A DNA stretch of 44,495 nucleotides from Candidatus Thorarchaeota archaeon. Lineage in GTDB: Archaea > Asgardarchaeota > Thorarchaeia > Thorarchaeales > Thorarchaeaceae. The stretch covers positions 1 through 44,495 of the forward strand of contig JAEORG010000217.1 in NCBI GenBank assembly GCA_016841005.1. Direction: 5' to 3'. Position 1 is the stretch's first letter, and every line of letters starts with the position of its first letter. Of the stretch, positions 1 to 44,495 are shown in pieces. The notes under the pieces were generated by a model, which made no database searches, was not told where the DNA came from, and saw nothing but the letters and a program-made list of their open reading frames with translations. A program made the translations under genes and the position numbers.

Positions 1-525
1 AGCATTCGAAGAAACTACATGGGTAAGAGTTTCTCATCTTCTCACATTGCAACTCTCGGAGTTGATTTTGCTCAAAAAGATGTGTTTGCAGAAGATGTTC
101 CTATCCGGTTAGCAATATGGGATCTTGCTGGTCAGCATTCATATGAATCCGTCAGGAAACACTACTACCAAGGATGCCATGCAATCATTTTCGTTTATTC
201 AGTTGTTGACTCTCAATCCTTTGTCAATGCATCAAGATGGTTTGCTGAATTGAACAAATACATCAGACCTCTACCACCTACCGCATTTATCGCAAACAAG
301 ATCGATCTTCGAGGAGAAAAGTCTACTAAAGCGGTTATTACTACCAAAGAAGGACAATCTTTTGCAGAACGTTTCAGTACTAAATTGGGTGTGCCAGTCA
401 TATTTAAGGAAACCTCAGCGAAGACTGGTGAAAACATCCAAGAAGCATTTGAGGATCTTGTAGAAATGATGCTGATTGCGAATCCTGCTCCTTCCCCCAA
501 AAAGAAGAACTCATACAGACTCTAG
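1..525 (+). CDS. Ras/Rab-like small GTPase, 5' end outside window
   Basis: This is a small GTP-binding protein of the Ras/Rab superfamily, a GTP/GDP switch. The frame is open from base 1, so the start and the P-loop (G1) lie upstream of the window; the first ATG at 19 is internal. Visible motifs are switch I with its conserved Thr (IATLGVDF), the G3 box WDLAGQ, the G4 box NKID and the G5 box ETSAKTGEN. The WDLAGQ form is the Rab/Ras arrangement, with the catalytic-type Gln present. The C-terminus is Lys-rich (KKKNSYRL) and has no Cys, so eukaryote-type prenylation is not expected. Such GTPases are abundant in Asgard archaea, which is one reason for the taxonomic call. The next gene is convergent and 38 bases away. 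Confidence 0.93.
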   Translation, partial: SIRRNYMGKSFSSSHIATLGVDFAQKDVFAEDVPIRLAIWDLAGQHSYESVRKHYYQGCHAIIFVYSVVDSQSFVNASRWFAELNKYIRPLPPTAFIANKIDLRGEKSTKAVITTKEGQSFAERFSTKLGVPVIFKETSAKTGENIQEAFEDLVEMMLIANPAPSPKKKNSYRL

Positions 526-563
526 ACAGATTATTCTGAACAATTCAAGTTGCATATCCGAAC

Positions 564-1811
564 TTAGGGAAGTGAGATAGGTAAGTGAATCAACAACGTA
601 GTTCCTTCTTTTTGTTCATTCCCCACCAGTTCTATAGAACCTCCATGAGATTCTAGTACTACTCGAGATAGATATAGACCAAGTCCACTCTCTTTTGATG
701 GGTCTGCTGAACCTCTTTTGAATAGCCACTCCTTTTCTGATTCAGGTATTCCAGGACCATTATCAGATATTCGAATTTGAAATTCACCTTTTACAACTTG
801 AATATCTACATTGACTCGTGGTTGTTTCCCTGCATGGCGTGCCGCATTTCTGAAGATATTCATCCATACCATTGGGAGTAATCTACTTGCAGTAAAGGAA
901 ATCTGGTCAACATCATCCGACTTGGTTATATCAATTATGAGATTAGAAAATGTATTCTGTGCATCCTCTGCAACCTTTTCAATAGATTTGACCAAATCTA
1001 TACCAACTACATGCATAGGCATTGTAAATACATTGAGTAAGCGGGTCATCCTCTCTCCAACCCTTATTGTTTGGACCAAGAGTTCACGGGTTTCACGTGT
1101 ATTGAGTTCAAGCATTAATTCCGCAAGCTCAATTGAACCTAATATTGCTTGCAAATCATTTCTGATATCATGCCTTAGAATCTGTGTATAGACTTCTAGT
1201 TCATTTTGCTTTTTCGTGAGATCTATAGAACGTTGATCTAGTTTAGTAATGTATGAATCGAGCATTATTGATGTAATCAAAACGAACGTTGTAATGACAA
1301 CAACAGTTCCAAGATGGCTATCATAGCGATCAAATGGAACTTGAAATATTACTCCAATAATGATGAATAAAGTCAGTATTATGATCAACCCTTGTATTAA
1401 TACAATAATGGGTCTACTAAGAAGCGCCCCTACAGTAGTTGCCACAAAAATCCAGACCATAATACGAGGGATATCATCCGGAGTCCAAGTTGTTCCAAAG
1501 AACCATATTAGAAGAGGCAATAGTGTAAAACCTACAATTGTAATTATTAGGGCCATATCCGCAAATCTCGTCCGCGTTAGAACGTAGATAAAGAGCACAA
1601 GAATGAATACCGTAGGAAATACTAGAGCCGTGTTAATAATTAAATCACTTGTGAATGCGGTAGCTACGAGGATAGGGAGGAATATTAAAAGTAAACTTGA
1701 AAGAATCCTGTGTTGTTGTCGTTTTCTTTCACCAAGAATAGAGTGATGGGGTTCGATAAGTATGGAAAGTACTTTTTTCCAGTATCCATTATTCCCATCT
1801 TGCGCTGTCAA
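564..1811 (-). CDS. Membrane sensor histidine kinase
   Basis: This is a two-component sensor kinase of 415 residues. The N-terminal half (about residues 38-186) holds roughly six hydrophobic helices with no clear extracellular sensor domain. A short coiled linker (188-208) follows, then the dimerisation/phosphoacceptor helix with the H-box LRHDIRND (His214). The ATPase domain shows an N-box (WMNIFRNAARHA, about 317-327), a G1 box (DNGPGIP, 350-356) and a G2 box (SGLGLYLS, 375-382). The LRHDIRND type of H-box is common in archaeal kinases. The only plausible start is TTG at 1811, because no ATG occurs before residue 86 and a stop lies nine codons upstream. No response regulator is adjacent, so it is an orphan within this window. 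The signal is unknown. Confidence 0.9.
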   Translation of the reverse strand: MTAQDGNNGYWKKVLSILIEPHHSILGERKRQQHRILSSLLLIFLPILVATAFTSDLIINTALVFPTVFILVLFIYVLTRTRFADMALIITIVGFTLLPLLIWFFGTTWTPDDIPRIMVWIFVATTVGALLSRPIIVLIQGLIIILTLFIIIGVIFQVPFDRYDSHLGTVVVITTFVLITSIMLDSYITKLDQRSIDLTKKQNELEVYTQILRHDIRNDLQAILGSIELAELMLELNTRETRELLVQTIRVGERMTRLLNVFTMPMHVVGIDLVKSIEKVAEDAQNTFSNLIIDITKSDDVDQISFTASRLLPMVWMNIFRNAARHAGKQPRVNVDIQVVKGEFQIRISDNGPGIPESEKEWLFKRGSADPSKESGLGLYLSRVVLESHGGSIELVGNEQKEGTTLLIHLPISLP

Positions 1812-1984
1812 ATTGGTTCGTCCCGGTCCCGTTAGTTAGACAGCTCTCCCAAATTCTGAACATATAAGCAAATCCTGTTCCTTATTTTCTGAGATTGAAT
1901 AAGAATCCCTTGGACCGTTGCAGGTATACTTTGTATTTTGCATTAACCAGTAGCTGTTCTATTGCTTGGATATTGATGGGGGAT

Positions 1985-3799
1985 TCACTTCATTTTGTCG
2001 CTCAGTGAAGATTTTCTACTCCTTAACACAACTAGAGTAATAATGCATACAGAGAATAAAATCAAGATTGGGATTCCTAAACTGGTTAGGATATTTACTG
2101 GCATCAATAATTCTCCTAGGTGTGCAATGAATGTAGGATCATGATTAATCTCATAACCATCCCATTGTGGATAACAAATTCTATAGAGCAAGCTACTCGC
2201 GGTATACTCTAAATTGATATCAACAGTTGATGTTGATATTCTTGGGAGAAATCCAAATAAAAATCCTTGATAGAAATTGTAGGGGAATTTTGTTTGCCTC
2301 CTTGGGACAACAGGATGCACACTCTTCGACGTACATGCAGAGGAAGAAACTGGTAGAGTTAGAGCATCTTCTGAAAATAATGTGTAGTTATCACCAAATG
2401 TCATATCATAGAAAGACGTGTCACTATCTGTAATGTTGGCTTTAGTCATCTCTTTTGAGGTTTCATTCTCATCTCTCGAATCATAATTGAGATTCTCTAC
2501 AAATACTCCAGTTTCTTCAGAACTCGAAAGGAGTATAGTTGAATATAGTGCAGACAATCCCAATCCATCTATGTTTACTGATTCATCAATCTTCTCAAAA
2601 GAATCAACTTCCCCGATTGAAACACTCGACTTGAGATATGACGTGTATCCTTCAACTCGATATGTATATCCAACTTCGACATATTCTAAGGAAAGAATTG
2701 CAGCAGTATCTCCATAAGGTGACATCGAACCATTTCTAAAAAGCACAAACCCTGTGACATCTCTGTAACGGTTATGCCAGCTGTAAGTTGTTGAATTACT
2801 TATATTGAATACATCTATTGGACTTGGTTCAAATGATCTTGAAAAATTCATAGTAAAATAGTACTTAGTTTCAATAACTCCCGATGTGAAATTTGCGTCC
2901 AAGTACCCATTCTCATTTGTATCATTGTATAGTTCATAGCATATCAGAGAGTGTCCTATAAAGAGTTCAGTTCCATCAGGAGCGAAATAATGTTGTCCAA
3001 TTAGATTCAAACTAGGAAAATACAGACTAATAGGAGTGCAAGCAGAGGCGATGTTGATAAGATGTGATTTTCCAGTGTTAATCCAATTATAATAAAGCCA
3101 CATATCTTGGATATATCCACTATCTGTTTCATCGTTTATAGAAACTTGATCCAGTGATGCTTTGGGGACAAACACAATCCATAATGAAACAGTATCAAAT
3201 ACGGAAGGATTCTCTTTAGAGTAGGTGTACTGATCACCAATCTCCTCTGCCTTAAAGACAAATGTAATACTCCGAATCTCTTCTGATAAGGTCCTCTGAA
3301 GTGCGTATGTAATATCAAAATGAAGAAAGCCACCGTCATTTCTGGTTTGATCCAAGGAGTAGTTTTCTATCGAGCTCATCGGAGCATTATTCCAAGTTAT
3401 TTGATCTTCAGTCCAAGAGGTATCATGACACCAATAAATACCAACCATTGGATACGGCCCTGCATATACACTTCCAAAGTTAGCATATGCGAGTGTCGCA
3501 ATGTTGGACATGTTAAAGCCGCTCAGATCAAATTTTACAAATACCCAGGATTGCCCACTAGTTGAATTTGTGCTATTTGATTCAATCCGTAAATAACTCA
3601 TGTTATCGAAATTCATGTCGGGGTAGTCACTTAGAATATAGGTGTCGTCACTACAATCTATCAAAATCGTATCTTCTTCACTCGGTACATATTGGGTAGC
3701 GGCATCACGGTGTTGCAGGGCTACAGATGAAATGGAAATTAGAAAGAGAATAGTGATGGCTGAAACTCTAATGTGAAATGAATACGACGAAATATGCAT
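1985..3799 (-). CDS. Secreted, membrane-anchored DNRLRE-domain surface protein
   Basis: A 604-residue extracellular protein. An N-terminal hydrophobic segment (about 8-28) acts as the export signal. The C-terminus has one membrane helix (about 572-592) followed by a basic tail, so the bulk faces outward. Residues about 45-215 resemble the DNRLRE beta-sandwich family: DTYILSDYP near its start, FVKFDLSGF, and the typical WTEDQITWNNAP stretch near the middle. The remaining region (215-570) is rich in Asn-X-Ser/Thr sequons and has no domain I recognise. A good ribosome site (GAGGGGTG, 6 bases before the ATG) supports the start. Its role is probably cell-surface structure or adhesion; this is inferred from architecture only. 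Confidence 0.8.
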   Translation of the reverse strand: MHISSYSFHIRVSAITILFLISISSVALQHRDAATQYVPSEEDTILIDCSDDTYILSDYPDMNFDNMSYLRIESNSTNSTSGQSWVFVKFDLSGFNMSNIATLAYANFGSVYAGPYPMVGIYWCHDTSWTEDQITWNNAPMSSIENYSLDQTRNDGGFLHFDITYALQRTLSEEIRSITFVFKAEEIGDQYTYSKENPSVFDTVSLWIVFVPKASLDQVSINDETDSGYIQDMWLYYNWINTGKSHLINIASACTPISLYFPSLNLIGQHYFAPDGTELFIGHSLICYELYNDTNENGYLDANFTSGVIETKYYFTMNFSRSFEPSPIDVFNISNSTTYSWHNRYRDVTGFVLFRNGSMSPYGDTAAILSLEYVEVGYTYRVEGYTSYLKSSVSIGEVDSFEKIDESVNIDGLGLSALYSTILLSSSEETGVFVENLNYDSRDENETSKEMTKANITDSDTSFYDMTFGDNYTLFSEDALTLPVSSSACTSKSVHPVVPRRQTKFPYNFYQGFLFGFLPRISTSTVDINLEYTASSLLYRICYPQWDGYEINHDPTFIAHLGELLMPVNILTSLGIPILILFSVCIITLVVLRSRKSSLSDKMK

Positions 3800-3895
3800 G
3801 AATACACCCCTCTAAACACACGAGGAATATATTGAATCAAGTGCTTATGAAATTATCATTCAGAGTTATGTTTACAATTAGTGAATCCGTTTTTA

Positions 3896-3932
3896 TTCAT
3901 AAATAAAAAGAAGAATGGGGGATTTTCCCCAT
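3896..3932 (-). terminator. Hairpin plus T-rich tract after oligoendopeptidase F
   Basis: Read on the minus strand just after the pepF stop, the sequence forms ATGGGG-AAAATC-CCCCAT, a perfect 6-bp stem (3915-3932). It is followed by the T-rich run TCTTCTTTTTATTT. It is placed correctly to end the pepF transcript. Archaeal termination depends mainly on the T-run, so the stem may be secondary. Confidence 0.55.
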
Positions 3933-3939
3933 CTCATTA

Positions 3940-5721
3940 TTACAAAGTTTCCTCAAACATCTTGATGAATTCTTCAAACTGGTCGATACCTTTCTGCCAG
4001 AAGTCTTCCTTCGTGATGTCAAAGCCGATCTCTGCTGCCAACTCGCGTGGACTCTTACTTGAGCCTGCGCCAAGCAAGTTCTTGAGTTTTGGAACGAACT
4101 CCTTGCCTTGCTCCTTGTATAATCTATACATTGCAAAGACGAACAACTGTGCGTAGACGTACGGATAGTTGTAGTAACGGTAGTTGGGTATGAAGAAATG
4201 GAGCTTCATCGTCCACCACCACTTGTCCTCAGGAATCCACTCTACTGCATCGCCAAAGATTTTGTCACGAGCCTCAAGCCACATCTTTGAGATACTCTCA
4301 CCATCCATAAGTTTGTTCTTCTCTATTGCATCATAGATAGCAGTTTCGAAGAAGACGCGAGCAGATACTTGGAATCCCGCCTGTGTGAACTCATCTAAAA
4401 CGAGTGCAAGAATCTCTTGCTTCTGTTCCTTTGAATCAATAGTTGAGAGGAGCTTCTCGGTCAGAAGGAGCTCACCGAATATTGAGCCAGTTTCTGCAAC
4501 ACAGCTGCCTATCTCGTAGTTAGACGGTTTCTGAGCTCGTGTACCAAGGTATGCATGCATCGCATGACCTAACTCGTGTGCTGAAGTGTAGATGTCGCCC
4601 ATTATTCCATTATAGCTTTGAAGTATGTATGCGCTTTTTCCTCCAAACCAAGTTGCACAGAAGGCCCCAGAACGTTTTCCTTTTCTTACCTCCGCATCAA
4701 GATGGCGTCTTTCATACATCTCATCAATCCATCCTCCAACTTCAGAATCGAAATCAGTGTATGCACTAACTACCAATTTACGAGCATCATCCCATCCATA
4801 TTTCTTCTCAGGAATATTAGGTAGAGGAGCCACCAAATCCCAATTACCAAGCTTCTCTAGACCCATGACCTTTGCTTTGAGTTTCAAGTATTTACGAACT
4901 ACATCAACATTTTTCTCAATAATTGACATGAGAGCCCCAATGGTTTCTTCATCCACATCATTATCGATCAAGCTCTGACTCATTGGAGTCTGCCATTTTC
5001 TCATTTTTGTGACTTGAATATGATCAGAATTAACAGCCTTTAATGCGGCTGTCCAGATGATTTCGTCCTCTCCAAGGTGTGAGTATACAACTTCATGCGC
5101 TAGTTTTCTGAGTTTTCTATCAGGGCTCTGATAAAGACCTATAATTTCTCCGTAAGGTAGTGTTTTCATCTCACCATCAATTTCAATATCGAAGGTTCTT
5201 GTAGCTAACCAATCACCATGTAATTGATACCATGCACGCACACCATTCCTGTCTTTTGCAATTATTGCTTGCTCTAGTTCTTCGCTGAGCATATGCGGAG
5301 TTCTTCGGATGATATTTTCCAGATAATGCTTGTATTCAGCTAGTTCTGGATCATTCACAAGATCAGGTTTCGCTGCAAGTAGTTTTCCTAACTCAAGGTC
5401 GATGAATGCAGTATTTTGACCAACCATCATCTGTGAATTCTGAGCTCTATCAAAGAGCTTCTTTGAAACATCTTTGGTCATATCTGCTGAATAGGATAGA
5501 AATGCGTATCGAAATGCACCTTCATAACGAAGCTGCAATTCATCAACAGATTCTAGCAGTTCTCTTACATGTTTCGCATCAAATTGCTCTATTTTACCTC
5601 GATGCTTATCTCTGAACTCTTCTGATTCTTTAACGGCTGCGCTCAACCGTTCTTCAATCCACCCTGGATCGTCAAACTCTACAAGCTGTGACAGATCCCA
5701 TTTCATGTCTTCAACGGTCAT
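3940..5721 (-). CDS. pepF: Oligoendopeptidase F (M3B zinc metallopeptidase)
   Basis: A cytoplasmic zinc endopeptidase that degrades short peptides. Its 593 residues match the usual family length of about 600. The zinc site is HELGH at 382-386, preceded by YTSA, with the third ligand Glu410 in CVAETGS 24 residues later, as expected for M3. The C-terminal region carries the aromatic-rich motif typical of the family (FFIPNYRYYNYPYVYAQLF, about 515-533), which shapes the substrate channel. There is no signal peptide or membrane segment. The ATG at 5721 has no clear Shine-Dalgarno, and a second ATG six codons in is possible. The gene is followed by a terminator hairpin. Its upstream neighbour on the same strand (5797-6408) is unrelated in sequence. 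Confidence 0.95.
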   Translation of the reverse strand: MTVEDMKWDLSQLVEFDDPGWIEERLSAAVKESEEFRDKHRGKIEQFDAKHVRELLESVDELQLRYEGAFRYAFLSYSADMTKDVSKKLFDRAQNSQMMVGQNTAFIDLELGKLLAAKPDLVNDPELAEYKHYLENIIRRTPHMLSEELEQAIIAKDRNGVRAWYQLHGDWLATRTFDIEIDGEMKTLPYGEIIGLYQSPDRKLRKLAHEVVYSHLGEDEIIWTAALKAVNSDHIQVTKMRKWQTPMSQSLIDNDVDEETIGALMSIIEKNVDVVRKYLKLKAKVMGLEKLGNWDLVAPLPNIPEKKYGWDDARKLVVSAYTDFDSEVGGWIDEMYERRHLDAEVRKGKRSGAFCATWFGGKSAYILQSYNGIMGDIYTSAHELGHAMHAYLGTRAQKPSNYEIGSCVAETGSIFGELLLTEKLLSTIDSKEQKQEILALVLDEFTQAGFQVSARVFFETAIYDAIEKNKLMDGESISKMWLEARDKIFGDAVEWIPEDKWWWTMKLHFFIPNYRYYNYPYVYAQLFVFAMYRLYKEQGKEFVPKLKNLLGAGSSKSPRELAAEIGFDITKEDFWQKGIDQFEEFIKMFEETL

Positions 5722-5796
5722 TATGAATCAACTATTGTGAAGAAAAATTCAATTCCCTTAAGAGTGCAACGCAAGGCGCATAATTTTGAAAACTTA

Positions 5797-6408
5797 TTAT
5801 TCCTCCATTAGGGATTTACGTCTTCTACGAGTTCTACTTCTCTTTACTCCATAGATTCCTGCTATGAAAACAACAGTGGATAAGCCAATGACTAAAAGTC
5901 CTACAAGAGCAACTGGAGAAGAGATACCAGTCGAAACAACAAATGGACCAACAAAGTCCTCTGGTGAGAGAGCTTGATATATTTCTCTTGTTGATGCATT
6001 TCCAAATGATCCTCTGACTAATAGTGAAAAATAGCATTCAAGTCCGCCAGCGGTTCCGGAGAGAGTAAATTTGTGAGTGTAATTTGCGGTCGACCCCCCT
6101 TGGACCAATGGAGAACTAGTAGCTTCATCTGCAGCGATTAAGAAGAATCCGGATGCATCGGCTTCTACTCTGTACAATACTAGTGAAACGCTTGTAATGT
6201 TTGTCTGAGTTACTCCTTCAGACATAGGAGTCACACCAATTGTAACATTGACATCTTCTGTGAACGGAGCACTCCATGGGGTACTTGCCTCAATGCTTAC
6301 ATCCACTTGAACGCCAGAGTCAATGTAGGATGCTGTTTCGAATACAACTGCTGAGATAGGAGTTGGTATCAACAACAGAATTGTAAGCAGGCAGATCACA
6401 CGTTTCAT
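5797..6408 (-). CDS. Small secreted protein with C-terminal membrane anchor
   Basis: A 203-residue protein of unknown function. It starts with a clear signal peptide (MKRVICLLTILLLIPTPISA). Residues about 21-160 are beta-rich with several Asn-X-Thr/Ser sequons and look like one Ig-like or beta-sandwich domain. A membrane helix follows (about 163-187) and then a very basic cytoplasmic tail (KRSRTRRRRK), which fixes the topology as outside-in. I do not recognise the family. It shares the anchored-exodomain layout of the larger surface proteins in the window and may be an accessory surface component. It lies 75 bases upstream of pepF on the same strand. Confidence 0.75.
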   Translation of the reverse strand: MKRVICLLTILLLIPTPISAVVFETASYIDSGVQVDVSIEASTPWSAPFTEDVNVTIGVTPMSEGVTQTNITSVSLVLYRVEADASGFFLIAADEATSSPLVQGGSTANYTHKFTLSGTAGGLECYFSLLVRGSFGNASTREIYQALSPEDFVGPFVVSTGISSPVALVGLLVIGLSTVVFIAGIYGVKRSRTRRRRKSLMEE

Positions 6409-6642
6409 TTACCGTACACTCATTTTCCACTGTACATTCTCACTTCTTAACTTTGACTCCTAGAGCAGAGTCTCGTTGAAAATTGATAATCACAAGGAGG
6501 TTAGAAAGGTTAACTAATTAACTGCAATAAAGTAAGTTGAATTATCCATCATACTCACCTGACATGAAGAATCTGTAAGAGTAATGCTCTTTAATACCTA
6601 AGATAGCAAAGAACAACATCTTTGATATGTAAACCATAAATT

Positions 6643-6885
6643 GTGATATCGATGACCTGTTATTTCAAGAACTCAAGGATGAAGGAACTGTTTGAAGATA
6701 TTGGTATTGAAGTAACCAAAGAAAATCAGAAAGAGATTGATAACAGGATTCACGATTATCTTAGTGTAGATTATCCGAATTGTGCCGCAGCATGGAAACA
6801 AGTAAGACGGCGTCTTAAGACAGATCCTGAGGGCTTTAAACAACGACTATCAGAAGTACTCGGACAATACAAAGAAGCAACTTGA
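6643..6885 (+). CDS. Small hypothetical protein
   Basis: An 80-residue soluble protein that I do not recognise. It looks all-helical and highly charged. The block from MKELFEDIGIEVT onward, through YPNCAAAWKQVRRRL, reads like a compact folded domain. The start is uncertain: GTG at 6643, ATG at 6652 or ATG at 6679. The last gives a 68-residue protein beginning with the well-formed helix MKELFED, and none has a strong ribosome site. Codon usage resembles its neighbours and no alternative frame is better, so it is probably real. It is divergent from the gene at 5797-6408, with 234 bases between them that hold AT-rich promoter-like sequence (TTTAATA near 6590). Confidence 0.6.
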   Translation: MISMTCYFKNSRMKELFEDIGIEVTKENQKEIDNRIHDYLSVDYPNCAAAWKQVRRRLKTDPEGFKQRLSEVLGQYKEAT

Positions 6886-7038
6886 AATTCACAGTCTTCA
6901 GTCTATTATTATGTTATAGGTCGTTAGATATTGAAATGTAACTTAATGTGAAAAGTTCACTGTGTAACCTTATATTCTAATGATACTGTACGTTTTCTGG
7001 TATTTTGCAATTGCAAATACACAGGACGAGGAGAACAT

Positions 7039-8331
7039 ATGTCCAAGAAGTCTAAGCAAACAAAGGGAGGTAGAACTACTCTCCTATCAGCGCTTGTTTT
7101 GATCCTAATCGTGACAAACGCAGTGACAGTTTATTACTTCATGTTCATGCAGGACACAGTTCCTGCAGAGGACGCAATAATGAACATTGGTGATATATCA
7201 GGGGAGAACCTTGATAATTACATTGGAAAAACAATAACACTACAGGGATTTCTTCTTTTTGCATCAAATAACTATCTCTTAGTTACGAACCCATTGTTAT
7301 ACTTCAACAATTCACTGAATCCATCCAATTATGTTGTTCTCAGTGGAGCGGTTCCAATTGCATCGATGAATGAAAGCATAGGAAGAGAGATTGCAGTGAA
7401 AGGAGTTGTCCGGGCGTCTCAGATATCTGGGGGAGGCGCAGATTTCCAAGTTGATTCATTTTTCGATGTTTTCACTGATGTAACATATCCTGGAATATAT
7501 AATGATAAAAAGATAGACCCGTATCTTGAATTTTCTGATATACCATATCTGTTTGACCCAACTCCCGAAAAGTATGCAGTTCTCTTTAGTGGAGGCATTG
7601 ACCCACAACATGCATATTCTCGTTATTGGAATGACATTATCTACATGTATTTCATCCTTCAGATGCACGGATACGATGCAGAAAACATCTACGTGATCTA
7701 CAAGGATGGAGTCGGAGAAGATCCGTATACACCAGTAGATTATCCAGCAACACATGCTTCACTCAATACCGTGTTTGCTGCATTGAGCCAAGAGATGGGA
7801 AGAGCTGATACATTATTCTTCTACACCACAAATCATGGTGGAGGTAATGGAATCAGTGTGTGGGGCCCAATGGATAATTCAGGTGCACTGACACATAATC
7901 AGGTAGCAAACTGGCTGGATTCTATTACGTGTCATCACATGATAATAGTGATGGAGCAATGTGTTTCTGGGAAATACATTCAATACCTTAGTGCACAGAA
8001 CCGGGTAATCTTGACAGCTTGTAAGGATGATGAATCTTCTTACAGCGCAGATACTGAAGGGAACTGGGATGAGTTTGTGTATCATTTTATGTGTGCACTG
8101 GTCGGTATTCCATGGAATGGAGACGGTAGTACAGTAGATGCGGATTTCGATAATGACGGTTATGTTTCCATGAGGGAAGCATTTGTCTGGGCCGCAGCTA
8201 AAGATAGCAGACCAGAAACACCATGGTATAATGATAATGGCGATGGAGTCGGATACACAGCCCTCGAAGTTATATTTGGATCAGGACCTTGGGCAGGAGA
8301 CCATATTGGTTTAGGTCAATTAATCCCCTAA
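7039..8331 (+). CDS. Membrane-anchored C13 (legumain/GPI8-like) cysteine protease with EF-hand
   Basis: A 430-residue protein. A basic N-terminus and one membrane helix (about 12-36) anchor it with the rest outside. Residues 55-130 look like an OB-type beta barrel (YIGKTITLQGFLL near its start). The caspase-fold domain starts near 178 (YAVLFSGGID). His266 lies in TTNHGG and Cys308 in MEQCVSG, a spacing of 42, close to the His-Cys spacing of legumain. The block ESSYSADTEGNWDEF follows, as in C13 enzymes. A canonical EF-hand loop lies at 369-380 (Asp369, Asp371, Asp373, Gly374, Glu380). A good ribosome site (GAGGAG) precedes the ATG. It could act as an extracellular Asx-specific protease or a transpeptidase; the substrate is unknown. 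Confidence 0.82.
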   Translation: MSKKSKQTKGGRTTLLSALVLILIVTNAVTVYYFMFMQDTVPAEDAIMNIGDISGENLDNYIGKTITLQGFLLFASNNYLLVTNPLLYFNNSLNPSNYVVLSGAVPIASMNESIGREIAVKGVVRASQISGGGADFQVDSFFDVFTDVTYPGIYNDKKIDPYLEFSDIPYLFDPTPEKYAVLFSGGIDPQHAYSRYWNDIIYMYFILQMHGYDAENIYVIYKDGVGEDPYTPVDYPATHASLNTVFAALSQEMGRADTLFFYTTNHGGGNGISVWGPMDNSGALTHNQVANWLDSITCHHMIIVMEQCVSGKYIQYLSAQNRVILTACKDDESSYSADTEGNWDEFVYHFMCALVGIPWNGDGSTVDADFDNDGYVSMREAFVWAAAKDSRPETPWYNDNGDGVGYTALEVIFGSGPWAGDHIGLGQLIP

Positions 8332-8377
8332 GACAGAATAAGAGATCAATTGTATTGATGAGATTTAGAGATTTTTC

Positions 8378-8424
8378 ACAAGGTAAGGAGTGGAAAAAAA
8401 CCACTCCTCTCACCTTGTTTTTTA
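8378..8424 (+). terminator. Strong hairpin terminator after the C13 protease gene
   Basis: The left arm ACAAGGT-a-AGGAGTGG, a seven-A loop, and the right arm CCACTCCT-ctc-ACCTTGT form a 15-bp stem with one small asymmetric bulge. A run of Ts follows at once. This is a textbook intrinsic-terminator layout for the plus strand. It lies between convergent genes; read on the minus strand the stem is not followed by a T-run, so it mainly serves the protease gene. Confidence 0.7.
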
Positions 8425-8457
8425 TATGTGTAATAGCAGCAACGGATGCTTCCTAAA

Positions 8458-9249
8458 CTAGTAATCCGTTGTCATAGTTATCGGACAATGGTCAGAGCCA
8501 TAAACTTCACTCAAGATAGTGCTCTCCACAATGTGTGATTTTAATTCCTCACTAATAATGAAGTAGTCAAGTCGCCATCCCTTGTTTCTTTCTCTAGCTC
8601 TCGATGGAGTATCCCAATATGTGTAGTTCCCACCCTCCGCTGTGAATTCTCGAAAAGTGTCAATATACCCCTTAGCCAATAGTCTATCAAACCATAATCG
8701 CTCTTTGAGAGTTGTTCCAGCAACGTCGGAATCATCCTTCATTGGTCGTTCCCAATGGATGTCAATATCCCTGTGGACAACGTTGAGATCTCCAGTAAGC
8801 ACTACTGGTTTCTTCTTCCGCAATCGTTCCAGATATCGTAAAATTCGGGAATTGAAATCAAGTTTGAAATCTAAACGAACCAGATCTCTGCTTGCATTTG
8901 GGAAATAACAATTAATCAAAAAGAAATGTGGGAATTCAAGTGTTATTGTCCTCCCTTCATTATCAAATCCCTTCGTATCAATTCCATAAAATACCGATTC
9001 AGGTTCAAATTTTGATAATGTCAGAGTCCCACTGTAACCTCTTTTCTCCGCAAAATTCCAATATCTATAATATCCATCTAAATCAGCGATTGTCTTGTCA
9101 ACTTTCCCTCTAGAAACTTTCACCTCTTGAAAGCAATATACATCTGCATCTCTCTCTATGATAAAATCAAGAAGCCCCTTCTTTATCGAAGCATTGAGAC
9201 CATTAATGTTCCAAGAAATAATCCTCAAACGAAAATCTCCTACATCCAT
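8458..9249 (-). CDS. xth: Exonuclease III / AP endonuclease
   Basis: A Mg-dependent AP endonuclease and 3' exonuclease of the ExoIII family, which cuts DNA at abasic sites in base excision repair. It has 263 residues, a normal length. Motifs in order are ISWNINGL near the N-terminus, the catalytic Glu in CFQEVK, VVLTGDLNVVHRDIDIH with its Asp and Asn, the Arg/Asp segment GWRLDYFIIS and the C-terminal GSDHCPI with the catalytic Asp-His pair. All expected active-site residues are present. The ATG at 9249 lies inside the upstream ligase gene, giving a 10-base overlap. The two genes are therefore very probably cotranscribed and translationally coupled, placing incision and sealing in one operon. 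Confidence 0.95.
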   Translation of the reverse strand: MDVGDFRLRIISWNINGLNASIKKGLLDFIIERDADVYCFQEVKVSRGKVDKTIADLDGYYRYWNFAEKRGYSGTLTLSKFEPESVFYGIDTKGFDNEGRTITLEFPHFFLINCYFPNASRDLVRLDFKLDFNSRILRYLERLRKKKPVVLTGDLNVVHRDIDIHWERPMKDDSDVAGTTLKERLWFDRLLAKGYIDTFREFTAEGGNYTYWDTPSRARERNKGWRLDYFIISEELKSHIVESTILSEVYGSDHCPITMTTDY

Positions 9250-10685
9250 TCATCTAGAGTTGTAGACCGCATTCCATCTTGTTCGTCCCAGAGTTTTTGT
9301 ATCCTCTTAGATCTATCAACAAAATATGATACTTGCTCAAGTCGTAGATCTTTTGGATTAACTGTCTTATCGGTTCTATGTTTCACTCCATATGGTCGAA
9401 GAGATACCGCCTCAATTTCACCAACCTGATTGTATCTCGATCCATCGAAGGCTAGGAGAGGTCTCACTCGGTCAATGTATAGATCTTGATATGATACTTC
9501 GATAACAATTTCAGGTCTAACCCAAAGATATCCTTCAGCCTCATAGATGGGTTTGATATCATCAAGGAATGATGCAGATGGAGGGATTTGTGATCCATCT
9601 GCAATATCAACAAATTGGCCGTTCTCAGTCATTAGCGCAATCTTTGCTCCGAGGATAGGACCATAAGTGAAACTAAGATTTCCACCACAAAGTGGACATT
9701 CATCAAGACCTGCCGCGTACATATCCCAAGTTCCTATACCATTTTTCAACTGTATCCCTTTCTTAAACCAGTCTTCACTCTTGATGGTACCATCTTGTAC
9801 CAGTTTCTTCATCCATAGAGCATCGAATTTTGTTCGACAGTCATCGCAGACAGGTCGTGATTTCTTTCCTCTTTCTACTATCCTAAAGGCAATAATCGCA
9901 ACATCTAGGGTATCGCGGTATTTCAGTTTGTATCTCTTACCGTCATCAAGATAGAGAACCAAGCCTTCAAATCCTCGCTCCTTGATATACTCGTCCCAAA
10001 ATGACTGAACAGATTCCTGCGCATAACCTGACACATTGTTGAATGCTAAATGATCTACTAAATGCACAACACCAGATTCGCTGCCGATTGGGAAGTCATA
10101 ATTTTCTTGGAGATCCTTAAATCGTTCAAAAGGAGTTTTACTTTGTTTTAGTTCATAATTTTTGGCTCGAACTGCATAATCGAAAAGAGCAAAACGAATG
10201 CGTTCAACATCCCCAATGGATTTAGGATTCTTTACTAGGCTCATGCTTTTGTTGAATTCGGTCATATACGACTTTTCGTTTATCATTCTAGTTGCATATG
10301 TTTCACCAATGAATGCTATTTTTTTCTCATTCGGTAGATTCTCGTCGAAGTAATGAGTCACAGGATGTTTCCTGTTTTCGTCCAGAGAAAAGAAACATCG
10401 CCCATTCAGGCTCCATGCAACAAAACATTGTTTCTCCTCATCCCATATGATTACCGATAACATACCATTGTACTTCAATTGGACCATTCCGCTTTGGTCT
10501 ATTGGAAGATCTGGAATAACGTCTCTTTCAGAGAATCCAAACTGCATCATGTGAGGTTTAATCGAATATAGTGATTCACAGAACTTGCGTTCAGGTGTAC
10601 CTCTCTCAAAATGTTCTTGGCCGAAGTACTTCTGGTTGAGCTTCATCGCATTTTCTAAATCGATTATAGCTAATAAGGTTGACAC
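9240..10685 (-). CDS. Divergent ATP-type polynucleotide ligase with inserted zinc finger
   Basis: A covalent nucleotidyltransferase ligase of 481 residues. Adenylation-domain motifs are KYNG (motif I, Lys71), SLNGR (Ia, 92-96), IGETYA (126-131), FALFDY (III, 165-170), EGLVLY (IV, 240-245) and YKLKY (V, 252-256). Four Cys in two CxxC pairs (280/283 and 330/333) form a probable zinc finger between the adenylation domain and the C-terminal OB-like domain. The OB domain holds a motif VI-like stretch (SLRPYGVKHRTDK). Motif I is KYNG rather than the usual KxDG. The start may be GTG at 10685 or ATG at 10646. Its overlap with exonuclease III supports DNA repair, though an RNA or nicked-hybrid substrate cannot be excluded. 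Confidence 0.8.
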   Translation of the reverse strand: MSTLLAIIDLENAMKLNQKYFGQEHFERGTPERKFCESLYSIKPHMMQFGFSERDVIPDLPIDQSGMVQLKYNGMLSVIIWDEEKQCFVAWSLNGRCFFSLDENRKHPVTHYFDENLPNEKKIAFIGETYATRMINEKSYMTEFNKSMSLVKNPKSIGDVERIRFALFDYAVRAKNYELKQSKTPFERFKDLQENYDFPIGSESGVVHLVDHLAFNNVSGYAQESVQSFWDEYIKERGFEGLVLYLDDGKRYKLKYRDTLDVAIIAFRIVERGKKSRPVCDDCRTKFDALWMKKLVQDGTIKSEDWFKKGIQLKNGIGTWDMYAAGLDECPLCGGNLSFTYGPILGAKIALMTENGQFVDIADGSQIPPSASFLDDIKPIYEAEGYLWVRPEIVIEVSYQDLYIDRVRPLLAFDGSRYNQVGEIEAVSLRPYGVKHRTDKTVNPKDLRLEQVSYFVDRSKRIQKLWDEQDGMRSTTLDEWM

Positions 10686-10772
10686 CTTAATGAGCCATTA
10701 CGCCAATGTAGTCCTTTATTATTGGAAAGTATTCGTTACTTCCCATCTAGTCAAGGGAGAGAAGTAGTGTAC

Positions 10773-12398
10773 ATGAAAAGAAAGAGAAGTCCAATTTTGG
10801 TGATGTTGATCTGCATAACACTGTTGTCTTACAGGATGCTAGTCACAGACTCACTCAAGATTCCTTCGAATTCAGAGTTGAATCCAAGTCAAGTACTTAC
10901 ATCAGATTCTTCATACGCTACTTATTTTGGTGGGTCAAATCAAGAAGATGCTACTAAGGTAAGTTTTGACAACGAAGGGAATACTGTTCTAATAGGGCAA
11001 ACGCAGAGCACTGACCTTCCAGTGTCATTTGGTGCATTACAGGAAACTTACGGAGGAGGGGATTGGGATGGATTTGTAGCGAAGTTTCATGAAAATGGGT
11101 CCTTGCTCTGGGCAACATATCTTGGAGGAAATGGTTACGAACATGTAACAAACGTTAACGTTGACTCACTAAATAATATCATACTGACTGGAACCACAGG
11201 AAGTACGGATTTTCATGTTACTCCCGATGCATATCAGTCAACTTTTGCAGGAATTACAGATGGCTTTATTGTCAAACTATCTCCATCTGGGAATATTCTC
11301 TATGGTTCATATTTTGGAGGTGTAGGTGAAGATTGGGCATATGGCGTTTTTCTTGATGAGAGTGAAAACATCCTATTTGGTGGTTGGTCGAACTCAATTG
11401 GATTAGCGACACCTGGAGCGTATAAAACATCACCACAAGGTAATGACGTCTTTGTCGCAAGACTGAGTGCAGATGGTTCAACACTTCAAATGTTCACATA
11501 CCTTGGTGGCTCAGGTGATGACCGTGGTTGGTCAATGGCTGTTGATGAGGACTATAACATCATTATTTCTGGAATGACAACATCAACCAATCTCCCAGTT
11601 ACAGAAAATGCAATCCAAGATACGTTTGGCGGCGGTATTGATGTACTATATGCAGTTGTTGCAAATAACGGTAGTAAGATGTTGTATCTTACTTACTTAG
11701 GAGGCGATGGTGAAGATATGGGAGCTGGATCCGATGTTGATAGTCAGGGAAACTACATTCATGCTGGATTCACTCAGAGTGACAACTTGGCAACAGAAAA
11801 TGCACTCCAGCCAGAATATGGTGGAGGTACTTATGATAGTTATCTCTTCAAGTTGACTCCTGAATTCGAACTGCTCTATCTTACCTATATTGGAGGAAAC
11901 GAGACTGACAGATGTTGGGATGCGAGAGTTTCTCCTGATGATACGATTGTCCTTGTTGGCAGAACAAATAGTGAGAATTATCCAACGCTGAACGCACGTT
12001 ATCTTGAGCTCTCGAACAACTATGACGCGTTTGCCACAGAGGTTTCTTCAGATGGACAACAGATACTACGTTCTGGACTCTTTGGTGGACTACTGGAAGA
12101 TATTGGAGAAGGAATAGCAATTGATCCTGAAGGTAGTGTTGTTATTACAGGACGTACTGCATCAAGTACTCTTCCACTAGTGGATGCGTTTCAAGAAGAG
12201 TATGCAGGTAGTAGAGATGTCTTTGTGTGCCAGACAATATTTGATGTGGAAGATACACCTTCTACCACAACACCTACTACAACAACAATCCCAACTGAAC
12301 CATCTGAATTTCCAGTAATCGTAATTATGGCAATTGTACTGGTAATTGCTGTCATACTCATTGTGGTTGTCAAGAGGAAAAAGAGTTCAGCTAATTAA
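10773..12398 (+). CDS. SBBP-repeat beta-propeller surface protein
   Basis: A 541-residue secreted protein. The start was set at ATG 10773, which gives a proper signal peptide (basic MKRKR, then a hydrophobic run); a purine-rich GGGAGAG lies just upstream. Seven SBBP units follow, each opening with a (T/S)Y(F/L/I)GG-type signature, at roughly 62-residue spacing, between about 10906 and 12230; the last unit has GLFGG. Seven units would close exactly one seven-bladed propeller. A Thr-rich stalk (about 12256-12300) leads to one membrane helix and the basic end KRKKSSAN. It is probably a surface display or binding protein. The giant gene at 12444 begins 45 bases later on the same strand and is probably cotranscribed. 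Confidence 0.88.
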   Translation: MKRKRSPILVMLICITLLSYRMLVTDSLKIPSNSELNPSQVLTSDSSYATYFGGSNQEDATKVSFDNEGNTVLIGQTQSTDLPVSFGALQETYGGGDWDGFVAKFHENGSLLWATYLGGNGYEHVTNVNVDSLNNIILTGTTGSTDFHVTPDAYQSTFAGITDGFIVKLSPSGNILYGSYFGGVGEDWAYGVFLDESENILFGGWSNSIGLATPGAYKTSPQGNDVFVARLSADGSTLQMFTYLGGSGDDRGWSMAVDEDYNIIISGMTTSTNLPVTENAIQDTFGGGIDVLYAVVANNGSKMLYLTYLGGDGEDMGAGSDVDSQGNYIHAGFTQSDNLATENALQPEYGGGTYDSYLFKLTPEFELLYLTYIGGNETDRCWDARVSPDDTIVLVGRTNSENYPTLNARYLELSNNYDAFATEVSSDGQQILRSGLFGGLLEDIGEGIAIDPEGSVVITGRTASSTLPLVDAFQEEYAGSRDVFVCQTIFDVEDTPSTTTPTTTTIPTEPSEFPVIVIMAIVLVIAVILIVVVKRKKSSAN

Positions 12399-12443
12399 AA
12401 AGTAAGTGTAGCAGTTTACAATGTTAACTCATACAATTCTTGC

Positions 12444-15400
12444 ATGAGTGATTCGCGTTGGTGTGTAGGGATGTATAGGTATAGATTGATGGTTGCGGCT
12501 ATCTTAGTTGCTATTTTGATTATTGGACTGGATATTGAAAATGCTATTTACCATCCAGAATCGATTGCTGAGCCTCCTGAAGAACTCTTGCCATTGGTCG
12601 ATAGTAGGGATCTACTACAAAGAGCGCTTAGTGAGGATCCACCAAGAACGCCAGTAGATCTAAGACAGCTAGTGATTGAGCTACAGAATGCCACTCCAAT
12701 TGTAAATCGTACAGACTATGATAACGACCTATTGTATGATCCTGTTGAGAAAGTGATAGGAACTGACCCAACAAGAAATGACACGGATTCAGACCAAATC
12801 TCTGATTTCTTTGAAGCTATGAATGGAACTGATCCACTTTTGCCAGATTCCAATTATGATGGAATCTTCGATTTTGATGAAGTCAATGTGACATTGGACC
12901 TAGATGAAGATGGTGTCCCTAATGCGTGGGACTTCGATAATGATGGGGACGGAGTAAATGACGATCCAGACCTCTCACCATTTGCATGCTCAGAAGTGAT
13001 GAGTGAATTTAACATAAGCATCCAGACAGATGGAATGCCTACAATGATCAATATTCAGCTTACTCCACAGAATGTTGAACATCTCAAGCTTTTCTATCAA
13101 ACATGGAACTGGCTTGATAACGACGAAGAGGGTATAATGCAGGACAGAGATGATTCAATTGAAGATATCTCAATAACACCATTATTGAGAATAACAACTG
13201 ACCAAGTCCCAAGTGAATCAGCACTTACAGAGATGAATGTTGTATCATCAAGTGAAGGACTCTTAATCAAACTTACACCTGTACTTGAATACGATACAAT
13301 TGTAGCCTATATGGGGAGACTGTTGTACAATGACTCAGTTCCATCAAATATCAATCTCATAGCTGAATTGTTGTGGGAAGTCGATGGAGCTTCGGATGCT
13401 GATGCGAAGACTCTGAAGGCGAACGATGAGTACCTGTCTGTTGGGCAGGGTATGATTGCAGTATGTAATGAATCGAGTTTTGATAATGCACTTCCCGTTG
13501 AATGGATAGAGCTTTATGATTATCACGATAGGATTCTATTTGCCCTAAAAATTCTGGGCGGTCCATATCTTACAGTTGCTCCAGATGGTGAAACCTTAGT
13601 TTTCAATTCGACAACATTGGGTCAGAGAGAAAAATTCCTGTACTATAATTCTTACAGTGTGATTGAGGGATTCAATCATAATTTCATGTATGTAAACCCG
13701 GATGGGACAATTGTATTGCGGTACACTCCGAGAAGTCATTTTGATATACTTGACATAGTCCAAACTACGCTCACAAAGCTCGTCACGTATACAGAGCCTT
13801 TCCGAATCACTGGATTGACAATTGAAGAGTTCTATGGAACTGATATCGCTTGTTTCTATAATAGAACCAACAAGACACAGACCATAGCCGCGAACTGGTA
13901 TATGACATATCGATTTGTGAATAATGCCACAACAACTATTGCAGATATGCCCATTCATCTGCAATATCAAAATGTCAGTGTATCATCCTCAATAGAAACA
14001 GTTAGGGATAGATACCTGGCTGTAACAAAGTTAAGCAATGAAATGTTTCCAGAAGCAATGAATGGTGCTCCATCCGATGAGCACATTCCAATCATAGCCG
14101 CTCTTCAAGACACAAGCAAGATGTTAGATCTCTCAGATATTCTCGAAGGGACATATATCCTCAATCACAATCCGATGTTTAATCTTACGATCATAGACAC
14201 AATAACGAGTAAGTCTCTAAAGATGAATTGGTATAACACTACAACCAAGGTGGCATTAGCACCGATTGAGCTGAGCGTAGAAGTAGCCTTAATGGGGCTC
14301 TCTGACATGGCATCGATCAATCTGCTAGCTATTCTACTTCGCTGGGATACGGGCATCCATCAAATTACAAGGATTGGAACCGTTGATGAGATGTTTGATG
14401 TAGCGGACAGCGACGAGATAGATGTTGTTCAGAAAGTGTTGGTATCCACTTTAGAAGCTCTGAATTTTGCAGGCAAAGTAGTGTTCGGTTTTAAGGCATG
14501 GCAAGAACTTAACATCTATGTCAAAAACATGAATTCTGTCGCAGATGTAGGTAAACGCCTTCAATGGATTAGGAATCGCTTTGGAGAGGGTATGGAATTC
14601 GTTGACTTAGTTAAGAATATTGGAAAAGATAGTAAATTCTGTACATGGCTAAAATACTCACACTGGATTAATGCAAATAGGAATCATAAATTCATGAAGT
14701 ACTTCAAAGGCTTTGAGAAGGCTCTTTTTGTCATTGGGATTGTAGTTGATTTGTTCCTATCAATATGGACTGGTTTTGCGATTGCCGATCAGATAGGTGG
14801 ACAAACAGGGAGAGAGTTTGGCACGATATATGGTGTGACTGCAGCCATAATTGGGTTGATAATGTTGGCTATTCTTCTTGTAATAGAAGAAATCCCACTT
14901 GTAGGGTGGTTGATTGCGATTGCTGCATGTATTGCGGATATGGTCGGGGGTTATTCATCTAAATTTATTGATTTCTTGACGAAATTATTTTTCGGTGTGC
15001 CTTGTCAAGATGGATTCACATCTCCAAAGGCCTACCTGAGTACGGCACCAAGTTCAACAATTATTGATCCCACCAACAATGGCTTCACACTAGGCGATGC
15101 TTTAGGGATTCAAGGCACGCTGTGGAAGGCAATTGAAGCAACTGTCTACGAAGCTTTCCTTTACAGGGTTGAGCATCATGCTACAAAACAACAGATTGCG
15201 GAGTTTATAATCGATGTAGCGGCAGTAAATCCATCAATATCCTATCATGGGCCTTGGGGAGATCAATTTCTATTAAGCTATTCATCACCTTTCGTAGAGG
15301 TAGATAGTAGACGAACGAGCACATATCCATTCAAGTACGAAAAACGATGGAAATCGGATTTTACGGCACTGATTTGGCCTAAACTACCAATGGCTAATTA

Positions 15401-18400
15401 TCCAATAACAATGAGAGTTAATTATCCTTACCTTGTCCAGAACTATTGGGAGCATTATGTTATGGAATGGTTCGGAATATTTGGTGGGGACTGTTATCAT
15501 ACTAATGGCATAGGCAACCTAACGGCATGCTATGATGCCGTGACTTTCTATTATGATGTCTTCCCACCCACACTTGATTATTTCTTGATGTGGTATGTAA
15601 TAACAGCTAACGATCCCGATGGAGATCAGCTCACCTGGGACCAGGAATTCTCAAACGGCTTCTCAGCTTGGAATTATGATTCAGATGGTGATGGCTTAAA
15701 TGACAAGTATGAGTTAGAATCAGGTCTAGATGGTACTAAACCTGATACAGACATGGATGGTATCTCAGATTGGTATGAACATGTATATGGGACTAACGCA
15801 ACAAACAGCGATACTGATGAAGATGGCGTCAACGACTTTGATGAAATATCTGGATGGGTCATCAACTTTGATTATCTAAATAATGATTCCTTGCGTTTTC
15901 AAATCCCCGTGACATCAGATCCAAGAAACAATGATTCTGATGGTGATGGGATTGATGACTATGTGGAATTCTGCGCTAACACCAATCCTAGGTCGAATGA
16001 CACAAATGGAGACGGAGTTCCTGATTTATCATATGCATGGTTTAGTTCTGAAGCTAGTTATGAAACATACATTGATTGGACTATGGATGGCTCTCTGAAC
16101 AAGATTAACGACATATGCATGGATTCTGAAGGCTACGTCTATGCAAATGGCATCATAGATTCAGTAAGTGGTAATAATACAATTCGAAAATATGACTCAT
16201 CACTTATACAAGTCACACTTCCTTCTAACTCCGTTTTCGACAACATGACATTCTTACCTTCAGGTAGTCGACTTGTATCTATGGCTGTGGATGAGTCAAA
16301 TAACTGGCTTTACGCCCAAGTCGCACCGTTCTTTAGCAACAACATTGTGCGTTTTAATCTAAGTGGTACAGAAATCAATCCTGGGTCCTGGACTCCTATC
16401 CTGAACAAAAACATCACAGATCTTCACATTGGCCAAGATGGAACTATTTATGCAGCCGTGAGGGATACAGGAGATGATCAAATTGGCGGATTTAGAACCT
16501 ATAGTTCGGATGGAAGTAGTTTGGGGACCTATGGTAACAGAGGGCCAGCGGATGATCAAACTGACTGGATAACAAGTATTGCTGTTGACGAAAAATATGG
16601 ATATGTATATCTCTGTGACAAGCAATTCTCATACGGAAAGACAGACAGAGTTGTAAAACTTAGAATCACTGATGGGGCATACCTTGGAACACTATCCGAG
16701 GATTATGTATCAATTCTCGATGTCGATGTGGACTCAGATGGTTATGTCTATGTACTCGGTGAACTGGTCGATGGGATGTGCGTACAGAAGTTTTTCCCCG
16801 ATGGCACTGAAGATACTGATTTTCGTTTCTATGGGAATGGAGTCCAGAATTTCACAACGGGCACATACGCCATAGGAAGTGAAACTCACCAGTTAGCACT
16901 AGGTCCTGACAAAAGCATCTATGTCTTAGATTGGATTGTGCTAGGGAATCCTTCTACATCGAGAATTTGGAAGTTCTCACAAAATGTTGAACTCCAATCT
17001 AATCTTGTCCCAGATACAGATTCAGATTGGGACAACGATGGATTGACAAATGCTCAGGAGATAGATGGTTGGGAGATCACGGTCAATTTCACATCTGGAG
17101 AACAGACTTTCTATGTTACGAGTAACCATCTCATGAACGATACGGATCTTGATGGGCTTGGAGACTACTTGGAGTACACGTTGGGTTCTAATCCACGTTC
17201 ACCTGATACTGATCTAGATGGTGCATCTGACCATATGGAGTGGTGGGAGAATGAGTATCCCGGAGTTCCGTATGAACCACCGCAAGAGAGACCTTTAATG
17301 GCTCCAACAATTAGACCTGTAACTGCAATGATGTGGATGGCGGCAGGTCCGTCTTTAAACAATTGGGATTCAGATGGTGATATGTTAGGCGATGCGATTG
17401 AACTTACCTTTGGAAGCTCACCTGTCAACCCAGACTCTGATGGAGAGGGTCTCTCGGACCTCAACGAGTTTATCTATAACTCCAATCCAAACAGCGCTGA
17501 CAGCGATGGTGACGGAGCAGATGATGCTTTCGAACTAGCAATGAACTCGAGTCTCTTAAACGCAGATTCTGATGGAGATCTCATTTTGGACGGTGCAGAG
17601 TACAGCAATGGAACAAATCCTACAAATCAGGACCAAGATGGAGACGGCATCCTTGATGGGATTGAGAGATATTATGGTTCTAATCCGCTCAGCAATGATA
17701 CTGATGGTGATGGCATCATCGACTCTGTCGAGGTCTCGTTATGGCTTAATCTTCTGAGTAATGACACCGATGGAGATGGCGTTTTAGACGGTACAGAAAT
17801 CTCGGAAGGCACAGATCCATGGCTCACTGATTCTGATTGGGATGGTATCCCCGATAATGAAGACCCTGATACATTTAGTCCATGGGGTGGTCATATTGCG
17901 CTCGTGTACGATGATGATGCATCAGAAGCTACTATTGAATTTGGAGCACTTCTTGGAAACTACTCTTATGTCACGATCTTCGACGCTGAGAGTTTCCTAG
18001 ATGTCGAAGATGAGTATCAGTATGTCGTACTTGTTGGTAGACCTTCAACATCAGCGACTGGGACAGCGGGATTGGTCTATCATCTGCTAGAAGACACAGG
18101 CTCAATGCTGACAAAAATGATGGAAACTGAATCCGACAATATTGCAGTACGATATGGTATCTGGACTGATCCTCAGACTATAGTTATGATGTCTGGTGCG
18201 AATACTACGGATGTTGCCACTGTTCTTCAGATATTGAAGTACTTCGAGGTCAGTCTGTTACCTGACTCGGTACTTGTTGAGTTCACATCATTTGAATTAG
18301 GTCACAATGTCACTGTTGATTATGCGTTCCCTGTTAACACGATTGATACTGTAAAAACAACTGACACTGCATTACTAGTTCAAATGAGTGGCCCTGCAAC

Positions 18401-18986
18401 TCCAAGTATCCGAATCACAAGGTACAACCAGACAACAACACCACACATCCTAACTGTAACCAACGGTCTTGAGACTGGTGATACTCCTCTTGGTAGATAC
18501 ATCGATGTCAGCATCACAATCTCAGGCACAACTCTGGATGTCTTTGAATCAGCATTGATACTGTTCTACTATCGCACATCAGACCTTGATCTCACGGCGA
18601 ATGGAGTTCTGGGAGATGTAGGCGATGTAAACGAAACATCCCTTTCTCTATACTATTTCGATGAGATTCATGAAGATTGGGTGAAGGTGAATAGTTCTCT
18701 GAATTGGGTCATAGGTATGGGATTGAATACCACTGATATCAATGTCTTTGGAGAGAATTATGCTGGTTACCTCTGGATTCAGACTACAGAACTCTCTCTC
18801 TTCGCAATAGCAGGACAGACAATTCATGTAGGGTTTGGATTATTAGAAACGATGATCCTTGTTGTCATCTTGGGAGTGGTAGGTATCGTTACAATTGTGC
18901 TTGTACAGAGATGGAGGAAGAGGAGGATATCGGGAAAGCAAATGGATCTTCTATCGTCATTGCAGAGTAGTCTGAAGATGATATGA
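12444..18986 (+). CDS. Giant calcium-repeat surface protein with internal hydrophobic module
   Basis: A 2180-residue protein. It has an N-terminal signal-anchor (about 10-30) and a C-terminal membrane helix (about 2131-2155) with a basic tail (RWRKRR). Three clusters of thrombospondin-type-3-like Asp repeats (DSDGDGxxD) occur at about residues 90-178, 1056-1196 and 1523-1812, and probably bind calcium. Between the second and third clusters (about 1209-1519) lies a domain with NHL-like repeats, probably a beta-propeller. Residues 757-835 are strongly hydrophobic with a Gly-rich stretch (GGQTGREFGTIYG), unusual inside an exodomain. A beta-rich domain (1815-2125) precedes the anchor. An alternative ATG lies nine codons in. 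The function is unknown; adhesion or surface-layer scaffolding is the simplest reading. Confidence 0.85.
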   Translation: MSDSRWCVGMYRYRLMVAAILVAILIIGLDIENAIYHPESIAEPPEELLPLVDSRDLLQRALSEDPPRTPVDLRQLVIELQNATPIVNRTDYDNDLLYDPVEKVIGTDPTRNDTDSDQISDFFEAMNGTDPLLPDSNYDGIFDFDEVNVTLDLDEDGVPNAWDFDNDGDGVNDDPDLSPFACSEVMSEFNISIQTDGMPTMINIQLTPQNVEHLKLFYQTWNWLDNDEEGIMQDRDDSIEDISITPLLRITTDQVPSESALTEMNVVSSSEGLLIKLTPVLEYDTIVAYMGRLLYNDSVPSNINLIAELLWEVDGASDADAKTLKANDEYLSVGQGMIAVCNESSFDNALPVEWIELYDYHDRILFALKILGGPYLTVAPDGETLVFNSTTLGQREKFLYYNSYSVIEGFNHNFMYVNPDGTIVLRYTPRSHFDILDIVQTTLTKLVTYTEPFRITGLTIEEFYGTDIACFYNRTNKTQTIAANWYMTYRFVNNATTTIADMPIHLQYQNVSVSSSIETVRDRYLAVTKLSNEMFPEAMNGAPSDEHIPIIAALQDTSKMLDLSDILEGTYILNHNPMFNLTIIDTITSKSLKMNWYNTTTKVALAPIELSVEVALMGLSDMASINLLAILLRWDTGIHQITRIGTVDEMFDVADSDEIDVVQKVLVSTLEALNFAGKVVFGFKAWQELNIYVKNMNSVADVGKRLQWIRNRFGEGMEFVDLVKNIGKDSKFCTWLKYSHWINANRNHKFMKYFKGFEKALFVIGIVVDLFLSIWTGFAIADQIGGQTGREFGTIYGVTAAIIGLIMLAILLVIEEIPLVGWLIAIAACIADMVGGYSSKFIDFLTKLFFGVPCQDGFTSPKAYLSTAPSSTIIDPTNNGFTLGDALGIQGTLWKAIEATVYEAFLYRVEHHATKQQIAEFIIDVAAVNPSISYHGPWGDQFLLSYSSPFVEVDSRRTSTYPFKYEKRWKSDFTALIWPKLPMANYPITMRVNYPYLVQNYWEHYVMEWFGIFGGDCYHTNGIGNLTACYDAVTFYYDVFPPTLDYFLMWYVITANDPDGDQLTWDQEFSNGFSAWNYDSDGDGLNDKYELESGLDGTKPDTDMDGISDWYEHVYGTNATNSDTDEDGVNDFDEISGWVINFDYLNNDSLRFQIPVTSDPRNNDSDGDGIDDYVEFCANTNPRSNDTNGDGVPDLSYAWFSSEASYETYIDWTMDGSLNKINDICMDSEGYVYANGIIDSVSGNNTIRKYDSSLIQVTLPSNSVFDNMTFLPSGSRLVSMAVDESNNWLYAQVAPFFSNNIVRFNLSGTEINPGSWTPILNKNITDLHIGQDGTIYAAVRDTGDDQIGGFRTYSSDGSSLGTYGNRGPADDQTDWITSIAVDEKYGYVYLCDKQFSYGKTDRVVKLRITDGAYLGTLSEDYVSILDVDVDSDGYVYVLGELVDGMCVQKFFPDGTEDTDFRFYGNGVQNFTTGTYAIGSETHQLALGPDKSIYVLDWIVLGNPSTSRIWKFSQNVELQSNLVPDTDSDWDNDGLTNAQEIDGWEITVNFTSGEQTFYVTSNHLMNDTDLDGLGDYLEYTLGSNPRSPDTDLDGASDHMEWWENEYPGVPYEPPQERPLMAPTIRPVTAMMWMAAGPSLNNWDSDGDMLGDAIELTFGSSPVNPDSDGEGLSDLNEFIYNSNPNSADSDGDGADDAFELAMNSSLLNADSDGDLILDGAEYSNGTNPTNQDQDGDGILDGIERYYGSNPLSNDTDGDGIIDSVEVSLWLNLLSNDTDGDGVLDGTEISEGTDPWLTDSDWDGIPDNEDPDTFSPWGGHIALVYDDDASEATIEFGALLGNYSYVTIFDAESFLDVEDEYQYVVLVGRPSTSATGTAGLVYHLLEDTGSMLTKMMETESDNIAVRYGIWTDPQTIVMMSGANTTDVATVLQILKYFEVSLLPDSVLVEFTSFELGHNVTVDYAFPVNTIDTVKTTDTALLVQMSGPATPSIRITRYNQTTTPHILTVTNGLETGDTPLGRYIDVSITISGTTLDVFESALILFYYRTSDLDLTANGVLGDVGDVNETSLSLYYFDEIHEDWVKVNSSLNWVIGMGLNTTDINVFGENYAGYLWIQTTELSLFAIAGQTIHVGFGLLETMILVVILGVVGIVTIVLVQRWRKRRISGKQMDLLSSLQSSLKMI
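17010..17880 (+). repeat. Thrombospondin type-3-like Asp repeat cluster
   Basis: This is the longest of the three calcium-type clusters inside the giant protein. About ten units of the form DSDGDGxxDxxE, each followed by a short loop with a SNPxSxD or GTNPxxxD turn, are spaced some 19-26 residues apart, with one longer Pro-rich spacer (about 17250-17350). The repetition is at protein level; codons differ between units, so this is not a recent DNA tandem duplication. Confidence 0.85.
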
Positions 18987-19116
18987 CGATGTAATTCAGC
19001 AATTGAAAATTAGCATGCTTCCAGAAATCGATCGGTTGCATTGCCAGAGGCAAAGCCAAATAAGAAGAAGAATCTTTAGGGCGAAACAAGTTCACTATAG
19101 TTCAGAAGGCAAGTAA

Positions 19117-19707
19117 ATGAAGAAGATGAATCCTAAGGTTGACGAATTTCTAAGCAAAGCCAAAAAGTGGCAGGATGAATTTACGAAATTACGAAAGATC
19201 ATTCTTGACTCCGGACTGACTGAAGAATTCAAGTGGCGTAATCCTTGTTACACGTTTCAGGATAGTAACATAGTTCTAATCCATGGATTCAAGGAGTACT
19301 GTGCGCTCCTATTTTTCAAAGGTGCGTTGTTGAAGGATACAGATGGTATTCTAGTTTCACAAACAGATAATACGCAGGCGACACGTCAGATTCGATTTAC
19401 AAATGCTCAAGAAATAGATGAGATGGAACCTATCTTGAAAGCCTATATTTCAAAAGCCATTGAGGTGGAGAAAGCTGGTCTGAAAGTGGAATTCAAGAAA
19501 ACTAAAGAATATTCAATTCCTGAAGAATTTCAGACCAAATTAGATGAAGACTCAGTCTTGAAAACAGCCTTCGAAGCATTGACACCGGGACGCCAAAGAG
19601 CATATCTTCTTCATTTCTCTCAACCCAAGCAATCCAAGACTCGGGAGTCAAGGGTTGAAAAATGTATACCGAAAATTCTTAGTGGTAAGGGATTAGACGA
19701 TAGGTGA
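19117..19707 (+). CDS. YdeI/OmdA-like protein (DUF1801 plus C-terminal YdeI domain)
   Basis: A soluble 196-residue protein. The N-terminal part (about 5-115) matches the DUF1801/YdhG-like fold: KWRNPCYTF, then HGFKEYCALLFFKGALLKD, then a TRQIRF strand. The C-terminal part (about 130-190) has the YdeI signature TPGRQRAYLLHFSQPKQSKTR followed by RVEKCIPKIL, seen in bacterial bacteriocin-protection and OmpD-associated proteins. The biochemical function of the family is not established. There is no signal peptide. It is a single gene, convergent with ligA (37 bases between stops). The family is mainly bacterial, so lateral transfer is plausible but not shown. Confidence 0.82.
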   Translation: MKKMNPKVDEFLSKAKKWQDEFTKLRKIILDSGLTEEFKWRNPCYTFQDSNIVLIHGFKEYCALLFFKGALLKDTDGILVSQTDNTQATRQIRFTNAQEIDEMEPILKAYISKAIEVEKAGLKVEFKKTKEYSIPEEFQTKLDEDSVLKTAFEALTPGRQRAYLLHFSQPKQSKTRESRVEKCIPKILSGKGLDDR

Positions 19708-19744
19708 CAGACCATTCAATAAGATTTAGCTCATGACTGAATAG

Positions 19745-21823
<2,079 letters not shown>

Positions 21824-21912
21824 CTATTAGAGAGGTGATTATACTACACACTACTCTCTACCCCAAATGTGTATCTAATAGAGGCTCATATTAAGACCAC
21901 TTATCTTTAGTT

Positions 21913-24876
21913 TCAGAGATTCCTTAACTCTGTATTCATATTCACTCTACCAGCATGTATTGCCGGATAATAACATGAAATTAGAAGTACAAGTGTTTCA
22001 AGAGATAGGAAGAACGCCATTGGAATTATTGGAAATATAATAGCATTCTGGAGAATTGGAACGAATGGTGAAATTCCAAGAACGAGAATTGTCATCGTAT
22101 AACCAAAGATAATACCTAATCCAACACTTAGAATTAAGGCTGAATATACTAGACTACTAAATTCACCAAAAACCATTGTATAGATTTGATTTTCTGTTGC
22201 TCCTAACGCTCTGAAGATGGCATACTCAGGAGTGCGTTCTGTGACAGCGGAACCAAAGAACAAACTGACTGCAGCCATTGCCATCAATATACATACTATA
22301 GTTCCAACTAGCGTAATACCTTGAAGCCCTGAGATGAATTTCTGAATTTCGTGATAGATGGGATCTCTTTGTGAATAGAAGAAGGAACCATCATCTGCGT
22401 AGATGATTATTTCAGACTCTGGTAAGATATTCCAATGTGGAGTTCTAAGATTCACTCTATACCTAGAGGTTATATTCGCACAGAGGTCCTGAAAGCCAGA
22501 ATCCAAGTCTGCGTCAACAAGAAACAGGTCAACTTCATTTTCTCTGAAAATGGTGGACAGATAATTGTAATTGACAAGCATGAATCCATCTTGTAATACT
22601 TGAAATCCAAGATTAGATGCAATCGAATCATCAACTGCATCAAAGGTACTTGCATATCCAAAACCTGGAGCACTTGTCATAGTGGCTACTATTTTCACTT
22701 CGTATGATACGATGTTTAAAACCCTAATTCGAATTGTATCTCCCACTGTCTTATTTAACCGACTTGCATAAGACTCAGATACTATCACTCCATTCCTTTG
22801 ATTGTATAGAGCATGAAGTGCATCAGATGGATTCGAATTAGGAAATGTATTAGATCCAAAAGTACCAATCTCTAAATATTTGAGGGGATAGATTCCTTTT
22901 AGAAAGAACCTATCTGATTGCCAAGTAACAAGGTGGCTCAGTACAGGCGTCACATAATTGACACCCTCAAGATGTTCGATTTCATCAGACACTGATACAT
23001 TGTAAGGAACAATACAATCTAGTCGAATATCTGCGCCATATGAATATACGACATCGTTTTGAAGAGATGTCTGAAAGCTGGAACTTTCCATTAGCATCAT
23101 TGTTGCACTTGTAAGTGACAATGTCAGAATAACCATTAATGGGACGAACTTCCCTCTTCTCCTTCGAAGGCTTTGAACAACATAGAGAACCCGTTCACCA
23201 AGTCTATTTCTGATCCTTCCAATCAACGAAGAAACTGTCAACTGGACTACTCGAGAACCTAGATAAGAAGCGATTAGTAGGATAATGGCGACTGCAATAA
23301 TACCTAAGGTCCCCGAAATGCCTTGGGGAGATATTATGTAAGGAAGGACTATTGTAATGGAAAGAATAACAACGAATCCAAGAAATAGTTGTTTGAATCT
23401 AGATTCCTGAATCTTTTCCTCGGACTCACCCTTTAATGGGACTCCAACTTCATGTACGTCAATCCTACGTTCAATCTGATACAAGTAGAGCCCTGGAAGA
23501 TACATAGTTATGACTCCAGCAATCATAAGTATCATCGGAGGAACCCGAAGGGATGTAAAAAACCGAATATACTCAGACATGTTCACATTGAAGAAACCAT
23601 TTGATGAACCTAAAACTGGAGCCAGTACAACTGCTAATCCCAGACCTATAAGAAAACCAGATACAGAAAGAATGCATGCCTCCCACATTATACTTGCAGT
23701 AATCTGATTGAATGAAGCACCTTTGGAGCGAAGAACGCTTATTTCGACCTTGCGCCTCGAAAGAGATGACTCAGCTGTAAAGATTGTAATAAAAATACTC
23801 AACAGCATAACAGGAACTGCTACCAATGTAAACATCTGTCCGCGTGCATAAGTTTCCACTAGGGTTGTTATATCTGAAATCGTGGTAGCTCCAATAACAT
23901 TCAATCTGGAAAACTTCTCCTCCAACACTTCTTTGACTGAAAGTAGATTTTCTTCAATTTCCTGACTTCCCGCCTCAAGCAGCTCAACTATTGAAGCACG
24001 AAAGAGTGCCTTTGGATTAAAGAATCCCTCATGTGCCATTAGGTCTAAATCAGAATCATCAAACTCTTCATCGAGAATCATAACTGAATCTTCTAATCCA
24101 AGTACTGATTCCATATCGTTCATATGTTCTGGCCAAGGATCAGGTCTCAGAATTGCTGGAAATGCCTGTGCAGTAAGAGTTGACAAAGATTTTAGTTTGT
24201 AAATTCCAGCTATTGTGAGGTTGGTCAGACTTTTTACTTCTGTGTTTGACCATGTTGCAACTGATGGATTACCAAATCTATCAGTTGGTTGATTGAGCAG
24301 GACATCAACACCAACTATCATACCAGGTTTTAGAATAAGCCCATATGTTCTTGAAGCATGGTATACTAATCGTTCGGATATCAGGACCTGCCCTGCGTCT
24401 AAATGAGAAACACCATCCCACACAAACTCTCCTTTTATTCGGCTTAACTTCTCATTTGTTATTGCGATAGTTCTAAAATCGTTATATCGATAAGCAGGCA
24501 TAGGTGTTGAAGGCGAGTACCATAGCCATGTCGGAAGTGTCGCATTTGTAAGTATACCCGCTGTTGTCTGATAGAAATCAATTTCCTCTATGAAGTTAAA
24601 CTCATCAGCTCTTGTTGAAACATCAATCAATTGATCTACATCACTTTGTGTAGATGCAAGTAGTTGGTATGAATTTCTATTGAAATGGTCTTCGATCACG
24701 AGATATGCAGATGTGTTACTCCAAGCAAAGACAGTAGTTGGAAGTGCAACATTTAATGCTAGAAAGAATACTATCCCAACATTTCGAATCCACTGCTGGC
24801 GAAGTGATGTGATAGAATAAAGAAATGACCAACTTCTGTTTGAAGGTTGTTTCATTTCTATGCCCATCCAAATCAC
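21913..24876 (-). CDS. Large FtsX/MacB-type membrane permease with two FtsX domains
   Basis: A 987-residue polytopic protein of the ABC3 (FtsX/MacB/LolE) type. An N-terminal helix (about 36-55) leads to a first extracytoplasmic domain (56-340), then an FtsX domain (about 352-475) with the typical RRKVEISVLRSKGAS segment. Two or three more helices (495-560) follow, a second exodomain (about 590-845) and a second FtsX domain (about 855-980) with TPEYAIFRALGATENQI. The duplicated layout matches the class without its own ATPase domain. A separate LolD/MacB-type ATPase would be expected, but none is in the window. The start may be GTG 24876, ATG 24867 or ATG 24855. Lipoprotein or surface-protein handling is possible; the substrate is unknown. 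Confidence 0.88.
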   Translation of the reverse strand: MIWMGIEMKQPSNRSWSFLYSITSLRQQWIRNVGIVFFLALNVALPTTVFAWSNTSAYLVIEDHFNRNSYQLLASTQSDVDQLIDVSTRADEFNFIEEIDFYQTTAGILTNATLPTWLWYSPSTPMPAYRYNDFRTIAITNEKLSRIKGEFVWDGVSHLDAGQVLISERLVYHASRTYGLILKPGMIVGVDVLLNQPTDRFGNPSVATWSNTEVKSLTNLTIAGIYKLKSLSTLTAQAFPAILRPDPWPEHMNDMESVLGLEDSVMILDEEFDDSDLDLMAHEGFFNPKALFRASIVELLEAGSQEIEENLLSVKEVLEEKFSRLNVIGATTISDITTLVETYARGQMFTLVAVPVMLLSIFITIFTAESSLSRRKVEISVLRSKGASFNQITASIMWEACILSVSGFLIGLGLAVVLAPVLGSSNGFFNVNMSEYIRFFTSLRVPPMILMIAGVITMYLPGLYLYQIERRIDVHEVGVPLKGESEEKIQESRFKQLFLGFVVILSITIVLPYIISPQGISGTLGIIAVAIILLIASYLGSRVVQLTVSSLIGRIRNRLGERVLYVVQSLRRRRGKFVPLMVILTLSLTSATMMLMESSSFQTSLQNDVVYSYGADIRLDCIVPYNVSVSDEIEHLEGVNYVTPVLSHLVTWQSDRFFLKGIYPLKYLEIGTFGSNTFPNSNPSDALHALYNQRNGVIVSESYASRLNKTVGDTIRIRVLNIVSYEVKIVATMTSAPGFGYASTFDAVDDSIASNLGFQVLQDGFMLVNYNYLSTIFRENEVDLFLVDADLDSGFQDLCANITSRYRVNLRTPHWNILPESEIIIYADDGSFFYSQRDPIYHEIQKFISGLQGITLVGTIVCILMAMAAVSLFFGSAVTERTPEYAIFRALGATENQIYTMVFGEFSSLVYSALILSVGLGIIFGYTMTILVLGISPFVPILQNAIIFPIIPMAFFLSLETLVLLISCYYPAIHAGRVNMNTELRNL

Positions 24877-24918
24877 ACCATATTGTATACGAGATTTCTA
24901 TCGATATTTAGATACATC

Positions 24919-25785
24919 CTATCGAGCAAATGATTCTAATGAATCAATCTTTGTTCTTATCACTGCCACCGGCATGGCTTTCGCATTTGTAGATTTCCCC
25001 CAATTACCCAGTTGGTCAGCAGCTATAACTCCTGCTTCACTGCCTGTTTTCTCAATGAACAGCTCCATCGCCATATCTGTAGCTTTCTGTACATTCACAC
25101 CTTCTTCGAGTAATCTGACAACCTCCCGACTCAACATTACTCTCATTATATGCTCTCCATAACCAGTCGCAGATGCGACTCCAGTTTCATTTGCATACGC
25201 ACCAGAGCCAAAGACAGGAGAATCACCGACTCTGCCCACAGCTTTATCCTTTACACCTCCAGTAGATGATGTTGATGCCATTCGGCCTTTTTCATCAACA
25301 ACTATGCAACCTACAGTATCAGAGGAATCAAGAAGCAGAGGCGCTCTAATTACTCCGTTATCGATTTCCTCACGATATCCTTCAGCAATCATTTTGGCGT
25401 AATATTTCGTTGCCCCATCACCAACAATCATCGAGTAATCTGTCTTCTCCATAATGTATCGAGCCAAAGATATGGGGTTTTGTACATTCTTTACTGATGC
25501 AACTGAACCAAATGACAATGATGGCCCATCACAAATCATTGCATCTAATTCTTGCTCATCATCCTCATTTCTTGTTGCTCCGCAACCAGCATTTAGCTGT
25601 CCGCAGCTCTCCATGTATAATGTACACATCTCTGCTGCGTCAAGTACCGACCCTCCGGAGAGGAGCGCTCCGAATCCTTTCTTGGCTGCAATTTCAACTT
25701 GCTCAATCCCAATTGGTATCCGATCATCTTTCCAAGAACCTGCGCCACCATGAACAACAATTAGAGGGAGTCCCATTTTCATCAC
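24919..25785 (-). CDS. Isoaspartyl peptidase / type-2 L-asparaginase (Ntn hydrolase)
   Basis: A 288-residue N-terminal-nucleophile hydrolase that removes isoaspartyl residues from peptides and may hydrolyse asparagine. It starts with VVHGGAGSW, the family opening. The autocleavage site is Asp156-Thr157 (SDTVGCIVVD); Thr157 would become the catalytic N-terminus of the beta subunit. STSSTGG and GRVGDSPVFGSGAYA follow and form the substrate pocket, then SATGYGEHIMR. All expected motifs are present, so it should be active after self-cleavage. It is cytoplasmic. The start is GTG 25785 or one of two ATGs just inside (25782, 25776). It ends 42 bases before the FtsX gene on the same strand. Confidence 0.93.
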   Translation of the reverse strand: MMKMGLPLIVVHGGAGSWKDDRIPIGIEQVEIAAKKGFGALLSGGSVLDAAEMCTLYMESCGQLNAGCGATRNEDDEQELDAMICDGPSLSFGSVASVKNVQNPISLARYIMEKTDYSMIVGDGATKYYAKMIAEGYREEIDNGVIRAPLLLDSSDTVGCIVVDEKGRMASTSSTGGVKDKAVGRVGDSPVFGSGAYANETGVASATGYGEHIMRVMLSREVVRLLEEGVNVQKATDMAMELFIEKTGSEAGVIAADQLGNWGKSTNAKAMPVAVIRTKIDSLESFAR

Positions 25786-25891
25786 ACACTACTCGCGATT
25801 TGACGGTGCTTGATATCTTTACCCCTTTCATTGCTTCAATCTTGGCACTTTATATTCAATCCTTCTCCTGCCCCACCAGGATTTGGACGAG

Positions 25892-27085
25892 ATGGGTCAT
25901 AAGAACAGGTTTCACATTATCTTGTTTCTATGGATGATTCTCTTTCCTGTGCTAACTTCATCTTCTTCAGCGAAACAAAGTTGTGCATGTGTATGGCCTA
26001 TTCCTGATTGGCCGTTATCCACTCCTGATGAACAACAAATGAATGAAGAATTCCTGGAAGATATGCTTAATTATTTCGAGGAGAACACTATCAGCATTAA
26101 TTCAGTTATCGTGACTCGATATGGTCAAATTGTACTAGAGCAATACTATGACTTCTTTGATGAAAACACATCGATGAATATCTTCTCCTGTACAAAGACG
26201 ATTACATCAACACTGATAGGTATCGCAATAGATCATGGCTTTATCGATAACACAAGTGTCCGTGTTCTTGATTTCTTTCCTGATAGAGAAATTGAAAATA
26301 TGAATCAATGGAAAGAAGAGTTGACACTATACGACTTGCTGACAATGCAAGCTGGATTCGAGTGGGATGACAATTCAGATGCTGGGAATAGTAACTACAA
26401 TCTGATGATTCGCACAAATGATTGGGTTCAATATGTCCTTGACCAACCTATCACGATACCCCCTGGCACTTCCTTCAATTACAATTCTGGTGCGTCTCTT
26501 TTACTATCAGCAATCTTGCAAAATGCCACTGGCATGACTTCAGAGGATTTTGCATGGGAATATCTGCTGACTCCTCTGGGGATTGAAAATTTCCATTGGA
26601 GGGAGAGTCCACAGGGAATTTCAATTGGCGGTAACACTGCGATGTTACGTCCGAGGGATATGGCTCGAATTGGTTATCTTTACCTAATGAATGGGACATG
26701 GAACAATAATGTTGTTGTGTCAAAAGAATGGATTTTAGATGCATCATCCACTCATACATTGGTGGGTGGTGGAGTAGGATATGGATACCAGATATGGACT
26801 CGCGATGGATTGGGTTCCTTCTCTGCTAGAGGATATGCAGGGCAGTATATCTTTGTAGTTCCTAAATATTCGTTGGTTGTTGTCTTTACTGCAACATCCG
26901 GATGGCCAAATACATCAATAGAAGATTGGATTATTCCATCTATCGAGCAATACGGAGCTGAGAGTACTACTACTCAAGACCATGCCCTAGAGTACGTATC
27001 TATTGCAGTAGTAATGATTGCCATCCCGACTCTCATAATAGGAACTATCTATATTCAGAGGAAGAGAAACCTAGTCACTGCATAA
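25892..27085 (+). CDS. Exported beta-lactamase-family serine hydrolase with C-terminal anchor
   Basis: A 397-residue protein of the class C beta-lactamase / DD-peptidase-like family. A signal peptide occupies about residues 1-28. The SxxK motif is SCTK (Ser99 nucleophile, Lys102). The second motif is YNS (Tyr197) rather than the classical YxN; this variant occurs in the esterase and 6-aminohexanoate-hydrolase-like branches. The C-terminal part has GYGYQIW and a GYAGQYIFVVP stretch in the position of the KTG motif. A membrane helix (about 365-385) and a basic tail (QRKRN) place the catalytic domain outside. ATG 25892 was chosen over TTG 25883. The substrate is unknown; esterase or peptidase are both possible. 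Its stop is 4 bases from the convergent PLP-enzyme gene. Confidence 0.88.
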   Translation: MGHKNRFHIILFLWMILFPVLTSSSSAKQSCACVWPIPDWPLSTPDEQQMNEEFLEDMLNYFEENTISINSVIVTRYGQIVLEQYYDFFDENTSMNIFSCTKTITSTLIGIAIDHGFIDNTSVRVLDFFPDREIENMNQWKEELTLYDLLTMQAGFEWDDNSDAGNSNYNLMIRTNDWVQYVLDQPITIPPGTSFNYNSGASLLLSAILQNATGMTSEDFAWEYLLTPLGIENFHWRESPQGISIGGNTAMLRPRDMARIGYLYLMNGTWNNNVVVSKEWILDASSTHTLVGGGVGYGYQIWTRDGLGSFSARGYAGQYIFVVPKYSLVVVFTATSGWPNTSIEDWIIPSIEQYGAESTTTQDHALEYVSIAVVMIAIPTLIIGTIYIQRKRNLVTA

Positions 27086-27089
27086 TTTC

Positions 27090-28277
27090 CTATCCAATTG
27101 CTTTGTTTAAGGCGTATTTGATATCTTGTAAAAGATCTTCAGGGTCTTCAATCCCAACAGATAATCGGACAGTGGATTTGCTGATGTTCATCTCTTCCAA
27201 TTCATTCTCAGGAATTCCATAATGTGTGGTTAATGCTGGTATGCTTGCCAAGCTCTCGACACCTCCCAAAGATACTGCATTTAGAAAAAGCTCAAGAGAG
27301 TCCACGAAATTTTTTGTTGTTTCCAAATCACCATCTACGTCAATCGCTAAAATGCCACCAAATCCTGTCATTTGACTCTTGGCAATTGAGTGTCCCGGAT
27401 GTGTTGGTAATCCAGGATAATGTACACGAGAAATTCTTGAATCTTGACTTAGTTTGTCTGCAAGGAAAAGTGCATTGAAATTATGCCATACCATTCTAGC
27501 GTTTAGTGTTTTTATTCCTCTGTCTAAAAGAAATGAAGCGAAAGGATCAATTGTTCCACCTAATAACTTGGCCGCCTTTCGAACACTTTGCATGTGCAAA
27601 GATGAACCAGATACAGTACCTGCAATTATATCACTATGCCCTCCTAGATACTTTGTTGCACTATGGATAACAATATCTATGCCTATCTCGTGAGGTCTCT
27701 GATTTATTGGAGATGCGAAGGTATTATCTATGACACTAAGTGTACCAACTGATTGAGCCGCATCAGCAACCTTCTTGATATCAATAATTCTAAGAGCTGG
27801 ATTTGTTGGTGTTTCAAAATAACACATCTGATACTCTCTACCATAATCTCGTACGCAATCAGCAAATTCATCCAAAGGAGCAAAATGAACCTCAATTCCG
27901 TAGGCTGGTAAAATCTCTTTGAAAAGGTGTACAGTACCACCGTAGATTGAATCGCTTGAAAGAATTCTATCTCCCTGTTTTAGAAATCCAAAAATAGTAG
28001 AAGAAATAGCTGCCATCCCAGATGATAATGCTATTGTATCATCTGTATTTTCAAGAGCACTGATTTTCTCCTCAGCCGATTTTGTGGTTGGGTTACTCCA
28101 TCGAGTGTATACATGCTTCTCGGACTCTCCTCTGACAGCTCGGAGCATCTCATCTTGGTTCTCAAAGATAAATGTGGAAGTTTGAACCACGGGCTCTACT
28201 ACAGGTCCTGCTCTCGCTTTGTGTATACCCTGAACACTGCGAGTTGACAGACCTCTCTTACGACGTATCATCATCAT
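27090..28277 (-). CDS. Cystathionine gamma-synthase / gamma-lyase family PLP enzyme
   Basis: A cytoplasmic trans-sulfuration enzyme of the Cys/Met metabolism family with 395 residues. Family marks in order are STRSVQGI and PVVQTSTF at the N-terminus, YTRWSNPT (Tyr57 and Arg59, phosphate binding from the neighbouring subunit), SSGMAAIS, DSIYGGT, ETPTNP, VIDNTFASP, and the PLP lysine in SATKYLGGH (Lys209). The C-terminus has the substrate motif SLGGVESL and RLSVGIEDPEDL. The reaction could be cystathionine gamma-synthase, gamma-lyase or methionine gamma-lyase, which cannot be separated by eye. The ribosome site GGAG is 8 bases before the first of three ATGs. It diverges from an Lrp-type regulator, a pairing often seen for amino-acid metabolism genes. 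Confidence 0.94.
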   Translation of the reverse strand: MMMIRRKRGLSTRSVQGIHKARAGPVVEPVVQTSTFIFENQDEMLRAVRGESEKHVYTRWSNPTTKSAEEKISALENTDDTIALSSGMAAISSTIFGFLKQGDRILSSDSIYGGTVHLFKEILPAYGIEVHFAPLDEFADCVRDYGREYQMCYFETPTNPALRIIDIKKVADAAQSVGTLSVIDNTFASPINQRPHEIGIDIVIHSATKYLGGHSDIIAGTVSGSSLHMQSVRKAAKLLGGTIDPFASFLLDRGIKTLNARMVWHNFNALFLADKLSQDSRISRVHYPGLPTHPGHSIAKSQMTGFGGILAIDVDGDLETTKNFVDSLELFLNAVSLGGVESLASIPALTTHYGIPENELEEMNISKSTVRLSVGIEDPEDLLQDIKYALNKAIG

Positions 28278-28486
28278 CAGTTAGCTCCAATAGTACTATT
28301 CCAAACGAAGGGTGTAAATAATCTCATTGGATATGACATAATAGCACGTAGCGGAGACCTAATGATTATAATATGATTTCTACGCTGCAATCGCAATAAA
28401 ATATTGGAGAGAGAGATACCTAAATCCAAGAGATGGTGTTATCGAAGGAGGTAATGGTTCATTCTCCAGTTGAGGTGTGTCATTTA
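28278..28486. promoter_or_regulatory. Divergent promoter region between PLP enzyme and Lrp-like gene
   Basis: An intergenic stretch serving two divergent genes. On the plus strand an AT-rich TTATAATATG near 28367 is a candidate TATA element for the regulator gene. On the minus strand a TTATTTA near 28315 is a candidate for the PLP-enzyme gene. No clear inverted operator was found. Both assignments are by eye and weak. Confidence 0.3.
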
Positions 28487-29395
28487 ATGGATGATACTGA
28501 TAGACGCATCCTTCAGGAGCTTCAGAGGAATTGCCGTGTTTCATATGAGTACCTCTCGCGAGAGTTGGGAATTACTGGTAACTCAGTGAAAAGGAGAGTA
28601 AAGAAGCTCATCGATGAAGGTGTAATTGATAGTTTTGTCCTAAGATTGAGTTTTGCAATGGTTGGAGCAGAACCTATGCTGACACTGGTCGAACTTGATG
28701 GTACTCAGAATGATGAAGAGATAATTGAGAAAATTGGTCATCATCCCTTCGTAAATAGAGTTGGATTCGATTCTCACGGATGGTTAGTTGTCTGGGTTGA
28801 ATACGTGGGTGTGGAGGGACTTTCTGAGATTAGCTCGTTTATCCGTGGACTTGAAGGAGTACGCGAAGTCGAACTTAATCCATTACCTCCAAATAATAGA
28901 GGTAAGAAGATTGAATTCTCAAACACTCAGCTACGTGTACTGAAAGTCCTCAGAAAAGATCCTAGGATGCCAGTTTCACAGATTGCCAAAGAAGCAGGAA
29001 TCACAACCAAACGAGCAAGAAGAGTAGTGAGAGAACTTGAGGAAAGCGAAGCTGTATGGTTTAGCGCAAATGTAAATGTCAATGCTGGCTCAAGTACTAG
29101 ATTTGTACTCCGTCTTTCTTGGGATGAGAAGAAGATTAGTTCTAAAGACATTGAGAAATATGCTCGAGAGAAATATCCTCACATGTATGAGGGGGCTCAT
29201 GTTTCAGCCTCAAATCCCAGGATGTTCGCAATGTTTACTGCTGATCACATTCGAATTGCAGAGAGTGTCGCAAGAGACCTTCAAAAACTTCCTTCAGTTG
29301 ACCATGAAATAACCGTGATTCCATACCCAGCTCGTCTGTATGAAGGTATAAGAGAATCTTCACTGGCAGACCTGATTGAGAAAGCAAAAGTCTGA
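28487..29395 (+). CDS. Lrp/AsnC-type transcription regulator with duplicated HTH and RAM-like domains
   Basis: A DNA-binding regulator of about 302 residues. It contains two successive Lrp-like modules. The first helix-turn-helix is DDTDRRILQEL followed by YLSRELGITGNSVKRRV. A RAM/ACT-like beta domain follows. A second helix-turn-helix (NTQLRVLKVL, then IAKEAGITTKRARRVV) begins near residue 145, and a second RAM-like domain ends the protein. Typical Lrp has one copy of each in about 150 residues, so this is an internal duplication. The ATG at 28487 was chosen because MDDTDRRIL is the standard family opening and GAGGTG lies 9 bases upstream; ATG 28454 and 28433 are alternatives. Divergence from the PLP enzyme suggests a role in amino-acid or sulfur metabolism; this is inference. 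Confidence 0.85.
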   Translation: MDDTDRRILQELQRNCRVSYEYLSRELGITGNSVKRRVKKLIDEGVIDSFVLRLSFAMVGAEPMLTLVELDGTQNDEEIIEKIGHHPFVNRVGFDSHGWLVVWVEYVGVEGLSEISSFIRGLEGVREVELNPLPPNNRGKKIEFSNTQLRVLKVLRKDPRMPVSQIAKEAGITTKRARRVVRELEESEAVWFSANVNVNAGSSTRFVLRLSWDEKKISSKDIEKYAREKYPHMYEGAHVSASNPRMFAMFTADHIRIAESVARDLQKLPSVDHEITVIPYPARLYEGIRESSLADLIEKAKV

Positions 29396-29533
29396 ATGTG
29401 CCTAAATTAACATAGACACAGATTCGGACAACTTATAGGAAAACAGTGGTCTATTGTAATGTGGTAATTCTGTTAGGTGGACTTGTGGCATTTCATATCT
29501 GCAGTTACTCAAGTTTGTAGGGTTCGACTGAAG

Positions 29534-32500
29534 ATGAAAAAGAGGAATGGAGAAAATCCATCAGAGAGGGAAATAGTAGAGGAGATAAAAACCAATTGGA
29601 CAGAAATGATTAAGCTTCACAAACAGGCGGTAGAGTCCTACTTGGAAATGAAGAAGGTAAGGGAAACCGCAGGAGAATACAAGAAGCTTGGATATGCTTT
29701 TGCACAGTTTGCAGAAACAGTTGATACTTCAGCTGAATATATTGACCAAACCAGAAATGCTATTGATGCCTTCAGAAAAGCTGCGACTCTCTATAAGCAG
29801 ACAGGCAACAAACAGAAGGAATTGGAATGCATTGGAGAAGCTTTCTTCTTCAGCGGGTCTGTAGTAGGGTCCAATATGGAGCTAAAGGATGTGCTTAGTA
29901 AATCTCATGACCACTTCATTGAATCAAGCGAACTCTGTGCCAAGGAGAATGATCAAGAGGGTCGAGCGCGGACTTTGAGTCGTGCTGCATTGGTTTCATT
30001 CCACCTAGTTCTTCAATCTAAAGACAAAGAAGAGGCTAAACCGATTTGTCAGGAAGGCATAGTCTTTGCAGGAGAATCTTGGGAACTTTCAAAGGATGTT
30101 GGAAATGTTCAATTTCTTGCTGAATCATTGTTTACTGAATTTTGTCTATGTGCGGCTTACATGTTTGTTGCACCTTATAGAGGGGATGAGAATTGGAAGG
30201 AATACAACAAGAAACTCCTATGGAGGTGTGATGAAAGTATAAAAGCTACCGAAGATTGTGACAATCCTCTTTTCATTAGTATGGTTCACCTTGCGGCCGG
30301 TACCATATACTCCTTCTTTGGATTTAATTTCATTAAGCATGAAAGAGAACAGAGAGAATACACTGAGAAGGGGTTTCAGTTATTGGAGAAGGCTGTAATC
30401 TTCGCAAAGAGAGCAAATAATAAAATCTTGATATTAGATTCGCTATGGTGGTTGAACTGGAATGCTCTTAATACTGCAAGATACGAGCACATCCAGAAAC
30501 GAATTTTCGAAGACATCGGGCTTATGGATGAGGCCGGAAGAATATTTGCAGAATCATACACCTTTTGGTTTCATGCTGGAAAAGTTATGCCAGGTTACTC
30601 TTATGCAAATTTGGCTCGGGGGAGTTTATACGCTACTGCTCAGAGGAAGGCTCTTGCTGAGAAAGGAATCGAATATACAATGGAGTCCTTGAAGAAGGGA
30701 GAATCTGGACCAGTAGCTGTTTTGCAATATCAGTCATTAACATGGTCACATTCACTACTAGCTACTTTCGCTGAAACGAAAGAAGAACGGAATCAACATG
30801 CCCAGAAAATGCTTCAATACGCTCGAAGAGCTGAAGAAATCTGTCAGGAATTTGATGGAGATTGGTCTCGAGCTGCAGGTTATTCTTCCACCTATGGAGC
30901 ATACAGGACACTCGCTGATCTTGCAGAAAGCGAGAAAGAAAGAATCAAGAATCTATCAGCTGCAATTGATGCCGCCAGAAAGTACAATCAACATTCAGTG
31001 GAAAGCCGTACCGGTATAATAACAGCTCAAGTGCGGCTAGGGCTTCTCTACGAAGAGCTTGGTATTTTGACGACAAGGATCGAACCGCTTAGAATGGCAA
31101 AGGAAACATTCCTAGAAGTAATCAAGGAGAGTCGTGATAGGGGATATCATTTCTATGAGGCTGCGGGTCACGAATATGCTGCACATATAGAAGATCGACT
31201 TGGCAATCATATTGCTTCTGCTGAACACTACGAAAAGGCTCAAGAGGCTCATACAGAGTCGTTGAGGACCATTGACTTCAAACCTTTGAGAGAGAGAGTA
31301 GAGGAGAAAATAAACTACGCTAGTGCATGGAACATGATTGAGAAGGCTAAGGGCTTTCACAGGATGTCAAATTACCAAAAGGCTAAGGAAAACTATGAGA
31401 ATGCATGCGAAATTCTGAAAGAACTACCTAGCTTTGATTACGAAGCATATTACTTCTCTGCTTGGGCTATGCAGGAAGATGCAGAACAACTCAGTAGGCA
31501 GGAAGAACATGAGGATGCTTTAGAAAGATATGAAGCAACTAGGAAGAGTTTCGATAGCGCGGTAAAATCACTGGAAGAAACATACACTTCTTTGAAAAAG
31601 AGAGATGAGAGAGAAAGAAGCGAGAAACTCAATAAAGTAGCAAACGTGAGAATGAAGTACTGCTCCGGTAGAGCAGATATCGAAAGAGCAAGAATACTTG
31701 GAAAGCAGGGTGAACACCTAGCAGCTGCAGAGAGATTTGCTTCGGCGGCTTCCGAGTTCAAGGATGTTCTTACTCAATTCAAAATCAAAACAGAACGTTT
31801 GGAATTAGAAGCTGTATACAACCTCTGCAGAGCTTGGGAAAGCATGGAGCTTGCAGAGAACTACGATGACGCAGACAAGTTCGCAGAAGCAGCAAGGCTA
31901 TTCACCAAAGCCATCAAGCTTTTCACTGATACCAAACTGAAACTGCTAGCTAAAGGCAACTCAGCCTTTTGTAAGGCTTTAGAACTCGGATGCAATTTTG
32001 ACGAGTCAACTGAAACAGATGATAAAGATTTACTCTATCCAAAGATCAAGACGATGCTACGAAAGGCTGCGTCAGCCTATCGGAAGGGTGGTTACGATGG
32101 CGGAGCTGATTGGGCTCTTGCAACATCGACCTATTTCGATGCGACATGGCACTTGATTAAAACGGATGAGGAGTTGGATATTGACAAAAGGGAGAAACTC
32201 CTAAGAATCGCGACTAAGTATCTGAAGTCAGCGGCTGAACTCTTCAGTAAATCAGGTCACAAGCACAAGGAGAGCGAGGTTCTAGGTCGTATAGACATGA
32301 TCGAAAAGGAAGAGAGTATTCTACTTTTAGCCTTAGATATAATAACAGAACCATCCATCTCTAGAAGTACATTAGGCATTATCGCACCTTCATGTCCTAC
32401 AGAAACCAGCGCCTCTCCAAGTATAGGAGAAGTTCGTCAGTTCACGGAAAGAGCATCACAAGTCAGAATAGAAACGAGTCAGAGAAAATACGAACTCATC

Positions 32501-33358
32501 TATGAGAACCTCCTTGAAGAAAGCGCAAGTATTCAGAGAAAGGAATGCAGAGTTGGCATCGCCCAGATAGGAATTTCCAAGTCAAGCGATATCCTAAATG
32601 AATTCTATGAAGTGAAGGCTGATGGCCTTCTAGGTCTTAGGAAGGATAAAGTCGAAGCTGTAAAATCCAGAGTTATAAGCATGATAGAATTCGCCTACAG
32701 AGAAGGTGTGAACATCCTACTATTCCCTGAAATGACCATCGACCTCAATTACAACGAGATACTTGAAGACATAATCCGCCTGGCAAAGGAATACCGTATG
32801 TACATCATCCCAGGTTCATATCATGACGATGATACAAAACAGAACCTTTGTACGGTTATAGGACCGGAAGGAATCCTTTGGAAACAGGAGAAACACATTC
32901 CAGCCACTATTCTCTATAATGGTGAAAGGTTCACTGAGGAATTAGGAACCAGAACACTCCCGAGGAGAACTTTCATTTGCGACACAGAGTTTGGAAGGAT
33001 TGCAATTGTCATATGTCGGGACTTTCTGGACATGGATCTGAGGGTCGAACTAAAGAACTTTGAACCTCCAGTGGACCTAGTGTTCAATCCAGCCTTCACA
33101 CCAGTTACGGCTGACTTCAAGGCAGCCCATTTTGATGCTCGTAGATCCATCTACGCCTATTGTTTCTTCGCTAACGTTGCGGAATTTGGAGATTCTCTGA
33201 TCTACACACCAGAGAAGGAACGCGTCGAAAGAAGTCTACCACCAAAAGAGGAAGGTCTGATCTACAAGGATGTACAACTCTTTCAGTTGCGTTCAGAACG
33301 TAAGAGGTGGGAAAAGCAGCAGGAGAAGCAAAGGTCGTTTATACAAAGTACAAGATGA
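29534..33358 (+). CDS. Giant TPR-like repeat protein fused to a nitrilase (carbon-nitrogen hydrolase) domain
   Basis: A soluble protein of 1274 residues from ATG 29534 (GTG 29477 would add 19). Residues about 1-960 are all helical with many TPR-like units, for example YQKAKENYENACEILKEL, HEDALERYEATRKSF and FAEAARLFTKAIKLF. A Ser/Thr-rich linker leads to a nitrilase-superfamily domain (about 1003-1245). Its catalytic triad is intact: Glu1066 in LFPEM, Lys1120 in KQEKHIP and Cys1161 in VICRDF, with spacing normal for the family. The domain opens with VGIAQIGIS and contains IIPGSY. There is no signal peptide. Nitrilase domains hydrolyse or transfer amides and nitriles; here the repeats probably bind a partner or substrate. 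The actual reaction is unknown. Confidence 0.87.
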   Translation: MKKRNGENPSEREIVEEIKTNWTEMIKLHKQAVESYLEMKKVRETAGEYKKLGYAFAQFAETVDTSAEYIDQTRNAIDAFRKAATLYKQTGNKQKELECIGEAFFFSGSVVGSNMELKDVLSKSHDHFIESSELCAKENDQEGRARTLSRAALVSFHLVLQSKDKEEAKPICQEGIVFAGESWELSKDVGNVQFLAESLFTEFCLCAAYMFVAPYRGDENWKEYNKKLLWRCDESIKATEDCDNPLFISMVHLAAGTIYSFFGFNFIKHEREQREYTEKGFQLLEKAVIFAKRANNKILILDSLWWLNWNALNTARYEHIQKRIFEDIGLMDEAGRIFAESYTFWFHAGKVMPGYSYANLARGSLYATAQRKALAEKGIEYTMESLKKGESGPVAVLQYQSLTWSHSLLATFAETKEERNQHAQKMLQYARRAEEICQEFDGDWSRAAGYSSTYGAYRTLADLAESEKERIKNLSAAIDAARKYNQHSVESRTGIITAQVRLGLLYEELGILTTRIEPLRMAKETFLEVIKESRDRGYHFYEAAGHEYAAHIEDRLGNHIASAEHYEKAQEAHTESLRTIDFKPLRERVEEKINYASAWNMIEKAKGFHRMSNYQKAKENYENACEILKELPSFDYEAYYFSAWAMQEDAEQLSRQEEHEDALERYEATRKSFDSAVKSLEETYTSLKKRDERERSEKLNKVANVRMKYCSGRADIERARILGKQGEHLAAAERFASAASEFKDVLTQFKIKTERLELEAVYNLCRAWESMELAENYDDADKFAEAARLFTKAIKLFTDTKLKLLAKGNSAFCKALELGCNFDESTETDDKDLLYPKIKTMLRKAASAYRKGGYDGGADWALATSTYFDATWHLIKTDEELDIDKREKLLRIATKYLKSAAELFSKSGHKHKESEVLGRIDMIEKEESILLLALDIITEPSISRSTLGIIAPSCPTETSASPSIGEVRQFTERASQVRIETSQRKYELIYENLLEESASIQRKECRVGIAQIGISKSSDILNEFYEVKADGLLGLRKDKVEAVKSRVISMIEFAYREGVNILLFPEMTIDLNYNEILEDIIRLAKEYRMYIIPGSYHDDDTKQNLCTVIGPEGILWKQEKHIPATILYNGERFTEELGTRTLPRRTFICDTEFGRIAIVICRDFLDMDLRVELKNFEPPVDLVFNPAFTPVTADFKAAHFDARRSIYAYCFFANVAEFGDSLIYTPEKERVERSLPPKEEGLIYKDVQLFQLRSERKRWEKQQEKQRSFIQSTR

Positions 33359-33365
33359 AAGATGC

Positions 33366-33383
33366 AACATGTAATGTTTTTTC
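33366..33383 (+). terminator. Possible short hairpin plus T-run after the TPR-nitrilase gene
   Basis: A 5-bp stem AACAT-GTA-ATGTT is followed directly by four more Ts, 8 bases after the stop codon. The stem is short and the call rests mainly on the T-run and its position. Confidence 0.35.
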
Positions 33384-33419
33384 TACGAAGAATTATATCT
33401 GGGAAGTATACACAATTCT

Positions 33420-33809
33420 ATGAGAGCCATGAGGGATGCAGACAACGAGAGAGAGCAAGGCACATCTAATCCAGATGCATTAGGAGCATTCTACGTTATT
33501 GGTGAAAAACCAAATGAGGTCATTTCAGGGTGGATTGCTCTAGAGGACGGAAAGGATGAATTCTTGGAAACAATTTTTGAAGAGATGGAGTACACTTTAC
33601 AGATAGAAGTCAAAGACCAACACATGTACAACCTCTATTTCGTAGATTCTTCAAAGAAGAATAAATTGACGGAAGTACCCGATCAGGAGTCCTTTGATAA
33701 AATCAAAAAACTCGAGCAGATCAAAGTTATGCTTTTACATAAGGACATTAAAATAACAGATGTAGAAAATCATCCAAGATTCAAAGATTGGCTTGAGGAA
33801 ACAGAATAG
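33420..33809 (+). CDS. Small hypothetical protein downstream of TPR-nitrilase
   Basis: An acidic, soluble 129-residue protein that I do not recognise. After a charged N-terminus it reads as alternating strands and helices: AFYVIGEKPNEVISGWIAL, then an acidic helix with FLETIFEEMEY, then LQIEVKD, MYNLYFVDSS, a helix IKKLEQIKVMLLH and a C-terminal WLEE. The length and pattern suggest one small alpha/beta domain. It lies 61 bases after the TPR-nitrilase gene on the same strand, separated by a weak terminator-like element, so it may or may not share the transcript. ATG 33420 was used; ATG 33429 is also possible. It is convergent with the GNAT gene 9 bases away. Confidence 0.65.
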   Translation: MRAMRDADNEREQGTSNPDALGAFYVIGEKPNEVISGWIALEDGKDEFLETIFEEMEYTLQIEVKDQHMYNLYFVDSSKKNKLTEVPDQESFDKIKKLEQIKVMLLHKDIKITDVENHPRFKDWLEETE

Positions 33810-33818
33810 TTACTAGTT

Positions 33819-34280
33819 CTATAGTCGTTTCATCAAAATTACTGCAGCAGAAGAATCATAATAATACTCAAAGATTCTTCCAGCATTTTCAAAACCAAGA
33901 GATTTGTAGAATCTTAGAGCAGGATGGTTGTCATCATCAACATCCACAAAAATCGCTCTGTGAATATTCTTAATTCCCCAATCAACCATTTTATTCACTA
34001 GAGCAGTTGCGATACCCTTTCTACGATTCTCATCTGAAACAACAAGTAATTCAATCCATAGACGTCCTTCCTCTTCTATACCTATTGCACCCACGCCCAT
34101 TGGTTGATCGGAATCGTTCACTGCCTGAAATGCTATCCATCTTTCTCTGTCAATGAAATTCTGAGCTTCATCAATTGAAACCCATTTCATGACATCATGA
34201 AGACCCAATTCCTGAGCTGTTTTAAGAAGAGTTGAAGCAAATTTCGAACGTTCAATTCGAAATTTGTTCTCTCCTTTCAT
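33819..34280 (-). CDS. GNAT-family N-acetyltransferase
   Basis: A 153-residue acetyl-CoA-dependent acetyltransferase. The acetyl-CoA-binding motif A is LLVVSDENRRKGIATALV (the R-x-x-G-x-A pattern is RKGIAT), following the beta-4 strand GRLWIELLVV. Motif B is near HPALRFYKSLGFENAG, the standard C-terminal mark of the family. The length is normal for a single-domain GNAT. The ribosome site AAGGAG lies 8 bases before the ATG. The substrate cannot be predicted. It begins 20 bases after the stop of the BpsA-like gene on the same strand and could be the last gene of that transcription unit. Acetylation of polyamines is one possible link, but nothing in the sequence shows it. Confidence 0.9.
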   Translation of the reverse strand: MKGENKFRIERSKFASTLLKTAQELGLHDVMKWVSIDEAQNFIDRERWIAFQAVNDSDQPMGVGAIGIEEEGRLWIELLVVSDENRRKGIATALVNKMVDWGIKNIHRAIFVDVDDDNHPALRFYKSLGFENAGRIFEYYYDSSAAVILMKRL

Positions 34281-34300
34281 TTGAAATTCTCCTTTTCTTC

Positions 34301-36256
34301 TTAGAAATCATAGATAATCTGTTCAGCACCTTTGAGATTTTCATCAGCCTGAAGAACTACATCTGTAAGCTCATTTTTCCTAATCGTATACATCACAGAA
34401 GAATATGGTGCAACGTTTAGTTTCACGTCTAAACTGTAATTGACCACTGTGTATTTTCCATAATATCCAGAGGCTTTTTCATTCACTACTATTGTATAGT
34501 GCCATTTTTCCTTTGATTCCTCAAGGACTTCAACTCCCAATTTCTCAAGAAGATATTTTGCCTTGTACCGTTGAGATTTAGTATCTTGGAAATTGATTAA
34601 ACCAATTCCACCGATTCGTAGTAATGACAATCCTCTAGACAAAAACAACGCGAACGCCTCAATGGCAAAGTCAGGGTCTGCAACAAAGAGGTCGAATTCC
34701 TCCTGTAGGATCGGAAGTGATGAACGAAGGTCTACCTGATGGATCCTTATCGATAGATTTTCTTCCTTGGCAATAGTAGATAGGAGCGCACAAGTATATG
34801 GATCAATCTCAAGGACTGTGACACTAATCCCTCTTCTTGCCAGAGATACACTTAGCAGGTCATCATCACCAACAAGTAAGACATTACCAGGTTCATGCCT
34901 TAGAATGTGATTCAATTTCATTATATGAGAACGAGGTGTCAGTGGAGCTTGTCCCAGAGAATAGTCCAAAACTCGTCTTCTTGCCATTAGATATGAAATT
35001 TCATCATACTCAGGATCTTGGGTAGATTCAAGTCGGTTAAACGTATTATACGAGTGAGGATCAGGAGCAGCAATTGCAGTCACAGGATGGATGTATTCTT
35101 TGACATCTTTTATTCTTGTCATCACCTCTTGGTGATCGACTGAGTTTTCTGCAACTGTGCCAAGCACTAGCTTGTACAAGAGTTGTAGACTTGATAGATC
35201 AAAATCAAATAGTAAATTCTTGAATCTAGGACTTGTAATTGTGTCTACTACAGCTAATTTGTTTCCTGGATCAACGACAATGAATACTCCCGGTTGAAGG
35301 GTAACTAAGTCATTCAGTGGAACATCATCTATCAAAGAGTGATAATCTAATTCGAGTGGTTTCCAAAGGTTTGGTGCAATCCTTGTTCCTCGAATAGTTG
35401 GAGGTTTCTTCTCACCTCTCATTATTTTTATTGCCTCATCAACCTCAGAACGCTGACTTGCTTTAACTGCCCTATTTGCACATAACACACACAATCCTAC
35501 CAACATCAATAGAGTAGCAAATAATGACCACCTAGCGATGATCTCGAGTTGGTTGTACTGTAACGCGTAGCTTGAATCGAGAACAACTCCCACTTCATAC
35601 CATGAATAGCTTCCTACAGATGTTGAAACATCAACGTCCCAGGTTTCCATGACGAAATATCCAGTATTAGGATCAAAATAGTAGGTATCATCGATATACA
35701 GTTGAATTGTTCCATCTGGGTCATATTCAGGGTCATCAACAGTTTGGACTATGTTTAACGACTGAACCTCAATAACATCAACGGCTGTTACAGCATCAAT
35801 AAAAACAGTGGTCAAACCATTCACTGTGTAATCATATCCGAGAATGTGAACTGTATCTCCTACATTAAGAGAAGGATCAATTCTGAACCAGAATGTATCA
35901 AAGTTGTAATAACTAGAATAGTCTGCAGGTGCATCAAATGTATCATCCAAGTACGATCTGTTCTCTGGAGATATTGCAAACGTATGAAATGTTGATTCAG
36001 AATAGTATCCTCCTTCTGAATCAGAATAGGAATACTCTCTGCTCATCTCAAAGTCGACTCTCATTTCTGAAACTGCTGTTACATTGTAAACACGAGTGTC
36101 ATACTCCTCTTCTGAGTAATCCTCATAATCTCCAGAACGACCTGTCAATGAATTACTAAATTTAACTGTAAAGTTATCTCCAACTTGGAAAACCATCTCA
36201 GCTCTTACTTCGGAAGGAAGCAGAAACATAGAGCAACCTAATAATACGAGAACCAT
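34301..36256 (-). CDS. Membrane-anchored BpsA-like aminopropyltransferase with acidic exodomain
   Basis: A 651-residue protein. It has a signal peptide (about 1-19), a beta-rich exodomain (20-235) very rich in Asp, Glu and Tyr, and one membrane helix (240-263). A cytoplasmic linker (265-430) leads to a Rossmann aminopropyltransferase/methyltransferase domain. That domain resembles branched-chain polyamine synthase BpsA: QAPLTPRS (436-443), LLVGDDDLLSV with the GDDD motif (463-466), VLEIDPY (Glu483), FVADPDF (Asp527) and LFLSRGLSLL. BpsA adds aminopropyl groups from decarboxylated SAM to spermidine. The DPDF here replaces the usual DPPE-like motif, so activity or substrate may differ. The gene starts 14 bases after speD. 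Known BpsA is soluble and about 350 residues, so this fusion is unusual. Confidence 0.8.
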   Translation of the reverse strand: MVLVLLGCSMFLLPSEVRAEMVFQVGDNFTVKFSNSLTGRSGDYEDYSEEEYDTRVYNVTAVSEMRVDFEMSREYSYSDSEGGYYSESTFHTFAISPENRSYLDDTFDAPADYSSYYNFDTFWFRIDPSLNVGDTVHILGYDYTVNGLTTVFIDAVTAVDVIEVQSLNIVQTVDDPEYDPDGTIQLYIDDTYYFDPNTGYFVMETWDVDVSTSVGSYSWYEVGVVLDSSYALQYNQLEIIARWSLFATLLMLVGLCVLCANRAVKASQRSEVDEAIKIMRGEKKPPTIRGTRIAPNLWKPLELDYHSLIDDVPLNDLVTLQPGVFIVVDPGNKLAVVDTITSPRFKNLLFDFDLSSLQLLYKLVLGTVAENSVDHQEVMTRIKDVKEYIHPVTAIAAPDPHSYNTFNRLESTQDPEYDEISYLMARRRVLDYSLGQAPLTPRSHIMKLNHILRHEPGNVLLVGDDDLLSVSLARRGISVTVLEIDPYTCALLSTIAKEENLSIRIHQVDLRSSLPILQEEFDLFVADPDFAIEAFALFLSRGLSLLRIGGIGLINFQDTKSQRYKAKYLLEKLGVEVLEESKEKWHYTIVVNEKASGYYGKYTVVNYSLDVKLNVAPYSSVMYTIRKNELTDVVLQADENLKGAEQIIYDF

Positions 36257-36270
36257 TACGATACGTTTTC

Positions 36271-36657
36271 TCAGAACAATTCCCCTCTCGGAAGTCTTGT
36301 AATCCTAATCTCTGTATGCTGCACATTGGATATCAAGAAATCAACCAACTCGTCAAGATGTTCTGTAGAACCACAAGTGAAAACATCCACAACAGCCTTT
36401 TCGTATTCAGGCCAAGTATGAACACTAATATGACTCTCAGAAAGTAGAGCAAATGCAGTAGCACCGCCTTTTATGTGAGAATCGCCTATGCCATGATATT
36501 TGTGAACTTGATTGAATTGATAAGACGAAATCTCTAGCTTCGTCATCCTTCCAACTTTGATGACTTGGTCAAGCAATTTCTCCCAATATGAAGCACTATG
36601 ATACTTCCCATCTACCACGCCTGAGAAGTCCATTAAGATAGATATACCAACAACCAT
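36271..36657 (-). CDS. speD: S-adenosylmethionine decarboxylase proenzyme
   Basis: A pyruvoyl enzyme that makes decarboxylated SAM, the aminopropyl donor for polyamine synthesis. It has 128 residues, normal for the prokaryotic type. The self-cleavage site is Glu74-Ser75 in [14 protein letters not shown]; Ser75 becomes the pyruvoyl group. His80 and Cys95 (VDVFTCG) match the catalytic His and Cys, and the Ser-His-Cys spacing (5 and 15) equals that of the Thermotoga enzyme. The ATG at 36657 has no Shine-Dalgarno, so initiation may be leaderless. The stop is 14 bases before the BpsA-like gene, giving a donor-synthesis and transfer pair. The coiled-coil gene at 36713 ends 55 bases upstream on the same strand. 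Confidence 0.96.
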
Positions 36658-36712
36658 TTGTATGCGGAGATAGGATTGAAAGCATATGAATTTGACGAGA
36701 TGTTTTCACCTA

Positions 36713-38380
36713 CTAATGTGAGAGGGTTGCCCCACATCCAGGACAAAACTTTGAGCCAACTCCCGCCATCGCTCCACATTTTGGACACTGCCCACTATAT
36801 TTAGACCATAGACCCTCTAGTTGCTCTTTAGCACCCTCTTCAAGAAGCTGTGTTAATTGCATTTTCGTGAGACCAGAACGAATAGATGTAAGTCCATCTG
36901 AATTAGTGAGCATATTACCATGAAGGCAACAATTATCAAACCTCTCTTTGAAGCCGCGATTCTCCTCTATTAGACTTCCAATAGTTTTGGAGATATATAG
37001 GTCAAAGTCATTATCTAGTGGTCTGTGCCTATCGCTCGTTACAATCCGTTCCACAGGCATGAAACATGGTGTGAAGATGATGTATGAATCATTATCATAA
37101 ATAGCAACGAAGGTATCAATATCCAATCTTGTTAAAGGCGCTAGAGAACGTATACTATCATTCTCAAGATTTAGCGATGTAATAGACAATAGTTTCTGCT
37201 GTAACTCAGTCAATCGCTCTTGAACTATGCGGCGCAATCTTGTAACATGATTACCTACATTTTCTTGTAATTCATCTAACTCTTTGATTTTAATGTCACG
37301 TTCATGCATCAAATCTTCTTTCTGTTTCTCATATTCTGCAGATTGGTCAGACACAGCCCCTTTAATTTCGGCACTCTTCTCTTCTAGCCCAGTCATTGAT
37401 TCATTATAGGTTGATCTAACCCTTTCAGAGGTGGATTTTATACGCTCTAAGACTTCCTTGTAATTTGGTGCGGTTTCTGAAATATAATCAACGAGTTCAT
37501 TGAACTTGGCAATTGCCCCCTCAACATCTTCTCCTTTAGAATGAATTGCAGTTCTGGTTATTCTAATCTGTTCGATCAAGTCTGAGAAGAATTCTTCAAT
37601 ATCAGTAATAGCTCTGGAGAATTCAGCTGTTACGCCGCGCATATGAATTTTATATTTCTCTTTCATATCGAATATCTGGTCACTTGTTTTTGATCCAAGA
37701 GCCTGAACTTGTTGTTGAATACGTTCATCTAATGCAGAAATTCTTCGATCCCACTGTTGCTTCTCTAGAGATATCCTATTTTCCAGCACATTTAGATGTC
37801 CCTGAAGTTTCTCAGTGATCAACTCTCTCAATGACTCAATATTCTGAATCTTAAGAGCTTGAGAATCCCTAAGGTCTTGAAACTCTGAACTTATCTGGAG
37901 TACATCTTGAGAATCGATTGTTTCATCCAAGCGATTAGGAGTGATGTTTAAGTCTCTTTCAACAATATATGACGAAACTGGTCCAAGTATATCGGGATAT
38001 TCAACATGTTTTAGGATTCTAGTTTCAGACTTCCTTTCATTCATCAAAGATGTGATTCTTTCAACAGCATCAGGTATTGCCTCAGCGGTCGATATCTCAG
38101 AACCTAAGATTCTTCGAATTTCAGATAAACGAGTATTTTCATACGTTTCAATTGATTGTGTTCGATTACCAAATGCAGAAAGAAGGATGGAGGTGGTATT
38201 TGAGGTTTGGACAATCCAAAATGGCAATGTGAGTTTGCTTAAAGCTCGAAGGTTGGCTGTTTTTGATTTGTGGCCTTCAGCAATCGCAAGTGCCATCGTA
38301 AGAGATACATCCTCTCCCATCGGAGAAGGACTAGTCGACTTTTTATCATAAATGAACTTGAGCGCAAGAACTCTTACCAT
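36713..38380 (-). CDS. Coiled-coil protein with C-terminal zinc ribbon
   Basis: A 555-residue cytoplasmic protein of unknown function. Residues about 1-130 form a mixed alpha/beta region that I do not recognise (opening MVRVLALKFIYDKK). Residues about 160-400 are long amphipathic helices with heptad character, a probable dimeric coiled coil. A second globular part (about 415-520) follows. The C-terminus is a zinc ribbon with Cys532, Cys535, Cys546 and Cys549 (CPKC and CPGCGATL). There is no signal peptide or membrane segment. It is the first gene of the minus-strand group leading into speD and the BpsA-like gene, with a 55-base gap, so cotranscription is possible but the functional link is unproven. 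Confidence 0.78.
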   Translation of the reverse strand: MVRVLALKFIYDKKSTSPSPMGEDVSLTMALAIAEGHKSKTANLRALSKLTLPFWIVQTSNTTSILLSAFGNRTQSIETYENTRLSEIRRILGSEISTAEAIPDAVERITSLMNERKSETRILKHVEYPDILGPVSSYIVERDLNITPNRLDETIDSQDVLQISSEFQDLRDSQALKIQNIESLRELITEKLQGHLNVLENRISLEKQQWDRRISALDERIQQQVQALGSKTSDQIFDMKEKYKIHMRGVTAEFSRAITDIEEFFSDLIEQIRITRTAIHSKGEDVEGAIAKFNELVDYISETAPNYKEVLERIKSTSERVRSTYNESMTGLEEKSAEIKGAVSDQSAEYEKQKEDLMHERDIKIKELDELQENVGNHVTRLRRIVQERLTELQQKLLSITSLNLENDSIRSLAPLTRLDIDTFVAIYDNDSYIIFTPCFMPVERIVTSDRHRPLDNDFDLYISKTIGSLIEENRGFKERFDNCCLHGNMLTNSDGLTSIRSGLTKMQLTQLLEEGAKEQLEGLWSKYSGQCPKCGAMAGVGSKFCPGCGATLSH

Positions 38381-38412
38381 TTGAAAATCCTCTTAGTGAG
38401 GTTTTAAACTCC

Positions 38413-38621
38413 GTTGGTAATTATGTTTTTCCAGTAGGTCGTGGTGTTTCATAACCATTCAATACAAAATTGTGTGGGCTAGAATTAATAAATAACGGCG
38501 TCTAACCTGTGAGAGCGTTGCAAGGGAGATTGTAGGCAAGAGAACTCTTTGACTCCTGAACTCTTGAAAGGCATAAACAGACCCCAAATGATTTCGTTGC
38601 AACTAAGGAGAGAGATTCATT
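38413..38621 (+). promoter_or_regulatory. Conserved upstream region A of a beta-helix surface gene
   Basis: This region shares blocks in the same order with the region before the second beta-helix gene (41736-41944). The blocks are GTTGGTAA..ATGT.TTTCCAGTA, AATTAATAA.TAA, AGCG..TTGC.AGGGAG and the ribosome site AGGAGAGAG. The distance from the AGGGAG end (38528) to the ATG is 94 bases in both. The AT-rich AATTAATAA block is a candidate TATA region, giving a leader of roughly 100 bases. Confidence 0.6.
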
Positions 38622-41600
38622 ATGCCAAGAAAGAATGGAGTACAGACAATTGTTCTTCTACTTTTGATTATTTTGACCTTTGGAAGCTTGATACATGATT
38701 CTGAAGTTACACCTAATGAAAACGAATATGAGGTCCATGAGTTTGTTATGAGTACTGTGCCCCACGCTCCTATCATCATCGATGGAGATGAGAACTTTAC
38801 CTCAACAGCAACCAATGAAGGATGGTCTGGGAACGGTTCAGTAGGAGATCCATTCATCATAACTAATTATGAGATCGATCTTGACGGAGGATCTGGTAGT
38901 TGCATCAACATTACTAACACACGTTCGAACTTTACAATCAGCAACTGTAATCTTACTGGTGCCAGTACATCTATAGGAGCGGGAATTTACCTTAACAATG
39001 TCAGTTATGGAAGCGTAAGAAATACTAGATCAAATTTGAACTACTACGGAATCTCTCTTCAAGATTCAAGTCATATTCTGATATTCAATAACACCATTAC
39101 TGGAAATAGTGCTAGAGGCATCAATTTGAACAATGCAGATTCTAATACAATAACTGATAATATTTGTACAGGAGGTAGTTATGGCATTTACCTCCTTAAC
39201 TCTGATTCCAACATCATTAGTAGAAACCTTAGCAATAGCAACGGGGTAGGCATGCATCTATCAAACTCAGTTTCTAACAACATTGATTATAACACTTGTA
39301 ATCAGAACTCAAACATAGGTATCAGAGTGGAAAACCATTCCGACGAAAACAATTTGACTAATAATATTTGCAACGATAATGGTCTCCGTGGTATCTTGCT
39401 AGATATGGTCTCATATGTGAATATCATCAATAACACATGTAATGATAATTATTATGGACTCGACATTGATGGATACTTCATCCAGATAATCAACAATACT
39501 ATGATGAATAATTTCTTCAGTGGAATTTATGGAGCATGCGGTGATAGCCTGATTCAGCTCAATCGAATTGATGGAGGAAGTGTATGGACATATATGGGAA
39601 TTGGGTTGATGTACAGTAGCTATACGACAATAACACGGAATGAAATTACTACATGCGGTTATGGTATCAGTATTTCTTATACAACAAATTTAATCATTTC
39701 TCAAAATCAAATCGTAGATGAGATTGAAATTGGAATTGAGATGTATAATGACGCGGACTACAATACAATCGTTCTAAATGATATCTCAGTTTATCACGAT
39801 ACATCTTCGATGGAGTTCAGTGGTATTTCGCTAGATAGTTCTACAACGGATAATAATGTGACGATGAATTCCATAAGAAATTATCCCGAAGCTTATCCGG
39901 ATTATTACACTATAACCGATAATAGTAATTATGGGAATATAATCGATAAAAATTGGTATGAAGACTATGACGGTGAGGATTTGGCAGGTGATGGTTATGG
40001 AGATAGTCCTTATCCCATCCAAGGAACAGCTAGTAATTCAGATTCTCATCCGCTAATGTATCTACCCCATGCACCAATATGGACAGAATCTCCTTCTGAC
40101 CAAGTTCTGGACTACTGGAGTCAACCATTCTACTATGATCTGAATGCCACTGCTCCCACATCTATAACTTGGGCGATAAACGATACATCACAGTTTACAA
40201 TTGACAGTAGTGGTATTATACAATCAATAACGAATATACCAGTTGGCTTGTATGGCATTAGAGTCAAAGTCACAAACTTCTATGGTATCTCTATAAATGC
40301 CTCATTTCAATTGGTCATACAGGAAATCACTCCACCTGAGTGGATTGTTGGTCCAATGAATATAACGGTAAATTATGGTGAAATTCTTGATTACGGATTA
40401 ATTGCTACAGATGAATCAGGCATCGAGGAATGGGCAATCAATGAAACAATAGACTTTCAACTTGTAGCAACACAGATGAATGTAACAGGATATCAAAATG
40501 GTTGGAAATTGCTTCAAATAATAAATGTAAGCACTCTGGTTGATGATGAATATCCGCTTAATCTTACAGTTATTGACCGCTATGGAAATGCATTAACTGC
40601 AATCTTCACTATTACAATTTCATCTCAGGAGCAGGATATCACCCCACCCCTATGGACGCTAACTCCGACTAATCAGATTCTTGAGTACAATGAATCGCTT
40701 GAATATTATATCAGCGCATGTGATCCATCCGGAATCTGGAATTGGATTATCAATGATACATCTCATTTCAGTATAACACCAACCTATTACCTTGCGGGTA
40801 GCACTGCATCAATCATCAATAAGACGACATTAGGACCCGGATTCTATCCATTGAACCTGACTGTTCTTGATAATTATGGTAACAAACTCTCTAGCATCTT
40901 TACTATCACAATAAATCCCCCCTTACAAGACATAATACCCCCTGAATGGATTGTAAGTCCCACAGATCAAATCCTTCTCTACGGGCAGCCATTGGAGGAA
41001 CAACTCGCAGCTTGGGATGAGAGTGGTATTGATTATTGGGTTCTAAACGACACTATACATTTCTTAATTGATGAGAACAATGTCTTAAGGAATAATACAT
41101 TCCTACAACCAGGAGTTTACATTCTCAATGTTTCTGTCTACGACACATCTGGAAACACTATCTCAAAGGTAATCACGATTACAGTATCTCCGCAGGAGCT
41201 TGATATGACAAATCCGATTTGGATAGTCGCGCCTGCAGATGAAGTATTAGAATATGGAGAATCCTTTATTCAACAGCTTGGGGCATGGGACGAATCCGGA
41301 ATTCACCATTGGTGGATTAATGACACGGAATATTTTACCATGGAGGATGGAGGAATCCTAAGGAATGCAACCGTACTAGCTCCCGGTTCTTACTGTATTC
41401 TGGTTAAAGCATTCGATCCCTCTGATAACTTCTGTTCTGCAACTGCTATAGTAACAATCCACGAACCTGAGGTAGTACCTACAATCACTATAACAACAAC
41501 AGTCACTATCATTGAAACTACAACTATCACGATTATTCAAACACCTACAGATTTGCCAAGTCCTAACGAAGGGATGAATCCCGTTATGGCACTCTTCTTA

Positions 41601-41666
41601 GGTACTGGATTAGGAGGCACAATAGGCATCATAATAATTATCGTTCTGCTCAAGAAAAAATCGTAG
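38622..41666 (+). CDS. Beta-helix (NosD-like) and Ig-like repeat surface protein
   Basis: A 1014-residue extracellular protein. A signal peptide (about 1-25) is followed by an IDGDENF/GWSGNGSVGDPFII entry motif and a right-handed parallel beta-helix (about residues 85-450) with PbH1 units of some 22-24 residues, rich in Asn. The NosD-type cap GDGYGDSPYPI closes the helix. Five Ig/cadherin-like repeats follow (40069-41460), then a Thr/Ile-rich stalk (TITTTVTIIETTT) and one membrane helix with KKKS. Asn-X-Ser/Thr sequons are frequent. The ribosome site AGGAGAGAG supports the ATG. It is probably a glycan-binding or structural surface protein. The protein at 41945 is a paralogue with fewer Ig-like repeats. 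Confidence 0.87.
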   Translation: MPRKNGVQTIVLLLLIILTFGSLIHDSEVTPNENEYEVHEFVMSTVPHAPIIIDGDENFTSTATNEGWSGNGSVGDPFIITNYEIDLDGGSGSCINITNTRSNFTISNCNLTGASTSIGAGIYLNNVSYGSVRNTRSNLNYYGISLQDSSHILIFNNTITGNSARGINLNNADSNTITDNICTGGSYGIYLLNSDSNIISRNLSNSNGVGMHLSNSVSNNIDYNTCNQNSNIGIRVENHSDENNLTNNICNDNGLRGILLDMVSYVNIINNTCNDNYYGLDIDGYFIQIINNTMMNNFFSGIYGACGDSLIQLNRIDGGSVWTYMGIGLMYSSYTTITRNEITTCGYGISISYTTNLIISQNQIVDEIEIGIEMYNDADYNTIVLNDISVYHDTSSMEFSGISLDSSTTDNNVTMNSIRNYPEAYPDYYTITDNSNYGNIIDKNWYEDYDGEDLAGDGYGDSPYPIQGTASNSDSHPLMYLPHAPIWTESPSDQVLDYWSQPFYYDLNATAPTSITWAINDTSQFTIDSSGIIQSITNIPVGLYGIRVKVTNFYGISINASFQLVIQEITPPEWIVGPMNITVNYGEILDYGLIATDESGIEEWAINETIDFQLVATQMNVTGYQNGWKLLQIINVSTLVDDEYPLNLTVIDRYGNALTAIFTITISSQEQDITPPLWTLTPTNQILEYNESLEYYISACDPSGIWNWIINDTSHFSITPTYYLAGSTASIINKTTLGPGFYPLNLTVLDNYGNKLSSIFTITINPPLQDIIPPEWIVSPTDQILLYGQPLEEQLAAWDESGIDYWVLNDTIHFLIDENNVLRNNTFLQPGVYILNVSVYDTSGNTISKVITITVSPQELDMTNPIWIVAPADEVLEYGESFIQQLGAWDESGIHHWWINDTEYFTMEDGGILRNATVLAPGSYCILVKAFDPSDNFCSATAIVTIHEPEVVPTITITTTVTIIETTTITIIQTPTDLPSPNEGMNPVMALFLGTGLGGTIGIIIIIVLLKKKS
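40069..41460 (+). repeat. Five Ig/cadherin-like protein repeats
   Basis: Five units of about 90 residues. Each opens with W(I/T)-x-P-x-x-x-x-x-x-Y-G/N-x-x and carries a central W-x-(I/L)-N-(D/E)-T motif preceded, in units 2 to 5, by D(E/P)SGI. Units 4 and 5 are the most alike. Each unit ends with a strand such as ITITVSPQE. The second beta-helix protein carries about two related units. The repetition is at protein level, with diverged codons. Confidence 0.8.
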
Positions 41667-41735
41667 GTATAGATCTAGAACATAGGTTAGTCTGCTACTC
41701 TTTGATATCCACAACACTTTGGGGATTATGACGCA

Positions 41736-41944
41736 GTTGGTAAGAATGTGTTTCCAGTACGTTTCATGTTGTGGTAGAAAAATGAATAATAACTAATTTG
41801 CTCAAATTAATAAGTAAGTGGGGACAATATTAACAGCGTGTTGCGAGGGAGAAAAATTTTTACAAGTAAAACATAGGTTTCTGAATTTTATTTTTGCATG
41901 GGTATACTACGAGGCATTCATCGCAGCGTAGGAGAGAGCTATTA
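41736..41944 (+). promoter_or_regulatory. Conserved upstream region B of the second beta-helix surface gene
   Basis: The partner of region A at 38413-38621. The shared blocks keep the same order and almost the same spacing: the 116 bases from GTTGGTAA to GGGAG have equal length in both, with a one-base shift inside. The conserved AGGAGAGAG lies just before ATG 41945 and confirms that start over the in-frame ATG at 41894. Confidence 0.6.
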
Positions 41945-44092
41945 ATGCAAAGATTGAATAAAACACATTTAGCTATTACAATGTGTTTTCTCATTTTGTT
42001 TGTTTTAGTTATACCACTTAGAATAGAAACGGACGATAGAAACAATATCGAAACAGAGCAGATAAAAAAACAACCGGATTTTGAATACTCAGGTAGTACT
42101 CCTCATGCTACAATAGATATTCTGAGTGATGATGATTTCGTTACTCAAGCATGGCCGGGAGCAGGTATAGAAGGAAACCCCTATCTCATTGAGAATTTAA
42201 ATATCACTGGAGGCTCAGACGATCCATGTATATCAATTAGCGATACTCGCGCATTCTTCAAAATCAAGAATTGTACATTGATAGGTCCAAACAACGATCC
42301 GTGTATTCAACTAGACAATGCAACAAACGGTGAAATTGTTGATTGTGAATTCATTGACTCTTGGATGGCTATAGGTGCATTTACCTCAGCCGATATCAAT
42401 GTCACCAATAATTGGTTTAACAACACCTTCAATGGAATCGCCCTAAGGGGACCTAGAATGATCATTAAGAACAATCTAATGGAAGGAACAGGGCAATCTA
42501 GAATTGATCTAAATGACGCTACCAATTCGACTATCTTCAACAACACCCTCCTTGAGATGGCGAATGGTTATGGTATTGATGTTGATGACTCAGACAATGT
42601 AATGGTAACAAATAACACATGTGATGGCATCCCAATCGCTTTTTGGTGTCATGGTACATCTAAAAACTGTGTTTTTGCTAACAATTCAGCATATGATTGT
42701 CGTCTCTATGGATTTAGAGAAGAAGCTGATTGGACCTATATCTTGCACAATAATATCACACTAACAAGTAAAGAGGGAATATTTCTTGGTGGAGATAGGT
42801 GTACTATTGCGGGCAACTTTATCTCCCAGACCAGTGATGGTATCTACACCTATGGACTCCATGAAACAATTGAGAACAATACCTTCTACATGAACAAGAG
42901 GGGTCTGGTAGTTAATGTCACAGTTACTGATGTATCAATAATTGGGAATATTTTCGACAGCAATACAGTGAATGCGGTAAACAATAATACACCTGCTTTC
43001 TTTGGATCCAATTATTGGTCAGACTATTTGGGAACAGACGCTAATTCAGATGGTTTGGGTGATACTCCATACCAAATACCAGGAAATGTAGGAGCTCAGG
43101 ATGCGCACCCACTTATGACTCCATCAACACCAAGATATGCGACTTCATGGATAGATGTTCCATCATTTCAACATGCAGAGAAGGGTGAAAGTTTCCATTA
43201 CCAAATGAACTGTACCGCGCCTGCACCAATAGAGTGGTGGCTTACAGGCTCGTATTCTGATTCCTTCTCAATAAATACAAATGGTTTGATAACAAATGCT
43301 TCTGTTTGGGAAAACTATCCATACCATTGGAGCCTGACTGTTTGGGGTCGAAACATTTACAGCTACCTCATATCAGCAACTTTTGTTGTGAATCAGAGTG
43401 ATACCATTGCCCCCATGTGGGATCCGTTGCCAGTAGATCAAATACACGAATATAACACGTGGGTGAATTCGTTTAAGTATAATCTAAACGCAACTGATGC
43501 TGTACAAATTAGCACCTATTGGGTCAATGATACAACTAATTTTGAAATAGACAGTACAGGGAAATTGGAAAGCATTGCTATACTTGAACTTGGGCATGTA
43601 TATTGGCTTGAAGTGAGCGTCAACGATACTTCTAACAATATCCGTTCTGCAAGCTTCAGTATTACTGTAGTGGACACAATTCCCCCTGAGATTCAAGGCC
43701 CACAAGACCAAATGTTCGACGAGGGTGTGGGTGGACTACTAGGATTGCAATGGAATGTCTTCGATATTTCACTAAATAGTTACACACTATTACTGAATGG
43801 TTCAGAAATAGATTCAGGGACATTCGAAATGGAGAGCGACACTGTTGATTATGAAATAGATCTAAGTCTTTATACTGTTGGTGTCTACAATTACACGTTG
43901 ATAGTAGAAGATAGGGCAGGTCATATTGCAAGTGATACAGTATTGATTACAATCAATCCATTTCCAACTGGTCCTACTGATACAACCAATATAACTCAAC
44001 CACCGATGCCTGTTGAACTCATTGTGATTGTAGTAATCATAGGTTTAGTTGCAGTCATGGCAATTGTATTTGTTATGAAAAGGAAATCTTAG
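41945..44092 (+). CDS. Second beta-helix (NosD-like) surface protein
   Basis: A 715-residue paralogue of the protein at 38622. It has a signal peptide (MQRLNKTHLAITMCFLILF), an entry motif (WPGAGIEGNPYLIENLNI), a parallel beta-helix with PbH1 units (about residues 70-375), and the NosD cap NYWSDYLG followed by GLGDTPYQIPG. About two Ig-like units (WVNDTTNF in one) and a further beta domain follow, then one membrane helix (about 690-710) with the tail KRKS. The Thr-rich stalk is short. The start was moved to 41945 because of the AGGAGAGAG ribosome site. Tandem position, shared upstream sequence and shared domains point to a local gene duplication. Function is probably surface binding or structure. 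Confidence 0.87.
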   Translation: MQRLNKTHLAITMCFLILFVLVIPLRIETDDRNNIETEQIKKQPDFEYSGSTPHATIDILSDDDFVTQAWPGAGIEGNPYLIENLNITGGSDDPCISISDTRAFFKIKNCTLIGPNNDPCIQLDNATNGEIVDCEFIDSWMAIGAFTSADINVTNNWFNNTFNGIALRGPRMIIKNNLMEGTGQSRIDLNDATNSTIFNNTLLEMANGYGIDVDDSDNVMVTNNTCDGIPIAFWCHGTSKNCVFANNSAYDCRLYGFREEADWTYILHNNITLTSKEGIFLGGDRCTIAGNFISQTSDGIYTYGLHETIENNTFYMNKRGLVVNVTVTDVSIIGNIFDSNTVNAVNNNTPAFFGSNYWSDYLGTDANSDGLGDTPYQIPGNVGAQDAHPLMTPSTPRYATSWIDVPSFQHAEKGESFHYQMNCTAPAPIEWWLTGSYSDSFSINTNGLITNASVWENYPYHWSLTVWGRNIYSYLISATFVVNQSDTIAPMWDPLPVDQIHEYNTWVNSFKYNLNATDAVQISTYWVNDTTNFEIDSTGKLESIAILELGHVYWLEVSVNDTSNNIRSASFSITVVDTIPPEIQGPQDQMFDEGVGGLLGLQWNVFDISLNSYTLLLNGSEIDSGTFEMESDTVDYEIDLSLYTVGVYNYTLIVEDRAGHIASDTVLITINPFPTGPTDTTNITQPPMPVELIVIVVIIGLVAVMAIVFVMKRKS

Positions 44093-44099
44093 ACTCCAT

Positions 44100-44140
44100 G
44101 AGGGGTCCTTGGATTTATCCATCGACCTCTCTCTTTTCTT
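44100..44140 (+). terminator. Possible hairpin and pyrimidine tract after the second beta-helix gene
   Basis: GAGGGGTC (44100) can pair imperfectly with GACCTC (44124-44129), with GGAT/ATCC as an inner stem. The T/C-rich run TCTCTTTTCTTAT follows. It sits 8 bases after the stop, between convergent genes. Confidence 0.35.
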
Positions 44141-44146
44141 ATACCT

Positions 44147-44495
44147 TCATTCCTTGATATCAGAATGACCATGTTCTTGTAGAAACTCACCAAATTTACA
44201 GTCTATACCTTTGATATGTGTGATTAACCAATTGCCAAGAAAGGTGTTTATGGACTCGCCAAGTGCTCTTGTAGCGCCTTCTTCCTCGAAATCCTTTCTC
44301 ATTGTTTCAATCATATCAAAAAATTCTACATGCTGCTCCATATGGAGTTTCTTTCCAAGGTAATCGAATTCCCTCATATACTTCTCCTCTGTTGAAAAAT
44401 GGACATCGGTATATTCATACAGAAATGTAAGCGTACTCAATATTTTGTCAATTCCTTGATGGTTCTCTACAGCTTCATTGATAGCATTTAGTTTG
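44147..44495 (-). CDS. Hemerythrin-like oxygen/iron-binding protein, 5' end outside window
   Basis: A di-iron four-helix-bundle protein of the bacteriohemerythrin type, which binds O2 or senses it. The frame is open to the window edge (upstream residues KLNAINEAVENHQGIDKI fit the family), so the TTG at 44440 is internal and the true start and first His ligand lie outside. Visible iron ligands are His and Glu in DVHFSTEE, two His in KLHMEQH, and His and Asp in WLITHIKGID. The tail QEHGHSDIKE is polar with no added domain, so it is a stand-alone hemerythrin unless an upstream domain is cut off. It is convergent with the second beta-helix gene. Confidence 0.9.
   Translation of the reverse strand, partial: KLNAINEAVENHQGIDKILSTLTFLYEYTDVHFSTEEKYMREFDYLGKKLHMEQHVEFFDMIETMRKDFEEEGATRALGESINTFLGNWLITHIKGIDCKFGEFLQEHGHSDIKE

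Follow-up and report, generated by a model that had tools for sequence, protein, structure and literature searches.

The window analysed here (the whole stretch of 44,495 nucleotides from a Candidatus Thorarchaeota archaeon) contains a three-gene cassette that is real, conserved and rare, in which a membrane-anchored protein of the branched-chain polyamine synthase (BpsA) family, named BpsA-M in this study, lies between a speD gene and a gene for a GNAT acetyltransferase (Table 1). We read BpsA-M as a membrane-tethered aminopropyltransferase that would depend on decarboxylated SAM (dcSAM), be fed by SpeD, be linked to the GNAT protein and bind an envelope ligand through its outer barrel, and we give this reading as a whole a probability of roughly 55%. 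According to this scheme, SpeD would produce dcSAM in the cytoplasm, and the BpsA_C domain, on the inner face of the membrane, would hold the aminopropyl group of dcSAM via its GDDD motif. As in BpsA, a carboxylate near the C-terminus (perhaps that of Asp650) would relay the group to an acceptor amine activated by Asp527 together with Glu/Gln557, Tyr587 and Tyr618.

Table 1. Features of the cassette and of BpsA-M in the window (residue numbers of motifs and domains are those of BpsA-M)
Feature	Position	Strand	Details
Coiled-coil protein with C-terminal zinc ribbon, upstream of speD	36713..38380	-	possible extra cassette member
speD (pyruvoyl S-adenosylmethionine decarboxylase family)	36271..36657	-	128 aa; PF02675, TIGR03330, Ser75/His80/Cys95, HTWPE
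speD Ser75 codon	36433-36435	-
BpsA-M, membrane-anchored BpsA-family protein	34301..36256	-	651 aa
Signal peptide, residues 1-20	36197..36256	-	hydropathy peak
Exodomain, residues 21-235, predicted all-beta barrel, LmcA/RseB-like	35552..36196	-
Membrane helix, about residues 236-258	35483..35551	-	hydropathy peak at 239; model helix 236-279
Middle domain, residues about 280-413, no family	35018..35419	-	no Pfam match; BpsA matches start near 410-414
Cytoplasmic BpsA_C-type aminopropyltransferase domain (predicted), residues 414-651	34304..35017	-
GDDD, residues 463-466 (465/466 = Tk-BpsA Asp159/Asp160)	34859..34870	-	invariant 26/26
DPDF, residues 527-530, DPPE variant; Asp527 = Tk Asp225	34667..34678	-	26-row alignment
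C-terminal IYDF, residues 648-651	34304..34315	-	Y649, D650 26/26
GNAT acetyltransferase, third cassette gene	33819..34280	-	153 residues; PF00583 7.3e-17

Gene order, family and distribution

On the minus strand, speD is followed after 14 bases by BpsA-M and, after a further 20 bases, by the GNAT gene. The open reading frames, their coordinates and the 14-base spacing reported in the first-pass annotation are confirmed, as is its pairing of speD with BpsA-M, but the conserved third gene had been missed. Indeed, a GNAT relative lies directly downstream of BpsA-M in 10/10 loci (the window and L001-L009), and no speD was found near BpsA-M in the three cyanobacterial loci, so that the GNAT is a more constant partner of BpsA-M than speD. 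Among Asgard relatives the linkage with speD is kept, the gene being found directly upstream in all six loci that reach far enough (the window, L001-L004 and L099 of genome G009). The upstream sequence of locus L005 is shorter than 200 bases, and the sole SpeD match of that genome lies on another contig, beside a different gene. The GNAT protein scored 62.2 bits against PF00583 (gathering score 20.7) and stayed below the NCBIfam cut-offs for spermidine/spermine N-acetyltransferases, i.e., 28.1 versus 250 for NF053587 (PaiA) and 19.2 versus 218 for NF011709. A homologue of the coiled-coil/zinc-ribbon protein is also encoded upstream of speD in G009 (L099 1602-2999), and this protein is possibly a further cassette member in close relatives. 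Note that the window also carries, at 29477-33358, an ORF of 1293 residues whose C-terminal domain is a carbon-nitrogen hydrolase and whose long N-terminal part gave weak matches only. A defence role was rejected, PADLOC having returned just a resemblance to mad2 (BpsA-M) and weak ZorA coiled-coil matches (the 555-residue neighbour), and the eight proteins of the window that were scanned (29477-44092) include neither PspA nor a CesT/Tir neighbour.

Of 7,988 candidates scored in the protein search, 34 matched at an E-value of 1e-5; 30 of these belong to the BpsA-M family (some of them partial) and four are ordinary BpsA by length. A profile search added two full-length BpsA-M members and one distant protein. 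Genome loci were found by a contig scan with alignment; a scan with the single protein gave 20 pattern hits and no relative. The alignment contains 26 of the 33 family proteins (the window protein and 25 others), seven near-copies or partials having been dropped. The BpsA-M architecture and the gene pairing exceed chance, since the whole arrangement, from exodomain to C-terminus, is kept in 25 further homologues (34-50% identity) and the pair recurs in other genomes. These proteins come, among others, from Thorarchaeota (P0001, 95% identical to the window protein), Odinarchaeota and Hodarchaeales, as well as from cyanobacteria such as Nodosilinea and Leptolyngbya. BpsA-M was recovered in 6 of the 227 genomes of the Asgard phylum and in one of the 386 genomes sampled from the cyanobacterial phylum. 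A catalytic-domain tree, computed with a long-branch warning from the 26 BpsA-M members, 27 hand-chosen locus proteins, three database proteins and BpsA of T. kodakarensis (Tk-BpsA), placed all BpsA-M members together (support 100/99), set apart by a stem of 1.92 changes per site, a length which means that their substrate may differ from that of BpsA. Within the archaeal-type rows, the nine rows of the cyanobacterial group are placed next to P0014 (named Odinarchaeota), and this suggests, with a tree root that is only midpoint, that BpsA-M was transferred to cyanobacteria.

Catalytic domain and SpeD partner

The C-terminal domain of BpsA-M belongs to PF01861: the BpsA_C model matched residues 457-575 with an E-value of 2.8e-18 and 66.5 bits (gathering score 27), generic methyltransferase Pfam models gave 0.0042 or worse, and the canonical spermidine synthase model (PF01564) had no match at E 1 over the 651 residues. 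Foldseek comparison of the predicted structure also ranked BpsA first (5.2e-9 versus 1.9e-7 for methyltransferases), a modest lead that counts against our reading. The first-pass annotation had recognized a BpsA-like domain with GDDD, VLEIDPY, DPDF and LFLSRG motifs; all four are present, and BpsA stays ahead of every methyltransferase found.

Residue roles in Tk-BpsA, including the two Asp residues of GDDD that hold dcSAM, were taken from PMC12979288. At the position of Tk Asp225, all 26 rows have Asp, while the position of Glu259 shows Glu in 23 rows and Gln in three (among them the window protein) and that of Tyr290 shows Tyr in 26/26, both mapped in a low-confidence part of the alignment; for Tyr316, with a pairing read by eye, 22 rows have Tyr and four have Phe. 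Tyr587 is likewise invariant (26/26). The DPP[E/D/Y] motif of BpsA is replaced by D[PS]DF in every row (D527, D529 and F530 in 26/26; position 528 Pro in 17 and Ser in nine), and because the DPPE motif differs, BpsA-M is not to be classed as BpsA proper. The IYDF end may correspond to LYDDEES, the carrier tail of Tk-BpsA: the structural alignment reaches Tk residue 345, but the model confidence is low at the tail. The C-terminal Tyr-Asp is kept in 26/26 rows, and the acids that follow it in Tk-BpsA are mostly lost, which leaves a single invariant Asp in most members. Note that not every BpsA has this Tyr-Asp, since the wild-type T. thermophilus enzyme reads LQDE (2qm3 has IYNDEES, and the LYDDEES of 6j28 belongs to the C9 mutein). 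Altogether, BpsA-M resembles known BpsA (T. kodakarensis 5xnc, 5xnf and 5xnh; T. thermophilus 6j27; PF01861) in catalytic fold, GDDD, counterparts of Asp225, Tyr290 and mostly Tyr316, the C-terminal [IL]-Tyr-Asp of the Tk enzyme and the association with SpeD. It differs in its membrane anchor, its exodomain, a middle region of no known family in place of the N-terminal domain, D[PS]DF for DPPE, the single-Asp tail of most members and its separate, long-stem clade. There is good support for a catalytic part that would work like BpsA.

The changed DPPE, the tail cut to one Asp and the Gln of the window protein at the Glu259 position count against our reading, and they would suit a catalytically silent sensor of dcSAM or MTA, which would pass signals to the exodomain or receive them from it. 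We regard such a sensor as very improbable, given that GDDD, Asp527 and Tyr587 are invariant in 26/26 rows and that no other aminopropyltransferase was found for the single SpeD in five of the six Asgard hosts. An ordinary SAM methyltransferase (e.g., an amino-methyltransferase like mad2 or METTL5) that drifted beside speD is also quite unlikely: the PADLOC mad2 model does match BpsA-M with 40.7 bits, but BpsA_C scores 66.5, BpsA structures rank first, speD adjoins BpsA-M and, in other Asgard BpsA-type proteins, GDDD tracks SpeD (22/22 genomes with SpeD versus 0/6 without). All six SpeD-less genomes have GDSD instead, i.e., Ser at the position of Tk Asp159. This comparison covers 28 genomes (24 with stand-alone BpsA, four with BpsA joined to SpeD) of the 93 with such proteins, namely those whose loci were retrieved (22 of the 69 BpsA genomes with SpeD and six of the 24 without); they are related genomes rather than independent events, and a missing SpeD may reflect a gap in a MAG. 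Since the GDDD/GDSD split follows SpeD, GDDD appears to go with dcSAM supply, and BpsA-M has GDDD throughout. The GDSD proteins of the SpeD-less Asgards (L074, L081, L084, L085, L087 and L088) are perhaps ordinary methyltransferases.

As for the SpeD of the cassette, it matched PF02675 with an E-value of 2.1e-23 and passed the NCBIfam equivalog TIGR03330 narrowly (77.5 bits for a cut-off of 75.65). The pyruvoyl-site residues Ser75, His80 and Cys95 are all present, as annotated (ESH at 74, HTW at 80 and TCG at 94). A Pro is given in PMC10407285 (Fig. 8) as separating AdoMetDC from SpeD-derived arginine decarboxylase; the SpeD of the window has a Pro in HTWPE, but the cassette SpeDs carry an insertion where others have a P-x-G turn. 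This short insertion, just before a 13-residue strand, is common to the cassette SpeDs (the window, L001-L004 and L099) and is absent from six other aligned SpeDs.

Exodomain and putative envelope ligand

The signal peptide, the exodomain and the single membrane helix proposed in the first-pass annotation agree with hydropathy and with the predicted structure. The codons that precede the ATG in frame read RKRIV; translation may thus begin slightly further upstream, and these codons may be part of the signal peptide. The middle region occupies the place of the N-terminal domain of soluble BpsA (Tk residues 1-104), and the structural alignment of the full-length model to BpsA begins at residue 410-414.

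The first-pass annotation also suggested that external polyamines could bind to the acidic exodomain, which may then regulate their synthesis. The window exodomain indeed has a net charge of -33 over 216 residues, the eight closest rows (P0004-P0013) range from -23 to -36, and the window exodomain is more acidic (-15 per 100 residues) than four other presumed secreted window ORFs (-6 to -10). However, that these four are acidic too, if less so, weighs against polyamine binding, and acidity is the variable part, from -36 to -8 over the family: -36 to -12 across the other non-cyanobacterial rows and -22 to -8 in the nine cyanobacterial-group rows. Six of these nine (P0019-P0024) drop to -8 to -12, and four rows other than these six to -12 to -14. 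What is conserved is the fold and the aromatic positions, the invariant positions including many aromatic or structural residues, and the predicted fold resembles lipid-binding or envelope-stress barrels. Polyamine sensing therefore appears improbable, and sensing of a lipid or of the envelope, itself an inference, is the better supported role.

The comparison with LmcA/RseB-type barrels stands at about 10% identity with an rmsd above 4 A. LmcA (7n3v/7shw) and RseB/MucB resemble the predicted BpsA-M exodomain in having a beta-barrel-type fold outside the membrane, and those entries have no enzyme fusion; the LmcA abstract mentions two cavities and a possible lipid-binding function. Judged from its predicted fold, the source of the lipid idea, the outer barrel of BpsA-M most likely has a lipid or another component of the envelope as its ligand and would thereby link the enzyme to conditions at the cell surface. 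Polyamine synthesis is usually regarded as cytosolic. If the conserved barrel works in this way, BpsA-type synthesis would be under envelope control in a single protein. Proteins with a weakly related exodomain and a predicted helix were also seen in other Asgards, in L093-L097 (~480-590 residues as called); they have no BpsA domain, and the C-terminal end is GNAT-like in the three that were tested and gave a match. Four of the five adjoin a protein of 301-394 residues (the L095 copy without a Pfam match), and the exodomain profile alone recovers just the G092 exodomain.

Host polyamine metabolism and the wider BpsA-SpeD link

The six Asgard hosts each have a deoxyhypusine synthase, a ureohydrolase and one SpeD match, and no canonical SpeE was found in them with PF01564 and follow-up searches, in genomes that are mostly MAGs and in which gene absence may reflect incompleteness. 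In five of the six, BpsA-M is the sole PF01861 protein, and G005 also has a soluble BpsA. PF01564 had no match in G002, G004 and G005. The matches of G001 and G003 (275-276 residues, above the Pfam cut-off over half the model) were rejected as SpeE: neither comes near the NCBIfam speE cut-offs, and that of G003 reached 4.5e-73 with 8vyd, named a SAM-dependent methyltransferase of the UPF0020 family, versus 4.3e-5 with the best spermidine synthase. The G001 match was found in one search and missed in another, the first look of which was not exhaustive, and the match of G009 is KsgA. An archaeal methyltransferase family near 8vyd was noticed in L051 (1072-1899) and L052 (1366-2196), with PF01564 scores of 35.4 and 29.8 for a cut-off of 22.9, and may be misannotated as SpeE in Asgard genomes. 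As another spermidine route, nspC was rejected (one of the 227 Asgard genomes has it above cut-off, and none of the six hosts has a match), and pyruvoyl arginine decarboxylase (PF01862) gave no match in these hosts. The simplest inference is that BpsA-M supplies spermidine in Asgard hosts or acts on it. Since it is the sole aminopropyltransferase recognized in five of the six, it would probably make spermidine or a spermidine derivative there, a product that the downstream GNAT would probably acetylate. The soluble BpsA of G005, the methyltransferases of L051 and L052 above the PF01564 cut-off and possible gaps in host MAGs count against our reading.

The situation is different in the three cyanobacterial genomes, where SpeD and Spermine_synth share one open frame of 429-440 residues away from BpsA-M, and where deoxyhypusine synthase was found in 0/3. 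Spermidine supply thus cannot be the function common to all BpsA-M, the cyanobacterial protein must do something else (e.g., extend spermidine or modify another amine), and a single function for the whole family more likely lies beyond spermidine supply. The cyanobacterial SpeD-SpeE and the long stem also count against our reading. They are consistent with an acceptor amine bound to the membrane or exposed at the surface (on a lipid headgroup, a lipoprotein or a peptide), aminopropylated by BpsA-M and then acetylated by the GNAT, with an exodomain that presents or senses the substrate. The conserved membrane tether, the lipid-binding-type barrel and the altered DPPE motif fit this proposal as well, and aminopropylation of other substrates has been raised for PSP-linked polyamine genes (PMC11237479). 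On the other hand, the acceptor-side residues that contact spermidine in Tk-BpsA are largely kept, and with the catalytic domain predicted in the cytoplasm and the barrel outside, a surface substrate must cross the membrane; we therefore hold a surface-amine acceptor to be unlikely.

Membrane proteins bearing an aminopropyltransferase-like domain, as BpsA-M does, are described in PMC11237479 (PSP/CesT-Tir fusions) and PMC12803844 (fungal fusions), and the PSP-linked ones also share the company of polyamine genes and a suggested envelope link. Their domain is spermine/spermidine-synthase-like and sits on a 7TM or other membrane part, whereas BpsA-M combines BpsA_C with a single helix and a barrel. 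As regards the Pyricularia fusion, PMC12803844 states that the expressed domain gave no spermidine or spermine, expression problems being allowed for, and this result counts against our reading. Among the literature matches listed, within a scope that leaves most subscription journals outside, no title or opening abstract named BpsA-SpeD fusions or a membrane BpsA, and the word BpsA is absent from the main text of PMC10407285, PMC11107197 and PMC12803844.

On the scale of the Asgard phylum, SpeD was found in 89 of 227 genomes; by coordinates, it is joined to BpsA in a single open frame in 38 genomes and lies within 5 kb of it in 22 more. Four such frames were read (L102 2050-3492, L103 1425-2849, L104 1484-2878 and L105 1632-3146); the single-frame proteins have about 350-510 residues, with both domains confirmed by Pfam in L102. 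They resemble BpsA-M in coupling a BpsA-type domain to SpeD, mostly without a strong PF01564 match (2.9e-16 or better in only three of the 38 genomes, none in 35), and differ from it by a DPPYT motif and, in the four read, by the lack of a visible exodomain. From this survey it seems that, in many archaea closely related to the eukaryotic host lineage, the spermidine required for hypusine, or spermidine derivatives, would come from a different enzyme family, and such a route bears on the origin of eukaryotic polyamine metabolism. A bolder proposal, which we would not expect to hold as a whole, is that BpsA-family enzymes have replaced the conventional spermidine synthase in these Asgards, and that BpsA-M is a transmembrane switch controlled by an envelope receptor (probably for lipid), which would turn a surface signal into local polyamine synthesis and acetylation, or into aminopropylation of a membrane component.

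Two further arrangements were observed. An Asgard BpsA variant with DSSHC for DPPE occurs in L067, L069 and L083, where speD, speE and bpsA lie close together. In 19 loci among L012-L038, from Streptomyces and relatives, a speD-like gene (SASHLSIHTWPE) lies ~1 kb from a BpsA-like gene with the DPPYT motif, the two being on opposite strands.
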